A stretch of DNA of 64,000 nucleotides from Chitinophagales bacterium (GTDB lineage Bacteria > Bacteroidota > Bacteroidia > Chitinophagales > Chitinophagaceae): the NCBI GenBank assembly GCA_017303395.1, contig JAFLBN010000007.1:124001-188000 (forward strand). Reading direction: 5' to 3'. A program made the position numbers and the translations under genes. Of this stretch, positions 1-64,000 are shown piece by piece. Within the stretch, counting starts at the first letter, position 1; every line of letters begins with the position of its first letter. Below the pieces are notes generated by a model that was not told where the DNA came from, searched no databases, and saw only the letters and a list, made by a program, of their open reading frames with translations.

Positions 1-53
1 AATATTAATACTGGGGCCAGATAAAAATATTTTCAACAACTGAATGATATACT

Positions 54-614
54 ATGAAGTTATACATCAAGTATATGGTCAGCTTACGGTGTAAAATGAT
101 CGTAAAACAAGAACTGATAAAACTCGGGATAAAATACGTGAGTATAGATCTGGGAATTGTGGATGTTTGCGACGAGATGACCCCCGATGATTACGCAGCA
201 TTAAAGACAGGATTATCTCACTATGGATTGGAATTATTGGATGATAAGAAAGCAATATTGATAGAGAAGGTAAAAAGTATAGTAGTTGAAATGATTCATT
301 ATTCAGATGAACCGCCTACGCTCAAATATTCAGAATACATCAGCCAGAAACTTGGTTATAATTATACATACCTGGCTAATATATTTTCGGAAGTAAAAGG
401 TATTACTATACAGCAGTACATTATTATCAATAAGATTGAAAGAGCAAAAGAGATGATATTGTACAACGATGTGAACCTGACGGAAATTGCTCGCCTTCTT
501 AATTATAGCAGTGTAGCTCATCTTTCTAATCAGTTTAAAAAAATAACAGGGCTTACTCCCAGTTATTTCAGGAAGCTTCGCAATCAAAAAAGAACAGCTA
601 TTGAAGATCTGTGA
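54..614 (+). CDS. AraC-family transcriptional regulator
   Basis: This is a 186-residue DNA-binding regulator. The C-terminal 100 residues form an AraC/XylS double helix-turn-helix: the first helix pair lies around KLGYNYTYLANIFSE, the second around LTEIARLLNYSSVAHLSNQF, and the domain ends in the family's GLTPSYFRK signature. The N-terminal 80 residues (KYMVSLRCKMIVKQEL...) resemble the ferredoxin-like HMA-type domain of short Bacteroidota AraC proteins. In relatives I remember a CxxC at that place; here the first position is Ser and only one Cys remains, so metal binding is doubtful. The ATG at 54 gives a complete N-terminus. It lies about 100 bp upstream of the cupin gene on the same strand and may control it. 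The family call is secure; the ligand is unknown. Confidence 0.88.
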   Translation: MKLYIKYMVSLRCKMIVKQELIKLGIKYVSIDLGIVDVCDEMTPDDYAALKTGLSHYGLELLDDKKAILIEKVKSIVVEMIHYSDEPPTLKYSEYISQKLGYNYTYLANIFSEVKGITIQQYIIINKIERAKEMILYNDVNLTEIARLLNYSSVAHLSNQFKKITGLTPSYFRKLRNQKRTAIEDL

Positions 615-716
615 TATTTACAAGCCGGGATTGATTTGCATGCCACAGTCCGGGCGCAGTATGCCTAGCTTGCATGGTCACGATAATATTAACATTCATC
701 AACAATATTTATAAAT

Positions 717-1085
717 ATGGATCAGCAAAATTTGAATAACGCAGAAAAGGAGATAGAAAAGGCTAAGGCTTTTATAGTGGTGGAAATTATTGAGTACGTG
801 CCCAATTCGGTAGTTATTAAGACTATTATAAAAAAGGCGACAGGCAATGTCACAGCTGTTTCATTTGACTATGGAGAGTCGCTCGGTAATAAAACTGTGC
901 AATTCGACACTTTTATTCAGGTAATTGAAGGGAAAGCGGAGATAATAATCGGCGATACCACACAAATGCTCTTAACAGGAGAGTCAATCATCATTCCGGC
1001 ACATTCTCCTCACGAAATTAAAGCCAATGAAAGGTTCAAGATGTTATCGACTGTAATAAAAAGTGGTTACGAAGAACTGATTTGA
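717..1085 (+). CDS. Small cupin-domain protein
   Basis: This 122-residue cytosolic protein has a single cupin beta-barrel. The second half carries the usual run GKAEIIIGD...LLTGESIIIPAHSPHEIKA, where the glycine turn, the IPA and the HEI match cupin motif 2. Motif 1 is weak: the position where metal-binding histidines are expected reads VQFDTFIQVIEG. A metal-dependent enzymatic role is therefore uncertain, and a sensor or binding role is as likely. It follows the AraC gene and its stop overlaps a possible TTG start of the next gene, so the three may be co-transcribed. The fold call is good; the substrate is unknown. Confidence 0.75.
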   Translation: MDQQNLNNAEKEIEKAKAFIVVEIIEYVPNSVVIKTIIKKATGNVTAVSFDYGESLGNKTVQFDTFIQVIEGKAEIIIGDTTQMLLTGESIIIPAHSPHEIKANERFKMLSTVIKSGYEELI

Positions 1086-1111
1086 TACAACAACCGTTTA
1101 AATGTCAACAA

Positions 1112-1408
1112 ATGGATACAATCAGTATGGTTCTTAATTCGCTTAAGAATAAGGGACAAGACAATGAGTTTTCGATAGCTAAGAGTGGGGCTATCTTGCT
1201 ATGTGGTAAAAGGTATAAGAACAGTGAAATATCTATAATTCATATTTACAGGTTTGAAGAAGATACGGATCCTGCCGAGCAGGCAATTATATACCTCATA
1301 AAGACCAATGACGGTATAATAGGTTATAGTCTGGATGCTTATGGTGTATATACTAATCACGGCAACGATGGTTTTAGCACAGCCATTAAGAAGATGAATA
1401 TGGCCTGA
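1112..1408 (+). CDS. Small protein of the Bacteroidota 'PRPP synthetase-like' family
   Basis: This roughly 98-residue soluble protein follows the pattern of a short Bacteroidota family often labelled phosphoribosylpyrophosphate synthetase: an N-terminal amphipathic helix, a central hydrophobic strand leading to YRFEEDTDPAEQAIIYLI, then G.IGYSLDAYGVY and a C-terminal helix. It is far too short to be a real PRPP synthetase and no catalytic PRPP loop is visible, so the family label should not be read as function. The ATG at 1112 was chosen because it aligns with the family's usual N-terminus. A TTG at 1082, overlapping the cupin stop, would add ten residues. Role unknown. Confidence 0.6.
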   Translation: MDTISMVLNSLKNKGQDNEFSIAKSGAILLCGKRYKNSEISIIHIYRFEEDTDPAEQAIIYLIKTNDGIIGYSLDAYGVYTNHGNDGFSTAIKKMNMA

Positions 1409-1526
1409 TTTCGGCAGGTTGAGCTAATTTATCTGTTTGTAAATATTTAGCATAGGCAAATTCGTTTTATCAATTAATTGAATTTTGCTACAAAAGGAGT
1501 CTTACCGGCTCCATTATCTTTATATC

Positions 1527-1700
1527 TAACTGGTTCATATTATCAATAATCACCAGGGTTCTAAAATTTTATATTTTGAAAGAGTTTGAAAAATAGCCTC
1601 GGTGCAAACTGCTTAAAGCCAAGCCTACAATATCTTTCAAGAGGTATATACGCCAGAAAAAATCCTTCAGTTGGTTCGACACTCGTTCTGTAGACTCCAC
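1527..1700 (+). repeat. Dispersed 174-bp repeat, copy 1
   Basis: This block matches 9405-9578 over 174 bp without gaps and with four mismatches that I counted by eye. It runs from TAACTGGTTCATATTATC to TAGACTCCAC. A third, truncated and diverged copy is at 17715-17770. On the minus strand both full copies contain the same open stretch of about 43 codons (ending ...YFSNSFK plus one residue and a stop). One mismatch is synonymous there and one gives Ile/Leu. It is therefore either a coding remnant or a structured non-coding element. In all three places a hairpin lies just upstream, and in both full copies a terminator lies just downstream. Confidence 0.9.
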
Positions 1701-1717
1701 AATTTTTTTAAAATTTT

Positions 1718-1755
1718 AGACGAAATTCTATTTAGTTAGAGTTTCGTCTTTTTTA
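1718..1755 (+). terminator. Rho-independent terminator after repeat copy 1
   Basis: The stem AGACGAAA (1718-1725) pairs with TTTCGTCT (1742-1749), extended by TCTA/TAGA across a G-T wobble to about 13 pairs. A T tract follows. No gene is immediately upstream, so it would end transcription through the repeat. Confidence 0.75.
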
Positions 1756-1961
1756 TACCAATCTTATTGTAAAAGCTGTGACTAGTAATCATTGATTGTA
1801 TCTAATTAAGCACTGATTATTCGGGTGATTACATAACTCGCAATGATACTCCAAAAACAATAGTCTGCAATTGAACTGGACTTATTGTCATGCAATCTGT
1901 ACAGAAATAGTATTGCACTTGCAATTCTCACCTTGATTCTTTTTGAAGCTAGTACTAGAAG

Positions 1962-1990
1962 ATAAGCCACAGTTGAAAACTGTGGCTTAT
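1962..1990. other. Perfect 13-bp stem hairpin
   Basis: ATAAGCCACAGTT (1962-1974) and its exact complement (1978-1990) are separated by the three bases GAA. It lacks a clear T tract in either direction. It could be a terminator of the minus-strand T9SS gene starting at 3037, although it lies about 165 bp past its stop, or an RNA hairpin or recombination site. Confidence 0.6.
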
Positions 1991-2155
1991 TATTGTAAGG
2001 GTTTATCAAACTAGGTTGCACTACACCCAGTGTGCCTCAAACCATTTGAGAAGATTTTGTGAGATTACTATTGATTTTACTTGGGGAATGTTAGGGAATG
2101 TTTTTGAAAGCCTGTCAATTCAATAAGTTATATCTAATTTATAGTTGTCGATTAT

Positions 2156-3037
2156 TTAAAGCTTTTCAATTTTTCCTGTATACTTGCCTTCTCCTTCGAC
2201 TTCAAGGAGGTATAAGTATATCCCGGTTGATAATTGAGAAATGTCTATCTCCTCCTTGTTGCTTCCATCTATCAGCACTTCTTTTTTCATAATAGTTCGA
2301 CCACTAAAATCTTGTATCGTTATGCTAGCATTGGTACTATGCAATACTGGATATTTAATGGAAAATTTATCTCTCACAGGTTGTGGGTATATAACGATTG
2401 GATTGCGACCTGCATTAATGGCGATTGCTGTGCCAGTAGATTTGGAAGTGAATTTCAATTCATCTATCCACACTTTATTACCCATTTTTGGAGCCATCAT
2501 TCTGTCCGATCCAATTTCTACTACCGCAGTATCCGGTATGTCTGCACTCGTATATGTAATAGGTATGGCTATGCGTTTATACGTGCTCTGAACACCTTTA
2601 ATATTATAGCTTGCATTGCCTATTTTTTTACTGCCAGTACCCGCAGTATACTTGTATAGATCTACAGTTACATATCCGGTGTCATTACCAGAGTGATCGG
2701 ACTTATAATAGAAACTTATAGAATCCGGTTTTTTAGATATTGGGAATGATAATAAAGCCCAAGCCTCCTGAAGTCCTCCCGTCAATGTACAGTTGGTTGT
2801 TTGTAAGAGAATTGCATTGTTGCCTACTGCTTTATCTGTGCTTTTACCCGCAGATAAGGGGCTGCATTTTAGGCCAATGCCATCGGTAGTTGCCCAGCCG
2901 TTTTTAGGACTTTCATTGCCGGCAACAGTTTGCCAATCTTCGAATCCACCGTTTGGGATGACTTGTGCATTTGTCGAAATAGAACCGGCAAGCAATAGTA
3001 CTGCTGTACTTAGAACATAAGTATGTTTACGTATCAT
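2156..3037 (-). CDS. T9SS-secreted protein, carbohydrate-binding-like
   Basis: This 293-residue exported protein has a Sec signal peptide (MIRKHTYVLSTAVLLLAGS..., cut near STNAQ). A beta-rich domain of about 190 residues opens with NGGFEDWQ...PKNGWATT, the pattern of Bacteroidota jelly-roll/PCMD-like domains. The last 80 residues form a T9SS type A sorting domain (IYPQPVRDKFSI ... DISQLSTGIYLYLLEV). The protein should be exported across the outer membrane and anchored or released there. A protein of the same architecture is at 34001-34927 (both keep a KSTDK element after the W-rich opening). It is transcribed alone, downstream of and in the same direction as the kinase/LuxR operon. The substrate is not evident. 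Confidence 0.82.
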   Translation of the reverse strand: MIRKHTYVLSTAVLLLAGSISTNAQVIPNGGFEDWQTVAGNESPKNGWATTDGIGLKCSPLSAGKSTDKAVGNNAILLQTTNCTLTGGLQEAWALLSFPISKKPDSISFYYKSDHSGNDTGYVTVDLYKYTAGTGSKKIGNASYNIKGVQSTYKRIAIPITYTSADIPDTAVVEIGSDRMMAPKMGNKVWIDELKFTSKSTGTAIAINAGRNPIVIYPQPVRDKFSIKYPVLHSTNASITIQDFSGRTIMKKEVLIDGSNKEEIDISQLSTGIYLYLLEVEGEGKYTGKIEKL

Positions 3038-3400
3038 TTAATAAATGTTTGTGTGTTAGAAAAGAATATTCTACTAGGTATACAAGCGCTTGCGTATTAG
3101 TTTAGAATACTATTTAGTTAATCCAATAAATCATTATTACAAATGATTGTTATTGTTGTTAATGAAGACAATAACCTCAGTCTATTAGTTGGGCTACAAT
3201 AGGTGCTTAATTGTAAGTGTAATTTTGCTGTTAAATAGTTATTAATAACTATTTATAATTACATAGAAATAATGGGTGAATTGTATGGAATCGATTACTA
3301 ACTTTTGTTTATAGAAAAACAGGTAGCTTAGGTACTCGTTGTCGCCGGCAGCAATAATTTCCCCAAACAGGGTTTACTTGCTAGGAACTGTGCCGTATTA
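3038..3400. other. Intergenic region with a palindrome
   Basis: No gene is seen. The region is AT-rich and should hold the promoter of the minus-strand T9SS gene starting at 3037. It contains CAAGCGCTTG (3083-3092), a 10-bp palindrome about 50 bp before that start, which could be an operator for the neighbouring LuxR-type regulator. This is a guess. Confidence 0.4.
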
Positions 3401-4054
3401 TTATTGTGTTGGTAAACTATATATGCCGCAGCGCAATGCATATAATACCATTCCGGCAATATTTTTAGATTTTGTTTTACTAAGAATACTACGCCTATGA
3501 TTGTTAATTGTAAGTGGGGATAGAAAGAGCTTTGCTGCAATTTCTTCTGTAGAGCATTGTTCACATATCAGTAGGAGTATTTCTTTTTCCCGATCTGTAA
3601 GTTCATTTTCATCCTGGGTTAAATTCTTCCTTTGTCGTTGTAGCAGGGCTTTGAATAGTACTTCTTTAACTGCCTCACAGTAATACTCTTTGCCTTCTTG
3701 TACAAACTGTAGTGCTTTTTCAACTTCTTTTACAGAACTGTCTTTTAGTAAATAACCATCTACGCCTGCGTCGTATAAGCCCAATACATCTGCCATGCGA
3801 TTGAACATGGTAAGCGCAATGACTGCTGGAGACGTGTTGTTGTTTTCTTTTATGATACGTGTAGCCTCTAGTCCGTTCATCTCTGGCATTTCTATATCCA
3901 TCAGTACAATATCAATGTTTCCCGCGGATACTTGTTGTACAGCGTCTGCACCATTGGTCGCAAGCGCTATTGCAGTTACGCCGTTCATATTTTTTAACAG
4001 AGCCGCTAATCCTTCTCTGAATATTGTATGATCGTCAGCTATGAGTATAGTCAT
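3401..4054 (-). CDS. NarL/LuxR-family response regulator
   Basis: This 217-residue regulator has an N-terminal receiver domain (acidic pair ADD at 6-8, phospho-acceptor Asp53 in LMDIEMPEMNG, Lys in GYLLKDSS) and a C-terminal LuxR helix-turn-helix (LTDREKEILLLICEQCSTEE, then LSPLTINNHRRSIL). Its ATG overlaps the end of the histidine kinase gene by four bases (4051-4054), so the two are translationally coupled partners. It is a transcription factor activated by phosphorylation. Targets are unknown; the flanking T9SS and exosortase genes are the obvious candidates because this operon diverges from them. Confidence 0.92.
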   Translation of the reverse strand: MTILIADDHTIFREGLAALLKNMNGVTAIALATNGADAVQQVSAGNIDIVLMDIEMPEMNGLEATRIIKENNNTSPAVIALTMFNRMADVLGLYDAGVDGYLLKDSSVKEVEKALQFVQEGKEYYCEAVKEVLFKALLQRQRKNLTQDENELTDREKEILLLICEQCSTEEIAAKLFLSPLTINNHRRSILSKTKSKNIAGMVLYALRCGIYSLPTQ

Positions 4055-4794
4055 TGGTTTAATTCGTTTACCGGTATTTTTATTTTCACTTCTATCCCGT
4101 TAGATGTGCCTTGTCCGTATGATAAATGCCCGTTCAGTAAAAGTACACGGCTTTGTATGTTTTTGATGCCTATCCCATTGCCAGAAACTTGAAGCATGCC
4201 TTTGCCATCATCTGTATATGTGAGTATTATCCATGATGATTGTCTTGTAATGAGTATGTGTATATTCTTGGCATTTGCATGCTTTAGCGTATTTGTCACC
4301 AATTCTTGTACTATTCGGCATAGTGATGCTGATTTCTGTTGCTGTATTTCCACATCATTCAGGTCATATACAAACTGTATCGCAATACGTTTTGTCTTAT
4401 TGACCATGTTAATGTAGTCGCTCAGCATTTCGTCTAACCGACTTTGTGTATTTAGCATGGGTGTAAGGTTATGAGAAATATCTCTGCATATTTCAACTGC
4501 TTGTTTCATTTGTTGGTATACATCTTGCATTGCTTTGCCTTCATCTCCTTTTTTACTCGCCATTAAGGTTTCCATTTGCATGCCGGTTATTGATAGCAGC
4601 GGACCAAGATTGTCATGAACCTCTAATGCTATTTGACGGCGTTCATTCTCCTGCGTTTCTAATATTGCTTGCATATTTTCGCGTTGCTGTCTATCAATCT
4701 TTTTGATAAAGTGGCGATATAGTATGTACATGAATAGGAATAACCCCGTAAATAAGGTCGTTGCAAATACTATGATGTAGTAGAAACTATTCAT
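4051..4794 (-). CDS. NarX/DesK-type sensor histidine kinase
   Basis: This 247-residue kinase has one N-terminal membrane helix (about 8-28), then a HisKA_3 dimerisation helix with the phospho-acceptor His60 in ALEVHDNLGPLLSI. A HATPase_c domain follows, with the N-box (QELVTNTLKHANAKNI), DDGKGM and GIGIKNI loops. There is no periplasmic sensor domain, so it may read its signal through the multi-helix membrane protein encoded 22 bp upstream. It phosphorylates the LuxR-type regulator encoded immediately after it. Confidence 0.92.
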   Translation of the reverse strand: MNSFYYIIVFATTLFTGLFLFMYILYRHFIKKIDRQQRENMQAILETQENERRQIALEVHDNLGPLLSITGMQMETLMASKKGDEGKAMQDVYQQMKQAVEICRDISHNLTPMLNTQSRLDEMLSDYINMVNKTKRIAIQFVYDLNDVEIQQQKSASLCRIVQELVTNTLKHANAKNIHILITRQSSWIILTYTDDGKGMLQVSGNGIGIKNIQSRVLLLNGHLSYGQGTSNGIEVKIKIPVNELNQ

Positions 4795-4816
4795 TGTTCC
4801 GAATGAGCGTTATATG

Positions 4817-5464
4817 TCACGTTACCTTTACAGTTTTTATTTGTATTAGTATAATTGAAAGGGCTGCAAAGAAGATTGTATTTAGCACATTGTACGATAC
4901 TTCTGAAATTATCTCATCAATTGGGATTAGTACTTTTGCAAATACCACGCTGTCATTAAGCATTGCAATAGTTGCATAGACCATAAATATTCCGCTAAAC
5001 CATAGATGGATACTTTCAGATTTGTATCTGCCTTGTACTGTAATGCCCCAAACAAATAACGCTGATAAAATAGTGTGTATGGTATAGTATGCTGCTATAT
5101 AGTTAATTGGTATGATTGTTCTAGGAAGCCACATCTGGTTCGTACAGTAAACTAATAATATGAAGATAGAACAAATTGCACTGACACTGTATGCCACTAT
5201 GTGGTGTAAAATATAGGCATAATATGAGAATAATAAACCGGAGGTTAATAACATAGACGTAGCATATACGTAGTGGTTGTATACACCAGTAGGTAATATT
5301 TTTGTTGTTATTATTTCTGTTGTCAACATCACAATGCAATATGCTATAATGAATACGATTCCTTTATAGCGGTGCTTGGCTATAGCCAATAATGTGGTTA
5401 TAGCTAAGACTATCAGGTAGATGTTTTCTGCAATTTGCCTATGCATTCGTAAGGCAAATATCAT
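4817..5464 (-). CDS. Seven-helix-like membrane protein, possible kinase sensor
   Basis: This 215-residue integral membrane protein is almost entirely hydrophobic, with about seven predicted helices and short charged loops (IAKHRYKG, VQGRYKSESIH). It begins the operon that continues into the histidine kinase and response regulator. No enzyme motif is visible. Its position, size and topology suggest a membrane sensor or signal relay feeding the kinase, comparable to small multi-helix proteins placed beside DesK-like kinases in Bacteroidota. This is inference; a transporter or a structural role cannot be excluded. Confidence 0.6.
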   Translation of the reverse strand: MIFALRMHRQIAENIYLIVLAITTLLAIAKHRYKGIVFIIAYCIVMLTTEIITTKILPTGVYNHYVYATSMLLTSGLLFSYYAYILHHIVAYSVSAICSIFILLVYCTNQMWLPRTIIPINYIAAYYTIHTILSALFVWGITVQGRYKSESIHLWFSGIFMVYATIAMLNDSVVFAKVLIPIDEIISEVSYNVLNTIFFAALSIILIQIKTVKVT

Positions 5465-5574
5465 GCTTATTATTAACTATCAAAATGGTTAGAACTAATC
5501 ATTCCCCCTAAGAGATAAGCACAGTTTCTTTGCTACTATTTTTTGATTGTTTCAATTAAGCAAAGAAGAGTTTT

Positions 5575-8238
5575 ATGAACTATTTTAAAAACCTATGGTT
5601 GAAGCTTGCATTCACCTTGACGCTATTTAATGTAATTATTATAAAAGTGCAAGCACAAACAATACTTGCCGCTGGAGATATTGTATTTACAGGTTGGAAC
5701 TCGAACGATCCCACAATTAATGGTGGTGGTACCGTTGCCAATGATGACATCTCATTTGTATTACTGAAAGACATTACGGCCAATACTACTATTTATTTTA
5801 CGGATCTGGGCTGGATAACAACAAATTTGCAGAAGCGTCCGGATAATGGCTGTAGCGCAAGTCAGGGGGATTTGACTAGTGGAATTGTACAATGGACGGC
5901 GACAAGTGCAATGTCGGCAGGAACACAAGTACTTGTGCGTTGTAAGTTTTCACCAACTACTACATCAACAGCCGGTACTTGCACAGTTACCGGACTGTTG
6001 GCTACATACAACTCTGCAACCCAGTACATGAGTCTTGGTAATACAGGCGAACAGTTTTTTGCTGTGCAAGGAACCTACAATAGTGGTACAAAGCTTTTTA
6101 CTAGCATTACAGTGATAGCCGGTGTCAACTACCAGACAAATACTTGGAGTACCACTCTTAATGAATGCGATCTGGCCCCTACACAGAGCCGTAATCCTGG
6201 AACATCTGGAATATTTACAATTTCGGGCACTACGGCATGGGTAAATGCAGTGTATAGTGGAGCAATGAGCGGAAGTGCCTCGACTATACGTACAAATGTC
6301 TTGAACCCTGCCAACTGGACATTCAGCACTTCTGTATCTCATGCTGGCTACACCTTACCATTGTCATCGTCTTTTGCACTTGGTAACACGTGGACAGGCA
6401 GTACCAGTACTGCTTGGAATACAGCAAGCAACTGGAGTACCGGCGTTGTGCCTGTATCGACAGAAGATGTAATAATACCTACAGCGACTAATAATCCTGT
6501 TATTAGTACTGGTACAGCTAATTGCAATAATATAACTATCAATACTGGTGCTAGTCTCACCATTACAGGCGGTACTATGCAGATAGCTGGTAGCATTAAC
6601 AACAGCGGTACATTTAACGCAAGCGCAGGAGGTACGATTGCATTAATCGGAAATGCAGCACAAACAATACCAGCGAATACATTTTCCACCAATACTGTTG
6701 CCAATCTGACTTTGAATAACAGTTCAGGTGCTACACTTGCAGGTGTCCTTAATATAACAGGAATGTATACACCAACCGCAGGTATACTTACAACAGGTGG
6801 TAATCTGGTTTTAAAAAGTACATCTGGAAGCACCGGGCGCATAGCTTGGGGTAGTGTAAGCGGGGGGTATATTAGCGGCAATGTAACAATAGAACTTTAT
6901 ATACCAGGACGCAGGGCCTATCGTTTTCTGGCACACCCGTTCACTGCATCTCAACCGTTGTCAATACTTACCGACGATATAGACATAACTGGCAATGGAG
7001 GTAGTGCGAATGGGTTTACAACAACTGGCAGTAATAATCCTTCTGCCTTCTGGTATGATGTTGCAACTGCCAATGGGTCGTCGACCAATGACATAGGTTG
7101 GACTGCATTTACATCTGCTTCTACCTCTTCATGGGATCAGTACGAAGCACTACGGGTGCTGGTGCGTGGTGCTATTGGCGAGGGCCTTACCAGTGCTGCA
7201 TATACACCCAGCGCAGTTACGCTGGACATGTCTGGAGCAGTAAATCAAGGTACACAAACAATTAGCAGGACAAAAGGAAGTAGTACTGCTTATGCACTAG
7301 TAGGTAATCCATTCCCATCTCCGGTAAATATGGATGCATTGAGCTTTACCGGAGGCATTGGCAGCAACTTCTACGTTTGGAATGCGCAACAGGGCACCAA
7401 AGGAGGTTATACTACGTACTCATATGGTTCTTCTTCATTCAATTTGCCAATCGGTGGGTCATTTGTTACTCAGATTTCATCAAATGGGTCTATTATTATA
7501 GAAGAGGCCGATAAGACCGGAAGTGTCAATACAATGTTTAAAACAACCGGTTTTTCTAACCGTGTAACATTACAGGTTGAAGACTCAACTACATATTGGG
7601 ATAGGGTACAATTGCATTACGACGATAATGCAATGTCTGTTGCAGAAATCGGAGACGCGTTAAAGTTCTCAAACCCGGAAGTTACATTCCATACATTTTC
7701 TAAAGATGATAGTGCATTAGCGATAGATAATAGACCGTATACAGAGAATGATCCTATTATGCTTGGGTTCACTACCCCATATCTGAAAAACTATAAAATT
7801 TATGTGTCAGATTTCGATATCCCGCCAGGTACTAAGCTGTTTCTGAAAGACAACTATACAGGTAAAAATGAAGAACTGTTTTCGGGTTATGAATATTGGT
7901 TTACAGTTGATGCTAACGCCTCGTCTCAAGGAAAAGGAAGATTTGAATTAAATGCATCCGGAAGACCGACTTTGATAGCTGGTATCCGGAAAAATGAACT
8001 AAAAGTAAAGCTTGCTCCAAATCCGGTTGCCGATAATGTGACCATTTATTATGAATCGGCGACATCAGCACCACAGATAACGATATACAATATGGTGGGC
8101 GTTAAAGTTGCAGATGTGAAAACTATTGAAACAAATGGAAAGGTGCTAATACCTCTGGAGCATATCGCCAAAGGTATTTATAACATTACTGTCCGTGATG
8201 GGAATCGTGTGTTGACTCAAAAGTTAGTCAAACAATAA
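5575..8238 (+). CDS. Large T9SS-secreted surface protein
   Basis: This 887-residue exported protein has a signal peptide (cut near VQAQT). An N-terminal domain of about 230 residues begins AGDIVFTGWNSNDP with a Cys pair pattern, of the kind found in Bacteroidota proteins annotated as lamin-tail or surface domains. The middle is rich in Ser/Thr/Gly and contains the phrase WTGSTSTAWNTASNWSTG, typical of Bacteroidota adhesin-like proteins, followed by beta-helix-like repeats (NCNNITINTGASLTI). The end is a T9SS type A sorting domain (LAPNPVADNVTIYY ... IPLEHIAKGIYNITV). It lies 36 bp upstream of the exosortase substrate-like gene and may be co-transcribed with it. Likely a cell-surface adhesin or matrix protein. 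Confidence 0.82.
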   Translation: MNYFKNLWLKLAFTLTLFNVIIIKVQAQTILAAGDIVFTGWNSNDPTINGGGTVANDDISFVLLKDITANTTIYFTDLGWITTNLQKRPDNGCSASQGDLTSGIVQWTATSAMSAGTQVLVRCKFSPTTTSTAGTCTVTGLLATYNSATQYMSLGNTGEQFFAVQGTYNSGTKLFTSITVIAGVNYQTNTWSTTLNECDLAPTQSRNPGTSGIFTISGTTAWVNAVYSGAMSGSASTIRTNVLNPANWTFSTSVSHAGYTLPLSSSFALGNTWTGSTSTAWNTASNWSTGVVPVSTEDVIIPTATNNPVISTGTANCNNITINTGASLTITGGTMQIAGSINNSGTFNASAGGTIALIGNAAQTIPANTFSTNTVANLTLNNSSGATLAGVLNITGMYTPTAGILTTGGNLVLKSTSGSTGRIAWGSVSGGYISGNVTIELYIPGRRAYRFLAHPFTASQPLSILTDDIDITGNGGSANGFTTTGSNNPSAFWYDVATANGSSTNDIGWTAFTSASTSSWDQYEALRVLVRGAIGEGLTSAAYTPSAVTLDMSGAVNQGTQTISRTKGSSTAYALVGNPFPSPVNMDALSFTGGIGSNFYVWNAQQGTKGGYTTYSYGSSSFNLPIGGSFVTQISSNGSIIIEEADKTGSVNTMFKTTGFSNRVTLQVEDSTTYWDRVQLHYDDNAMSVAEIGDALKFSNPEVTFHTFSKDDSALAIDNRPYTENDPIMLGFTTPYLKNYKIYVSDFDIPPGTKLFLKDNYTGKNEELFSGYEYWFTVDANASSQGKGRFELNASGRPTLIAGIRKNELKVKLAPNPVADNVTIYYESATSAPQITIYNMVGVKVADVKTIETNGKVLIPLEHIAKGIYNITVRDGNRVLTQKLVKQ

Positions 8239-8274
8239 TCAAACCTAATAACGCTAAAATATCCGCTTAAATAA

Positions 8275-8466
8275 ATGAAACAGAAAGAAAAGATTATTGC
8301 CTTTGTTTTGTTCTTAGTAATAGTTTCGACTACAGTATATGCGCAAGGACCGGGTTTTGATGATGATGTGGTTGACGAGGTGCCAATTGATGGAGGTGTC
8401 GGTGCACTATTGATTGGAGGAATTGCCTATGGTGTTAAGAAGCTAAAAGATCGAAAATCAGATTAA
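8275..8466 (+). CDS. 63-residue PID-CTERM-like exosortase substrate
   Basis: This tiny exported protein has three parts. A signal peptide comes first (MKQKEKIIAFVLFLVIV..., cut near YAQ). A 17-residue acidic linker (GPGFDDDVVDEV) follows. The C-terminal tripartite sorting signal consists of a PIDGG motif, a hydrophobic segment (VGALLIGGIAYGV) and a basic tail (KKLKDRK). PIDGG plus helix plus Lys/Arg tail is the arrangement I know from Bacteroidota proteins labelled PID-CTERM. The gene for an exosortase-type protease/transpeptidase follows 71 bp downstream. The mature product after removal of both signals would be only about 20 residues, so it is close to a bare sorting signal. No other domain is visible. 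Confidence 0.8.
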   Translation: MKQKEKIIAFVLFLVIVSTTVYAQGPGFDDDVVDEVPIDGGVGALLIGGIAYGVKKLKDRKSD

Positions 8467-8537
8467 TTGTAATTATCCGGTTGACGCCTATTCTGGAAAG
8501 AGTGCCTCTCTTTTGAATTAAATGTATACGTACGAAA

Positions 8538-9131
8538 ATGATACAAGAGATTTTAGGTAATAGAGTTGCTTTATTTATGATTAGAGTTTGTTTGATCTTT
8601 GGAGCGTTATATTGCCTGAATTATTGCATAATTGGGTTGACGGTTTCTGGTGGGTATTACAGCAGTTTTGTGTCCAACCAACTTGACTATATATCAGCAT
8701 ACCGTAGGTTACTCTTACAAGGGGCTTCGATTTTATCCAGATTATTTGGTTTTGAGAACCATATTGATAATTACAATTTGTATTTGCATGGTGTATCAAC
8801 TGTGAAAATGATATACTCGTGTATTGGGTTTAATATGCTGTTCTTTTGGGTGGCGATTACACTATCATATCCACAAAGCATTAAACGGAAAATATCATAC
8901 CTAATGTCCGGTATAATCGGACTGACGATATTGAATATGCTAAGAGTAGGATGCCTGGCAATGGTACGCTCTGTGAAATGTTTAAGGCATTATAATATCG
9001 ACCACCATTTGATATTTACAGTATTCCTGTACTTACTAATATTTAAGATGATGGCTATGATGATGCGTGTTGATGGCTCAAACGATAAGATAATATCATC
9101 TCAACCTATTCCAGACGAGCACGGTAGATAA
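8538..9131 (+). CDS. Exosortase/archaeosortase-family membrane enzyme
   Basis: This 197-residue polytopic membrane protein carries the conserved exosortase triad in order: a Cys at the start of a helix (MIYSCIGFNMLFFW), an Arg in LNMLRVGCL, and a His in NIDHHLIFTVFLY. Exosortases cut C-terminal PEP-type sorting signals and transfer the protein to a membrane or surface acceptor. Its length and single-domain form match the Bacteroidota XrtF/XrtX-like enzymes rather than the long proteobacterial EpsH type. The 63-residue protein encoded just upstream carries a matching signal. The C-terminal 20 residues are hydrophilic. Subfamily is not assigned. Confidence 0.8.
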   Translation: MIQEILGNRVALFMIRVCLIFGALYCLNYCIIGLTVSGGYYSSFVSNQLDYISAYRRLLLQGASILSRLFGFENHIDNYNLYLHGVSTVKMIYSCIGFNMLFFWVAITLSYPQSIKRKISYLMSGIIGLTILNMLRVGCLAMVRSVKCLRHYNIDHHLIFTVFLYLLIFKMMAMMMRVDGSNDKIISSQPIPDEHGR

Positions 9132-9364
9132 TTATGATACGGGAGTAATTTTCCTTCCACTATGGAGTCAGTAAAATAGTATTCTATCAGATTACTACAA
9201 TGTTGCTACAAAATTGCTACCTGTAGAGTTCTGGTTTTTTCCAGCTATGATATTTGTTTGCAGTGAGTTTAATTAAATGCTACCGTTCTATAAGCAAGAA
9301 TAATGACTACTATTAACTGGGTTAACACTAATAGTGTGCGACAGCAGTAATAGTATGTGCTGTA

Positions 9365-9399
9365 AATGATAAAGGAGCCAACTTGGCATCTTTATCATT
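9365..9399 (+). terminator. Hairpin just upstream of repeat copy 2
   Basis: AATGATAAAG (9365-9374) pairs with CTTTATCATT (9390-9399), and inside it GCCAA pairs with TTGGC. It may end transcription from the exosortase gene, but the T tract is poor. The equivalent place beside the decayed third copy (17676-17709) has a different loop but an intact stem. Confidence 0.55.
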
Positions 9400-9404
9400 G
9401 TATT

Positions 9405-9578
9405 TAACTGGTTCATATTATCAATAATCACCAGTTTTCTAAAATTTTATAGTTTGAAAGAGTTTGAAAAATAGCCTCGGTGCAAACTGCTTAAAGCCAA
9501 GCCTACAATATCTTTCAAGAGGTATATACGCCAGAAAAAATCCTTCAGTTGGTTCGACACTCGTTCCGTAGACTCCAC
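9405..9578 (+). repeat. Dispersed 174-bp repeat, copy 2
   Basis: This is the second full copy, in the same orientation as 1527-1700, with no gaps and four mismatches. Together the two copies bracket the 7.7 kb that holds the T9SS, two-component and exosortase genes. The near-identity of two non-genic blocks implies recent duplication or ongoing mobility. Confidence 0.9.
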
Positions 9579-9589
9579 TCCAAGAGTTT

Positions 9590-9618
9590 AAAAGTCGCTC
9601 ATAGAGCGACTTTTTGTT
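9590..9618 (+). terminator. Rho-independent terminator after repeat copy 2
   Basis: AAAAGTCGCTC (9590-9600) pairs with GAGCGACTTTT (9604-9614) around an ATA loop and runs into T residues. Its sequence is unrelated to the terminator after repeat copy 1, yet it lies at a similar distance past the repeat. Confidence 0.8.
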
Positions 9619-9790
9619 ATAGTAGCTTTATAAGAGAGGCAGATATATTATAGCTATTTCCTTTCTTGTATTTCTGTATTAAAAATTATGTGTAAAGCCA
9701 AGTGTTTAAGGCGTAAACAGGACTTCTTTATTTCATGATTGTCAATTGTATTGATGCATAATTAGCAATTGAAGTACTACAAACTGCGTG

Positions 9791-10657
9791 CTAATGCTCT
9801 ATAATTACTTTTTTAGTATGATTATAGTTATCAGTCCTCAATCTTATTAAGTAACATCCATTTGGAACTTTGGCAGTGTTGATATAATATTCTCTGTTAG
9901 CGATGTTTGTATTTAAACTATTAATAATGGCTGCGGATATTATTTTGCCCCCATTGGTTTCCAGATGAATGGCGGTAATGTTATACGTAGTCGGGAATTT
10001 TAGATATAAGCCGTCATTTGCAGGGCAAGGATAGATGACTACATTGCTTATTGAACTATAAAGGTTTATAGTAAGTGGAGTGGAGTCAGCCATTGGTATA
10101 GCCATCGTTTTGCCGGTTTTATCAAAGCTTGGCTGACCATTATTATTAACTGCATTTACAATGCCGTATAGTGTCAATTCTCCGGATGATATGGCGGGTG
10201 CTCTCCAGTCAAAGTTTACTTCAAACCAATCATTGGTGTCTTTGGGTATGCGCGTGTTATTTTCTGCATAAAGCGATTTAATTGCAGGGTATCCTTGAGA
10301 GTAATTATCAAAATTTATAAAATTACCTACCGGGTTGTTATTGGTGTCTAATACAACTGCTTGAAAGCCAAACATATCATATTGGCTGTGTTTGCCCCTT
10401 ACTGTAATTGTGTATAGAGAATTGGCAGTATAGTATTTGATAGTATTACTTGCTGTATCCCCTTTCTTTCTTATCATAATTGTACTAAAGGTGGTATCCT
10501 GGCCACCATTATGACAGTTGCCGCAGTTACCTGCTCCGGGACTACCGGTCATGTTACCAAGACCACCGTTGGCAGCACCACCATGATAGCTGCTGAATAT
10601 GATTATTGTTGCAAAACTAAACAGCAGATAAGAAATGGCATACTTGTACCTTATCAC
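9791..10657 (-). CDS. T9SS-secreted protein with a CxxCH heme site
   Basis: This 288-residue exported protein starts with a signal-anchor-like hydrophobic segment (about 5-23). A single c-type heme motif, CGNCHNG, follows near residue 46 within SPGAGNCGNC. A reelin-like beta domain of about 130 residues comes next (YTITVRGKHSQYDMFGFQAV), the form annotated in Bacteroidota as choice-of-anchor V. A T9SS sorting domain closes the protein (VIYPCPANDGLYLKF ... AKVPNGCYLIRL). It overlaps the end of the FG-GAP cytochrome gene by four bases, so the two are coupled. The likely role is extracytoplasmic electron transfer or binding of a surface ligand. Confidence 0.75.
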   Translation of the reverse strand: MIRYKYAISYLLFSFATIIIFSSYHGGAANGGLGNMTGSPGAGNCGNCHNGGQDTTFSTIMIRKKGDTASNTIKYYTANSLYTITVRGKHSQYDMFGFQAVVLDTNNNPVGNFINFDNYSQGYPAIKSLYAENNTRIPKDTNDWFEVNFDWRAPAISSGELTLYGIVNAVNNNGQPSFDKTGKTMAIPMADSTPLTINLYSSISNVVIYPCPANDGLYLKFPTTYNITAIHLETNGGKIISAAIINSLNTNIANREYYINTAKVPNGCYLIRLRTDNYNHTKKVIIEH

Positions 10658-12168
10658 TTGATTTTGTTTTTAAGCACTACAAACGGAATGCCTGCATTCA
10701 CCCATTTATCAACTAACCCATTTGCAGGGATTACTTCAAATGCCAATGAGCCAAGTATAATATCTTCATCCCCGTCTTTGTCATAATCTGCTACGTCCAT
10801 TACTATCCATCTGCCAAGGGTAGGGTCTTGCATGGTTGATGCATTGAAGTTGTTTTTACCATTATTCTCTAAATACACAAAGCTTTCTTCCGGTTGGTTT
10901 TTATAATCAGGGAAAAATGAAATAGCTGCTATGTCTATGTCTCCGTCTTTATCATAGTCTGCAGGTATTGCTGCGTAGGCGCCGTTCAGGTGGTAAAAGA
11001 ACGCTTGCTTAAAATTGTTTTTGCCATCGTTTATATATACATATACCCCATGGTAATTTTTTAGTATTGGTTTAAAATCAGCATTGTCTCCTGCGGTATA
11101 AATTATATCATCATGTCCGTCGCCATTGAAATCGTATAGTTTAAAAAAGCTGGACCCATACGATGGCGGAAAGCGCACTGCTGCCTCTTCTCTGAATTTT
11201 CCATTCCCTTCGTTGTAGTATATATAAATACCTTCATCTCCCTGGCCGAAAAGAGCAATAATATCCTGTTTGTTGTCGCCGTTCAGATCTTTGATATACG
11301 CTTTTAGTGCACCGGGCTTATTTCTCAATATTTTTTTAGTGAAGTTTCCATTACCGTTGTTTCGCCACCAGGATAGCTTTCCGGTCCATTTAGCAAACTC
11401 GCATGTTACAATATCCATATTATTATCACCATCCAAATCTGCATAGCTGCTGTGTACAGGTCTTTGCAGAGAGTCTATTAGTTTATAAGGTTGTTTATTT
11501 GCTACTTTGGGAAGAGACAGTATGAAACCGTTATTGATATCTGTTGGGGAGAACGAACCCATTACTGTAAGTAGTAACTCATCCTGAAATTCTTCTGCCC
11601 ATACGGCACTTTCTTTTACTTTAGCCGCTTGTATCAATTCCAGATTGTTTGACAATACATTGAGTGACTGTGTGTTTGCATCCCCAATGTATATAGTGTT
11701 ATCAGTATTAAACTTTACTAATGTTACGCTGGGTGGTGAAAGTTTGTATTCAGGTATTATCACGTCAAAGTTTTTCAACCCTTTCGTGATTGTTTTTGGT
11801 TGCGCCGCAATAGGATTTTCCGGGGCATTCGTTATATAGTATGTTTTTATGCTTTCCCACTCTTCATTACTCAGCATAGGTTTTTCAGGGAAAATACCAG
11901 ATTGCTTTACGATTTCTCTTCCAGGTCCGTCTTCCAGCAATACGTCAATCAATGAGTCGTGTTCTACTATTCCTAAAAACACACCCATACGTGGCAGCAT
12001 ATAAGTTTCCCAAGAATGCTTGTCCAGTAAATCGGGGCTTGGAACCATGTGGCAACTGCCACAGTATATTTTAGATAGTTCTTTACCCTTATCGGTATTA
12101 TTGGTGTTAGTAGTACAACTTAGTACTACAGTAGTAATGAAAAGAATAAATACAATGAAGCGTTTCAT
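10654..12168 (-). CDS. Lipoprotein cytochrome with FG-GAP/VCBS repeats
   Basis: This 504-residue protein starts with a lipoprotein signal ending in TTVVLSC (lipid Cys18). A c-type heme motif CGSCHMV follows near residue 36, together with a distal PRMG that could supply the Met ligand. The rest is a beta-propeller of FG-GAP/VCBS units, each carrying a calcium-binding-like loop (YADLDGDNNMDIVT, KDLNGDNKQDIIAL, YDFNGDGHDDIIY, DYDKDGDIDIAAI, DYDKDGDEDIILG). It should be tethered to the membrane and face the periplasm or surface. It begins a two-gene operon with the heme/T9SS gene that overlaps its end. Function is probably redox or binding; the substrate is unknown. Confidence 0.8.
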   Translation of the reverse strand: MKRFIVFILFITTVVLSCTTNTNNTDKGKELSKIYCGSCHMVPSPDLLDKHSWETYMLPRMGVFLGIVEHDSLIDVLLEDGPGREIVKQSGIFPEKPMLSNEEWESIKTYYITNAPENPIAAQPKTITKGLKNFDVIIPEYKLSPPSVTLVKFNTDNTIYIGDANTQSLNVLSNNLELIQAAKVKESAVWAEEFQDELLLTVMGSFSPTDINNGFILSLPKVANKQPYKLIDSLQRPVHSSYADLDGDNNMDIVTCEFAKWTGKLSWWRNNGNGNFTKKILRNKPGALKAYIKDLNGDNKQDIIALFGQGDEGIYIYYNEGNGKFREEAAVRFPPSYGSSFFKLYDFNGDGHDDIIYTAGDNADFKPILKNYHGVYVYINDGKNNFKQAFFYHLNGAYAAIPADYDKDGDIDIAAISFFPDYKNQPEESFVYLENNGKNNFNASTMQDPTLGRWIVMDVADYDKDGDEDIILGSLAFEVIPANGLVDKWVNAGIPFVVLKNKIK

Positions 12169-12468
12169 TTATATGTTTGGCATTAATGCCTGCAAGCTAA
12201 ATGTGCGTTCGGTCTTAAACTATAGCTTTAATGTTTCCTTATTGTTATTTATTCAGTAATAGACTATTACGTCATACGTGTGTAACGATTTGTTTCATAT
12301 GCCTAGCAGGCTTAAACAATTTCCTTTAGTATAAGTGAAAATTATGGTGGATTTGTCAGGTAACAATAAGGTAATCTATTGTTTATAGAGTCATTACATA
12401 TCGCTAACATTCGCACAACCATTAGTTAACACTGCAAGCAGACTTTTGCATCAAAATCAGTAACCACG

Positions 12469-14331
12469 ATGAAGAAATTATTTTTACTTACGGCTATGAC
12501 AGCTGTTGTATGTACAGAAGCGGAAGCGCAACTGCAATTCCCGGTGCATATCACAGGTCAGTGGGCAGCACAAACGGTGTGGATGCCAAAATCTCCGCTG
12601 AAACAACAAGTTATATTTGTTGGCGGTGTAGATACAGTACAAACTACTACTACTTATGGTAACGCAGCAGGCAAAGCACCTGCAAAGCAATGGCACGACT
12701 ATATTGGTTTTGTAAAAGACAGTACAGCTGCGGGCGATTTGGGTTGGGTGATAGTAAACCACGAAATGACAACCAAAGACGACAAAAATGGTGACGGCGG
12801 CGGTATGACTACTTTCAAACTGCGCAAAAAAGCAAACAAAGAATTGGAAGTAGTTACTACAACATTGCCTGACGGTCGTACAGGTAAATTCTTCAACGTA
12901 GACTTTGCCAATACTACAGGTGAAACAGGTATGAACTGTGGTGGTATTACAAAAGGTGGACGTATCTGGACTGCAGAAGAATGGATGCAAAGCAGCAATG
13001 CGGGTATTTATGCAGGTGGTAGTGGCTATCGCGATACTACTGACTTTGTTATCGGTACTACAACACCTGCAGGCTTTCCTGGTTTTAATGGTAAAACATT
13101 GAAACGCTATCAAAACCTGAACTGGTTGGTAGAGATAGATCCTAAAACAGGTAAGGCACTACGCAAGCAATACAACTGGGGTCGCGCAGGTTGGGAAGGT
13201 GGCGTTATCATGGCCGATAACAAAACCGTATATCTGTTTGAAGACGGTTCTCCGGGCATCTTAGGTAAATTCGTAGCAACTAACGCAGGTGATTTTACTA
13301 CAGGACAGATGTATGTGTACAAGCACAATGGTACACCTACAAAATGGATTGCAATAGAAAACAATCTGGATACGCTTGTAAACCTGAATACAGTTGCTAT
13401 ACGTCGTGGTGCTACAATGTTCAACCGTTTGGAATGGGGCGCACAGCACAATGGTAAAATATACATCTGCGAGACAGGTCGTGATGCATTTAACTACAAT
13501 TCAGGTAATGCATTGAATGGTGTTATTTCTCCTTCACTGGTTGATGGTTACAAAATTCGTTATCAGATTGTAAATGGTGTTGCATTCCCTAATTCAGATG
13601 CAGCAGCTGCAGATTCAGTACGTATCGGTAAGTTCTTCGATTATTATGGTCGTGTGATAGAGTTTGACCCTGCTACAGATATGGTACGCTCTTATATAGA
13701 AGGTGGTCCTTACAAATCAAGCTCTACTTCAGACCAGCTTCCTCAGTATCCTGATAAACATTTGTCTAACCCTGATGGTGTTGATTTCTTTACTTTCGGT
13801 AGCAAAACTTATATGATGATTCAGGAAGATTTGAATGGCACAAGTTACAACCGTATGCCAAACGGTCTGACATCGACTATTTGTGAGGCTTACTTATTAG
13901 ATATGTCTATCAGCAATCCTACAATCAATGACTTGCAAAGGCTGACTGCTTGTGCACCAGGTGCAGAAATTACAGGTGGTATGCAGATTGATCATGAAAC
14001 AATACTGTTCAACTCTCAACACCCTAATAACAATAACGTAGCACCTTACAATAATTCACTGACATATGCTATTACAGGTTTTGATACTACTAAACCAACT
14101 ACAAGCATATTGGCTACAGAAGTGAAAACTAAGTCATTCACTATCTATCCTAATCCGGTATCCCGCGAACTGCATATCAGTCAACCAATGGACGTTGCTA
14201 TATACAACATGAACGGTCAACGGTTGAAAGTATATCGTAACACAACCAAAGTAGATGTTTCTGATATGGCTGCAGGTACATATTTTATCCGCAGTGCAGA
14301 TGGCGAAACACTGAAATTTATAGTAGAATAG
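12469..14331 (+). CDS. PhoX-like (DUF839) secreted phosphatase, T9SS
   Basis: This 620-residue exported protein has a signal peptide (cut near AEAQL) and a PhoX/DUF839 beta-propeller. Recognisable elements in order are NHEMTTKD, MNCGGITKGGRIWTAEEW, NWGRAGWEGGV, FNRLEWGAQHNGKIY, LSNPDGVDFF and GAEITGGMQIDHETILFNS with QHP. A short T9SS domain ends it (IYPNPVSRELHISQ ... VSDMAAGTYFIRS). PhoX enzymes are Ca/Fe-dependent alkaline phosphatases that release phosphate from esters outside the cytoplasm. The canonical catalytic set was not verified residue by residue, so activity is inferred from the family. A strong terminator follows, then the di-heme peroxidase gene. Confidence 0.82.
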   Translation: MKKLFLLTAMTAVVCTEAEAQLQFPVHITGQWAAQTVWMPKSPLKQQVIFVGGVDTVQTTTTYGNAAGKAPAKQWHDYIGFVKDSTAAGDLGWVIVNHEMTTKDDKNGDGGGMTTFKLRKKANKELEVVTTTLPDGRTGKFFNVDFANTTGETGMNCGGITKGGRIWTAEEWMQSSNAGIYAGGSGYRDTTDFVIGTTTPAGFPGFNGKTLKRYQNLNWLVEIDPKTGKALRKQYNWGRAGWEGGVIMADNKTVYLFEDGSPGILGKFVATNAGDFTTGQMYVYKHNGTPTKWIAIENNLDTLVNLNTVAIRRGATMFNRLEWGAQHNGKIYICETGRDAFNYNSGNALNGVISPSLVDGYKIRYQIVNGVAFPNSDAAAADSVRIGKFFDYYGRVIEFDPATDMVRSYIEGGPYKSSSTSDQLPQYPDKHLSNPDGVDFFTFGSKTYMMIQEDLNGTSYNRMPNGLTSTICEAYLLDMSISNPTINDLQRLTACAPGAEITGGMQIDHETILFNSQHPNNNNVAPYNNSLTYAITGFDTTKPTTSILATEVKTKSFTIYPNPVSRELHISQPMDVAIYNMNGQRLKVYRNTTKVDVSDMAAGTYFIRSADGETLKFIVE

Positions 14332-14349
14332 TAAACCACAAGTTATACT

Positions 14350-14381
14350 AACCGAAGCCCTGCAAAGGCTTCGGTTATTTT
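14350..14381 (+). terminator. Terminator of the PhoX-like gene
   Basis: AACCGAAGCC (14350-14359) pairs exactly with GGCTTCGGTT (14367-14376) around a 7-base loop, followed by ATTTTTG. Confidence 0.85.
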
Positions 14382-14405
14382 TGTTTTTAGTAAATGTGTA
14401 GATAT

Positions 14406-16346
14406 ATGAAGAAGTTGAGTGTGTTGTTTGTTGTAATGATTGTAATATTTGCAGCCACTACTGCATTTGACGACACAGCAAAAAATCCTGTAAAACAAAT
14501 ACAGGAAAGGCAAAAAGTAAGGCTGAAGAACTTCATCTCTGCAATTACAGATTTAAAATCCACTCTGAATGCAGTAGGTAGTGATACGAATGCAGGTATA
14601 GCAATGAAGGCTAAGTTTTTGAATGCAAGAGCTGCATTTAAAGAATGGGAGTATCTGGGAGAATATCTCGACCCGCAGTTTGTAAAGGATAATATTAATG
14701 GTTCTCCATTACCTAAAATAGAACGCAATACTTTTGGTGCTACTGTTGCCGAGCCAAAGGGAATGCAAGTGATTGATGATATAATATTCGGAGATGATTT
14801 GATTGGGAATAAGGATGAATTGGGAAAGCAGATAAACAGGTTATTGTCTGTATTGCAAGAGTATAACAACCAACAGTTTGCTATTTATGACAGAACTGTA
14901 TTTGAGGCTTACCGTATGGAGTTGATAAGGCTCTATACATTAGGGCTTACGGGATTTGATGTGCCTGGTTCAGGAAATTCTGTGAAAGATGCAATAACAG
15001 TGCTGGAGGTAATGAAGCATGATATGTTACTATATCAGACTTTGTTTGAAAAAACAGATAAGAACATTGCACAAAGATTATATAAGAATCATGCTGATTG
15101 TATCAGCTATCTTAAGTCTCATGACGATTTTGACAAGCTTGACAGGTTGTATATATTAACACAATATATTAACCCTTTGTTTGCAGATATGTTGTTACTG
15201 CATCGTGCGTCGGGGGTTGAAATGCTGCATGAAGTAACACAACGTCATTTATTACCCCCATTCAATCATATGGCTGATAACCTGTTTTCTAACGAGTTTT
15301 TGTCGCCTTTCAAGTACATCGGGTTACCTGAAGATTTTTACACCCCTGCATTGGTAGATTTGGGTAAAACACTGTTTTACGACCCGGTATTATCGTCCAA
15401 AAATAACAGGTCATGTGCAAGTTGTCACAACCCATCAAAGGCATTTACGGATGGAAAAGAAAAAAGCATTGCTCTGGATTTTGACGGGACAGTAGATAGG
15501 AATGCACCAACACTTATTAATTGTGTTTATACAGAACGCTTCTTTCATGATATGAGGGTGGAAGCGCTTGAGGATCAGATAGAGCACGTATTGACTAACA
15601 GGAAAGAATTTGACACAGACATGCTTGCCATTATCAGTAAACTGAAAGATAGTAAAGAGTATAACGAGCTTTTTGGAAAAGCAATGATTAACTATCAGGG
15701 TGAGAAAATCAGCAGCCAGAGTATAATGTTTGCATTGTCAGCGTATGTTACTTCATTGCGTGGTTTTAATTCTGTGTTTGACAAATATGTGCGTGGGGAG
15801 GTAAAGACAATAGACCCTGCAGTAAGAAGGGGCTACAATCTGTTTATGGGAAAAGCAGTTTGTGGCACATGCCATTTTGCTCCTGTGTTTAACGGTACCG
15901 TGCCGCCAAAATATGAGGAAAGTGAAAGTGAGGTATTGGGTGTTCCGGAAAATCCATATATCAAGCAGCCTATATTGGATAAAGACCTTGGGCGGGCAAA
16001 GGGTAGATTAAAGGAAAATGTTCCCTTCTATGAATATTCATTCAAAACCCCAACAGTAAGAAATATTGCATTGACAGCACCGTATATGCATAATGGCTCG
16101 TACAAAACACTGGAAGATATATTGGATTTCTACAACAAGGGTGGCGGCGACGGTATTGGTATTAAGTTGGAACATCAAACATTGCCTTTTGACAGCCTCA
16201 GTTTGAATAAACAGGAAATGGCAGATATTGTAAAATTTATGAAGGCACTCACTGATACTTCAGGTATGACATCTATGCCCAAGTCGCTACCAAAGTTTCA
16301 GAAGCAAACTGCTTTGAATGCACGGAAAGTAGGGGGCGATTATTAG
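14406..16346 (+). CDS. MauG/CcpA-type di-heme cytochrome c peroxidase with N-terminal helical domain
   Basis: The protein has 646 residues from the ATG at 14406, chosen because MKKLSVLFVVM is a proper signal peptide; an ATG at 14394 would add four residues. Residues of about 40-270 form a helical, imelysin-like domain. The peroxidase part follows, with the first heme CASCHNPSKAFTDG, the second heme CGTCHFAPVFNG and a Met-ligand region (TAPYMHNGSYKTLEDI). Such enzymes reduce peroxide or oxidise partner substrates in the periplasm using electrons from small cytochromes. The next gene is convergent. Placed beside the PhoX-like and cytochrome genes it forms an exported redox group. Confidence 0.88.
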   Translation: MKKLSVLFVVMIVIFAATTAFDDTAKNPVKQIQERQKVRLKNFISAITDLKSTLNAVGSDTNAGIAMKAKFLNARAAFKEWEYLGEYLDPQFVKDNINGSPLPKIERNTFGATVAEPKGMQVIDDIIFGDDLIGNKDELGKQINRLLSVLQEYNNQQFAIYDRTVFEAYRMELIRLYTLGLTGFDVPGSGNSVKDAITVLEVMKHDMLLYQTLFEKTDKNIAQRLYKNHADCISYLKSHDDFDKLDRLYILTQYINPLFADMLLLHRASGVEMLHEVTQRHLLPPFNHMADNLFSNEFLSPFKYIGLPEDFYTPALVDLGKTLFYDPVLSSKNNRSCASCHNPSKAFTDGKEKSIALDFDGTVDRNAPTLINCVYTERFFHDMRVEALEDQIEHVLTNRKEFDTDMLAIISKLKDSKEYNELFGKAMINYQGEKISSQSIMFALSAYVTSLRGFNSVFDKYVRGEVKTIDPAVRRGYNLFMGKAVCGTCHFAPVFNGTVPPKYEESESEVLGVPENPYIKQPILDKDLGRAKGRLKENVPFYEYSFKTPTVRNIALTAPYMHNGSYKTLEDILDFYNKGGGDGIGIKLEHQTLPFDSLSLNKQEMADIVKFMKALTDTSGMTSMPKSLPKFQKQTALNARKVGGDY

Positions 16347-16353
16347 TATTGGT

Positions 16354-16401
16354 CTTTCTGAGTATACATGTTGTTCATAAATAGTGTGTATACTCAGAAA
16401 G
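16354..16401. terminator. Convergent-gene hairpin
   Basis: CTTTCTGAGTATACA (16354-16368) pairs exactly with TGTATACTCAGAAAG (16387-16401) around an 18-base loop. The right arm covers the stop of the minus-strand barrel gene, so it could end transcription from both sides. Confidence 0.65.
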
Positions 16402-17452
16402 CTTCACCAAAGGATATGTAGAAACCACTATTGTTATTGCTGCCTATTGCATAATCTATTCGCAGGTTGGTGTTATCTTTTTTATCAACAAGAAAACGTA
16501 GGCCCAATCCGTAGTTGTATTTCAGTGAAGTCTGGTTGATTGTATTTATTGTTGTATACATACCTGATATACCACAAAGTACAGCAGCACCCAGCCTCCA
16601 GATTAAAGGCATTCTGTATTCTGCCTGTATTGTGCTCATACAATTGTCCCTGTATCGGCCATAATAATAACCTCTTACATATTTATCGCCGCCAAGATGA
16701 GATAAGTCATAAAAGGATGGTGAGCCGATGTTCAATTCATTATAGCTTCGCACTGCAAAGGTCTGTTTATTATTCCATGTCTTGTATTGGCGATAATCGG
16801 CAACTATTTTGCAATAGTTGTTTGTGGATGTATTGTAGCTGATGTCAGTGAAGATGTATCTTCCGTATTGGGGTGTTAAGAGGCTATTGCGGCTGTCTTT
16901 TAATACGGAATATCCAATTCCCCATGTTTTGCTTTGGGTAAGTTCGGGGTATGCAATACTGCTATTGATGTAATAGATGTTTCGGTAATAGATGTATCTT
17001 ATGTTTAAGCCCGTAAATAGTTTATTGCCAATTTTTTTCAGTGCAGATGCTTCGAAGATATTTCGTATGCTGTTGAATATTGCTTTGTTACTGTCTGGTG
17101 TATTACCTCCAATACCATAATAGAAATCAGGATATTCAGAAAAATGTATTCGTCCTTTGGTAAACCATTTTTCTTTATTGAAAAAATAGTTCCACTCTGC
17201 TTCAGCAATTATTTGCTTGTTCCAAGTATAGTTGAACTCAACTTTAGCATTCGATATTCTAGTATGTGAAGTGTCATAAAGCCTGATTGTAAACAAGCTA
17301 ACTGCGCCAATGTATGATCTTGTTTCAGGAGAGTATCCGAATGCCGGCACCGGCAATACTTTGATTTTTTTGTATTTGACGGTATCAATTGAATAACCGT
17401 AATGGCAAGTTGTTGTGAAGATGGCAAACAACAAAATAACTAGTTTGGTCAA
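16394..17452 (-). CDS. BamA/Omp85-family outer-membrane barrel protein
   Basis: This 352-residue protein has a signal peptide (about residues 1-20) and a C-terminal outer-membrane beta-barrel of the surface-antigen (D15/Omp85) type. Visible elements are GYSPETRSYIGAVSLF at the start of the barrel, DSRNSLLTPQYG, the SHLGGDKYVRGYYYGRYRD strand corresponding to the VRGF/Y motif, and a terminal Phe (YISFGEAF). It has no long POTRA region, so it is a short barrel-only member rather than BamA itself. The role is probably translocation or anchoring at the outer membrane. Confidence 0.8.
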   Translation of the reverse strand: MTKLVILLFAIFTTTCHYGYSIDTVKYKKIKVLPVPAFGYSPETRSYIGAVSLFTIRLYDTSHTRISNAKVEFNYTWNKQIIAEAEWNYFFNKEKWFTKGRIHFSEYPDFYYGIGGNTPDSNKAIFNSIRNIFEASALKKIGNKLFTGLNIRYIYYRNIYYINSSIAYPELTQSKTWGIGYSVLKDSRNSLLTPQYGRYIFTDISYNTSTNNYCKIVADYRQYKTWNNKQTFAVRSYNELNIGSPSFYDLSHLGGDKYVRGYYYGRYRDNCMSTIQAEYRMPLIWRLGAAVLCGISGMYTTINTINQTSLKYNYGLGLRFLVDKKDNTNLRIDYAIGSNNNSGFYISFGEAF

Positions 17453-17675
17453 TCTATGTGTATTTGGTCCGCGAAATTAGTGCATGCAATTAGGGTAGTT
17501 TTATTATAGATGTTAAGAAATTATGAATAGGAGGGTTCTGAAAAATGATACTTTAATATCACGCCATGAAATTTATAGTATAATATGTACTGATATACTT
17601 TACCACATACTTGCTCGAAATCTGCTGTAAAGAAAAGAATTGTATTTATTCTGTCTTATTCACTTTCAATTAGAA

Positions 17676-17709
17676 ATGATAAAGGAAACCCCAATAGATC
17701 CTTTATCAT
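17676..17709 (+). other. Hairpin upstream of repeat copy 3
   Basis: ATGATAAAGGA (17676-17686) pairs exactly with TCCTTTATCAT (17699-17709). The stem matches the one before repeat copy 2 while the loop differs, so the pairing rather than the loop is kept. Confidence 0.65.
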
Positions 17710-17714
17710 CGTGG

Positions 17715-17770
17715 TTAACAACTTCATTTATCAATAATCGCCAGTTTTCAAAAGTGTTATATTTTGAACG
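17715..17770 (+). repeat. Truncated third copy of the dispersed repeat
   Basis: This stretch keeps TATCAATAATC, GCCAGTTTTC and TATTTTGAA in the same order and orientation as the first 56 bp of copies 1 and 2, with several substitutions and a one-base gap. The remaining 118 bp of the repeat are missing. Confidence 0.65.
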
Positions 17771-17930
17771 ATTTTTTTATTTTCCAAAGCTACTACTATT
17801 ATGATCATTCATAGGTATGTAATAGTAATGTGCATGCAAACTACAAGTGGCATTTAAATACAATATTTATGAAATAGCATAAACATGCTATTATGGGATA
17901 ATTTAATGCAGTAAAGAGTTTTTTCGGAAT

Positions 17931-18881
17931 TTAAGATTTATGTATAAAGGATATGTATGAATTGAATACAGAGTCGTTTTTCAGAAAGTCATTAAGCATA
18001 TTTACACCTTTTGTGTTCAGGTGGTTTACATTATAAAAAAGATCTGGATTAGTAATAATATAGTCTTTATTTGCATCAATAAACGGAATGCTCAAAGATT
18101 TACATATTTTTTCTGTACGGGAAAAAGTGTGCGTGTCATAGATGTTTTTATAAACAGGGGTCTGGATACAAATCAACTTAATGTTATGTAGTATGCATAG
18201 CTTATTTAAACTGTCGAGTGATTCAGTAATACTTTTTTCTTCAGCCTCTAGAAAATACTTCTTCTTGATTACATCAGTTATGGGGTGAGCAATAGTATCC
18301 CATGTTTCATCATGCCTTTCATAGCCATACGTAACCCAATTGCTGAAATTGTTGAGTAGTATTGCGTCAGTTGTATGTTTGTACTTGAACATAGCATACA
18401 TAGGAACATACCTTTCGAAAAAATTGAATCCAAAATAATCTACAATTGGTAGAGATTCTTTTGATGGTAAAAATGCATATCTGGCATAGTTGTCTTTATG
18501 TACCGGATTATCAGTTACAGGTTTTAAGTCGCCACTCATAAATGGGTCGAAACTTAGAATGGCGATTTTGGGTGGAGTGTTATTTGATAAATATGCATTC
18601 AAACGTACTATTGCCATCATTATTTCACTATGCCCGTCTACACTAATATTCACACTTTTGAGATGATATGTGGTATCAAAGAAAGCAGGATTAAAGTGAG
18701 CCCAGCAACGTGAACTTCCTAAGAAAACCATGTCTGCGTTTATGCCTGATGTAAGTTCAATATTATCATGCCCATTTACAGTTTTGCCTTTAATTCTTAA
18801 AGAAATAATAGTTTGTAGTGCTGTAGCTAACAGCAACGCAGATAGTAGAAAGAGCAGCAGTTTTTTTATGAACGAAGACAT
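17931..18881 (-). CDS. SGNH-like/AlgJ-DltD-type partner of MBOAT acyltransferase
   Basis: This 316-residue protein has one N-terminal membrane helix (about 6-26) and an extracytoplasmic domain. That domain begins with a GSSR motif (MVFLGSSRCWAHFNP), where the Ser is the expected nucleophile of an SGNH hydrolase fold. It ends with a D/N..H pair (PDLFYNVNHLNTKG) at the position of the catalytic Asp and His. Such proteins act with MBOAT enzymes to place acyl groups on exported polysaccharides. Its start lies three bases past the end of the MBOAT gene, so the two are one operon. The specific polymer is unknown. Confidence 0.75.
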   Translation of the reverse strand: MSSFIKKLLLFLLSALLLATALQTIISLRIKGKTVNGHDNIELTSGINADMVFLGSSRCWAHFNPAFFDTTYHLKSVNISVDGHSEIMMAIVRLNAYLSNNTPPKIAILSFDPFMSGDLKPVTDNPVHKDNYARYAFLPSKESLPIVDYFGFNFFERYVPMYAMFKYKHTTDAILLNNFSNWVTYGYERHDETWDTIAHPITDVIKKKYFLEAEEKSITESLDSLNKLCILHNIKLICIQTPVYKNIYDTHTFSRTEKICKSLSIPFIDANKDYIITNPDLFYNVNHLNTKGVNMLNDFLKNDSVFNSYISFIHKS

Positions 18882-18884
18882 GAT

Positions 18885-20336
18885 TTAAAACTGAAAGTAA
18901 ATAAATTGTTGAGGGTCAGTAGTTATGGCGTAGTAATATATCACTAACACTAATAACAAATAGAATGACCAACGCAGCGTTTGGTTCCATTTATGTCCAA
19001 ATGTCTGAAGACCGAAAGATTGCTCTCTTTGACGCCATTCTATAATGATAAAACACAATAAAAAAAGAAAAAAAGGTTTTGCTAAACCTATGCCAGGGAA
19101 ATAGGGGACTTTAAAAAGCGATTTTTTAAAGATGTTTTTAATGTATTCAATTGCGTGATGAACATCTTTGGCTCTGAAAAATATCCAAGCAAATACAGTA
19201 AGGCTAAAGGTTAATATCATTGCAAAAAACTCTTTTACATTTGGTAGTATTTTCCCTTGCGCAACAATATTGAGGTTGGCTCTGTTGGTCTGCAGAATAA
19301 TTGATGGCATTATAAAAACGGCATTTAATAATCCCCAAATTATGAAGGTCCAATTAGCTCCGTGCCAAAATCCACTTACGATAAATATTATAAAAGTGTT
19401 TCGTACTCTTGCCCATTTTCCTCCTTTACTACCTCCAAGTGGTATATAGAGGTAGTCTCGAAACCATGTTGATAATGAAATATGCCATCGTCTCCAAAAC
19501 TCAGCAATATCTCTTGAAAAATACGGGTTCGCAAAGTTTCTTAATAGTTCTATCCCTAATAGCCTGGAGGTGCCTAACGCAATATCAGAGTATCCCGAGA
19601 AATCGCCATAAATTTGAAAAGCAAAAAATACTGCACCCAACACAAGTGTGCTGCCTGAATAATCTGTTGGGTTATTAAATATCTGATTGGCAAACACAGC
19701 ACATTGGTCTGCGATCACAATTTTTTTGAATAAGCCCCAAAGAATTTGCCTTAGACCGTCTATTGCTCTCGAATAGTTGAATGTACGGTCTTGCTTTATT
19801 TGTGGTAAAAGGTGAGTAGCTCGCTCAATAGGCCCAGCTACCAGCAGTGGAAAATAGCTAACGAATAGAGAGTAGTCTATGAATTTCTTTTCTGCCTTTA
19901 TTCTGTTATGATAAATGTCTATTACATAAGATAGTCCATGAAATGTATAGAATGATATGCCTACTGGTAGAATAATATTTAAAGTAAATGGGTTTACTTT
20001 GAATCCAAAATGAGCAACTAAATCTCTGAAAGATTCTGCAAAGAAATTGTAATACTTAAAAAAACCTAGAAAGCTAAGGTTAATAATTATACTCAGAGCA
20101 AACCAAAATTTCTTTACATGTTGATTCCTGGCATCAGACATTTTGATGCCGGTGTAAAAATCGAGTAGTGTAGAAAACACCAGAAGAAAAAGAAAACGCC
20201 AATCCCAGCAACCATAAAAGAAATAACTGGCAGATAGCAGTAAAATATTTTGTTGTTGTCTTGACTTAAATACAAACCAATAAAGAAAGAATACAATTGG
20301 TAAAAATATTGCAAACCCAAGCGAGTTGAAAAGCAT
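18885..20336 (-). CDS. MBOAT-family O-acyltransferase (AlgI/DltB-like)
   Basis: This 483-residue polytopic membrane enzyme has the AlgI signatures GISFYTFHGLSYVIDIYH, LPVGI, VAGPIERATHLLPQ, AEFWRRWHISLSTWFRDYLY, IPLGGSKGG and SGFWHGANWTFIIWG. The last contains the conserved catalytic His. About ten to eleven membrane helices are present and the length is typical. It moves acyl groups, usually acetyl, across the membrane for attachment to a cell-surface glycan. The SGNH-like protein encoded immediately downstream would complete the transfer. The AlgI signatures match closely throughout, so the family call is firm. Confidence 0.92.
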   Translation of the reverse strand: MLFNSLGFAIFLPIVFFLYWFVFKSRQQQNILLLSASYFFYGCWDWRFLFLLVFSTLLDFYTGIKMSDARNQHVKKFWFALSIIINLSFLGFFKYYNFFAESFRDLVAHFGFKVNPFTLNIILPVGISFYTFHGLSYVIDIYHNRIKAEKKFIDYSLFVSYFPLLVAGPIERATHLLPQIKQDRTFNYSRAIDGLRQILWGLFKKIVIADQCAVFANQIFNNPTDYSGSTLVLGAVFFAFQIYGDFSGYSDIALGTSRLLGIELLRNFANPYFSRDIAEFWRRWHISLSTWFRDYLYIPLGGSKGGKWARVRNTFIIFIVSGFWHGANWTFIIWGLLNAVFIMPSIILQTNRANLNIVAQGKILPNVKEFFAMILTFSLTVFAWIFFRAKDVHHAIEYIKNIFKKSLFKVPYFPGIGLAKPFFLFLLCFIIIEWRQREQSFGLQTFGHKWNQTLRWSFYLLLVLVIYYYAITTDPQQFIYFQF

Positions 20337-20536
20337 GAAGTATAGTTACATAATTATAAAGAAACATACTAATGCCTTGTTGTTATTGTATTCTGAAGCC
20401 TTAGTATAATTACTGTGTAAATATAAGAATCTTAATATACTTTCAGTTTTGCACACTTGTAAAGTATATGTGTCATGTTTTGAGTAATAGGATTTTGATG
20501 TGTTAGTTGCACTGATTGAATAGAGTTCAAATTTTA

Positions 20537-20571
20537 AACCCCTGAGAATCATAATATAATACTCAGGGGTT
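20537..20571 (-). terminator. Terminator of purEK
   Basis: AACCCCTGAG (20537-20546) pairs exactly with CTCAGGGGTT (20562-20571). Read on the minus strand it follows the purE stop and is followed by a TTTAAAATTT run. Confidence 0.75.
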
Positions 20572-20594
20572 GATACTAATCAGATTTATTAGAG

Positions 20595-21092
20595 TTACTT
20601 CCTCTTTTTCAGCTCTTCGTTCTGCTTCTGCACTTTCAGGTTATTTTCTTTCTTAGTGTTGGCGAGCATTTTCTTTAATCTTGCATCGCTTATAGCCAAC
20701 ATTTCTACAGCAAGCATACCCGCATTGTGTGCGCCATTTACAGCAACGGTAGCTACGGGGATATCATTTGGCATTTGTGCTATCGATAGCAGAGAGTCCC
20801 AGCCATCCAATGAGTTGGAAGATTTAATAGGCACACCAATGACAGGAACTGTTGTAAGTGCTGCAACCATACCCGGTAGGTGAGCAGCGCCGCCTGCACC
20901 CGCTATTATTACTTTGATGTTTTTCTTATCAGCCTCAGATGCATATTGGTACATCCATTCAGGGCTGCGATGGGCAGAGACTACCATAAATTCGTAGTCT
21001 ACCTTGTATTGCTGTAATACGTTTACTGCTTTTTCCATAATGTCAGCATCAGATATGCTGCCCATTATAACGGCTACTTTATTCTTGGCCAT
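20595..21092 (-). CDS. purE: N5-carboxyaminoimidazole ribonucleotide mutase
   Basis: This 165-residue class I PurE has [14 protein letters not shown] at the phosphate site, [15 protein letters not shown] and [13 protein letters not shown], all matching the octameric mutase, and continues to [23 protein letters not shown] as expected. It converts N5-CAIR to CAIR in purine synthesis and works with PurK, whose gene overlaps its start by 14 bases. A Lys-rich tail of about 15 residues at the C-terminus exceeds the usual length but is common in Bacteroidota. Confidence 0.96.
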
Positions 21093-22215
21093 ATGACTCT
21101 TTTAGTATGTTGCGGATTGTTGTTGCGTTGGTAAGTGCTTTTTCTACTGTGTCTTCAGATATGGTAATGTGCCCCATTTTTCTACCCGGTTTTCCTTCAC
21201 CTTTTCCATACCAGTGAACATGTGCACCTGATATGCGAAGTATTGACTGCATAGCATCATTGATACTCTTCTTTTTATCGGCAGCAGGCTCAAAAAGATT
21301 AATCATTACACTGCTGCTTTTTAGCTTTGTATCTCCCAATGGCATACCTGTTATAATGCGTAGTAGTTGCTCGTACTGAGAAGTAATACATGTCTCTATG
21401 GTATGGTGACCGCTGTTGTGCGGCCGTGGTGCCAGTTCGTTTACCAATAGCTTGTCTTCTTTTGTCAGGAACATCTCTACTGCAAGTATACCCACCATAT
21501 TCATGGCTTCTATCGTTTTAACAGCAAGGTCGAACGCTTTGGTTATCTTTTCTTCTGTCATATTTGCAGGACACAGCTGATAGTCTAACACCTGTTGGTT
21601 ATTGAAAACCATAAGAACAGGGTCGTAACATATCACTTCACCTGCTTCGTTTCGGCATACGATTACAGATATTTCATGCTTTATATCTATCAGTTCTTCA
21701 AGAATGCAAGGTTCGTCAAATGCATTTTCTATATCAGCAGGGGTATATAACATCATTACGCCCTTGCCATCATAGCCATTTTTACATTTTTTAAGACAAG
21801 CAGGCAGCATTTCCAGGTGCTGTGCCAATTCTGCTTTATTATTTATCTGTATCAAACGAGGCACTGCAATGCCTTTGTCTTCCAAATATTTCTTCTGCGT
21901 GTATTTGTCCTGAATAATCTCGATAACGTCTGCAGACGGGTACACTTTAACACCTGCTTTTGCAAGTTCTCTTAATGCCTGCGTGTTGACAGCTTCCATT
22001 TCTATGGTAATGATATCGAGCTTACTGCCGAATGACATTACGTCATTGTAGTTCATAGGGTCGCCCACAACAAAAGAGCCTGAATATCTGGAGCATGGGG
22101 CATTGGGGTCTTTGTCCAATACTGCAATATTCAGCCCATAATCTACTGCATGCCTCATAAGCATAGCTCCAAGCTGACCGCCCCCTAATACTCCGATTTT
22201 CAGTTTATCTACCAT
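21079..22215 (-). CDS. purK: N5-carboxyaminoimidazole ribonucleotide synthase
   Basis: This 378-residue ATP-grasp enzyme begins with [16 protein letters not shown]. It has the expected ATP-grasp loop ([15 protein letters not shown]), [14 protein letters not shown], and [19 protein letters not shown] followed by TSQYEQ, all of which are PurK hallmarks. It makes N5-CAIR from AIR, bicarbonate and ATP. It heads the purKE operon. A TATATTTG -7 box lies about 20 bp upstream on the minus strand (22230-22237), without a clear -33 partner. Confidence 0.96.
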
Positions 22216-22304
22216 ACCAATATTTTTCGCAAATATAATACTTAAATACAGCTATCTGTTTTGATAGTGATACTATACTTTATCGCAGTATTTATTTTGT
22301 TTAT

Positions 22305-22335
22305 ATTGATAACTACTTTACAAATGTTAACTTTG
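22305..22335 (+). promoter_or_regulatory. Bacteroidota-type promoter of the TetR gene
   Basis: ATTG (22305-22308), 19 bases, then TAACTTTG (22328-22335), an exact -7 consensus. It lies 22 bp before the ATG. Confidence 0.6.
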
Positions 22336-22357
22336 CTATCTCCCTTAATTCGGTAAT

Positions 22358-23047
22358 ATGGAACTACAGTTGCAGATAAAAATGAATCCTAATCTCTTTG
22401 TCAGAGACCCTGAAACCTCAGAACTGGGAAAGAATATCATTAAGCATGGTATATTGATGATTCATGAAATCGGCTTCGAAGATTTTACATTCAAAAAGCT
22501 TGCACAGAAGATAGGTACAACTGAGGCTAGTATTTACCGCTATTTTGAGAATAAGCATCGTCTGCTAACATATATCACTACTTGGTTCTGGACATGGATG
22601 GAATACCAATTGATATTTCATACCAATAACCTGAAGGATAGCAAACAGAAAATTAACACGATAATTAATTTATTAACCTTTCAGGAGAAAGACCAGTTCT
22701 TTTTAGAACACATCAATAAAGATATACTGCACCATATTGTAATTGCAGAAGGTAATAAGTCTTACCTGACAAAGCATGTGACAGAAGATAACAAGTCTAT
22801 GCTGTTCAAGCCATACAAAGACTTATGCCATCGTATAGCCGAAATATTTCTTGAGTACAAACCTGGTTTTCAGTTCCCGCACTCACTGGCAAGTACACTG
22901 ATAGAAACAGCGCATCATCAGATGTATTTTAAAGACAATCTACCACGCCTTACAGATTTTGGCCTTGCTAAAGATGTAGTACTGCTGACCAAGTACCTGA
23001 ATCACATAGTATATAGTGCGCTAGACACTGTGGTAAAGAAGAAATAA
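22358..23047 (+). CDS. TetR-family transcriptional regulator
   Basis: This 229-residue regulator has a TetR helix-turn-helix within residues of about 20-70 (HGILMIHEIGFEDFTFKKLA then GTTEASIYRYFENKHRLL). An all-helical ligand domain follows, as usual for the family. It ends base-to-base with the convergent TolC gene of the ABC export operon, which it may regulate. The ligand is unknown. Confidence 0.88.
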   Translation: MELQLQIKMNPNLFVRDPETSELGKNIIKHGILMIHEIGFEDFTFKKLAQKIGTTEASIYRYFENKHRLLTYITTWFWTWMEYQLIFHTNNLKDSKQKINTIINLLTFQEKDQFFLEHINKDILHHIVIAEGNKSYLTKHVTEDNKSMLFKPYKDLCHRIAEIFLEYKPGFQFPHSLASTLIETAHHQMYFKDNLPRLTDFGLAKDVVLLTKYLNHIVYSALDTVVKKK

Positions 23048-24445
23048 CTAACCAAGTTGGCCTGCCGCCCACAGTAAGCCTATGTAAGATTTTTGGAGTT
23101 TCATCTTCAACTCAAGTAGTTTGAGCGATGCCTCCAGTAGTTTGTTTTCTCTGGAGTTGAGTATGAACAAAGAGCTTTCTCCGTTATTGAAACGAAACTG
23201 CTCGCCAAAGAAAAGCTTTTGATTGTTTTTATATACTTCGGTATATATCTCTATTTGTTTTTGGATAGCCAATACCTCGTTGTAGTAGCTACGTACCTTA
23301 TTTTCAATTTGCAGTAGTTGATTGGTTTGTTCCAGTTCGGTCTCTGCTACTTTCAGTTTCGCCATTCTGAACCCACCTATCGCATCTCTGTAAAACAGTG
23401 GTATGTTCAGTGTTGCACCCAATTTATGATTGTTCTCCAGAAAGCTTTGGCTGAGTGTAAAGTCTGTGTTATAGCCTTTGCTCAACATGTTAGCACTCAC
23501 AGATAGTTTAGGTATGAAATACTGTTGTTTCAATTTTCTATCAACCTTCAGGATGTCGATTTTTGATGCCAGTACTTCTATTTTAGGATGCTTATCTACG
23601 AGTGTCAGCAGATTATTCAGGGGTGGTGCAGCTATTTCCTGCATATCATTTGTGTCGGGCAGTATACGCTCGTTCCACAACACAGGGGTATTACCATCTG
23701 CCCACAAATAGTTGGATAGAGAAAGCCCTGCATTCGTATATGCTAATTTTGCCGCTTCTTGTTGCACATAAAAACCCTGTAGCTGTGCTAATGCTTCGGT
23801 TGTATCTATGGCAGGCCTGCTACCTTGTTGATATTCTGTTCTTGTAAAAGACAGGCGCGCTTCATTAACTGATATTACATCGCTGATGATTTTGTAGTTT
23901 CTGTACTCTCTTACCCAATTCCAATATGCACTAACGGCATCATACATCACGTCGTTTATTATCAGCCTTCTTTCGGCTTCAGATTGTTGCCTGAATAGCT
24001 TTGCCTGTTGTAGTATAGCTCTTCTGCTATCAAAAAATATACTGTTCGATGATAGCTTAACACCTACATAGCTTGTTTGCCCAAATGTAGATTCACTGGA
24101 AACCCTGTCACCTATTATTTCTTCCACACCTGCTTTTACATCTATACCATACCATGTAGGTACTGTAATCTGTGGATTGAAATAACTGTAGTATAGTTTG
24201 CCGTCAAATGTCTTTCTGTCAAAATCTGCTTCTGCAATAGGGTCAAATACACCTCTTGATTTCAACAGGTTCGACTTTGCTTTTTCAACACCAATATCTG
24301 CCTGCCTTACAACAGGGTGGTATGCCTTTACAATGCTTACAAATTCGTCCTTAGATAAATAACGGGTAGTATCTGAGGCATAGGATTGTATGCTACAGCC
24401 AATCAATAAAAACAGCAGAAGAATTTTACTTTTTAGCCTTGTCAT
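23048..24445 (-). CDS. TolC-family outer-membrane efflux protein
   Basis: The protein has 465 residues from the ATG at 24445, chosen because MTRLKSKILLLFLLIG is a standard signal peptide; an upstream ATG at 24523 would add 26 hydrophilic residues overlapping the HlyD gene. The long alternating helical pattern with two related halves (around YLSKDEFVSIVKAYHP, and around HPKIEVLASKIDIL) is typical of TolC. A terminal LLWAAGQLG closes it. It forms the outer-membrane duct for the ABC/HlyD pair encoded just upstream, whose last gene it overlaps by 20 bases. Confidence 0.88.
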   Translation of the reverse strand: MTRLKSKILLLFLLIGCSIQSYASDTTRYLSKDEFVSIVKAYHPVVRQADIGVEKAKSNLLKSRGVFDPIAEADFDRKTFDGKLYYSYFNPQITVPTWYGIDVKAGVEEIIGDRVSSESTFGQTSYVGVKLSSNSIFFDSRRAILQQAKLFRQQSEAERRLIINDVMYDAVSAYWNWVREYRNYKIISDVISVNEARLSFTRTEYQQGSRPAIDTTEALAQLQGFYVQQEAAKLAYTNAGLSLSNYLWADGNTPVLWNERILPDTNDMQEIAAPPLNNLLTLVDKHPKIEVLASKIDILKVDRKLKQQYFIPKLSVSANMLSKGYNTDFTLSQSFLENNHKLGATLNIPLFYRDAIGGFRMAKLKVAETELEQTNQLLQIENKVRSYYNEVLAIQKQIEIYTEVYKNNQKLFFGEQFRFNNGESSLFILNSRENKLLEASLKLLELKMKLQKSYIGLLWAAGQLG

Positions 24446-25733
24446 TCTCCTTGTTGTTTGATTTATAATAGTCTGGCGGGAAGCCGTTGATGTTTCGCCA
24501 CAGTTCATACCATATTGGTACATCTTTCAGCAAGGCTATGCCCTGTGCACCCGAACCCATACGCAGGTTTTTAGGCCAAGGCTTGTACGCAGCATTTTCA
24601 CTTACCAGAATTCTGAACATGCCATTGTTGCTTACAGAGCTTTCAACTGCTACAACCTTGCCGCTGAAAGTACCATATGATGCCTGTGGCCAGCCGCTGA
24701 ATACAATGGCAGGATATCCATCGAACAGGAAGCGCACCTCCTGACCTATTGACAATAATGGTAAATCGAGAGGACGAACAAATAATTCAACAGCATAGTC
24801 AATTTTATCAGGTACTATCTCTGCAATTTTCTCACCTTCCTTCAGTATTTCGTTGATACCTGATTTGTTTGCCTGTACTACCTGTCCGCTTTGTGGTGCT
24901 ATCAGGAAGTACATGCCATTACGTATTTTGTAGTTGGAAAACTGATTTTCGAGTTTCGCAACTTCAGCAGCGCCTGTTGCGGCATCACTTTGTGCAGATG
25001 CTCTATCTCCTTGTGCTTTGAACATCTTTTCGGCATACTCCTGTGTTACCTGATTCAGCTCAATCCTCGTATTCATCAATTTAACCTCTGCGCCTGTTTT
25101 CTTTGCGAGTGCAGATTGGTAGGATTGGTTGCGCTGCTCCAGTTGCACCAATGATGCCAGACCGCTGTCTCTCATTATACGTTGACGCCTGTATTGCTCT
25201 TCGGCTATTTTCATATCATTGGTAGCAGCAATGACATCCATACTGTCGCTAATTACTTTCATTGACAGTTGTTTCAGCTTCAGTTGCAATGCCTGTTGCA
25301 TAGCTCCCAACTGCGCATCTGTTGCCGATATTTTTGTATTGTAAAACTCTATGCTTGCTTTTTTTGCATCTATCTGCTCTTCTGTGCGTTTCAGTAGTTC
25401 AGGGTCCAGATAAGCATCTTTTACCTCGCCCAATTGTGCAATTGTATCACCCGTATTTACATAGTCACCTTCTTTTACGTACCATTTAATTATCCTGCCT
25501 GATATGATAGAGTTTAGCTCCTGAGGACGCTGCTCTTGTTTCAGGGTAGTTATATATCCTTTACTACGTATGTTCTGTGTCCATGGCAGAAACAGGATGA
25601 TAATAAGTGCAAACAGGATGATATAAAACCAATACTTTACCCTGCTTTGTTTGTCAGACCTGTAAACGGTGCTAAAAGCATTGAACCCTACATCAGGATT
25701 TTGCGATTCTAATGTGTCTTTTATCTCCTTCAT
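24426..25733 (-). CDS. HlyD-family membrane fusion protein
   Basis: This 435-residue periplasmic adaptor has a cytoplasmic N-terminus of about 35 residues, one membrane helix (about 34-52), and a lipoyl-like half (IISGRIIKWYVKEGDYVNTGDTIAQLGE). Long coiled-coil arms cover residues of about 110-240, followed by the second half (FLIAPQSGQVVQANKSGINEIL) and a beta-barrel. It links the inner-membrane ABC protein to the TolC-like duct. The start overlaps the ABC stop by one base, and the end overlaps the TolC gene. Confidence 0.92.
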   Translation of the reverse strand: MKEIKDTLESQNPDVGFNAFSTVYRSDKQSRVKYWFYIILFALIIILFLPWTQNIRSKGYITTLKQEQRPQELNSIISGRIIKWYVKEGDYVNTGDTIAQLGEVKDAYLDPELLKRTEEQIDAKKASIEFYNTKISATDAQLGAMQQALQLKLKQLSMKVISDSMDVIAATNDMKIAEEQYRRQRIMRDSGLASLVQLEQRNQSYQSALAKKTGAEVKLMNTRIELNQVTQEYAEKMFKAQGDRASAQSDAATGAAEVAKLENQFSNYKIRNGMYFLIAPQSGQVVQANKSGINEILKEGEKIAEIVPDKIDYAVELFVRPLDLPLLSIGQEVRFLFDGYPAIVFSGWPQASYGTFSGKVVAVESSVSNNGMFRILVSENAAYKPWPKNLRMGSGAQGIALLKDVPIWYELWRNINGFPPDYYKSNNKENDKAKK

Positions 25734-27403
25734 CAGTCTTTGTTTTGTACAGTTATCAGTCCGCCGTTTTCAATCACAAACAGTTGGTCGCACTGTGCTG
25801 CAAAATTATTATCTCTTGTTACTATTACAGCCGTTGTATCTTTAAGTTCGTTCAGAATGTAGTTCTGTATAGATGCTGCATACTCATCTTCAAGCCCCAT
25901 CCACGGCTCTTCCAGCAGCAGCAGCGATGGGTTGTTAATTAATGCCCTGCATAGCAGTATCTTTTTGATAACTCTGTACGAGAGGTGTTGGCCTAATGGC
26001 TGCAGTTCAGTTTCGTAGCCGTCTTTCAGTCCGTCGATGTACGATTTCAAACCTGTAATGCCTGCAATTTTATCAAGATGAGCATAGGATATAGAATTGT
26101 CTCCCAGGCATATATTTTCGTGCAATGTACCTTTAAATATCTCTTGTATGTTCAGCAATATCCCTACTCGCGCTCTCAGTGAATGCATGTTGTAGTTGTG
26201 AATGGATATTTCATTGATATTCAAAGTGCCTTCAAAGTCTTTATAGCTGCCACTTATTACTTTCAGCAGAGACGACTTACCTGAACTGTAAGGTCCTTGC
26301 AGACATATTTTTTCTCCAGCACCAATATTGAAGTTTATGTTCTTCAGTACCGGCGCGTCGTTTGAATAGCCAAAACTCAGATTTTGTGCTTTTATAGAAA
26401 ATGCACTGTGTCCTGTAAGCTCTAAATTGCCGTTTTTCTCCAATGGCTTTTCGGTAACCTTTGTTATTTTTTCTACAGAGGTAAGCACGTCATACACATT
26501 GTCAAGGTTCACAATCAGTTTTTCTACAGAATCAATAATCATAATGATTACTATTTCCGCAGCAATGAACTGACCTATATTCAGTTGCTGATTTACCAAC
26601 AGGAATGCACCTACTATTAGCATTGCCGCGGTAACCAATACTTTAAATACAATCAACGTCCAATATTGGAATAAGAGGATGTTGAAGTGAGAAGTACGGG
26701 ATTTCAGATAGTTAGTTACATAGTTATCGGCTTTTGTTATGGGTAGTTGTGTATCTCTGCTGAATTTATAGGTTCTTACTACCCTGGACATTTCCTGCAG
26801 GTGAGCAGCTACCTGATATTTATAATCACTTTCCTGCACACTGGTTTGCAAGCCCCTGTTGCCTGTTATTCTCAAAATCATGTATACTATGAACAGGAGT
26901 AGAATACCAAAGAAGATGAACACCGGGTGGTAGAAAGACAGTAGTATGAGCCCGAAAAGTATCTGTATAGTGGCCGCAGGTACATCCAGCAAAAGCTTGG
27001 CAATACCTTTTTGCAATGTAACTGTATCAAAGAAACGATTGGTAAGTTCCGGCAGATAATAATCGTCTACATCGTTCAGGTTTAGTTTAGGGATATTATT
27101 AGCATACTGAAAAGAATAGCGTACGAATAGTTGTTGCTGAATTTTTTCAATAATCTTCATTTGGTTTACCTTCAATAGGCCACCGGCAAGTACACCAGCA
27201 ATAACTACAATTATCAGTATCACCATAGAGGTAGATATAGCACCTCCCAGTACAAAGCTGATAATGGATTGAATACCTAATGGCAAAGAGAGCTGTATAA
27301 TACCTGCAAGAATCGCATAGATATATATGGCATATATCTCTGCTCTTTCAAACTTCAACAGGTTCAGAAATTTGACTATAGTATTGGGCGACTTCTTTTG
27401 CAT
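25733..27403 (-). CDS. ABC exporter with degenerate ATPase motifs
   Basis: This 556-residue protein joins a six-helix ABC exporter membrane domain (about 20-300) to an ATP-binding domain. The Walker A loop is intact (GPYSSGKSSLL). Other motifs are altered: the LSGGQ signature reads LSYRV, Walker B reads LLLLEEPW with Glu where Asp is usual, and the H-loop His is replaced (VIVTRDNNF). It lacks a C39 peptidase domain. The sequence is otherwise full length and in a tight operon with HlyD and TolC, so it is not simply a pseudogene. It may work slowly, act as a regulated channel, or pair with an intact partner. Confidence 0.85.
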   Translation of the reverse strand: MQKKSPNTIVKFLNLLKFERAEIYAIYIYAILAGIIQLSLPLGIQSIISFVLGGAISTSMVILIIVVIAGVLAGGLLKVNQMKIIEKIQQQLFVRYSFQYANNIPKLNLNDVDDYYLPELTNRFFDTVTLQKGIAKLLLDVPAATIQILFGLILLSFYHPVFIFFGILLLFIVYMILRITGNRGLQTSVQESDYKYQVAAHLQEMSRVVRTYKFSRDTQLPITKADNYVTNYLKSRTSHFNILLFQYWTLIVFKVLVTAAMLIVGAFLLVNQQLNIGQFIAAEIVIIMIIDSVEKLIVNLDNVYDVLTSVEKITKVTEKPLEKNGNLELTGHSAFSIKAQNLSFGYSNDAPVLKNINFNIGAGEKICLQGPYSSGKSSLLKVISGSYKDFEGTLNINEISIHNYNMHSLRARVGILLNIQEIFKGTLHENICLGDNSISYAHLDKIAGITGLKSYIDGLKDGYETELQPLGQHLSYRVIKKILLCRALINNPSLLLLEEPWMGLEDEYAASIQNYILNELKDTTAVIVTRDNNFAAQCDQLFVIENGGLITVQNKD

Positions 27404-27492
27404 TGGTTCGTTTGTTGTGCAAACATAAGGTGTAAATTGTTAAATGATAGTAAAACTATCATAAAACATGATTATGCTATCATTTGTTAATG

Positions 27493-28104
27493 CTATAACT
27501 TGAAAATCAATGAAGTATTCCAGCTAATACGCCTATTATCCAAAGGTATATTACCCGTATATACTTTGTGATTATCAAATGGTTTCATCTCAAAAATGTA
27601 TTGGGATTGAACAAAAATATTCTTTGTTAATGGAATTACGTGTGTGTAACTAAAGCCGAATAAGCATGAATAGAAGGCATCTCTGCCACCTGATGCTTCG
27701 TTGTTGTTCCTTGCCATGTGTATCCTGGGTGCAATAGACAACCCGACATAGGTTTTGGTATGCTTCAGTATGGGGAACATATAACCTAGTAAAGGATACG
27801 TAACGTCGTATTGAAGGCTGTTTTTGAGCTCTACAACATCCTCGGCATAGCTGATGTCAGTCTCACTGTATGCGTAATAAAGCAGACTTTCTTCAAGTAC
27901 AAATTTGGGTGATAGTGTTATTCTTGTGGTTATGCCTTTGTCATATGTAGCTGTTTGCCTTTCTGAAAAGGATAAACTACCGCGACCATAACCGCTTTTT
28001 GTAAGCCACAGGCTTAAACCATGTTTTATGCCTATATGGGTTTGTGCATGCAAACTGTTGATAATGAATAATAAAGACAGTAATATGGTTGACAGTTTTC
28101 GCAT
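27493..28104 (-). CDS. Predicted outer-membrane beta-barrel protein
   Basis: This 203-residue exported protein has a signal peptide (about 1-20, cut near LHAQT). Alternating hydrophobic/polar strands with aromatic girdles (GIKHGLSLWLTKSG, KFVLEESLLYYAYSE, YVGLSIAPRI, FVQSQYIFEMKPF) fit an eight- to ten-strand porin-like barrel (PorT/OmpW-like). It lies four bases after the SbtA-like gene on the same strand and is probably co-transcribed with it. No specific function can be read from the sequence. Confidence 0.65.
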   Translation of the reverse strand: MRKLSTILLSLLFIINSLHAQTHIGIKHGLSLWLTKSGYGRGSLSFSERQTATYDKGITTRITLSPKFVLEESLLYYAYSETDISYAEDVVELKNSLQYDVTYPLLGYMFPILKHTKTYVGLSIAPRIHMARNNNEASGGRDAFYSCLFGFSYTHVIPLTKNIFVQSQYIFEMKPFDNHKVYTGNIPLDNRRISWNTSLIFKL

Positions 28105-28107
28105 TAG

Positions 28108-29070
28108 TTATTGTAAATAACTGATTATTGACCAATAAAGCGGTAGCCCTAAGGTAAGATTTAATGGGAATGTAACGCCAAGTGCCATGGGTATGTATAA
28201 ACCCGGGTCGGCTTTAGGTGCTACCTGGCGCATGGCGGCTGGCACTGCTATGTAAGATGCACTGGAGGCTAATATCGCCAACAGGAGCCTGTTGCCTTCG
28301 TGCATGGGAAATTGAGAGCTGATAAGTATGGAGAGTACACCGTTGAACAATGGCATGATCAATGCAAATAATGTAGCAGACTTTCCATAGCTTTTGAAAG
28401 AATTAAACCTTTTGGCAGCAACCATACCCATTTCCAGCAGAAAGATGGCAAGAAACCCCTTGAATATATCTGTAGTAAATGGTTTGATGCCCTCTGCCTG
28501 TTTTACGTCTGTGATGATGCCTATTACCAGGCTTCCAAGTATCATAAGTACCGAACCGTTGGTGAATGACTCGTGCAGAATAGATTTAAGGCTTTTATTA
28601 TTTTCTTCTTTAGTGTATTTTCTCATCAGCAACACACCAACTATTATCGCCGGGCTTTCCATCAGTGCCATAGAAGCAACCATGTGGCCGCCATAACTAA
28701 TGGCTTGGTTTTCTAAAAATCCGGTAGCTGCAACGAATGTAACTGCGCTTACTGAACCATATGCTGCGGCAATTGCCCCTGCATTATATACGCCAACTCG
28801 CTTCCTCAGCAGAAAAAAACTGTAAACAGGTACAATAAGTGCAAAAGCTACAGATAACAACAGTGTAGTCAGGATTTCTGCGTTTACCCCGCTATGTGCA
28901 AGCTCCTGACCACCTTTGAAGCCTATGGAAAACAAAAGGTAGAGGGAGATGAATTTTGAAGTTGTAGCTGGTATTTCCAGGTCGCTTTTTACAATGGTTG
29001 CAACAATGCCTAGTAAGAAGAACAATAAGGTGGGGTTGGTAAGATTACTTATTAGTAAATCATACTTCAT
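28108..29070 (-). CDS. SbtA-like sodium-dependent bicarbonate transporter family protein
   Basis: This 320-residue membrane protein has about ten helices in two inverted halves. It contains SIGFKGGQEL in the first half and AAAYGSVSAVTFVAATGFL with GHMVASMALMESPAIIVG in the middle. The second half repeats the pattern with FLLEMGMVAAKRF and LASSASYIAVPAAMRQ. These match the SbtA/DUF897 family. Cyanobacterial SbtA imports bicarbonate with sodium; the substrate in Bacteroidota is assumed, not shown. No SbtB (PII-like) partner gene is adjacent. Confidence 0.8.
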   Translation of the reverse strand: MKYDLLISNLTNPTLLFFLLGIVATIVKSDLEIPATTSKFISLYLLFSIGFKGGQELAHSGVNAEILTTLLLSVAFALIVPVYSFFLLRKRVGVYNAGAIAAAYGSVSAVTFVAATGFLENQAISYGGHMVASMALMESPAIIVGVLLMRKYTKEENNKSLKSILHESFTNGSVLMILGSLVIGIITDVKQAEGIKPFTTDIFKGFLAIFLLEMGMVAAKRFNSFKSYGKSATLFALIMPLFNGVLSILISSQFPMHEGNRLLLAILASSASYIAVPAAMRQVAPKADPGLYIPMALGVTFPLNLTLGLPLYWSIISYLQ

Positions 29071-29294
29071 GATAGTAGTATTTCCTGCAAAGATAGTAAT
29101 ACTACCATTTATGATTGCTTTTGTGTTATAGTATTTGTTTATGCTTTAATAATAGTGTATTGATAAGTTTTTCTTTTTATCGTGTTGTAGAAATACTATG
29201 CTTGTATTAAGCTGTTATCAATAGATATTTATAGGTGCGCCACCTTATTGTGGAGCTTAGTGAGATTTTTGTTTTATTAAGTACTTTAGCTGCA

Positions 29295-30125
29295 ATGAAA
29301 GTTGTTAAAACATATAGTCAGTTTGCAGATGGGCAAGGCTTTGCAGCTTTATTGCGTGAGCAGGCTCGAAATGTGGCTATTGCAGGTTTATCGTTGCGAA
29401 AGAGTATAAGTGGTAATAACTGGATAAAACTACCATACTATCACCATGTGTTTGACGATGAGAGAAAAGGTTTTGAACGCCAACTGAAGTACTTGAAAAA
29501 TTACGGAGAGTTTATCTCAATGGACGACGTATGGAAGATGGTAAGTGAGGATAAGAAAATAGATGGTAGGTATTTTTGTGTAAGCTTTGATGATGGTTTT
29601 CTGAATTGTTATGATAATATGATGCCTATAACACAGGCATTGGATGTTCCTGTTATCATTTATCTGCCAACAACATATATCAATCTCGATTACAATCAAC
29701 CTGCAGATGCAGATAAAATAAAAAACTTTTACCCCGAAAAGCCAAGACTGGTGCCGTTTCTTAGCTGGCAGCAGTGTAAAGAAATGATGCAGGCTAAAGT
29801 GAGCTTTGGTTCGCATACTGTGCATCATGCCAACTTGATGAAGCTGAATGCAGACGGTATCGAAAAGGAATTGAGCGCCTCTAAGCAGGAAATGGAAAAA
29901 CAGTTGGGTGTGCTATGCAATCACTTTGCATGCCCGTGGGGCAGAAGTGGAATAGACTTCGATGCTACTATTACAACACCCATTGCACAAAAACTGGGTT
30001 ACAAAACATTTGCTACTACAAATAGGGGTACGGTAACCATAGGTGATGATCTGTATACACTGAAACGTGACCACCTGCTTGCCAATTGGGGCAATTACCA
30101 GCTAAAGTATTTTTTCGGTTCATGA
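29295..30125 (+). CDS. Polysaccharide deacetylase
   Basis: The protein has 276 residues from the ATG at 29295; an upstream GTG at 29235 would add 20 residues of poor fit. It is a NodB-type fold with the metal motif SFDDGF, the HxxxH site in FGSHTVHHANL, and a later ACPWGRSG loop. No signal peptide is obvious, suggesting a cytosolic or peripheral enzyme removing acetyl groups from a glycan precursor. The stop overlaps the start of the next gene by four bases, so the two are coupled. Confidence 0.85.
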   Translation: MKVVKTYSQFADGQGFAALLREQARNVAIAGLSLRKSISGNNWIKLPYYHHVFDDERKGFERQLKYLKNYGEFISMDDVWKMVSEDKKIDGRYFCVSFDDGFLNCYDNMMPITQALDVPVIIYLPTTYINLDYNQPADADKIKNFYPEKPRLVPFLSWQQCKEMMQAKVSFGSHTVHHANLMKLNADGIEKELSASKQEMEKQLGVLCNHFACPWGRSGIDFDATITTPIAQKLGYKTFATTNRGTVTIGDDLYTLKRDHLLANWGNYQLKYFFGS

Positions 30126-31240
30126 TAGACGCCAGCGAAATAATAATACGACCTGCAAAGGATGAGGATGCAATACCTGTATGCGATTTGCTGCGTGATT
30201 TGGGGCTTACATTGCCACCCAAAAGCGAGGAGCAAAAAGTAATGGCACACTGGCACAGGATGTGGACGGATAATCCGTATTATAAAACATACAATGAGCC
30301 TGTGTTTTATGGCTGGGTAATGGAGCACCATAAGCAAATAGTTGGCTTCTTTGGTACAGTGCCGCGTATATACTATATGAAGGGTCAACGCATGCCTGTA
30401 TCTGTAGCCAGCAACTGGGGGGTTAAGAAAGAATACCGCAGTCATACAAGTATGTTGTGCGATGCTTATTTCAATGCAAACCCTATTGCAATGAAATTGG
30501 TAACAACAGCTATAAAGCCAACCGGAAAAATATTTGAACGCTATAATGGTAAGCGAGTACCCGATGCAAGTCTGGATAGTGTTTACATAGTGCCGTTCAA
30601 CCTGCCAAAGCTGATGGTATTAAAGTTTAGTAAAGGCAAGTTTTCTTTTATAGCTCCGCTTGCTAAGCTGCTGTCGGCAATACCGGTATGGAAATTACCT
30701 TTCCGATTTGCGAGAGACAAAGGCTTGGAAGAAGTAGATGTTTTTAATATGCCGGCAGACTATGATGCCTTTGTTGATCGTTTTGTGCAATCAAATAATG
30801 TATTCTTGGCATCACGCGACGTACAGAGCATGCAATGGGTATATGGTCACGGTAAACGCGATTTGTTGAAGAAGGTATTCGTATATCGCAATGCAGATAA
30901 TAAGATTGCAGGCTATGCATCTTTGATAGATGAGCCGATAGTTGGCGACAATAGTTTTAAAAGATATAAGATAGGAGACCTTGCAGCTATAGATACTGCA
31001 ACAAAAACAGCCATGCTGAAAGCACTGATACGCTATGCCGCAGATATGAAGGCCGATGTGCTGGAAGTACATATTCCTAATACTATAAGGAAACAAGAGA
31101 TACCGTGCTTTACACTGCAACGCAAAGTTCCATCATTTCCGGTGTTCTATCATTCATCTGATAATAGAATCAATGAATACCTGCAAGACAAGAATAACTG
31201 GTTTATATCTCCCTACGATGGAGATACGATATTAGGATAA
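30122..31240 (+). CDS. GNAT-type N-acetyltransferase-like protein
   Basis: This 372-residue protein starts at the ATG overlapping the previous stop (MIDASEIIIRPAKDEDAIPV), which is the classic first strand and helix of a GNAT domain. Acetyl-CoA loop features appear around FFGTVPRIYYMKGQRMP and SNWGVKKEYR. The C-terminal half appears to repeat the fold in decayed form (KVFVYRNADNKIAGYASL). It is translationally coupled to the polysaccharide deacetylase, so it may act in surface glycan or glycolipid modification. The acceptor substrate is unknown. Confidence 0.7.
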   Translation: MIDASEIIIRPAKDEDAIPVCDLLRDLGLTLPPKSEEQKVMAHWHRMWTDNPYYKTYNEPVFYGWVMEHHKQIVGFFGTVPRIYYMKGQRMPVSVASNWGVKKEYRSHTSMLCDAYFNANPIAMKLVTTAIKPTGKIFERYNGKRVPDASLDSVYIVPFNLPKLMVLKFSKGKFSFIAPLAKLLSAIPVWKLPFRFARDKGLEEVDVFNMPADYDAFVDRFVQSNNVFLASRDVQSMQWVYGHGKRDLLKKVFVYRNADNKIAGYASLIDEPIVGDNSFKRYKIGDLAAIDTATKTAMLKALIRYAADMKADVLEVHIPNTIRKQEIPCFTLQRKVPSFPVFYHSSDNRINEYLQDKNNWFISPYDGDTILG

Positions 31241-31276
31241 GAGAAAAGGGCTGCAATTGCAACCCTTTTCTCTTAT
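31237..31276. terminator. Bidirectional terminator
   Basis: ATAAGAGAAAAGGG (31237-31250) pairs exactly with CCCTTTTCTCTTAT (31263-31276), with a self-complementary TGCAATTGCA core in the loop. It separates the GNAT gene from the convergent groEL. Confidence 0.85.
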
Positions 31277-31290
31277 GATTTGTGTACAGA

Positions 31291-32955
<1,665 letters not shown>

Positions 32956-32977
32956 TTAAATGAAATGGTGAAATGAA

Positions 32978-33259
32978 TTAAACGATTGCAAGAATATCGC
33001 TTTCGCGCATTATCAGGTAATCAACACCCTCGATTGAGATTTCAGTACCTGCATACTTACCATACAATACCGTGTCGCCCGATTTTACAGTCATTGGTTC
33101 ATCCTTTTTACCAGGGCCGGCAGCTACCACAGTACCACGTTGAGGTTTTTCTTTAGCAGTGTCGGGGATGATGATACCACCAGCAGTTTTCTCTTCAGCT
33201 GCAGCAGCTTTTACAATTACCCTGTCGTGCAGCGGTGTAATGTTTACGTTGTTAGCCAT
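32978..33259 (-). CDS. groES: Co-chaperonin GroES
   Basis: This 93-residue heptameric lid has the mobile loop ([20 protein letters not shown]) and the barrel motifs [11 protein letters not shown] and [13 protein letters not shown], and is of full length. It is the first gene of the groESL operon. No CIRCE operator was found upstream, so HrcA control is not indicated. Confidence 0.99.
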
Positions 33260-33347
33260 AGTATATGATATTTAATTTTTTAAAAAGTGATTGTGAAATG
33301 TATGTACACTTCAGTTAGCATGTTTTGTGCCACAGCAAAATGGATTG

Positions 33348-33378
33348 CAAAGGTGCGTCAAAATTTCATGAAAACAAT
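33348..33378 (-). promoter_or_regulatory. Probable groESL promoter
   Basis: Read on the minus strand: ATTG, 19 bases, CACCTTTG, close to TTTG-N19-TAnnTTTG. The -7 box is 88 bp before the groES start, leaving a long leader. Confidence 0.5.
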
Positions 33379-33446
33379 AATTTTTATAATATGTATATTG
33401 ATTTTCTGTCAGTTGAGGCTTTTAAGGGTAGAAATGAACCATTCAT

Positions 33447-33477
33447 TTTGACAGGGTGTTATCTTCGCATACTTTTA
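33447..33477 (+). promoter_or_regulatory. Promoter of the peroxiredoxin gene
   Basis: TTTG (33447-33450), 19 bases, TACTTTTA (33470-33477), one mismatch to the Bacteroidota consensus and 20 bp before the ATG. Confidence 0.65.
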
Positions 33478-33497
33478 AAAACTAAAAACTAAAATTT

Positions 33498-33968
33498 ATG
33501 GCAATTCAGGTAGGGCAACAGGCTCCAGACTTCACACTGCGTGATACTGAAAAAAATAAAGTAACCCTCAGCGAGCAAAAGGGCAAAAATGTAGTACTGC
33601 TGTTTTTCCCTTTGGCTTTCACAAGTGTATGCACTGCAGAACTCTGCGGCGTAAGGGATAATTTAGCATTCTACAACAACACAAATGCAGTGGTATACGG
33701 TTTATCTGTAGACTCATTGTTCTCATTGGGCAAATTCAAAGAAGAGCAAAAACTGAACTTTACACTGCTGAGCGATTTCAACAAAGAAGTCTCTACTGCA
33801 TACGATTGTATCTATGGCGATTGGTTCAACGATATGAAAGGTGTTTCTAAACGCTCTGCATTTGTTATTGACAAAGAAGGTGTTGTAAAGTATGCAGAGG
33901 TGTTGGAAAATGCTGGTGATGTGCCAAACTTCGAGGCAATACAACAAGTGCTCTCTACATTAAATTAA
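33498..33968 (+). CDS. Peroxiredoxin (AhpC/TSA family)
   Basis: This 156-residue cytosolic thiol peroxidase has a thioredoxin fold with QAPDFTLRD at the N-terminus and the peroxidatic Cys in PLAFTSVCTAELCGVRD. The Thr/Pro-rich shell typical of the active site is present, and a second Cys five residues later (LCG) could act as resolving Cys. No C-terminal resolving-Cys domain exists, so it resembles the AhpE/BCP-like group. It reduces peroxides. The next gene starts 33 bp downstream. Confidence 0.92.
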   Translation: MAIQVGQQAPDFTLRDTEKNKVTLSEQKGKNVVLLFFPLAFTSVCTAELCGVRDNLAFYNNTNAVVYGLSVDSLFSLGKFKEEQKLNFTLLSDFNKEVSTAYDCIYGDWFNDMKGVSKRSAFVIDKEGVVKYAEVLENAGDVPNFEAIQQVLSTLN

Positions 33969-34000
33969 ACCTTAACTTTATTAGATAACAATACTGTAAC

Positions 34001-34927
34001 ATGAAACCTGTAATTACTTTTTTCGCTGCAATGCTTATGCTGAATGCAGCCAGTGCCCAAACGGTTGTTTTCAGTGATATGGAGAGCTGGAAAACAAATT
34101 CTGTTGGATTTCCTCCAACCACTTTGGATGCGACAAGCGGTTGGCGTTGTCCGGATTCTTTAGCTTTTGCATATAGTATTCTTGTTGGTACTCCTCAGCG
34201 CCAATTGTACAAATCTACAGATAAGCATGGTGGAAGTTACGCTGCAAGGATTGTTACTCAATATCAGGGTTCTACTTTGGGAAATCTGGCAGGTGTATTG
34301 ACGAATGCGGTAATTAACCTGGATATAGTAAATCAAAAGTTTACGTTATCAGGTGGTACATCTCTTAACGGAAGAGTAAACTTTGTGAATGCATGGTTGA
34401 AGTACAATCCTACAGGTGGTGATAGTGCAACAGTTATAGTGTCTTCTATAATAAAAGGTGGTAAAGGTAACGGTGATGATTCTGTTGTAGGTAGCGGCCT
34501 ATATTATATAACATCTGCACAACCATATACGCTTGTGAATGTTCCAATAGATTATGGCACAAACACTGCAACACCGAATGCATTGCAGATTGTGTTTACA
34601 AGCAGTGGAGGGCAGGCAACCGTTGGTAGTGAGTTATTTATAGATGATGTAAGTTATTCCATCTTTCCTGCGAGTGTAGGGAATGTAAACAATAATACAA
34701 AGTTTGTAGTTGCTCCAAACCCTGCAAGCACTAAACTGCAATTGCAGTCTGAAGATAAAGTACGTTTTATCATGTATAGTGTTACAGGTCAGCAAGTATT
34801 ATCTGTAGATGTTAATGGTAGTACAATTGTTGATGTATCATCTCTTGCTGCTGGCACATATTACTATGCAGCCATAAATGCAAATGGCGAGATGGTAAAA
34901 AACAACAGTATTGTAATTGCTAAATAA
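34001..34927 (+). CDS. T9SS-secreted protein, PCMD/carbohydrate-binding-like
   Basis: This 308-residue exported protein has a signal peptide (cut near ASAQT). A beta-sandwich domain opens with FSDMESWK...FPPTTLDATSGW and contains KSTDKHGGSYAARI. The C-terminus is a T9SS sorting domain (VVAPNPASTKLQLQS ... VDVSSLAAGTYYYAAI). It shares its architecture with the protein at 2156-3037. A near-consensus TAACTTTA box lies just upstream. It is likely a surface carbohydrate-binding protein; the ligand is unknown. Confidence 0.8.
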   Translation: MKPVITFFAAMLMLNAASAQTVVFSDMESWKTNSVGFPPTTLDATSGWRCPDSLAFAYSILVGTPQRQLYKSTDKHGGSYAARIVTQYQGSTLGNLAGVLTNAVINLDIVNQKFTLSGGTSLNGRVNFVNAWLKYNPTGGDSATVIVSSIIKGGKGNGDDSVVGSGLYYITSAQPYTLVNVPIDYGTNTATPNALQIVFTSSGGQATVGSELFIDDVSYSIFPASVGNVNNNTKFVVAPNPASTKLQLQSEDKVRFIMYSVTGQQVLSVDVNGSTIVDVSSLAAGTYYYAAINANGEMVKNNSIVIAK

Positions 34928-34945
34928 AATTTAGTGTTATCTCGT

Positions 34946-34981
34946 AAAAATAGAAGGAGCCAATTGGCTCCTTCTATTTTT
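34946..34981. terminator. Perfect palindromic terminator
   Basis: AAAAATAGAAGGAGCCAA (34946-34963) is followed directly by its exact complement (34964-34981). It ends both the T9SS gene and the convergent histidine kinase, whose stop lies within it. Confidence 0.88.
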
Positions 34982-36374
34982 TGTATGTCTTTGTACTATC
35001 TACCGGCAGGAATATGCTGAATGTACTACCCTCGCCAACCACAGATTCTACATAAATATCGCCTTTGTGTAGCTCTATGATACGGTGAGCTAATGCAAGC
35101 CCAAGACCGGTACCATGTATCATATTCGTATTCTCGTACTTGTACCCGCGGAAGAATGGCTGGAAGATGTTTTGCAGTTCTTCTGCCGATATCCCCGGCC
35201 CATTATCTTTTACCTCAACAACAATATTTTGGTACGTATAGGTGAGCGATACTTTGGCACACTTGTCTTTAGAAAACTTACATGCATTGTGTATCACGTT
35301 TCTCAACGCACTGTAAAGCAGTGCTTCGTTGCCGTAGAGGATGTCAAAACCCTCGCTCTCAGGAAAGTCTTCGAAGTTCAGCTTCACATCGTACAACTGG
35401 CTGATTTTTTTCATCTCACCGGGTATGCGCATCAGCAATTCATCTATACGTACTTTGGTGAGGTCAATACCACCGACAGAGCCACTTGCTTTGGCTATTT
35501 CCAGAATGCTGCGTACAAGCAGTGCCAGACGTTTAACGTCGTCTTTTACTGATAGGAATACTTTTTTGTATTCTTCGTTGCTGCGTTCTTTGTGTAGTGC
35601 AACATCCAGTTGGCTTGATATGGCAGCAAGAGGAGTCGTAAGTTCGTGCGATGCGTTTGACAGGAAACGACGTTGTGTATCGAAGGAAGATTGAAGCCTA
35701 TCCAACAGGTTGTTAATAGTTGTGGCAAGCTCCCAAAGTTCATCCTTTTCTTTGCCGGTTGTAAGGCGTGCAGAAAATGCTTCAGACGATATTTGTGTTA
35801 GCTTTTCTGTAAGATTACTGATAGAACGTACAACACGTTTAGAGAATATATAGCCGGCAATGGAGAATATGATTACAAATGCAATGATGCCAATAATCAT
35901 CCTTGTGCGCAGGTTCGACATCCATGCTGCAATATTTTTTTCCTGACCCGCAACTATTACAACTTCTTTTTCAGGTTTTTCAGGGTCAGCATATATTACT
36001 ACAGTTCGGGTATCATCTTTATAATAGTATGGAGTGTTTTTGCGCCCTGTTACTATGAGATTTTTACTGACTTTAAGTTGCTGTGTTGCATCTTCATCAT
36101 AACGATACTTAATACTATTCTGAGCGTTGCAAATGATGATACTTTTATCTTCAAGCGTACTGGCGGAGTTGGCATTGAGTGTATTTAGCAGGCTGTCGTT
36201 ATTGGGTTTCAGCGCATTTAACTGATAGGTGCTTACAGCCTTGTAAAGCAACTTGTTTCGTAGTTCTTCTTCCTTGTTTTGTAGTGTGTAGAAGTATAGC
36301 AGTACACAACCTGTCAATAACAACAGGATTGCAATAAGGGTATATCCAAAGGCAATACGAAGTTTAATCTGCAT
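34974..36374 (-). CDS. Sensor histidine kinase (OmpR-partner type)
   Basis: This 466-residue membrane kinase has two membrane helices (about 8-28 and 160-180) enclosing a 130-residue periplasmic sensor. A HAMP segment follows, then a HisKA helix with NASHELTTPLAAISSQ (phospho-His) and a HATPase_c domain (NVIHNACKFSK, DNGPGIS, GTGLGLALAHRI). It pairs with the OmpR-type regulator whose gene overlaps its start by 11 bases. The signal is unknown. Confidence 0.94.
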   Translation of the reverse strand: MQIKLRIAFGYTLIAILLLLTGCVLLYFYTLQNKEEELRNKLLYKAVSTYQLNALKPNNDSLLNTLNANSASTLEDKSIIICNAQNSIKYRYDEDATQQLKVSKNLIVTGRKNTPYYYKDDTRTVVIYADPEKPEKEVVIVAGQEKNIAAWMSNLRTRMIIGIIAFVIIFSIAGYIFSKRVVRSISNLTEKLTQISSEAFSARLTTGKEKDELWELATTINNLLDRLQSSFDTQRRFLSNASHELTTPLAAISSQLDVALHKERSNEEYKKVFLSVKDDVKRLALLVRSILEIAKASGSVGGIDLTKVRIDELLMRIPGEMKKISQLYDVKLNFEDFPESEGFDILYGNEALLYSALRNVIHNACKFSKDKCAKVSLTYTYQNIVVEVKDNGPGISAEELQNIFQPFFRGYKYENTNMIHGTGLGLALAHRIIELHKGDIYVESVVGEGSTFSIFLPVDSTKTYKK

Positions 36375-37059
36375 CTGTTTTTAGTATATAGCCCATACCT
36401 ACTTGGGTGTGTATGAGCTTGGGGGTAAAATCTTTATCCAGCTTTTTGCGCAGAAAGTTTACGTAAACATCTATCACGTTTGTTTGGGTGTCAAAGTCTA
36501 TATCCCATACATCTTTAGCTATATCTGCACGAGACACAACACGTCCTTTATTTTTCAGCAAATATTCAAGTAGCTGAAATTCTTTTGCAGTAAGGGCAAT
36601 TTTTGTTCCGCTGCGTTTTACTTCTTTGTTGTCAAGGTTCACCTCAAGATCTGCAATGGTCAGTGTTTTTTCTTCAGGAGCATCCAATAGTACATCTGTG
36701 CGTCTCAATAGAGCTTTCACACGTGCTAAAAGTTCTCTGAATTCAAATGGCTTTACGATATAGTCATCTGCGCCAACATCAAATCCCTGTATTTTATTAT
36801 CCATGAAGTTGAGCGCTGTGAGCATAATGATAGGAATGCGTTTATCCTTTTCGCGGATAATTTTACACAGCTCATACCCGTTCATGAACGGCAGATTGAT
36901 ATCAAGTATAATGAGGTCGTAGGCGTTATTCAGGTACAGCTTTTTACCTTCCAGCCCGTTGTATGCAACTGAAACTTCAAATTGTTCTTCTTCAAGCCCG
37001 GCTTCAAGTGTATCAGCAATCTTTTTCTCGTCTTCAACCAAAAGTATAGTGTGTTTCAT
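36364..37059 (-). CDS. OmpR/PhoB-family response regulator
   Basis: This 231-residue regulator has a receiver domain (Asp53 in LIILDINLPFMNG, Lys in DDYIVKPFEFREL) and a C-terminal winged helix (LTAKEFQLLEYLLKNKGRVV, TNVIDVYVNFLRKKL, GMGYILK). It is the partner of the histidine kinase that overlaps its end and the first gene of the pair. The divergent neighbour encodes the PNGase F-like protein; control of that gene is possible but unproven. Confidence 0.95.
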   Translation of the reverse strand: MKHTILLVEDEKKIADTLEAGLEEEQFEVSVAYNGLEGKKLYLNNAYDLIILDINLPFMNGYELCKIIREKDKRIPIIMLTALNFMDNKIQGFDVGADDYIVKPFEFRELLARVKALLRRTDVLLDAPEEKTLTIADLEVNLDNKEVKRSGTKIALTAKEFQLLEYLLKNKGRVVSRADIAKDVWDIDFDTQTNVIDVYVNFLRKKLDKDFTPKLIHTQVGMGYILKTDAD

Positions 37060-37296
37060 GAACCGGTATTTAAATAAAGCCGAAAAAATAACAAGCCCTG
37101 ATTTGAGACCATATTAAAAAGTGATTAAAGATAGCATAGGTTGCCATTTAGTAAATACGTGATTATTATAGCTTTACTATTTTAACTGTTACTCTAATAT
37201 ACGCCAATTTGCCGGAAATAAGATGTACACTTCTTATGGTCTGACCCATGACATTAATTATGAGTATATTGTAGTGATAAAATTAATTTGACCTAT

Positions 37297-39282
37297 ATGA
37301 AAAAACTATTGACACTTATATGCCTTCTTATCGCATCTACAAGTGTTAAGGCTGCAGATACAACAGTCGTAGTATCTCATCAGGATGTAACAATACTGAC
37401 AGACCCTATTGTAGGCAATACCATCTACCCTAAATGGGCTACATTCCCTCCGCTGAGTACACAATACCGTAAAGTGCTCTTGCAGCTCAATTTTGAGTGT
37501 GCACCCGGGTATAAATGCGGTGAGTGGGATTATATGAACAATATTATCGTTGGCCGTGTAGGTACCAAAACTGCAAGTCCGCTCAACTATGAAATAGCAA
37601 GGCTGATGACACCTTTCGGGTTTTATTGGAACTCGGGCATGAATTGGCAACATACCTGGTATTACGATGTTACCGACTTTGCAATGTTACTACACGATTC
37701 TGTAGAAGTAATATACAGACATACAGGCGATGAACCGAATAATGACAGGGGTTGGAAGATTAACCTGAAGTTTATATGTATAAAAGGAACCCCCTCTTGC
37801 GAACCTGTCGCCATGACAAGGTTATGGGATGGTGTTTTTGAATATGGTAATGATAATGACTCCATTGAAAAGCATCTGATACCGGTTAATGTGACGCTGA
37901 ACAATCAGACAAATATAGCAAGGTTCAAAGCCATTAATACAGGGCATGGTAGTGATAGTGCAAGTGGATGTCTTGAATATTGCAAGAAATACAGACAGGT
38001 AAAATGGGATGGTAATGTAGTAAACACCAGAGATCTTTGGCGCAATGATTGTGGTGCAAATGCAGTGTACCCGCAAAGTAACACGTGGGTATATGACAGA
38101 GGTGGTTGGTGTCCGGGTTCACCTGTCAGATACGATGATGTTGATATTACAGGGCTTACGGGTGGTACGCAACATAGTGTTGATATGGATATGGAGCCGT
38201 ATGTGGCATATAAAGAGTATGGCAATTTGAATACAAGTGCTTACTTGATTGAGTATGCAGCACCAGCGAATACTAACGACGTATCTGTTGAAAATATAAT
38301 GGCACCCAGTGCAGAGCCGGAGTTTAAAAGGCTGAACCCTATTTGCGGAAATCCGATAATTGTAATTCGTAATAATGGTAGTGCTACACTAACTAGTGCT
38401 AAAATTGAGTACGGTCTTGATGGTGGTAATATGGCAACGTATGACTGGAAAGGTAATTTGGGACTATGGCAATATGATACTGTAAGGTTGACAAGTCCTG
38501 TAAATTGGGGAAGTAAAAATGGTAAGTTTGTAGTTACGGTTAAAGACCCTAACGGACAGGCTGACGGCTATGCTGATGATAACATGATGAGCTCGGAGTT
38601 TAACGGAGCTAATACTTTCCCTGATAAGATTATTGTGCATTTTATGACCAATAATGATGCTAGTGAAAACTCTTATAAAATTGTAAATGTATCTACAGGG
38701 CAGGTTCACTTCAGCAAGAATAATTTGCGTAATCAGACATTGTATTTAGATACCATCAGCCTTAGCCCGGGTGCTTGTTATCAGTTCTATTTTTCTGACG
38801 AGGGGCAGTCTACGCGTAGCGGAGGAGTAAACAAAGATGGATTACAATTCCTGTCTTTTTATGATTTGCTTGAGGGCACAGGTACTTTAAGAATAAAAAA
38901 TGCCAATAATGGTGCTACCCTGAAAGATGTTACAGCACTCAACGCAGGTCCTTTTGGTCTGTCAGGGGGTAATTTTGGTTCTTTCTACAGTCTGAATTTC
39001 ATGTCAGTCTTTGGTTTGAATACACCAAATGTAGAACCGACAGCTTCTATAGAAGTATTTCCAAACCCTGCAAGCGATAAGCTATATGTAAACTATACAA
39101 CCTCTGCCAGCCAAGGCAATATTCAGCTTTTGGATATGCAGGGAAGAGTATTATATACCGAGGCTATAGCTAAAGTAAGTGGTACTGCTATGATAAATAT
39201 TGCAAGCCTTGTGCCTGGTATATATGTTATAAAGGTGACTACCGGAAATGAGAGCCATGTAGAGAAGGTAGTGAAGCGCTAA
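37297..39282 (+). CDS. PNGase F-like glycoamidase, T9SS-secreted
   Basis: The protein has 661 residues from the ATG at 37297 (MKKLLTLICLLIAS signal peptide). The first 320 residues follow the peptide-N-glycosidase F two-jelly-roll fold: a CGEWDYMNNIIV segment with the Asp expected for catalysis, YEIARLMTPFGFYW with a Glu, GHGSDSASGCLEYCKKY with another acidic pocket residue, and CGANAVYPQSNTW ... GGWCPGSP. The middle has an Ig-like domain, and a T9SS sorting domain ends it (VFPNPASDKLYVNY ... IASLVPGIYVIKV). PNGase F removes N-linked glycans from glycoproteins outside the cell. The residues named here were matched by eye only. The closest alternative is an inactive lectin-like relative. Confidence 0.8.
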   Translation: MKKLLTLICLLIASTSVKAADTTVVVSHQDVTILTDPIVGNTIYPKWATFPPLSTQYRKVLLQLNFECAPGYKCGEWDYMNNIIVGRVGTKTASPLNYEIARLMTPFGFYWNSGMNWQHTWYYDVTDFAMLLHDSVEVIYRHTGDEPNNDRGWKINLKFICIKGTPSCEPVAMTRLWDGVFEYGNDNDSIEKHLIPVNVTLNNQTNIARFKAINTGHGSDSASGCLEYCKKYRQVKWDGNVVNTRDLWRNDCGANAVYPQSNTWVYDRGGWCPGSPVRYDDVDITGLTGGTQHSVDMDMEPYVAYKEYGNLNTSAYLIEYAAPANTNDVSVENIMAPSAEPEFKRLNPICGNPIIVIRNNGSATLTSAKIEYGLDGGNMATYDWKGNLGLWQYDTVRLTSPVNWGSKNGKFVVTVKDPNGQADGYADDNMMSSEFNGANTFPDKIIVHFMTNNDASENSYKIVNVSTGQVHFSKNNLRNQTLYLDTISLSPGACYQFYFSDEGQSTRSGGVNKDGLQFLSFYDLLEGTGTLRIKNANNGATLKDVTALNAGPFGLSGGNFGSFYSLNFMSVFGLNTPNVEPTASIEVFPNPASDKLYVNYTTSASQGNIQLLDMQGRVLYTEAIAKVSGTAMINIASLVPGIYVIKVTTGNESHVEKVVKR

Positions 39283-39313
39283 CTTATTGTATTGAATAAT
39301 ATGTGAAATTAGA

Positions 39314-39346
39314 TTTGCAGAATTCATTTTTTTGAACTTATCTTTG
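39314..39346 (+). promoter_or_regulatory. Promoter of tRNA-Asp
   Basis: TTTG (39314-39317), 21 bases, TATCTTTG (39339-39346), an exact -7 box 16 bp before the mature tRNA. Confidence 0.7.
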
Positions 39347-39362
39347 CATCCCCAACTAACAC

Positions 39363-39436
39363 GGACCGGTAGTTCAGTTGGTTAGAATGCCGCCCTGTCA
39401 CGGCGGAGGTCGCGGGTTCGAGTCCCGTCCGGTCCG
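39363..39436 (+). tRNA. tRNA-Asp (anticodon GTC)
   Basis: The cloverleaf is complete: acceptor GGACCGG pairs with CCGGTCC, the D arm is normal, the anticodon stem CCGCC/GGCGG encloses CTGTCAC with GTC, the T arm is GCGGG-TTCGAGT-CCCGT, and the discriminator is G. CCA is not encoded. Immediately downstream come a terminator, a GIY-YIG nuclease gene and a partial copy of this tRNA. Confidence 0.97.
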
Positions 39437-39438
39437 CG

Positions 39439-39470
39439 AAAAAAGCTTCACGAATAGTGAAGCTTTTTTT
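39439..39470 (+). terminator. Terminator of tRNA-Asp
   Basis: AAAAAAGCTTCAC (39439-39451) pairs exactly with GTGAAGCTTTTTT (39457-39469). The T tract ends directly before the ATG of the nuclease gene, leaving it no leader beyond the hairpin. Confidence 0.88.
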
Positions 39471-39734
39471 ATGCCATTTTACGTATACATCATAGAAAGT
39501 ATGGTTGATAAGACCTTGTATAAAGGGTTTAGCTCAGATTATATTAAAAGGTTGGAAGAGCACAATGCTGGTTTGTCAAAGTATACATCAGGCAAAGTAC
39601 CGTGGATACTCAAGTATGTTGAGGTTCATGAAGACAAAAAAATCGCTTTACAGAGAGAGCTGATGTTTAAGAAACAAAATAAGAAGTATTTCGAATGGCT
39701 TTTTGAACAGCCTACCAATATCCTAAGAAATTAA
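39471..39734 (+). CDS. Short GIY-YIG nuclease
   Basis: This 87-residue single-domain nuclease of the UvrC/UPF0213-like GIY-YIG type has YVYIIES in place of GIY, LYKGFS in place of YIG, the Arg helix IKRLEEHNAG, YTSGKVPWILKYVE, and the Glu in ALQRELMFKK. The ATG at 39471 was chosen because the open frame upstream runs through the tRNA. It sits between tRNA-Asp and a partial copy of that tRNA, with terminators on both sides, in an arrangement resembling a minimal homing or tRNA-targeting element. It has no other recognisable domain. Confidence 0.85.
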   Translation: MPFYVYIIESMVDKTLYKGFSSDYIKRLEEHNAGLSKYTSGKVPWILKYVEVHEDKKIALQRELMFKKQNKKYFEWLFEQPTNILRN

Positions 39735-39788
39735 TGTGCCTCCCTGTCACGGTCTCGGCTGAGCCGAGACGGGTTCGAGTCCCGTCCG
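39735..39788 (+). pseudogene. Partial, rearranged copy of tRNA-Asp
   Basis: Two blocks are identical to the intact tRNA: CCCTGTCACGG (anticodon arm, 39742-39752) and CGGGTTCGAGTCCCGTCCG (T arm and start of acceptor, 39770-39788). Between them the normal variable region is replaced by a 19-base perfect palindrome GTCTCGGCTGAGCCGAGAC (39752-39770). The 5' half and the acceptor end are missing, so it cannot be a functional tRNA. Confidence 0.88.
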
Positions 39789-39791
39789 CTA

Positions 39792-39823
39792 AAAAACCAG
39801 ATAAGATATCTTATCTGGTTTTT
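39792..39823 (+). terminator. Terminator after the tRNA fragment
   Basis: AAAAACCAGATAAGAT (39792-39807) is followed with no loop by its exact complement (39808-39823). It ends the nuclease transcript and closes the small insert. Confidence 0.85.
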
Positions 39824-39869
39824 GCTTTTGGGTTCGTTCTTAAAACAAAATCACTGTCATAAACCCTGC

Positions 39870-39881
39870 TGACCATAGTCA
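39870..39881 (+). promoter_or_regulatory. CRP/FNR-type dyad upstream of the MBL/rhodanese gene
   Basis: TGACCATAGTCA has TGA and TCA half-sites six bases apart, 50 bp before the start of the sulfur-metabolism gene. Similar dyads occur near the cbb3 genes. Confidence 0.4.
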
Positions 39882-39930
39882 TATATTATTTCTGCTACTT
39901 ACATGAATTTCGATGCAAATATTTTCAATC

Positions 39931-41346
39931 ATGTTAGTAGAGCAAATCTATACAGGGTGCCTTGCACAGGCGGCGTATTATATTGAAAGTAAGGGAGAAG
40001 CTGCCATCATAGACCCGTTGAGGGATATTGATGCTTATCTACAGAAAGCCAAGACTAATAATGCTACTATCAAATACATTTTCGAAACACACTTCCACGC
40101 AGACTTTGTATCGGGCCACTTAGACCTTGCAAAAGCAACAGGTGCATCTATAGTGTATGGTCCGACGGCCAAACCGGGTTTTGAAGCTATAACTGCGAAA
40201 GACAATCAGGAATTTATATTGGGTGATATTACCGTAAGGTTGCTACACACACCGGGTCATACGATGGAAAGCTGCTGCTACTTGCTGATAGACGAAAATG
40301 GTGCACAGCGCATGCTGTTTTCTGGCGATACGTTGTTTTTAGGTGATGTTGGTCGTCCTGATCTGGCACAGAAGGCTGCGAATATGACACAGGAAGAATT
40401 AGCGGGTTTGCTATACGATTCACTGCAAACTAAAATAATGCCATTGTCTGATGATATCATCGTTTATCCTGCACATGGCGCAGGCAGTGCCTGTGGCAAA
40501 AACATGAGCAAAGATACATCTGATACCCTCGGCCATCAGAAGGCAACCAACTACGCATTGAGAAAAGGCATTACAAGGACAGAGTTTATACAAGAGGTAT
40601 TGACAGGCCTTACTAAGCCACCGCAATACTTCCCGCTGAATGTGATGCTGAATAAACAAGGCTATGAAAATGTAGGGGAAGTAATTAAGAAAGGCACAAC
40701 ACCACTATCGGTTGCTGAGGTAGCACAATTGTCAAAAGATAACAGTATCATGTTGTTGGATGCACGCAAGCCACAGGATTTTGCCGCAGGTCATATTCCA
40801 GGTGCTATTAATATTGGTATAAATGGAGATTTTGCGCCTTGGGTTGGTACAATCATTGAAGACATCAATCAGAAAATTGTACTGATAACAGATGCTACAG
40901 TTAGCGAAGTGGTAGCAAGGTTGGCTAGGGTTGGTTACGATCATTGCATCGGTTACTTGGATGGCGGCATGAATGCTTGGGTAGCTGCTGGCAAACCTGT
41001 GCAGAAAGTAGAGTCTATTACAGCAGATGAACTGGCAACAAGACTGGAAACACACCCGGTAGCATTTTTGCTGGATGTAAGAAGACAAAGTGAATACGAT
41101 TCAGAACACGTGATAGGTGCAGAAAATATACCGCTGAACTATATTAACGATAATAAGACAGACTGGGATAGAGATGCTACGTACTATGTACACTGTGCAG
41201 CGGGCTATCGCTCAATGATATTTATATCGCTGATGCAGGCAAAAGGCTACAATAATTTTATAGATGTACAAGGTGGTTTTAAAGCCATTAAAGAAAGCAG
41301 CAGACTGAATACCAGCCATTACGTAGAGCCAATAACAATGTTATAA
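39931..41346 (+). CDS. Metallo-beta-lactamase-fold persulfide dioxygenase with two rhodanese domains
   Basis: The protein has 471 residues from the ATG at 39931 (MLVEQIYTGCLAQAAYYI, the usual opening); an in-frame ATG at 39913 would add six. The MBL domain (1-240) has THFHADFVSGH, HTPGHTMESCC, FSGDTLFLGDVGRPDL and PAHGAGSACG, an ETHE1-like iron site. A first rhodanese domain (about 255-350) lacks the catalytic Cys (VLITDATVSEV). A second (about 365-465) keeps it (VHCAAGYRS). It should oxidise glutathione persulfide to sulfite or move sulfane sulfur. Confidence 0.9.
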   Translation: MLVEQIYTGCLAQAAYYIESKGEAAIIDPLRDIDAYLQKAKTNNATIKYIFETHFHADFVSGHLDLAKATGASIVYGPTAKPGFEAITAKDNQEFILGDITVRLLHTPGHTMESCCYLLIDENGAQRMLFSGDTLFLGDVGRPDLAQKAANMTQEELAGLLYDSLQTKIMPLSDDIIVYPAHGAGSACGKNMSKDTSDTLGHQKATNYALRKGITRTEFIQEVLTGLTKPPQYFPLNVMLNKQGYENVGEVIKKGTTPLSVAEVAQLSKDNSIMLLDARKPQDFAAGHIPGAINIGINGDFAPWVGTIIEDINQKIVLITDATVSEVVARLARVGYDHCIGYLDGGMNAWVAAGKPVQKVESITADELATRLETHPVAFLLDVRRQSEYDSEHVIGAENIPLNYINDNKTDWDRDATYYVHCAAGYRSMIFISLMQAKGYNNFIDVQGGFKAIKESSRLNTSHYVEPITML

Positions 41347-41366
41347 TATTTAAGGGGGTAGTATGA

Positions 41367-41401
41367 AAATGGGGAAGCTTAATAGCTTCCCCATTTCTTT
41401 T
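41367..41401. terminator. Convergent terminator
   Basis: AAATGGGGAAGCT (41367-41379) pairs exactly with AGCTTCCCCATTT (41384-41396), followed by CTTTTT. It separates the rhodanese gene from the end of the cbb3 operon. Confidence 0.85.
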
Positions 41402-41415
41402 TATGAGCGCGTGGA

Positions 41416-41802
41416 TTAGTATTTTTCCTTTTTATTCAGCAACACACCTAGCACGAGCGAAGTAATACCAATTGCGGCTATTACATATTGCAGATTGAAT
41501 TGAAGGCGTATCATTATCATTTGTGTAATAATCCAGATAATAATGCCATTGCCGATTATCACCAATATCCATGGGTAGTATCTTACTTTCAATAAAGTGC
41601 AAATGCCTGTGAAGAAACTACCTAAGCCAAGTATGGTATAAAGTATAAGCCCGGGATAGAAGTAATTGACAAAAGGGCTGTGCTCTAAAAGCGATAATTG
41701 CAGGCCAATTTCACTCCCACTTACATCGCGCATCAGCACAATGCCACATATAGCAGCCATAATACCATGTAGCAATATTAGTATGCCTGCAAAGATGCGC
41801 AT
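41416..41802 (-). CDS. Small four-helix membrane protein
   Basis: This 128-residue integral membrane protein has four hydrophobic helices and a basic tail (LLNKKEKY). No family motif is recognised. It is the last gene of the cbb3-oxidase series, four bases after the SafE-like gene, so a link to oxidase assembly or maintenance is possible by position only. Confidence 0.55.
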   Translation of the reverse strand: MRIFAGILILLHGIMAAICGIVLMRDVSGSEIGLQLSLLEHSPFVNYFYPGLILYTILGLGSFFTGICTLLKVRYYPWILVIIGNGIIIWIITQMIMIRLQFNLQYVIAAIGITSLVLGVLLNKKEKY

Positions 41803-41806
41803 TGTC

Positions 41807-42517
41807 TTATTTTTTATGGCAACAGCTTGCTTTTATTTCATTGTGTTCTACAGCTACTTTGGGGCTTAGATAAGGTATGCCCAGATTCATGCCACGCATT
41901 ACAAACAGAGCACCGAATGCAAACATCATAACAGGTACCAGTTTGCGTATATGATTGAAGCGTAAAAAGCTCGCTTTGTTTTTCAGTATGGTAATGCCTA
42001 CCATCATTGGTACGGTGCCCATGCCGAATGCATACATCAGTGTTGCAGCTTCGACAGGTGTAGGCGCAGTAACGGTAGATGACAGCGCCATGTATTCAAG
42101 ACCGCAAGGTAGCAAGCCATTCAGTAAGCCTGCCATTGTAAGGCTGAACAGAGAAGGATTACCAATGAATCGTCCCAATTGGTTTTTTACAAAACCTGCC
42201 CAAGGCAATGATACCTTCAAGGTATGATTAGGAATGAAAGACACAAAACCTACTACCAACAGTACAATGCCTAATGCAATAGATATGTATTGCTGCCACT
42301 GTGGCTGAAACAGGTTTTTAAAAGAGTGCAGTACGATAGCCATTGCTGCATATACACTTATGCGTGCTATGTGGTAAAGCGCAATTCCAAGCCATTTTTT
42401 AAACCCATTCATCATGCCGAACGGCATAACCCACACAATGGGGCCGCACATACCTGCACAGTGCAGGCTGCCTGTGAGCCCCATTAGCAGTGCCATAGAA
42501 AGTGTGAACGTGCTCAT
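41807..42517 (-). CDS. SafE/UreH-like membrane protein (cbb3 assembly neighbour)
   Basis: This 236-residue polytopic membrane protein of the sulfite-exporter TauE/SafE (DsbD-like) family has GLTGSLHCAGMCGPIVW near the N-terminus, where the two Cys and the intervening Ala-Gly-Met are conserved. NGLLPCGLEYMALS lies in the second half, followed by ending helices and a CCHKK tail. In cbb3 clusters such proteins are thought to handle copper or assist cytochrome assembly. It begins directly after the FixH-like gene (one base between). Confidence 0.8.
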   Translation of the reverse strand: MSTFTLSMALLMGLTGSLHCAGMCGPIVWVMPFGMMNGFKKWLGIALYHIARISVYAAMAIVLHSFKNLFQPQWQQYISIALGIVLLVVGFVSFIPNHTLKVSLPWAGFVKNQLGRFIGNPSLFSLTMAGLLNGLLPCGLEYMALSSTVTAPTPVEAATLMYAFGMGTVPMMVGITILKNKASFLRFNHIRKLVPVMMFAFGALFVMRGMNLGIPYLSPKVAVEHNEIKASCCHKK

Positions 42518-42518
42518 C

Positions 42519-42968
42519 TTAGTGCAGGTTTAAAGATGTTTCCTGATAGTATTTTTTGCCATCAGCTTCCCAGTTCATTTTGACGGTGTAGGTAGTGTTA
42601 TGTAGTTCACTGCGCGGCACTGATATACTATTGCCTGCATTATTCACTTTTACAGTTTTGTCCCAAGCGGCATTTACAGGAGAGTAAAACTGTATAGTAC
42701 CATTCATTGTCTTGTTGGCAAACTCTGCAGGAAAGTCTATGCTCACCATTGTTTCATTTGCATGTACAGATACTGGAGCAGAAAGAGCCGCCTGATTTTT
42801 ACCAGCATCTATTACTTGCTGGTATTTTATTTCCTGACTGTAGTAATCAGGTGCTACAAGGTCAAAGTCTTGCCTCATACTACCAGCTACCAATACTACT
42901 ATCAAGGCTACAAAGCCACCATACAGCAGGGCTATTTTTGCCCCCCAGTTTATTTTCATTACACTCAT
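42519..42968 (-). CDS. ccoH: FixH/CcoH-like cbb3 assembly protein
   Basis: This 149-residue protein has one membrane helix (about 10-30) and a periplasmic Ig-like domain, the FixH/CcoH arrangement (GSMRQDFDLVAPDYYSQEI right after the helix, then KYQQVIDAGKNQ). It helps cbb3 oxidase maturation. An alternative start is at codon 4. It lies 16 bp downstream of ccoG. Confidence 0.82.
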   Translation of the reverse strand: MSVMKINWGAKIALLYGGFVALIVVLVAGSMRQDFDLVAPDYYSQEIKYQQVIDAGKNQAALSAPVSVHANETMVSIDFPAEFANKTMNGTIQFYSPVNAAWDKTVKVNNAGNSISVPRSELHNTTYTVKMNWEADGKKYYQETSLNLH

Positions 42969-42984
42969 GAGAATTATGTTTTAG

Positions 42985-44391
42985 TTAGTTAGCAGAAAAT
43001 GGCCCTAAGAAAGATGTAGTGATGGTGCTTATTTTCTTGCCGTCTTCATACACACCTATTTTTATTTTAGTTTTACGTTGTGTCACATCTTTTTTATCCA
43101 TGTAGATGAACATAGAACCCGCAGTTGCATTTTCTTTCGGGATATTCAACCTTGCTTCACCTACCAGTTTGATGGTGCCGTTGAAGTCTTCAGGTTTCAG
43201 TTCAAGTACTTTATTGTGGTAGGTCTTGTTAAGGAATTTGTAGTTGTACAGATTGCTCAACTGATTATTTGGTTGTTCCTGATACAATTGTCCCGGTGTA
43301 CGCAGAATTGTAATGCCTACGTCTGTGCGGCTAACCAACAGGAATACCTCTACAGCTAACAGTAATATCATTACCGCTGTATAAGCCTTCATACGGTTTG
43401 TAAACTTATAAGGCTGTTTGGTGCTGATGTTGTTTTCAGATGCATAACGAATCAATCCTGTTGGCATATTTACGGCCTCCATCATTCTGTCGCAAGCATC
43501 TATACATGCAGTACAGTTGGTACATTCCAACTGGGTACCGTGCCTTATGTCTATGCCTGTTGGACAAACTTTCACACATTGATTACAATCTATACAATCG
43601 CCGATAGCGCGCTCTTCGTTTTTCTTGAATTTACCACGAGGTTCACCACGCACATGGTCGTATGTTACGATGATGGAATTCTTGTCAAGTAATACACCTT
43701 GCATACGTCCGTAAGGACATACAACTGTACAAACCTGTTCGCGCATCCATGAGAATACGAAGAAGAATACTGTTGTGAATATGACAATGGCTACAAAGCC
43801 ACCAAAGTGTTTGCCAATAGGCTCAGATACAATAGTACGTAGCTCATCAATGCCTATTATGTATGCAAGGAATGTGTTAGCAATCAGGAAGCTTATAGCC
43901 CAGAACACGGTCCATTTCATCACACGTTTGAAAATCTTATCAGAGTTCCAGGCTTGTTTTTTCAGTATGCGTTGCTCTGCAGCATCACCTTCTATCCAGT
44001 ATTCTATTTTGCGAAATACCAGCTCCATAAATATTGTTTGTGGGCACACCCAGCCACAGAAGATGCGGCCGAATACTACCGTAAACAATGCAATGAAGAT
44101 GATGAACAAGACCATCCCCAGCCCGAAAATGAAAAAATCCTGTGGCCAGAATATCTGGCCAAACAGGATAAATTTTCTTTTAAGAATATTAATGAGGAAT
44201 AAAGGGTGTCCGTCGTATTTAATGAACGGAAGGATGAACAGCACCAGCAAATAGAATACACTCAACAGTGTACGGGCATTATAGTATTTCCCTTTTGGTT
44301 TTTGCGGGAATACCCATATTCTTTTACCCTCTTTATCTACCGTTGCTACCTTGTCTCTGAACGAGCCACCTTCCACATTACTGCCACTCAT
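42985..44391 (-). CDS. ccoG: CcoG/FixG-type Fe-S membrane protein
   Basis: This 468-residue membrane protein has five to six helices and two ferredoxin-type 4Fe-4S motifs (CIDCNQCVKVCPTGID and CTNCTACIDACDRMM). It also has membrane-embedded CGWVCPQTIFMEL and VCPYGRMQ, all of which are CcoG marks, and a C-terminal Ig-like domain. CcoG is a copper reductase needed to load CuB of cbb3 oxidases. It sits between ccoP and ccoH. Confidence 0.94.
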   Translation of the reverse strand: MSGSNVEGGSFRDKVATVDKEGKRIWVFPQKPKGKYYNARTLLSVFYLLVLFILPFIKYDGHPLFLINILKRKFILFGQIFWPQDFFIFGLGMVLFIIFIALFTVVFGRIFCGWVCPQTIFMELVFRKIEYWIEGDAAEQRILKKQAWNSDKIFKRVMKWTVFWAISFLIANTFLAYIIGIDELRTIVSEPIGKHFGGFVAIVIFTTVFFFVFSWMREQVCTVVCPYGRMQGVLLDKNSIIVTYDHVRGEPRGKFKKNEERAIGDCIDCNQCVKVCPTGIDIRHGTQLECTNCTACIDACDRMMEAVNMPTGLIRYASENNISTKQPYKFTNRMKAYTAVMILLLAVEVFLLVSRTDVGITILRTPGQLYQEQPNNQLSNLYNYKFLNKTYHNKVLELKPEDFNGTIKLVGEARLNIPKENATAGSMFIYMDKKDVTQRKTKIKIGVYEDGKKISTITTSFLGPFSAN

Positions 44392-44420
44392 TTTATTTGT
44401 GTTTTAGTTAGTTTCCTCTT

Positions 44421-45590
44421 TTATTTCATTGCTACTGCTTTTGCTGTAGTGTCTGCTGCCGGTTTTGCAGTAGAGTCAGCAGGTGTTGTAGCGCCGCCTT
44501 CTATATATAATTCGCCTTGTTTGTCTTTTGGTGCTGCCGGTTTAGTGCCTTGCAGAGATTTTACATAGCTCGAAATCTGTGCTATCTGGTTAGGAGAGAA
44601 ATCATCTTTCCAGCTCTTCATGCCTTTATCAGGCCAGCCGTATTTAATGGTTTTGAAAATATCTTTTACGCTACCACCGTGCAACCAGTATTCGTCGCAC
44701 AGGTTAGGGCCTACACCGCCGCCACCATCTTTTGCATGGCACGCAGCACACATTTGCTCAAACAAGACACCGCCTGATGCAATGCCCGTAGCATCCAGCA
44801 TTTTCACTGTGTTCTCATCTACATTGTTCGCGCTTTTTGCCAAATATGCAGCTTTCGCTTCTTCACCTGCCTGTACTTCTGCCACAAACTCATCGTGAGA
44901 GCTAGGTCCGTTGCCACCTGCATGGTAGTACCACAGGTATATTACACCTGTTACAATTGTCAGGTAGAAGCCATACTTCCACCATGGTGGCAAGCTGTTG
45001 TCCAGTTCTTTGATGCCATCGTAGTCGTGATCCAGCATGATGTCTGCTTCCTTCTCGATAGGTACTACTTTGTTGAACCTGTCCCAGAAATTCACTTTCA
45101 CCACTTTTTCTGCCAGCGCAGCTTTTGCAGGGTCTGCACTTATGAGGCGCACCATAGTACGGATGAGGAATACCATCGAAATGATAACTAACAATTCCAG
45201 CCCGATGATACCCATAAGGGTATAAAAATGAGCAGATGGTATGCCGCTGATGTATGCAGGTGCGGATGATGTAGCTTCTGCGGCTGCATCTTCAGCATTT
45301 GCAGCCAGCGATGTAAGGCCAAGGCCCATCAGCAATGCTACGGTTTTCATAAGACCTGCTTTGCGTTCGCTACGCATTTTGTCGCGGTACACAAAGCCCA
45401 GTTGCCTGAGTGTATTGCCAAGTACCAGAATAGCAAACAACAGTATCAGCGTAAGGCTTACCAGGCCAATGAGGATGGCGTTGAATTTGTTCCCTTCGGG
45501 TGTTGCAGCCGCTTCTGCAGCCTGTACAAGTACAGGAGCAAGAATGGCCAGCATAGCGAGGGATACATATTTATTAAAACGGATGCGCAT
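44421..45590 (-). CDS. ccoP: cbb3 oxidase subunit III (CcoP), Bacteroidota form
   Basis: This 389-residue membrane-anchored cytochrome starts with a signal-like segment and two extra helices (residues about 35-60 and 110-145). The CcoP helix at about 205-225 (PPWWKYGFYLTIVTGVIYL) follows, then one cytochrome c domain with CAACHAKDGGGGVGPN and a Met-containing GMKSWKDDFS. Proteobacterial CcoP has two hemes; only one CxxCH is present here. The C-terminus is a low-complexity Ala/Lys/Thr tail. It carries electrons to CcoN/O. Confidence 0.9.
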   Translation of the reverse strand: MRIRFNKYVSLAMLAILAPVLVQAAEAAATPEGNKFNAILIGLVSLTLILLFAILVLGNTLRQLGFVYRDKMRSERKAGLMKTVALLMGLGLTSLAANAEDAAAEATSSAPAYISGIPSAHFYTLMGIIGLELLVIISMVFLIRTMVRLISADPAKAALAEKVVKVNFWDRFNKVVPIEKEADIMLDHDYDGIKELDNSLPPWWKYGFYLTIVTGVIYLWYYHAGGNGPSSHDEFVAEVQAGEEAKAAYLAKSANNVDENTVKMLDATGIASGGVLFEQMCAACHAKDGGGGVGPNLCDEYWLHGGSVKDIFKTIKYGWPDKGMKSWKDDFSPNQIAQISSYVKSLQGTKPAAPKDKQGELYIEGGATTPADSTAKPAADTTAKAVAMK

Positions 45591-45609
45591 GATTGTGCGT
45601 TTTAAAATT

Positions 45610-45786
45610 TTATTGATTATCGTTATCGTTGCCCAGTGGGATGTTTTTTACAGCGTCTATATAGCTTTTCTTTGCTTTGATAGCCCATACAGCCAACAAC
45701 GTGAAAAACACAAAGAATAGGAAGAGCGAAACCATAGGGTAGATGCCTACACCTGTTATGCTTTCTAAATAATGCCTGAATTTCAT
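45610..45786 (-). CDS. ccoQ: CcoQ-like small subunit of cbb3 oxidase
   Basis: This 58-residue protein was read directly from the minus strand between ccoP and ccoNO. It has one hydrophobic helix (about 17-36, PMVSLFLFFVFFTLLAVWAI), then a basic stretch (KAKKSYID) and a hydrophilic tail. This is the size, position and topology of CcoQ, which stabilises the oxidase complex. The sequence is too short for a firm motif-based call, so the name rests mainly on context. Confidence 0.75.
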   Translation of the reverse strand: MKFRHYLESITGVGIYPMVSLFLFFVFFTLLAVWAIKAKKSYIDAVKNIPLGNDNDNQ

Positions 45787-45815
45787 TGTCTGTCAGTTTT
45801 TGAACGTTACTTTAA

Positions 45816-47960
45816 TTAGTTGGCTGAAGCGGTTGTTTTCTGTTCCAGTTTGATGTCTGTACCTATGCGTTGCAGGTAAGCTATCAGGGCAACTATTTCT
45901 TTATTACTCTTCACCTGTATATTGTCTTTGGCAAGATTGCCCTTTACTTTTTCGGCTTGTGCCATCAGGTCTGCATTTGCTTTAGCGTCATAACCTTCTT
46001 CGTATGGTACGCCAAGTGTTTGCATTGCCCTGATTTTTGCAGGTGTAATAGCAGTGTCAATTTCATTTTCGAACAACCATGTGTATGCAGGCATGATGGA
46101 GCCTGGAGACATGCTTGATGGCTCGTACATGTGGTTGAAGTGCCAGCTGTCTGGGTATTTACCACCTACGCGTGCAAGATCCGGGCCTGTGCGTTTACTA
46201 CCCCATTGGAATGGGTGGTCGTAAATAAACTCACCTGCTTTAGAGTATTCGCCATAACGTGCAACCTCACTACGGAACGGACGAACCATCTGGCTGTGAC
46301 ATGTGTAGCAACCTTCACGTACATATATATCGCGTCCTTGCAGCTCAAGTGGAGTATAAGGTTTCACACTTGTGATGGTCGGGATGTTTGATTTGATCAT
46401 GAATGTTGGTACGATTTCTATCAGACCACCGATTGCAACCAGTACAAGGCTGAATACCATCATTTGTACAGGACGGCGTTCTATCCAACGGTGCCAGTGG
46501 TGGCTGCCATGGTCTTCATAAACTTTGGAAAGTGGTGCTGCTTCTGCTGCTTCGTCATTTTCTGCTTTACCCTGACGTACAGTTTTTATCAGGTTGTATG
46601 TCATCATGATTGCACCCAGTAAGAACAATACACCACCGATACCACGCATCATATAGAACGGACGCATTTGCGTTACTGTTTCCATGAACTGATATTTCAG
46701 TTGACCTTCAGCTGTAAACTCTTTCCATGCAAGGCTTTGCATAAAACCTGCCCAGTACATTGGTACTGCGTAGAATACGATACCCAGTGTGCCAATCCAG
46801 AAGTGCCAGTTAGCCATTTTCTGAGAGTACAGGTTTGTTTTAAATATTCTTGGTATCAACCAGTACAGCACACCAAATGTCAGGAAGCCGTTCCAACCCA
46901 GTGCACCAACGTGTACGTGTGCAATAGTCCAGTCTGTAAAGTGGCTGATAGCATTTACGTTTTTCAAGCTCAGCATTGGTCCTTCGAAAGTTGCCATACC
47001 ATATGCGGTTACCGCAACTACAAGGAATTTCAGTACTACATCTTCCCTTACTTTATCCCATGCACCACGCAGTGTCAGCAAACCATTCAGCATACCACCC
47101 CAAGACGGAGCTATCAGCATAACAGAGAATACTGTACCAAGTGATTGTGCCCAGTCTGGCAGTGCAGTATATAACAGGTGGTGAGGACCAGCCCATATAT
47201 AGATGAATATCAATGCCCAGAAGTGGATGATAGAAAGCCTGTATGAATAAACAGGGCGATTAGCAATCTTAGGTAGGAAGTAGTACATGATACCCAGATA
47301 AGGAGTAGTAAGGAAGAACGCAACGGCGTTGTGGCCATACCACCATTGTACCAATGCATCTTGTACACCTGCATACCAAGAGTATGATTTAAATGCACTG
47401 AAAGGTATTTCCCATGAGTTAACAATGTGCAGCATCGCTACTGTCACGAATGTTGCTATATAGAACCAGATAGCAACATACAGGTGGCGCTCGCGGCGCT
47501 TGATGATGGTACCAAACATGTTGACACCAAATACTACCCATATAAGGGTAATCAGGATATCAATTGGCCATTCAAGCTCAGCATATTCTTTACCTGTAGT
47601 ATAACCTGCAAGTAATGATACTGCTGCAAGTACAATGATGAGCTGCCAGCCCCAGAAGTGGAGTTTGCTCAGAAAATCGCTGAACATACGGGCTTTCAAA
47701 AGCCTTTGCAGCGAATAGTAAACCCCCATGAAAATGCCATTACCCACAAATGCAAAAATCACCGCATTGGTGTGTACTGGCCTCACGCGGCCAAATGTGG
47801 TTTCTGCAGTATTGAGGTTAAGGACCGGGAATACCAGCTGGAATGCCGCCAGTACACCGACCAGCATGCCCACCAGCCCCCAGAGGATTGTAGCGTACGC
47901 AAACCATTTTACGATCTTATTGTCGTAAAAGAATTTGTCTGTTTGCAGTGTGTTACTCAT
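45816..47960 (-). CDS. ccoNO: Fused cbb3 oxidase subunits I and II (CcoN-CcoO)
   Basis: This is a 714-residue fusion. Residues of about 1-480 are the heme-copper CcoN with twelve helices and histidine ligands in RPVHTNAVIFAFVGNG, WYGHNAVAFFLTTPYLG, AGPHHLLYTALPDW and DWTIAHVHVGALGWNG. The rest is CcoO: a membrane helix (about 505-525) and a cytochrome domain with REGCYTCHSQMVRPFRSEV and MPAYTWLFEN. The fusion is common in Bacteroidota. The complex is a high-affinity terminal oxidase for low oxygen. Confidence 0.96.
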   Translation of the reverse strand: MSNTLQTDKFFYDNKIVKWFAYATILWGLVGMLVGVLAAFQLVFPVLNLNTAETTFGRVRPVHTNAVIFAFVGNGIFMGVYYSLQRLLKARMFSDFLSKLHFWGWQLIIVLAAVSLLAGYTTGKEYAELEWPIDILITLIWVVFGVNMFGTIIKRRERHLYVAIWFYIATFVTVAMLHIVNSWEIPFSAFKSYSWYAGVQDALVQWWYGHNAVAFFLTTPYLGIMYYFLPKIANRPVYSYRLSIIHFWALIFIYIWAGPHHLLYTALPDWAQSLGTVFSVMLIAPSWGGMLNGLLTLRGAWDKVREDVVLKFLVVAVTAYGMATFEGPMLSLKNVNAISHFTDWTIAHVHVGALGWNGFLTFGVLYWLIPRIFKTNLYSQKMANWHFWIGTLGIVFYAVPMYWAGFMQSLAWKEFTAEGQLKYQFMETVTQMRPFYMMRGIGGVLFLLGAIMMTYNLIKTVRQGKAENDEAAEAAPLSKVYEDHGSHHWHRWIERRPVQMMVFSLVLVAIGGLIEIVPTFMIKSNIPTITSVKPYTPLELQGRDIYVREGCYTCHSQMVRPFRSEVARYGEYSKAGEFIYDHPFQWGSKRTGPDLARVGGKYPDSWHFNHMYEPSSMSPGSIMPAYTWLFENEIDTAITPAKIRAMQTLGVPYEEGYDAKANADLMAQAEKVKGNLAKDNIQVKSNKEIVALIAYLQRIGTDIKLEQKTTASAN

Positions 47961-47987
47961 GTATTGTGTTGTTTAAGAAATTCCTGT

Positions 47988-48143
47988 TTAGTTGATTGAT
48001 TTGATTTCGTCGTCTTGCAACATGCGGATGGCTGCGCCTTCTTTGTCTTCGTATTGATTGGAACGAACGCTCCATATAAACGCCATCAGGAAAAAGCCGG
48101 CAACTACTATACTTGCCAAAACCAGTAGATAAAGTGCACTCAT
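47988..48143 (-). CDS. ccoS: CcoS-type cbb3 maturation protein
   Basis: This 51-residue protein was read from the minus strand 27 bp before ccoNO. It starts MSALYLLVLASIVVAGFFL with one membrane helix, followed by FIWSVRSNQYEDKEGAA and RMLQDDE, the well-conserved CcoS pattern. CcoS is needed for cofactor insertion in the oxidase. It opens the ccoS-NO-Q-P-G-H operon. Confidence 0.88.
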   Translation of the reverse strand: MSALYLLVLASIVVAGFFLMAFIWSVRSNQYEDKEGAAIRMLQDDEIKSIN

Positions 48144-48166
48144 TTGAGGTATTGAGTTTGAATGTT

Positions 48167-48174
48167 CAAAACTA
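48167..48174 (-). promoter_or_regulatory. -7 box of the cco operon
   Basis: Read on the minus strand this is TAGTTTTG, an exact match to TAnnTTTG, 23 bp before ccoS. No TTTG lies at the -33 distance, as expected of an activator-dependent promoter. Confidence 0.55.
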
Positions 48175-48210
48175 CCATCGCACCATGCGGCATGCTATGA
48201 CGCCGCTCAA

Positions 48211-48240
48211 ACAAAAACATGATTGTCGTCATGTTTTTGT
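48211..48240 (-). promoter_or_regulatory. CRP/FNR-type dyad upstream of the cco operon
   Basis: ACAAAAACATGA and its complement (12-bp arms) are separated by six bases, giving a core of ATGA-N6-TCAT. The centre is about 65 bp before the inferred transcription start. Because ccoI ends just downstream on the same strand, the hairpin could instead be its neighbour's terminator; the lack of a clean T tract favours an operator. Confidence 0.5.
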
Positions 48241-48248
48241 CATGTGGT

Positions 48249-50702
48249 TTATGATGCTTTGAGAGAGAGGTGCAGGCGCTTTGCAATGACGCTTCCTAAG
48301 CCTGTAGTTATCAGTACAATACTCAGTGTGCTGACAGGCATCAGAATAGCGGCTATCATTGGGCTCATCTTACCTTGCATAGATATACTGAGCCCTACTA
48401 TGTTGTAAAGAATAGAAATAAAGAAACTGAAGTAGATAATATACTTGCCGGAATGTGCCAGACGCAGCAATGCAGGGAACTTACCAAACTTGCGCGCATC
48501 AAGTATCGCATCGCAGGATGGGGTGAAGTTGTTGATGTCATCGGCCAATGTGATGCCCACATTGCTTTGTTGCAATGCACCTGCATCATTCAGCCCATCA
48601 CCCATCATCAATACTTTTTGTCCTTTCTTTTGCAGCATTTCAATGTATTGCAGTTTGTCTATCGGTTTTTGTTCAAAAAGCAATTCACTGCTCTTGCCAA
48701 AGATTCCTTCAAGACGTTCGCGCTGTCTGTCATTATCGCCCGAAAGCAGTGACAAACCGTATCTGTTGTGCAATACAGGTATCATCTGCGGTATATCGTC
48801 CCTGAATTCTGTAGTTATATAGAATGCAGTTACTTTGTCGTTAATGCTGATATATAGTGCAGGTTTATTGTTCTCATTTTCATGTGTTACACCTGTAAAA
48901 GATGCAGAACCTATTTTGATAATATTGCCTGCCACTTCTGCGTACAAGCCCTTACCTGTGTGCTCTTCCCACTTTTCTGCAGTAACTATCGGGTAAGCAC
49001 CAAGAAATTTTACTAATGCCTTACTGTACGGGTGCTTGCTGTGTGATGCAATATTGTACACCCAGGATTTTTCTGTTTCCGTCATCTGGTGACCTGTAGT
49101 ATGGAATTGCTTGCTACCTTGTGTCAGCGTACCTGTTTTATCAAAAACAACATGGCTGACATCGCCCAATTGTTCAATAACTGTAGCATCGCGCAGGTAT
49201 AGCCCGTTGTTGCTCAACAAGCGCAATAGATTGCCATTTGTATAGGTAGCTGCCAGTAGCAAAGCGCATGGACAGGCTACTATCAGCATGGCAGATACGC
49301 TGGGTAATATTTTGCTTGGGTCGTGCATCCACCAGTAGATGGCGGTAGCTGCTGCAAGCGTAAAGAGTACAATCGTGAAGTATTTACTCATTACATGAAT
49401 GATGCTGTCACGATTGTTCTTTTCTATTTTGTTTTTGGTAAACGAATGGTGGTTCCAGAGCGATGTAAGGTAACTACCCGCAACCGGTTTCACTATCTGG
49501 ATGGTTATTTTTTCGCCTGTTTGCTTACCACCAGCATATACCTGTTTGCCTGTTTCTATCATCACGGGTTCGCTCTCGCCTGTTACAAAGCTGTAATCTA
49601 TACGGGCATTGCCTTTTACAACAATTGCATCGGCAGGTATTATCTCATCATTGTGCAGCTCTACAATATCTTTCTCCTTCAGATCTTGCAGGTTTTTAGA
49701 TACAATACCGTCTTTTGTAATAACATTTACAGCTATCGGGAAGTAAGATTTATAGTCTCTGTGGAATGATATAGACCTGTAGGTACGCTCTTGCACTACA
49801 CGGCCTACCAGCATAAAGAATACAATGCCACTCATGCTATCCAGATAGCCGCTACCCGTGTTGGTCGCTATCTCGTATACACTACGGCTAAAGGTTATGA
49901 TGAGTGCCAGTACTATAGGTGCATCTATATTCAGAATCTTCTGTTTCAGTCCTGCCCATGCAGAGCTGAAGAACTCTGATGCAGAATAAAAGAAAACAGG
50001 TAATGATAATACCAAATTCAATATCCTGAAAAGAAATGCATACTGATTTTCAATCCCCTTATCCATAGACAGGTATTCGGGAAAGCTCATCAGCATGATG
50101 TTGCCAAAGCAAAAGCCTGCAACGCCCAGTTTGTATATTAGTTTCTTGTCGTAGTTTTTTGATTTCTTTTGTTCGGCATCGTCAAGGCTTATATATGGCT
50201 CGTATCCTATTGTGGTAAGCAGTTCTACTATCTTGCGTATGCTTATTTTCTGTTGCTGAAAACGTATGGTTACTTCCTTGTTCGTAAAGTTCAGCCTGCT
50301 TTCTGTAATGCCGGCATCTAGTTTGTTCATATGCTCCAGCAGCCACATACACGATGCGCAGTGCACACCCGGTATGTAGAAGGTAACCATGGTATTATTG
50401 CCATCTGTAAACTTGTATAGCTTGGAAGCTATGTCTTCATTGTCCAGATAGGCAAACTTATCGCTACGTGTAGCTTTTATTTGCGACAAACCTGGGTGAG
50501 ATTGCAGTTTGTAATAATCACAAAGTCCGTTTTCGTTTAGTATTTCATATACCAGTTTGCAGCCCTCGCAACAAAAAACTTTGTCTTCGATAGCTATGGT
50601 ATTGGTGATGCAGTCTGTGCCACAGTGATAACATTTTGTGGCTTCTTTTTTTACGGGTTTGCTGATGATGATGGTGCTACGTTCTTGCTCAGTTGTAGGC
50701 AT
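48249..50702 (-). CDS. ccoI: CcoI/FixI-type copper P-ATPase
   Basis: This 817-residue P1B-type ATPase opens with an N-terminal metal region of CYHCGTDC and CCEGCKLVYEIL, followed by an HMA domain (GVHCASCMWLLEHM). It then has the CPC channel motif (VACPCALLLAATY), the phospho-site FDKTGTLTQG, and MMGDGLNDAGAL at the hinge. Eight membrane helices are present. CcoI supplies copper to the cbb3 oxidase. It lies upstream of ccoS on the same strand, and its start overlaps the end of the 181-residue gene by 14 bases. Confidence 0.95.
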   Translation of the reverse strand: MPTTEQERSTIIISKPVKKEATKCYHCGTDCITNTIAIEDKVFCCEGCKLVYEILNENGLCDYYKLQSHPGLSQIKATRSDKFAYLDNEDIASKLYKFTDGNNTMVTFYIPGVHCASCMWLLEHMNKLDAGITESRLNFTNKEVTIRFQQQKISIRKIVELLTTIGYEPYISLDDAEQKKSKNYDKKLIYKLGVAGFCFGNIMLMSFPEYLSMDKGIENQYAFLFRILNLVLSLPVFFYSASEFFSSAWAGLKQKILNIDAPIVLALIITFSRSVYEIATNTGSGYLDSMSGIVFFMLVGRVVQERTYRSISFHRDYKSYFPIAVNVITKDGIVSKNLQDLKEKDIVELHNDEIIPADAIVVKGNARIDYSFVTGESEPVMIETGKQVYAGGKQTGEKITIQIVKPVAGSYLTSLWNHHSFTKNKIEKNNRDSIIHVMSKYFTIVLFTLAAATAIYWWMHDPSKILPSVSAMLIVACPCALLLAATYTNGNLLRLLSNNGLYLRDATVIEQLGDVSHVVFDKTGTLTQGSKQFHTTGHQMTETEKSWVYNIASHSKHPYSKALVKFLGAYPIVTAEKWEEHTGKGLYAEVAGNIIKIGSASFTGVTHENENNKPALYISINDKVTAFYITTEFRDDIPQMIPVLHNRYGLSLLSGDNDRQRERLEGIFGKSSELLFEQKPIDKLQYIEMLQKKGQKVLMMGDGLNDAGALQQSNVGITLADDINNFTPSCDAILDARKFGKFPALLRLAHSGKYIIYFSFFISILYNIVGLSISMQGKMSPMIAAILMPVSTLSIVLITTGLGSVIAKRLHLSLKAS

Positions 50703-51234
50703 GAATTGAGTTTTGTGCCTCTTTTATTTTTGGAATAAGTACCTCAGATTCCAGGTAAAGAAGCTCGTTAATGACATTGTGCAATAGCTCTACCTCGTTG
50801 TGCAGTATTTTCAGTTCGCCTTTGTAGGCTGTATTTGCCAATGATGGCAATGATGTTTTAAGCCCTGCTGCAATAGCTCGAAGCTGCTCCAGTGTAGTAT
50901 TCAACTCCAGCAGTTTAATGCCGTGTTGTACCTCGCATCTGCCCGAGCATGTAGCACAATTATGCCCAGTTGCACTTTTGTTATACAGCTCATCTATATA
51001 TGGCAGAAATACATCTTTGCGGGTTTCTACAAACCGCTGCAGATGGTCTTTGAATGTATTGAAGTAGTTGTTGTAAGCCAGCGTATCTACATCTGTGTTG
51101 CTTGCAAGATGGTCTATGTACTCCCCTGCATTGCTGCACAGCCTGTGTGCAAGGTCATAATATTCCATATCAAGCCTGTTGGCTACTTCCGGTAGGTTAT
51201 AACTGATGTATGTACTTAATATGCGTTGGCTCAT
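50689..51234 (-). CDS. Helical Cys/His protein linked to ccoI
   Basis: This 181-residue, mostly helical soluble protein has Cys-rich CATCSGRCEVQHG in the middle. It has H/E-bearing helices on both sides (FKDHLQRFVETRKDVFLPYIDELY; ELLHNVINELLYLESEVLIPKI), recalling hemerythrin-type four-helix bundles that bind iron or sense oxygen. It is translationally coupled to ccoI (14-base overlap), so a role in metal or oxygen handling for the oxidase is plausible. I do not recognise a named family with confidence. Confidence 0.5.
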   Translation of the reverse strand: MSQRILSTYISYNLPEVANRLDMEYYDLAHRLCSNAGEYIDHLASNTDVDTLAYNNYFNTFKDHLQRFVETRKDVFLPYIDELYNKSATGHNCATCSGRCEVQHGIKLLELNTTLEQLRAIAAGLKTSLPSLANTAYKGELKILHNEVELLHNVINELLYLESEVLIPKIKEAQNSIHAYN

Positions 51235-51290
51235 GTTGTAAAAGTATCAAGGCTGCAAAGCCAAAAACATGACGCTAATAGCTTGTAAAA

Positions 51291-51306
51291 GATGATTTTA
51301 GTCATC
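51291..51306 (-). promoter_or_regulatory. CRP/FNR-type dyad upstream of the ccoI unit
   Basis: GATGA-N6-TCATC is a perfect 5-bp dyad, centred 41 to 46 bp before the likely start of transcription if the -7 box is TGTTTTTG or TGGCTTTG (minus strand, 51256-51269). This is the usual activating position for CRP-type proteins. Confidence 0.5.
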
Positions 51307-51338
51307 ATTCGAATTGCTGAGCGGGTTTAAATTGCAGA

Positions 51339-51354
51339 CATGATAATAATCACG
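51339..51354 (+). promoter_or_regulatory. Possible second CRP/FNR-type dyad
   Basis: CATGA-TAATAA-TCACG keeps the TGA-N6-TCA core with one mismatch outside it. It lies between the divergent ccoI unit and the small coiled-coil gene and could serve either. Confidence 0.35.
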
Positions 51355-51448
51355 TGCATGGTTGACGAGGGTTATTCTTTGTTGCAGTATGTGCGGGTAC
51401 TTTTACAATCAGCTAACTATGCTTTTTTGGGTGTGGTAGCTAAGGACC

Positions 51449-51799
51449 ATGATTAAAGTTGCTGATCTGAAAGAAGAAAGAGAACAATGGCTGCAGACAT
51501 TAGAGCAAATGCTGCAGGACAACATATATATGAAAAACAGGCTGGCAGAAATCATCAAAGACGATGTCACTGCCTCCTCGCTCGAAAAGGCTGAATTTTT
51601 CCATAACGAGTTGCTGCACAAAGATGCGGTAATCGCCTTGTTACGCTATGACATCATCAAGCAAAATAAAATAACTACTACCATGGAAAATGAAAACGCA
51701 GTTTCCCTTAAACACGAAAAACTGCGTAGTGATATGCAAATGATGGAAGCAGAGTTCAGCCGTCTGCTGAATGATTTTAACTTAGGGTACCCATATTAG
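51449..51799 (+). CDS. Hypothetical coiled-coil protein
   Basis: This 116-residue, hydrophilic, almost entirely helical protein has heptad-like stretches (LKEEREQWLQTLEQMLQ and LRSDMQMMEAEFSRLLND). No known family or catalytic motif is recognised. It is divergent from the ccoI unit and convergent with the regulator gene, and its upstream region shares a TGA-N6-TCA dyad. It may be a regulatory or structural partner; this is speculation. Confidence 0.6.
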   Translation: MIKVADLKEEREQWLQTLEQMLQDNIYMKNRLAEIIKDDVTASSLEKAEFFHNELLHKDAVIALLRYDIIKQNKITTTMENENAVSLKHEKLRSDMQMMEAEFSRLLNDFNLGYPY

Positions 51800-51810
51800 T
51801 CAGGGTTTTT

Positions 51811-52866
51811 TTAGTTCATCATATTAGATAGTTTCTTTTCATCCAGTATGATGATGTCTCCTTTGCTGATGTCTATCAGCTTTTCATCTTTAAAGTCGCT
51901 TAGCGTACGTATTACAGACTCTTTTGCTGTGCCCGCAATATTGGCAAGGTTTTCCCTGCTCATATCTATGCGGAAATTAGGAACGCCCTCACCATATTTT
52001 TTATAGATGGTAATAAGCGCATCTGCTACTTTTTTGCGTAGCGAATTGTATGCAAGGTTCAGCAATTGCTGTTCCATTTCAGAAACGTTGTTGGCCAGTA
52101 GTTTTATAAACTGGTACATCACTTCCTTATTGTTATTCAGCAACTGTTCAAAATCTTCTTTCGGTATTACCGCCAGTTCTGTTTCTTCCAGTGCCTCGGC
52201 TGTGTCTTTGTAGTTAGCGCCTTCAAGAAAAGGCATGTAGCCAAAGAAATCTCCTGCGCTATATAGCCCTATCACAAATTCCTTACCGTCTTCGTTGGTT
52301 TTGTAGGTCTTTACTTTGCCGCTTTCTACAAAATACATTCTATATGGCTTGCTGCCTTCAGAGTATATTATCTGTTTCTTTTTAAAGTTATTGGTGCTCC
52401 TGTCTTGTGCAAATGTTTTCAGTGCATCCGGCCCCGCTACTGTTTCTATCAGTTGTCCCAATCCTTTCATGCCTGCGGCAATTTCCATTCGCAGTAATTC
52501 AGATTTGCGCAAGCGTGTTTCTATGGCGTTCAATAATTCTGTGCCACTGAAAGGTTTGGTAATATAGTCATCTGCACCAAGATCCATGCCCTTGCGTATT
52601 TCTGCACGTTCAGATTTTGCTGTCAGGAATATGAATGGGATATTTTGTGTATCGGGGTGCTTTTGCAGCATGTGTAGCACACCGTATCCGTCCAATGCAG
52701 GCATCATGATGTCGCACACTATCAGGTCCGGTTTATGCTGCATCGCCACAGCCACACCTTCTTTACCATCAGAAGCTGTATGTACTTTATAGTTCGACAT
52801 CTCGAGTATCTCCGACATATTGTCGCGGATATCCTCATTGTCTTCTATCAGTAATATAGTCTTCAT
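51811..52866 (-). CDS. Receiver-CRP/FNR fusion transcription regulator
   Basis: This 351-residue regulator joins two modules usually found on separate proteins. Residues 1-120 are a response-regulator receiver (Asp52 in LIVCDIMMPALDG, Lys in GADDYITKPFSG). Residues of about 140-345 are a CRP/FNR unit with a cyclic-nucleotide-binding-like barrel (SKPYRMYFVESGKVKTY, GLYSAGDFFGYMPFL) and a C-terminal Crp helix-turn-helix (MSRENLANIAGTAKESVIR, LSDFKDEKLI). No N-terminal Cys cluster of FNR type is present, so oxygen would be read by the partner kinase. It lies next to the PAS kinase and near cbb3 genes, resembling a fused FixJ/FixK. Confidence 0.9.
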   Translation of the reverse strand: MKTILLIEDNEDIRDNMSEILEMSNYKVHTASDGKEGVAVAMQHKPDLIVCDIMMPALDGYGVLHMLQKHPDTQNIPFIFLTAKSERAEIRKGMDLGADDYITKPFSGTELLNAIETRLRKSELLRMEIAAGMKGLGQLIETVAGPDALKTFAQDRSTNNFKKKQIIYSEGSKPYRMYFVESGKVKTYKTNEDGKEFVIGLYSAGDFFGYMPFLEGANYKDTAEALEETELAVIPKEDFEQLLNNNKEVMYQFIKLLANNVSEMEQQLLNLAYNSLRKKVADALITIYKKYGEGVPNFRIDMSRENLANIAGTAKESVIRTLSDFKDEKLIDISKGDIIILDEKKLSNMMN

Positions 52867-52868
52867 AT

Positions 52869-54032
52869 TTATTCGTCGTTTTTGAGGTTAAATGTAATAA
52901 TGAATTCTGTGCCTTTACCTAATTCGCTCTCAGCTTTTATGGTGCCATTCATCAGTTCGGCATATTTTGCCACAATGTGCAGCCCCAATCCCGTGCCTTG
53001 TATATTGGTAACATTGGCGCCGCGGAAGAAACGTTCGAACAGATGTTCCTGATCTTCTTTTGATATGCCTATGCCGTTGTCTTTTACTTTCAGCACCAGC
53101 TCGCTTCCGTCAGTATTGCTTGTAGATATATGAATTACAGCATCTTCCGGAGAAAACTTAATAGCGTTTGATAGCAGATTTATTACAATGTGTTTCAGCA
53201 GTGAAACATCTAGCATCGCTATTTCTTCGCCTGTATTGGTGTATTCAATGCGTTGCCCTTTCTTATATATTGGTTGCAGTTCAGACAACAACTCATTTAT
53301 AAGGCTGGTAATATTCACTTCTGCAAAACGCACCTGTATGCGTCCTTCTTCTATTTTACCTACAGATAGGAAGTCGTTCAGGATATCATTCAGCATATTA
53401 ACCGATGATACGATACGTTGAATATGCTTATCTCGCTTAGGTTGTTCTTCCGTTTGGCTGTATTTAGAAAGCAGGTAGGCAGAAGAAAGTACGGTGCTGA
53501 GCGGTGTCCTGAATTCGTGGCTTGCCATAGACACAAAGCGCGATTTCAGTTCGTTCAACTCTTTTTCTTTTTCCAGCGCTTCAGATAGCGACTGTGTACG
53601 CTCTTGTACCTTTTCCTCCAGTTCAGCATTCAAATCCAGAAGTGCCTTTTCAGACTGTTTACGTATTGTAATATCACTAATAAAGGCAATAGCATATTGC
53701 CCCTCTACGGTCATATAAGGACTAATGCTGACCTCTACAGGAAACTCCGTGCCGTCTTTTTTAACTGCAAAAAGATCCATGCCCATACCCATAGGTCTGC
53801 TATTTGCATTTTTGCCATGGTAATTGTCCCTGTGCTTTATGTGGTTGGATCTGAATCGCTGTGGTATCAGTATTTCAATCTTTTCCCCTTCAAGGTCTTT
53901 TGCCTCATACCCGAATTGTTTCAGCCCGAAACTATTGATAGAAATTATCTCGCCAACTTGATTCGTAATAATAATACCGATTGCGGCATTATTAAAAAGG
54001 GCGTTAAATTCCTGTATTTTATCTGTGTTCAC
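52869..54032 (-). CDS. PAS-domain sensor histidine kinase
   Basis: This 387-residue soluble kinase has one PAS domain (about 8-125: NAAIGIIITNQVGEIISI ... ISDITIRKQSE), a coiled-coil linker, a HisKA helix (SMASHEFRTPLSTVLSSAY) and a HATPase_c domain (NLLSNAIKFSPED, DNGIGIS, GTGLGLHIVAKY). No membrane helix is present, so the signal is cytosolic. The PAS segment RSNHIKHRDNYHG resembles the FixL heme-ligand helix, but the Arg that is important in FixL is Met here. It is two bases upstream of the receiver-CRP gene, its probable partner. Confidence 0.92.
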   Translation of the reverse strand: MNTDKIQEFNALFNNAAIGIIITNQVGEIISINSFGLKQFGYEAKDLEGEKIEILIPQRFRSNHIKHRDNYHGKNANSRPMGMGMDLFAVKKDGTEFPVEVSISPYMTVEGQYAIAFISDITIRKQSEKALLDLNAELEEKVQERTQSLSEALEKEKELNELKSRFVSMASHEFRTPLSTVLSSAYLLSKYSQTEEQPKRDKHIQRIVSSVNMLNDILNDFLSVGKIEEGRIQVRFAEVNITSLINELLSELQPIYKKGQRIEYTNTGEEIAMLDVSLLKHIVINLLSNAIKFSPEDAVIHISTSNTDGSELVLKVKDNGIGISKEDQEHLFERFFRGANVTNIQGTGLGLHIVAKYAELMNGTIKAESELGKGTEFIITFNLKNDE

Positions 54033-54229
54033 AATCTAAAATAATAACTAAGATGCTATGCTTCTGTATCAAAGGTAGCACAGCAGCCCGATGAGGTTGA
54101 TGACTATAAAGTTAATAATACTTGCCGGACGAACATATTGCATGTTTGTGTTATGGGTTTGGAAAGCTATCAAAAAGCATAGTATTTGGCTGCTAATAGC
54201 TTACTTTTGTATCCCTAAATCGTACTGTA

Positions 54230-55189
54230 ATGCAGTTTTTGGATTTTGAAAAGCCATTAGAAGAACTATATCAGCAAATGAACAAGCTGAAGGAGATGTC
54301 TGCCAAGAATCAGGTAGATGTATCTGCAACTGTTCGTGAATTGGAGGCTTCCATAGAAAAAACAAGGGAAAAGATATATACAGGACTTACGCCATGGCAG
54401 CGTGTACAATTGAGCCGCCACCCTGAGCGTCCGTACACATTATATTATATTGAAAAGATATTCAGCAACTTCACAGAGCTTTATGGCGACCGTCAGGTAA
54501 AAGACGACAAAGCCATGGTGGGTGGTATGGCAGAGCTGGATGGCATGCCTGTAATGGTAATGGGCCAGCAGAAAGGTATCAATACCAAAATGCGCCAGTT
54601 GCGTAATTTCGGTATGGCCAATCCTGAAGGCTATCGCAAAGCACTTCGCCTGATGAAAATGGCTGAAAAATTCAACAGGCCTATCATTACTTTCATCGAT
54701 ACGCCCGGTGCATTCCCTGGCTTGGAGGCTGAAGAGCGTGGACAAGGCGAGGCTATTGCCCGTAATCTGTTCGAGATGATAAACCTGAAAGTACCTGTTA
54801 TCTGTGTTATTATAGGTGAGGGTGCATCGGGTGGTGCGTTGGGCATTGGCATTGGCGATAAAGTAGCCATGCTGGAAAATACATGGTATACCGTTATTTC
54901 TCCTGAAAACTGCTCTACTATATTGTGGCGCAGCTGGGACTATAAGGTAAAAGCGGCTGAACAGCTGAGGCTTACATCTACAGATATGAAAAACTTTGAG
55001 CTGGTAGATGACGTAGTTGCAGAACCAGTAGGTGGTGCACATGCAAAGCCTGAAGATATGGCTGCAACGCTGAAAACATACCTGCTGGGTGCTTTGGCAG
55101 AGCTGAATAAGAAAGATGCTGAAACACGTATAGAGCAACGCATTGAGAAGTTCTCTAAAATGGGCTTCTATGATGAAGTAAGCGAATAG
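54230..55189 (+). CDS. accA: Acetyl-CoA carboxylase carboxyltransferase subunit alpha
   Basis: This 319-residue protein has [19 protein letters not shown] at the N-terminus, [15 protein letters not shown], then [23 protein letters not shown] and [16 protein letters not shown]. These form the crotonase-fold active site of AccA. It transfers carboxyl to acetyl-CoA in fatty-acid synthesis with AccD and biotinyl-AccB, which are not in this window. An exact -7 box TACTTTTG lies at 54202-54209, without a clear -33 box. Confidence 0.97.
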
Positions 55190-55246
55190 TACACTAAACA
55201 CAACAAAAAAACCGGGCATAAAAGGATTAAAATCCCGGCCTTCAAT

Positions 55247-56125
55247 ATGAATCAATTTCGTGGTACAGGTGTTGCACTGATAACACCTTTCAACACTGAC
55301 GGCAGTGTAGATTACGCAGCGCTTGAAACGCTGGTAAATCATGTGATAACAGGTGGCGTTAATTATCTGGTAGCTTTAGGTACTACCAGCGAGGCGCCTA
55401 CTCTGAGTGCGGATGAGCGAAAACAGGTGTTGAAGTTTATTGTAGATAAATGCAATAAACGTGTACCCGTAGTTTGTGGTATTGGTGGCAATAATACTGC
55501 TGAAGTTATTGCACAGCTTAGTGAATATGATCTTAGCGGTGTAGATGGGATACTGACTGTAGTGCCTTACTACAACAAACCTACACAAGAAGGTTTGTAT
55601 CAACACTTTAAAGCAATAGCACAGGCTACTACAAAAGCTATTATACTATACAACGTACCCGGCCGTACAGTTACCAATATGCTACCTGCTACAACATTGC
55701 GCCTTGCAAATGAATTCAAGCACATAGTAGCGGTAAAAGAAGCAAGCGGTAACATGAGCCAGTGTATGGACCTTGTGCAGGGTAAGCCATCGCACTTTGC
55801 TGTTCTTTCAGGCGATGATGATCTGGTACTGCCACAAGTAGCTATTGGCATGGAGGGGGTAATATCTGTTGCTGCCAACTGCTTTGCCAAAGATTTTACA
55901 ACAATGGTAAATGATGCAATTGCTGGCAATTACAACAATTCGCAACAATTGCACTACAAGATGCTGGAAGGCATTAGGCTGTTGTTTGCAGAGGGTAACC
56001 CTGCAGGTGTGAAATGTGTATTGAAACAAATGAACATTTGCAAAGACACAGTACGCCTGCCGTTGGTAAATGTCCGTGTCGAAACTGAGCAAAAAATCGT
56101 TCAGTACCTGAAGAACAATTACTAA
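55247..56125 (+). CDS. dapA: 4-hydroxy-tetrahydrodipicolinate synthase
   Basis: This 292-residue TIM-barrel aldolase has GTGVALITPFNTDGSVDY at the start, VALGTTSEAPTLSADER, the Tyr in TVVPYYNKPTQEGLYQHF, YNVPGRTVTNM, and the Schiff-base Lys in IVAVKEASGN. It condenses pyruvate and aspartate semialdehyde in lysine and diaminopimelate synthesis. It lies 57 bp after accA. A CCGGG/CCCGG hairpin (55212-55238) between them may attenuate read-through. Confidence 0.96.
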   Translation: MNQFRGTGVALITPFNTDGSVDYAALETLVNHVITGGVNYLVALGTTSEAPTLSADERKQVLKFIVDKCNKRVPVVCGIGGNNTAEVIAQLSEYDLSGVDGILTVVPYYNKPTQEGLYQHFKAIAQATTKAIILYNVPGRTVTNMLPATTLRLANEFKHIVAVKEASGNMSQCMDLVQGKPSHFAVLSGDDDLVLPQVAIGMEGVISVAANCFAKDFTTMVNDAIAGNYNNSQQLHYKMLEGIRLLFAEGNPAGVKCVLKQMNICKDTVRLPLVNVRVETEQKIVQYLKNNY

Positions 56126-56178
56126 TTGTTTACTGTTATTATCATTCAATTAGCTAATACTTAATCACATATTATTTA

Positions 56179-56210
56179 TTTGGTTAATAATAGCTGATTT
56201 TCTAACTTTG
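56179..56210 (+). promoter_or_regulatory. Promoter of ahcY
   Basis: TTTG (56179-56182), 20 bases, TAACTTTG (56203-56210), an exact Bacteroidota-type match 37 bp before the ATG. Confidence 0.75.
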
Positions 56211-56247
56211 CGCTTCGAAAAAATAAATCGTAAATAATAGACTGAAT

Positions 56248-57576
56248 ATGAGCACAATGACTCGTTCTGAAATCGACTTCAAACTGCCTTACAAGGTAAA
56301 AGACATGAGCCTTGCTGAATGGGGCCGTAAAGAAATAAAACTGGCTGAAGCAGAAATGCCTGGCCTGATGGCTATCCGTGCTGAATATGGTCCGTCTCAA
56401 CCATTGAAAGGTGCTCGTATAGCAGGTTGCCTGCACATGACTATTCAAACTGCGGTGTTAATTGAAACACTGGTTGCTTTGGGTGCAGAGGTTAAGTGGA
56501 GCTCTTGCAACATCTTCTCTACACAAGACCATGCTGCCGCCGCTATTGCTGCTGCTGGTATAGGTGTATTTGCTTGGAAAGGCCAAACACAGGCAGAAGC
56601 TGACTGGTGTATCGAACAAACACTGTTCTTCGGTGGTGCAGACCGTCCTTTGAACATGATATTGGATGATGGTGGCGACCTTACCAACATGGTACTAGAC
56701 AACTACACTGAATTGATCCAACACATCAAAGGTATCAGTGAGGAAACTACAACAGGTGTTCACCGTTTGTATGAGCGTGTAACGAAAGGTACATTACCAA
56801 TGCCTGCTATCAATGTAAACGACTCTGTTACAAAATCTAAATTCGATAACAAATACGGTTGTAAAGAATCACTGGTTGACTCTATCCGCCGTGCTACAGA
56901 CGTAATGATGGCTGGTAAAGTAGCTGTTGTTGGTGGTTATGGCGACGTAGGTAAAGGTTCTGCAGAATCACTGCGTGGCGCAGGTGCTCGTGTTATCGTT
57001 ACAGAAATCGATCCTATTTGCGCACTGCAGGCTGCAATGGATGGCTTTGAAGTAAAGAAAATGGTTGATGCTGTTAAAGAAGCAGACATCATCGTTACAG
57101 CTTCCGGTTGCCGCGACCTGATTACAGAGCAACACTTCCGCCTTATGAAAGACAAAGCTATCGTTTGTAACATCGGCCACTTCGATATCGAAATCGATAT
57201 GGCTTGGTTGAATGATGCTTATGGTAGCACTAAAAATACCATCAAACCACAGGTTGATTTGTACACAATAGATGGTAAAGACGTGATAGTACTGGCAGAA
57301 GGCCGTCTGGTGAATCTGGGTTGTGCTACAGGCCACCCATCATTTGTAATGAGTAACTCATTCAGCAACCAGACATTGGCTCAGATAGAACTGTGGAATA
57401 ACCACAGCAACTACGAAAATAAAGTGTATGTGCTGCCTAAACATCTGGATGAGAAAGTAGCTCGTCTGCACCTTGCTAAAATTGGTGTGGAACTGGATGT
57501 ACTGACAGATGCGCAATCTAGCTATCTGGGTATTTCTAAAGAAGGTCCTTTCAAACCTGAAATGTACCGTTACTAA
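56248..57576 (+). CDS. ahcY: S-adenosylhomocysteinase
   Basis: This 442-residue NAD-dependent enzyme has [19 protein letters not shown] at the N-terminus, [37 protein letters not shown] leading to the Rossmann [36 protein letters not shown], and the C-terminal FKPEMYRY. It splits S-adenosylhomocysteine to adenosine and homocysteine. The methionine synthase nearby recycles the homocysteine. A strong promoter and terminator bracket it as a single unit. Confidence 0.98.
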
Positions 57577-57600
57577 TCGTAATCATAACCGATTATATCA

Positions 57601-57633
57601 TTTAAGGCTCCCGTTAGGGAGCCTTAAATTTTT
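57601..57633 (+). terminator. Terminator of ahcY
   Basis: TTTAAGGCTCCC (57601-57612) pairs exactly with GGGAGCCTTAAA (57617-57628) around GTTA and is followed by five T. Confidence 0.9.
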
Positions 57634-57718
57634 CCGATTATATAAGAAAGCTTTCCCGAAATGAGAAAGCATACTGTTCCAGTCAGTTTTTCTTTGTAGT
57701 AGAAATAGGTGTTTTGTT

Positions 57719-57967
57719 ATGAAGCATACAGCTACTACTGCAATTTCAAAAGAAAGGATTCCGAGGTTTATAAGAACCGATGTTCTGATGCTTAAGGATA
57801 AAAAAGATACCCGACTGCTTTATGTAGAGAAGTTTAAGACTATCTTTTCTCCTGAAAGAAATAAGCAGATATATACAGGTCTTATTGTCTGCTATTGGCA
57901 GGATGCCAAAGACTACAAAAAAGACGTGTTTGCAGAAGACAGCCTTGTACTGGCTTATAAGGGCTAA
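57719..57967 (+). CDS. Hypothetical small protein
   Basis: This 82-residue, basic, soluble protein has no recognised family, signal peptide or membrane segment. It starts at the ATG at 57719 and ends four bases before the convergent PAP2-like gene. The composition is plausible for a real gene (clear strand/helix alternation in YVEKFKTIFSPERNKQIYT, YWQDAKDYKKDVF) but there is no functional clue. Confidence 0.5.
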   Translation: MKHTATTAISKERIPRFIRTDVLMLKDKKDTRLLYVEKFKTIFSPERNKQIYTGLIVCYWQDAKDYKKDVFAEDSLVLAYKG

Positions 57968-57971
57968 GCCA

Positions 57972-58637
57972 CTACCAGATAATATAAATATAAGCTGCTA
58001 CCTGTGCTATAATGCCAAGTGCGTAACCGGCCCATATTTCACCCGGCTTATGTGCGCCAAGCAACAGGCGTGCTGTACCTATAATGCCGCATATAATAAG
58101 TGATACAAACAGCGGCAGCATCATATTTACAGGATTGGTAAGCAGCAGCACAATCATCACTCCGAGGAAACCTCCGGCAGCACTTGTGTGCATACTTATC
58201 TTAAAGAAGATATTGAGTATGAACAATAATATGATACCCCAGAAATTGCCAAGGAGCATTACACGTAGTATAAGCGGCGCATCTATATTCTTAAACACAT
58301 GATATGCCCAGAAATAAAATATCATCGTACCTATCAGTGGTATGATGCGGTCTTTAGGGTCGTGCATGTAGATGCTCTGTATAAACCCTAATCCTTTTAA
58401 CAGAAGTGTGGTAAGCAATGGGAAAGCCAGTGTATTGATGGCTATGATGGCAAGCAGTTTTGAAAACATCTTACTGTCGACACCTGCAAAACCTGCCGGG
58501 GCAAGTTTGTATAATAATGCAAACAATACTGTAGGCATAAATACAGGGTGGAATACGAACGATATTATCGTTGCAATAATCCTCAACGGTTTTGATTCTG
58601 TACCTGCTACTGCTGCGTCTTTTCTTATTTCACTCAT
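57972..58637 (-). CDS. PAP2-like membrane phosphatase family protein
   Basis: This 221-residue membrane protein has about six helices and the three PAP2 motifs in altered form. Motif 1 is DPKDRIIPL (K and R kept), motif 2 is KISMHTSAAGG with MHT in place of the usual SGH, and motif 3 is GTARLLLGAHKPGEIWAGY with the His kept and Glu at the last acidic position. It may be a lipid phosphatase of lipid A or undecaprenyl type, or an altered relative. It lies four bases after metH on the same strand. Confidence 0.65.
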   Translation of the reverse strand: MSEIRKDAAVAGTESKPLRIIATIISFVFHPVFMPTVLFALLYKLAPAGFAGVDSKMFSKLLAIIAINTLAFPLLTTLLLKGLGFIQSIYMHDPKDRIIPLIGTMIFYFWAYHVFKNIDAPLILRVMLLGNFWGIILLFILNIFFKISMHTSAAGGFLGVMIVLLLTNPVNMMLPLFVSLIICGIIGTARLLLGAHKPGEIWAGYALGIIAQVAAYIYIIW

Positions 58638-58641
58638 AGTC

Positions 58642-61344
58642 TTATGCTTCTAATACCGGCCTTAGCCATTTAGTCATTTCTTCTATCGACATGCCTTTGC
58701 GTTTAGCATAGTCTTCCAACTGGTCGGGCATTATTTTATTAATACCGAAGTAGGTGCTTTGCGGATGACTGAAATACCAACCACAAACAGATGCTGCAGG
58801 ATACATAGCCAACGATTCTGTCAATTGTATGCCTGCATTTTCAGATGCATTCAGCAGGCTGAAAAGTTTGTGTTTCTCTGTATGGTCTGGACAAGCAGGG
58901 TAGCCCGGTGCCGGACGGATACCCTGATAAGTTTCTTTTACCAGTTCTTCATTGCTAAGGTTCTCGTCTTTTGCATATCCCCAGTACTGTGTACGCACTT
59001 TTTTATGCAGCAGTTCTGCAAATGCTTCCGCAAGCCTGTCTGCCAGCGCCTGCAGCATTATTTTGTTATAATCATCGTGGCTGTCTGCAAATGCTTTGAG
59101 GTATGGTTCTATACCATGTATACTTACGGCAAATGCGCCTACATAATCCTTTGCTACAGGGCTTACAAAATCTGCCAGTGAGAAGTGAGGCTGATTAGCT
59201 GCTTTCTTCTGTTGTTGGCGCAGTGATTCTAATGTTTGCAACGTATTACCTGTATCATCTTTCAGTACTATAGTATCAGGTGCTGTTTTTACAGCATTCC
59301 AAAAACCAATAACGCCTTCTGCATGCAGCCAATTTTCGGTAACTATCCTATCAAGTAATGCATTAGCATCGTTAAACAATTTAGTTGCCTCTGCGCCAAC
59401 GTTTGCATCCTTCAGTATTTCAGGATACTTACCTTTCATTTCCCATGTTATGAAGAAAGGCCCCCAGTCTATATACTCGCGTATTTCAGCAAGGTCGTGG
59501 TCTTCAAATACTTTTGCTCCTGTGAATTCAGGTGCTGGTGGGGTGTAGTTGCTCCAATCTATTTTAACAGGGTTTTGTTGTGCTTCTGCAAACGTTACAT
59601 ATTCTTTTGCGGCGCGTTTGCTCGCAAAGTCTTCCTGTAGTTTTGTGTATTCAGTTTGTATGCTGCTGAGGAAGTCTGTTTTCTGCTCATTGCTCAGCAG
59701 GCTACCTGCAACCGTTACACTGCGGCTCGCGTCCAACACGTATACTACACCATTGTCGTATTCCGGTGCAATCTTTACGGCTGTGTGTGTGCGCGATGTA
59801 GTAGCACCACCGATCAGCAATGGTTGCTTCATGCCGCGGCGTTTCATCTCTTTTGCCACATGCACCATCTCATCCAGCGATGGTGTTATCAAACCACTCA
59901 AGCCGATGATGTCTACATTTTCTTTTTGAGCTGTGTCCAGAATTTTATCTGCCGGTACCATTACACCGAGGTCTATAATATCGTAGCCATTACAGCCAAG
60001 CACTACACCTACAATGTTCTTCCCGATATCGTGTACATCGCCTTTTACGGTAGCCATCAGTATTTTGGCTGCGCCTGCACCTTCTTTGTTTTCAGTGCCA
60101 GCTGCAAGGTGAGCAAGACGACGTTCTTCTTTTTCAGCTTCGATGAACGGTGTCAGTACTGCTACGCTTTTCTTCATTACACGGGCGCTCTTTACCACCT
60201 GTGGTAAGAACATTTTACCACTGCCAAACAAATCGCCCACTACATTCATGCCATCCATCAACGGACCTTCAATTACATCCAGTGGCTTAGGATATTTCTG
60301 ACGAGCCTCTTCAGTATCTTCATCTATATATTCGGTGATACCGTTTACGAGCGCGTGTTTCAAGCGCTCTTCTACACTGGCACTGCGCCATGCTTCATCT
60401 TTCTTTTCTTCCTTGCCTGTAGCTTTTACAGTTTCTGCAAATGCAACAAGGCGCTCTGTAGAGTCAGGGCGGCGGTTAAGAATAACATCTTCGCAAAGCT
60501 CGCGTAGCTGTGGTTCTATCTCATCATATACTACCAACTGGCCTGCGTTCACAATGCCCATATCCATGCCTGCTTTGATGGCATGGTACAGGAATACGCT
60601 GTGTATAGCCTCGCGCACATGGTCGTTGCCACGGAAAGAGAACGATACATTGCTGACACCACCACTCACTTTGGTAAGCGGCATGCGTTGTTTGATGATG
60701 CGTGTAGCTTCTATGAAGTCGATAGCATAATTGTTATGCTCTTCAATACCTGTTGCTACTGCAAATATGTTGGGGTCGAATATGATGTCTTGCGGAGCGA
60801 AACCAACTTTCTGTGTGAGAATGTCATAAGCGCGTTGGCAGATGTCTACACGGCGTTGCAATGTGTCGGCCTGTCCGTTTTCGTCAAAAGCCATCACAAT
60901 AACAGCAGCACCAAAACTTCTGCAAATGATAGCCTGCTCCACAAATTTCTCTTCACCTTCCTTCAGCGATATTGAGTTTACGATACACTTGCCCTGTATA
61001 CACTTAAGCCCTGCCAGTATAATGGAGAATTTAGAAGAGTCAAGCATCACAGGTATTTTGGCTATATCAGGCTCGCTCTGCAGCAGGTTGATGAAAGTAG
61101 TCATTGCTTTTTCACCATCCAGCAGGGCATCGTCCATATTTACGTCCAGTACCTGCGCACCGTTCTCTACCTGTTGGCGTGCAACAGATAAAGCCTCTTC
61201 GTATTTGTTCTCTTTAATTAATCGTGCAAACTTCTTAGAGCCTGTAACGTTGGTACGTTCACCTACGTTTACAAAGTTGGTTTCGGGACGAACCACTAAT
61301 GGTTCTAGTCCGCTCAATCTCAAATATGGCCTAATCTCAGACAT
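58642..61344 (-). CDS. metH: Methionine synthase, cobalamin-dependent, lacking the Hcy module
   Basis: This 900-residue protein has a methyltetrahydrofolate-binding (pterin) domain ([18 protein letters not shown] at residue about 25), a B12 cap helix domain, and the B12-binding domain with [20 protein letters not shown] (His ligand). The C-terminal activation domain reads [16 protein letters not shown]. The N-terminal homocysteine-binding part of standard MetH is absent, as usual in Bacteroidota, where a separate gene encodes it; that gene is not in this window. No cobalamin riboswitch was seen upstream. An exact -7 box TACCTTTG lies on the minus strand at 61375-61382. Confidence 0.96.
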
Positions 61345-61406
61345 CAGTTAGTTGGTATATGCTAAAAACGTTTGCAAAGGTAATATAATGTGATGTCAAT
61401 ACATGC

Positions 61407-61431
61407 AAAAAGCCGTTCCCGAACGGCTTTT
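61407..61431 (-). terminator. Terminator between the lipoprotein gene and metH
   Basis: AAAAAGCCGTTC (61407-61418) and GAACGGCTTTT (61421-61431) form an 11-bp stem around CC. On the minus strand it follows the lipoprotein gene's stop. Confidence 0.8.
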
Positions 61432-61452
61432 GTAAAGAATATGTAATGTTGA

Positions 61453-61865
61453 CTATTTGTCGGCTGTAGCTCCTGTTATATCTACCGCTACTGATGCAGT
61501 GCCTTTGGGCTTCTTCATCTTGAATTTAAAAGAAACAGTTTTACCCGGCTTTACTACATCATTTACCGTTTTAATGGCTTTCTCTATAGTACTGCCGCTA
61601 CTGCTTTTGAAGGTGATACGTACCTCAACATCTTTGAACGAAGCGAGGGTGGCTTTGTTTGTTATCTCGCCCTCTACTACTTCCTGATTCAGGAGATTAA
61701 CGTGATTATCGCCTTCAATACGCAGAAACTGCAAAGGGTTCTCGCGTTCTGTTTCTTCCAGCGACTTCTTCTTTTCTTCGTATTTATCAGACGGACGCCG
61801 CTATTGGCAGAGTTGCACGCAACGGCAGCAACCGCTATAAGCGCTATATACAGGGTACGTTTCAT
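61453..61865 (-). pseudogene. Frameshifted small lipoprotein gene
   Basis: The start encodes a clear lipoprotein signal (MKRTLYIALIAVAAVAC with NSANSG after it). The same frame then runs into nonsense. The frame one base over continues from about 61793 as RPSDKYEEKKKSLEETEREN, then QFLRIEGDNHVNLLNQEVVEG and a beta-rich domain to the stop at 61453. The total of 413 bp is one base short of whole codons, consistent with a single-base deletion near 61793-61800. If repaired it would be a 137-residue lipoprotein. It could be a real pseudogene or an assembly error, since the downstream part looks well conserved in composition. Confidence 0.75.
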
Positions 61866-61893
61866 ATTATGAAAATAGAACAAAGCCATGATA

Positions 61894-63990
61894 TTAGCCA
61901 TTTATCAATGTTAAAAACTCGTCTTCGCTAAGGATGGCTACTGTGCCTAGCTTCTTGGCCTTTTCCAGCTTGCTGCCGGCATCTTCGCCAACCACCAGGT
62001 AGTTGAGTTTGCTGCTGACGCTACCAAGCAGTGTGCCGCCTTTTGCTTCTACCATAGCTTCTGCCTCGCTGCGCTTAAAGCGGCTGAGTGTACCTGTAAA
62101 CAGGAAAGACTTGCCTTCCAGTTCGCCACTGCCTTGTTGCGTGTTACGCTTTTGGTTGATTAGGTTAACGCCAGCTTCATCCAGCAGATCTATCATGTGC
62201 CTGTTTTCGGGCGTATGGAAGAAGTGCATAACGGATGCTGCTACTTTAGGACCTACATCGTCAAGTGCCAGCAGTTGCTCTTCGGTATAGTTATATAAAT
62301 CACGTATATGCTCTACTGCATTTGCCAGTGTCTTGGCCATAGTCTCGCCTACATGACGAATGCCGAGGCCGTATATAACACGGTTAAGCGGTTGTGTTTT
62401 AGAATTGTTGATGGCTGTTTGCAGGTTGGTGATAGATTTCTCACCAAAGCCACCAAGCTTACGCACCTCTTCCCAGTTGATATTGAAAATGCCGGGTATG
62501 TTTGGCAGCAAACCAAGCTCATAGAACTTGCGCACATTGGCATCGCCCATGCTGCGTATATCCATCGCGTCTTTACTAGCAAAGTGTATAATGCGTTCTA
62601 CAACCTGTGCAGGACAACTGATGTTAATGCAACGCCATACAGCTTCTTCTTCAGGCTTTTCCAGCTCTTCGTTGCAAATAGGGCAGTGTGTAGGGAAGAT
62701 TATTTTTTCTTCGCTGCCATCGCGAAGTTCTGCTAATGACTTTACAATGTATGGTATTACATCACCCGCACGCTCTACCAGAACGGTATCGCCAATATGC
62801 AGGTCTTTTTCGCGAACCACATCTTCATTGAAAAGTGATATAGAACTAACTGTTACACCACCGATAGGTACCGGTTCTATTTTGGCAACCGGTGTTACAG
62901 AGCCTGTGCGGCCTACCTGAAACTCTACGCGCAAGAGCTTGCTGGTAGCCTGTCTTGCTTTGAACTTGTATGCCACAGCCCAGCGAGGATGGTGGGTGGT
63001 CATACCCATTTTGTCCTGCATGGCAAAGCTGTTTACTTTAATAACAAGACCATCTACCTCATAAGGCAAATCATCTCTTCTTGTTTCAAAGTCTTCGCAA
63101 AATGCTATCACTTCATCAATGCTTTTGAAGCGCTTCATTTCTTTAACAGGAGTAGGGAAGCCTAATTGGTATAACCAGTTGAGTGAATCGTAGTGTGTAT
63201 GTAATGATTGTGGTACAGCAGCTTCACCTGTTTGCGTATAATAGCTGATATGGTATAATATGGCAGATAGTTTGCGCTTTCCAACTTCTTTGGGGTCGAG
63301 TATGCGTAGCGTACCTGATGCAGCATTGCGAGGGTTAGCTAACGGAGATAAGCCTTCTGCAATGCGTTGTGTATTGTATGCCGCAAATACATCTTTATTA
63401 ATAACAACCTCGCCACGAATTTCTATCTGGTTTACATTGTCTTTTGTAAAAGCTGCTGATAGTGGTATAGAACGTATCTGTTTGATATTGATAGTTACTT
63501 CTTCGCCCATCACACCATCGCCTCGTGTAGCACCACGCACCAGTTGCCCATTTTCATATATCAACGATATGCTGGCACCATCGTATTTTGGTTCTGCACA
63601 GTATTCTATTTCATCAGCACCAGCCAGTTCTTTACAGCGCCTGTCCCAGTCGCGGAGGTCATCCGCATTATAAGTGTTGTCAAGGCTCAGCATTGGTACC
63701 AGGTGGCTTACCGCTGGGAATTTTTCACTAAGCCCTTTTGCAACACGTTGCGTAGGGGAGTCTCCTGTTACTTGTTCAGGATATTGCTCTTCCAGATGTT
63801 GCAGTTTTTTGAAGAGGGTATCGTATTCAAAATCTGCCAATACAGGTTCGCTTTGTACATAGTACTTCCAGTCGGCATAGTTCAGCACTTCGCGCAGTTG
63901 CGCAATTGTTTCTTCAACATTACGGCCATCTGTATTAAGTAAGGCTTTAGCCTGTGTATATAAGCGTTGTTCGTCCTGTGTTGTATACAT
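61894..63990 (-). CDS. ligA: NAD-dependent DNA ligase
   Basis: This 698-residue LigA is complete. The adenylation domain has the active Lys in EPKYDGASISLIYENG, then TRGDGVMGEEVT and LANPRNAASGTLR. The OB fold has FQVGRTGSVTPVAKIEP. The C4 zinc finger is CPICNEELEKP and CINISCPAQ. An HhH region and a C-terminal BRCT domain (GKSFLFTGTLSRFKRSEAE) complete it. It seals DNA nicks in replication and repair. The ATG at 63990 is near the window edge and looks like the true start (MYTTQDEQRLYTQAKALL). Confidence 0.98.
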   Translation of the reverse strand: MYTTQDEQRLYTQAKALLNTDGRNVEETIAQLREVLNYADWKYYVQSEPVLADFEYDTLFKKLQHLEEQYPEQVTGDSPTQRVAKGLSEKFPAVSHLVPMLSLDNTYNADDLRDWDRRCKELAGADEIEYCAEPKYDGASISLIYENGQLVRGATRGDGVMGEEVTINIKQIRSIPLSAAFTKDNVNQIEIRGEVVINKDVFAAYNTQRIAEGLSPLANPRNAASGTLRILDPKEVGKRKLSAILYHISYYTQTGEAAVPQSLHTHYDSLNWLYQLGFPTPVKEMKRFKSIDEVIAFCEDFETRRDDLPYEVDGLVIKVNSFAMQDKMGMTTHHPRWAVAYKFKARQATSKLLRVEFQVGRTGSVTPVAKIEPVPIGGVTVSSISLFNEDVVREKDLHIGDTVLVERAGDVIPYIVKSLAELRDGSEEKIIFPTHCPICNEELEKPEEEAVWRCINISCPAQVVERIIHFASKDAMDIRSMGDANVRKFYELGLLPNIPGIFNINWEEVRKLGGFGEKSITNLQTAINNSKTQPLNRVIYGLGIRHVGETMAKTLANAVEHIRDLYNYTEEQLLALDDVGPKVAASVMHFFHTPENRHMIDLLDEAGVNLINQKRNTQQGSGELEGKSFLFTGTLSRFKRSEAEAMVEAKGGTLLGSVSSKLNYLVVGEDAGSKLEKAKKLGTVAILSEDEFLTLING

Positions 63991-64000
63991 AGGACAAAGA

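What the first reader, a model, noticed from the sequence alone, without database searches (positions are those of the whole stretch)
39363..39823. Miniature tRNA-Asp/GIY-YIG unit flanked by a partial tRNA copy
A complete tRNA-Asp is followed by a terminator, an 87-residue GIY-YIG nuclease gene starting at the end of the T tract, a partial copy of the same tRNA (anticodon arm and T arm identical), and a second terminator. The layout is what one expects if a nuclease gene inserted at, or duplicated, the 3' part of a tRNA gene. It would be among the smallest tRNA-targeting mobile units imaginable: one nuclease and no integrase. From memory, short GIY-YIG genes next to tRNA genes occur in other Bacteroidota; I cannot verify how often.
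Basis: partly seen in the sequence, partly recalled or inferred. Interest (0 to 1): 0.72.

Follow-up and report, generated by a model that had tools for sequence, protein, structure and literature searches.

The report
tRNA-nested nuclease cassettes with swapped arms
Next to this tRNA gene sits a tiny DNA-cutting-enzyme gene and a damaged tRNA copy in which one arm is replaced by a mirror-image hairpin, and similar units, often repeated in a row, lie beside many kinds of tRNA genes in Bacteroidota bacteria, which looks like a very small selfish element that lives off tRNA genes.

Summary
An 87-aa GIY-YIG gene lies between an intact tRNA-Asp and a partial tRNA-Asp copy in which most of the anticodon 3' strand and the variable loop are replaced by a 17-nt perfect palindrome. 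Of 181 distinct, mostly best-scoring loci found by protein similarity, 141 have a called tRNA within 150 bp, always on the same strand, and 130 a further partial copy of that tRNA. Twelve isotypes occur; nuclease lineages follow isotype (30 label changes, 82 expected). The lost segment depends on isotype or sub-lineage: of 85 partial copies of the 75-nt tRNA-Asp, positions 42-44 survive in 1%, position 51 in 60%. The replacement is usually a TCCCG..CGGGA palindrome; in tRNA-Asp its stem covaries. Units form tandem arrays, up to 16 nuclease copies at a 360-bp period, and are absent from many close relatives. Best reading: a selfish nuclease cassette that cuts one tRNA arm and is copied in during repair, the palindrome marking the converted site. 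Cutting and movement are inferred; phage SegB is an experimentally shown parallel. I found no report of arm-swapped tRNA copies in ten searches of an incomplete library.

The parts
39363..39437 (+). intact tRNA-Asp (GTC); the only full-length tRNA-Asp match in this genome
39439..39469 (+). terminator-like hairpin between tRNA and nuclease; the start codon follows the T tract
39471..39734 (+). 87-aa single-domain GIY-YIG nuclease gene
39737..39752 (+). partial tRNA-Asp copy: anticodon 5' strand, loop and first 2 nt of the 3' strand (15 of 16 nt identical)
39753..39769 (.). 17-nt perfect palindrome TCTCGGC-TGA-GCCGAGA in place of the rest of the anticodon 3' strand and the variable loop
39770..39789 (+). 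partial tRNA-Asp copy: T arm and part of acceptor stem (39770-39788 identical)
39792..39823 (+). second terminator-like hairpin, perhaps the terminator displaced from the tRNA
   Evidence: displacement inferred

Best explanation
It is a minimal selfish nuclease cassette lodged in a tRNA gene. Shown: the GIY-YIG gene is bounded by an intact tRNA and by partial copies of that tRNA in which one particular arm is replaced by a palindrome. Shown: units repeat in tandem, and their presence differs between relatives. Inferred: the nuclease cuts (or nicks, perhaps as single strand or cruciform) the arm that is missing from the extra copies. The broken tRNA gene is repaired by copying a neighbouring, sister or incoming cassette through the tRNA halves on each side of the break. 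This leaves one intact tRNA, installs or adds a cassette, and marks the converted copy with a palindrome that no longer holds the native target. Out-of-register repair would make the arrays. Low expression by read-through of the tRNA terminator would keep self-damage low.
For: tRNA association: 141 of 181 distinct loci within 150 bp; same strand in 147 of 147 near loci before merging duplicates. Less selected check: the 51 matches in three single-contig genomes give 28 loci, 18 near a tRNA, 18 of 18 same strand. Isotype specificity: 132 proteins, 30 label changes against 82.3 shuffled, 0 of 200 shuffles as low; for the 45 of these 132 with a genome handle typed in, mean identity is 0.53 for same isotype in different genomes (128 pairs), 0.34 for different isotypes in one genome (7 pairs), 0.395 for neither (855 pairs). 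Missing segment: in 85 partial copies of the 75-nt tRNA-Asp (34 loci) positions 42-44 are kept in 1% and 45-50 in 4-5%, position 38 in 52%, position 51 in 60%; Ala 36-41 (28 copies), Val 30-43 (13) and Gly 51-56 (10) are kept in 0%. Active site Y6, Y17, G19, R27, E63 invariant in 19 diverse members. Arrays: 16 copies at 360 bp; the copy farthest from the intact tRNA is the shorter one in 17 arrays, the nearest in 4, ties 23. Patchiness: 2 of 15 genus members have the unit, 11 do not, 2 cannot be read; in 9 genera chosen because they had a filled member, 13 of 28 genomes filled, 14 empty, 1 with a non-coding array. Terminator-like hairpin between tRNA and gene in 57 of 92 gaps of 15-120 bp, 9 of 92 shuffled. 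Nearest functionally known relatives by sequence and fold are Slx1, a branched-DNA nuclease, and more weakly I-TevI. Precedent: phage SegB cuts inside tRNA genes and drives tandem amplification of tRNA plus segB by homologous recombination (PMC13096335, abstract, sections 9 and 10, and discussion passages seen).
Against: The intact tRNA next to the gene keeps the presumed target, unlike a classical homing allele (the SegB paper notes weak cutting of donor alleles as one way round this). No cleavage data. The G296 site looks like a loss, not a pre-insertion site. 40 of 181 distinct loci, and 10 of 28 in the three-genome check, have no tRNA within 150 bp; some lie at contig ends or near fragments, others have repeats of another kind. 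The lost segment is not one per isotype: a second tRNA-Asp group (76 nt, 16 copies, 6 loci) keeps positions 37-51 and loses 52-59 instead; Arg and Gly show two places; Ser is blunt (37% kept at 29-34). Non-coding arrays (G189) exist, so amplification needs no nuclease gene in cis. The common outer letters TCCC..GGGA across isotypes suggest that the palindrome is more than a passive scar.
Confidence: 0.5

Rival explanations
1. Repeat-guided single-strand nuclease (Ssn/NTS-like, recalled): the palindrome is the nuclease's own recognition site, like the neisserial dRS3-type repeat, and tRNA arms are merely natural hairpins in which that site settled. The system acts on single-stranded DNA, for example in transformation or replication, and need not be a homing cassette.
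For: The TCCCGA(N2-10)TCGGGA palindrome count follows the GIY count over 98 genomes: Spearman 0.55, p 3e-9; reversed control 0.07, p 0.47. In G003 the places listed are 16 bp, TCCC-N8-GGGA, with one exception, the geometry of dRS3 ATTCCC(N8)GGGAAT (PMC3898611, passages). Non-tRNA GIY genes are flanked by matching repeats in 7 of 10 loci, 10 of 90 cross-locus controls. Palindrome stems covary in tRNA-Asp copies.
Against: In this genome and in G297 the unit's palindrome occurs only in the unit, and it is absent from 12 of 15 genus members. This genome has 2 of the TCCCGA palindromes against 11 of the reversed control, and G092 has 20 with no GIY match. Palindrome flanks are different tRNA parts in each isotype. 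It does not by itself explain why the same tRNA segment is lost. The Ssn paper could not be read here.
Confidence: 0.27
2. RNA-level function: the partial tRNAs are processing signals or decoy tRNAs (for RNase P/Z or for tRNA-cutting toxins) and the nuclease is a passenger or a tRNA-dosage amplifier.
For: Some copies are near-complete tRNAs with one swapped arm that ARAGORN still calls (Pro, Arg, a Lys type read as Stop). SegB amplifies a functional tRNA gene in phage T6 (PMC13096335).
Against: Many copies lack the anticodon strand or a whole half, and the upstream units seen stop in the T loop before the 3' half, so neither tRNA dosage nor RNase Z processing fits. Full-length extra copies are rare (6 found).
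Confidence: 0.08
3. Passive hairpin-driven slippage or unequal crossing-over duplicates tRNA neighbourhoods and the nuclease gene is carried along.
For: Arrays with identical or near-identical units, and a non-coding array.
Against: Does not explain isotype-tracking nuclease lineages, invariant catalytic residues or the recurrent lost segment.
Confidence: 0.1

Closest known systems
Phage T4/T6 SegB (free-standing GIY-YIG homing endonuclease)
   Same: GIY-YIG nuclease next to tRNA genes of many isotypes; cuts in tRNA genes; drives tandem amplification of tRNA plus its gene (PMC13096335, sections 9 and 10 read, other passages seen).
   Different: Phage-borne; the amplified unit holds a full tRNA; no palindrome-replaced tRNA arm in the parts read. 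The window protein finds no phage record by tblastn.
Ssn family and NTS repeats of Neisseria (recalled; paper not held)
   Same: Small single-domain GIY-YIG protein; association with dispersed palindromes of TCCC-N8-GGGA type.
   Different: Recalled as a single-strand nuclease acting in transformation; no tRNA-nested arrays recalled.
UPF0213/YhbQ-type GIY-YIG proteins; Slx1
   Same: Nearest solved sequence relatives: UPF0213 1zg2 (7.1e-19), Slx1 7cq2 (2.4e-8); nearest folds 1zg2 and Slx1.
   Different: Slx1 works with Slx4; UPF0213 function unknown to me; neither is known to me as tRNA-nested.
Integrative elements in tRNA genes
   Same: One complete and one partial tRNA copy flank the element (as described in PMC9897764, passages seen).
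   Different: No integrase in the unit; repeat unit about 300-450 bp; tandem arrays; palindrome at the junction.
E. coli tyrT 178-bp repeats (rtT; recalled)
   Same: Tandem repeats downstream of a tRNA, each with a tRNA 3' fragment.
   Different: No nuclease gene, no palindrome-swapped arm (recalled, not tested).

Membership tests
GIY-YIG nuclease superfamily (PF01541) | GIY-YIG fold with catalytic Y, Y, R, E | tested here: met
   Pfam 5.3e-14; Y6, Y17, G19, R27, E63 invariant in 19 members; model pLDDT 94.3; Foldseek 2.9e-5 to UPF0213, 4e-3 to Slx1
free-standing homing endonuclease, SegB-like in action | gene not in an intron/intein and beside its target | tested here: met
   stand-alone gene; median gap 39 bp where the tRNA is upstream; that the tRNA is the target is inferred
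free-standing homing endonuclease, SegB-like in action | cuts the tRNA gene | not testable with these tools
   only the lost-segment pattern points to a site
free-standing homing endonuclease, SegB-like in action | alleles without the gene exist | tested here: met
   11 of 15 genus members without it; 14 of 28 in nine genera chosen for a filled member
free-standing homing endonuclease, SegB-like in action | own allele lacks an intact target | tested here: not met
   a called tRNA stays beside the gene in the near-tRNA loci; only 2 of the 147 reference tRNAs (L129, L145) look arm-swapped themselves by my reading of the 40 flagged, the rest being native anticodon or T arms
phage SegB protein family | sequence homology to phage members | tested here: not met
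   no tblastn match in 50,697 phage records at 1e-5; remote homology within GIY-YIG remains
Ssn/NTS (recalled) | cognate dispersed palindromic repeat in the same genome | tested here: inconclusive
   correlation over 98 genomes, but the unit's palindrome is unique in this genome
Ssn/NTS (recalled) | single-strand-specific cleavage | not testable with these tools
   needs protein
tRNA-integrating genomic island | site-specific integrase on the element | tested here: not met
   the window unit holds one ORF; array periods of 315-450 bp leave no room for one
REP/RAYT | Y1 transposase beside palindromes | tested here: not met
   the gene in the unit is GIY-YIG

The most novel reading that the evidence does not exclude
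A phylum-wide class of tRNA parasites in which an 80-90-aa GIY-YIG nuclease exchanges one arm of a specific tRNA gene for a palindrome, and builds CRISPR-like tandem arrays of arm-swapped tRNA copies and nuclease genes that grow from the intact tRNA. Nuclease lineages tied to single isotypes would make these among the smallest autonomous tRNA-directed mobile elements, with palindrome-for-arm exchange as a new DNA-processing reaction.
Probability: 0.35. Interest if true: 0.88.

Novelty: new variant of a known kind. Interest (0 to 1): 0.76.

Why it matters
If right, it shows how an element with a single 87-aa protein and no integrase can live in a tRNA gene that is single-copy here without killing the host. 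It would explain partial tRNAs, and perhaps assembly breaks at tRNA genes, in Bacteroidota, and give a bacterial counterpart to SegB. A set of small nucleases, each apparently tied to one tRNA arm, makes sequence- or structure-specific cutting by a single-domain GIY-YIG protein directly testable.

Tried and rejected
Rejected: coincidence of repeats (136 of 147 against 9 of 147). Integrase-borne island (no other gene in the unit). Phage or plasmid origin (0 phage records, 2 weak plasmid records). tRNA dosage amplification (most partial copies have lost part of the tRNA). Palindrome as a common dispersed repeat of this genome (only one place). Weak Rfam matches to other RNAs in the unit (all below gathering score). 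Led nowhere: NCBIfam (no family); GTCA motif as a general flank signal (40 against 20.7 expected over 11 loci, strong in 4-5 of them and absent or at expectation in the rest); literature searches for the arrangement (capped listings and abstract starts only, no paper on it seen; many hits were fungal mitochondria). The other two of the ten searches were for dRS3 and SegB.

Limits: the GIY-selected loci are mostly the best-scoring ones, so low-scoring members are under-sampled except, whose three genomes were chosen for many matches. 189 loci entered the tally. I left out loci fetched by tRNA or palindrome searches, the own-genome loci L001-L004 and three known duplicates (L213, L217, L229); L017, cut by a contig end, gave no model hit. 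One search merged 8 duplicate pairs. Counts (identical proteins removed), 64 and 65 were not re-run after merging; the five duplicate pairs among the polarity arrays are all ties. In one search, 4 of 35 inserts were dropped as native-like 12-nt segments; the 31 kept are related sequences, not independent. Copy counts were typed into by hand; genomes not listed as positive were taken as 0. Tree: 12 of 129 inner branches starred. One search was an idle script.

Full report
What is in the window. tRNA-Asp(GTC) at 39363-39437 is followed by a terminator-like hairpin (39439-39469), an 87-aa GIY-YIG ORF whose ATG follows the T tract (39471-39734), a partial tRNA-Asp copy (39737-39789) and a second hairpin (39792-39823). 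The partial copy is not a plain fragment. Between ..CTGTCACGG (tRNA position 41) and the T arm CGGGTTCGAG.. (from position 51) the native CGGAGGTCG is replaced by the perfect palindrome TCTCGGCTGAGCCGAGA. The pattern TCYCGGCTNAGCCGRGA occurs at one place each in 3 of 15 genus members: G000 and G297, which are the two that carry the unit, and G299, where it lies elsewhere.

It is one of a family. A scan of genome contigs with the protein gave 13 loci. The window's family gave matches in 166 of 294 genomes. A 19-protein profile gave 260 of 392 genomes of the phylum (a profile match is not yet a tRNA-nested unit). I took 30 loci from each of the last two lists and 120 further places from them. 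Of 189 loci (181 distinct), 147 (141 distinct) have an ARAGORN-called tRNA within 150 bp, 147 of 147 on the same strand. In 108 loci the nearest tRNA is upstream (median gap 39 bp), in 39 directly downstream. Isotypes of distinct loci: Asp 47, Ser 25, Ala 19, Arg 13, Val 8, Pro 7, Gly 7, Leu 5, Glu 3, Gln 2, Lys 2, Asn 2, Stop 1; two reference tRNAs, L129 and the 'Stop' one L145, look arm-swapped themselves. As a less selected sample, the 51 profile matches in three single-contig genomes, chosen for many matches, form 28 loci: 18 near a tRNA (Cys and Met among them), all same strand. Of the other 10, seven have matching repeats on both sides of the gene, against 10 of 90 cross-locus comparisons; one lies at a tRNA-Leu-like piece with a palindrome and one just behind tmRNA.

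Partial copies and the lost segment. 136 of 147 loci (130 distinct) hold a further same-strand partial copy of the same tRNA, against 9 of 147 with a tRNA of another isotype. Retention along the tRNA shows a notch. For the 75-nt tRNA-Asp, 85 partial copies in 34 loci keep position 38 in 52%, 39-41 in 20-21%, 42-44 in 1%, 45-50 in 4-5%, and 51 in 60%. Ala (28 copies, 14 loci) loses 36-41, Val (13, 6) 30-43, Gly (10, 6) 51-56: 0% each. Pro (14 copies, 4 loci) keeps 12-18 in 7%. Ser (27, 13) is blunt: 29-34 kept in 37%, 22-27 in 74%. A second tRNA-Asp group (76 nt; 16 copies, 6 loci) loses 52-59 instead, so the site goes with the lineage, not the isotype alone. In Leu and Glu a palindrome sits in the T loop with little loss. 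In tRNA-Asp copies, 31 distinct inserts were taken by flanking sequence, not by being palindromic (4 native-like 12-nt segments set aside). All 31 have Watson-Crick pairs at stem positions 1-4 and 6; 81% at position 5. Expected for independent columns: 0.62, 0.31 and 0.63 at positions 3, 5 and 6. The outer letters are TCYC..GRGA, except one insert that begins TTCC.

Arrays and both sides. G284 has a tRNA-Asp followed by 16 nuclease copies (the last truncated) at an exact 360-bp period; others have 3-5 copies at 315-450 bp. Some tRNAs also have upstream units made of leader, 5' tRNA half, palindrome and the start of the T arm, without a gene. In G278, G024 and others the gene lies upstream of the intact tRNA behind a 5' tRNA piece with palindrome. 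G189 has a non-coding tandem array. Of 45 arrays (one set aside at a contig edge) the copy farthest from the intact tRNA is shorter in 17, the nearest in 4, tie 23 (p 0.007). This fits growth at, or protection of, the tRNA end.

Empty sites. In the genus, 2 of 15 genomes have the unit at tRNA-Asp, 11 have tRNA-Asp with no match to the family model within about 1.5 kb, one contig ends inside the tRNA and one genome gave no tRNA-Asp. G296 is syntenic with the window (left flank 546 identities, 116 mismatches, 32 gaps; right flank 763, 125, 24). It has a like terminator, then ATGCCATT, the first 8 nt of the nuclease ORF, then the right flank. I read this as loss. In nine genera picked because one member was filled, 13 of 28 genomes are filled, 14 empty and 1 has the non-coding array.

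Protein. Catalytic residues are invariant across 19 diverse members. Nearest solved structures by sequence are UPF0213 BH0048 (7.1e-19), Slx1 (2.4e-8) and I-TevI (0.0025). The AlphaFold model (pLDDT 94.3) matches UPF0213 (2.9e-5) and Slx1 (4e-3). The tree of 132 proteins needs 30 isotype changes, 82.3 when labels are shuffled, 0 of 200 as low; only 12 of 129 inner branches are starred, and shuffles do not allow for relatedness. No phage record and two weak plasmid records match.

Palindromes elsewhere. Over 98 family genomes (97 genera) the number of TCCCGA(N2-10)TCGGGA palindromes rises with the number of GIY matches: mean 3.7 with none (42 genomes), 12.5 with 1-2 (34), 27.0 with 3 or more (22); Spearman 0.55. 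The reversed control pattern stays at 2.2-2.6 (Spearman 0.07). Counterexamples: this genome has 2 palindromes against 11 in the control; G092 (60% complete), G009 and G035 have 20, 12 and 11 with no GIY match. In G003, 12 of 15 loci read have no ORF of 80 aa or more over the palindrome, and most of these share short repeat flanks; in G057 copies sit in two recurring flanks, some inside long open frames. The G003 places listed are TCCC-N8-GGGA with one exception, the geometry of the neisserial dRS3 repeat (PMC3898611 and PMC3046118, passages seen). A GIY-YIG family acting on such repeats (Ssn) is recalled, not read.

How it most likely works. I place the nuclease's target in the lost segment. 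Break repair through the tRNA halves on either side would copy the cassette in, keep one tRNA whole, and could expand arrays. SegB gives the nearest shown case: cuts within tRNA genes, a motif RAWTSGAAC (whose reverse complement resembles a T loop, my reading), and nuclease- and recombination-dependent tandem amplification (PMC13096335). The unsolved points are why the intact neighbour tolerates the enzyme and how the palindrome arises. A terminator-like hairpin between tRNA and gene (57 of 92 gaps; 9 of 92 shuffled) suggests low expression. Single-strand or branched-DNA specificity, as for Slx1, would also help.

Novelty. I saw no description of arm-swapped tRNA copies or of these arrays in the listings. 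The listings are capped and the library lacks many papers, including the one on Ssn. I therefore call it a new variant of a known kind, with a minority chance that the exchange reaction is new.

Noticed in passing
G000:C12:96480-97070 (L002, L304-L307): A second small GIY-YIG gene of this genome is flanked by two direct and two inverted copies of GCGAGGAACGAAGCAATCTC; 18 copies genome-wide (up to 2 mismatches), 0 of the reversed control.
   Followed up: partly
L366 (G587), tmRNA 743-1101, repeats 1140-1188 and 1507-1555: A GIY-YIG gene with one stop lies just 3' of tmRNA between 49-bp direct repeats, so tmRNA may be a host gene too.
   Followed up: partly
L191 (G189), downstream of tRNA-Asp: About five tandem non-coding units of terminator, T-loop piece, palindrome and acceptor end, without nuclease gene.
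   Followed up: partly
L068 (G297), partial tRNA copy: The T loop is inverted inside its stem (CGGGACTCGAACCCG instead of CGGGTTCGAGTCCCG), as if a hairpin loop had been flipped.
   Followed up: no
L013 (WOR-1 bacterium, METM01000004.1): A similar GIY-YIG gene 30 bp 3' of tRNA-Gln outside Bacteroidota, without an evident partial tRNA copy.
   Followed up: no
window 37288-39282 and 39913-41346: Neighbours are a protein with N-glycanase C-terminal domain and Por sorting signal, and a metallo-beta-lactamase-fold/rhodanese protein.
   Followed up: no
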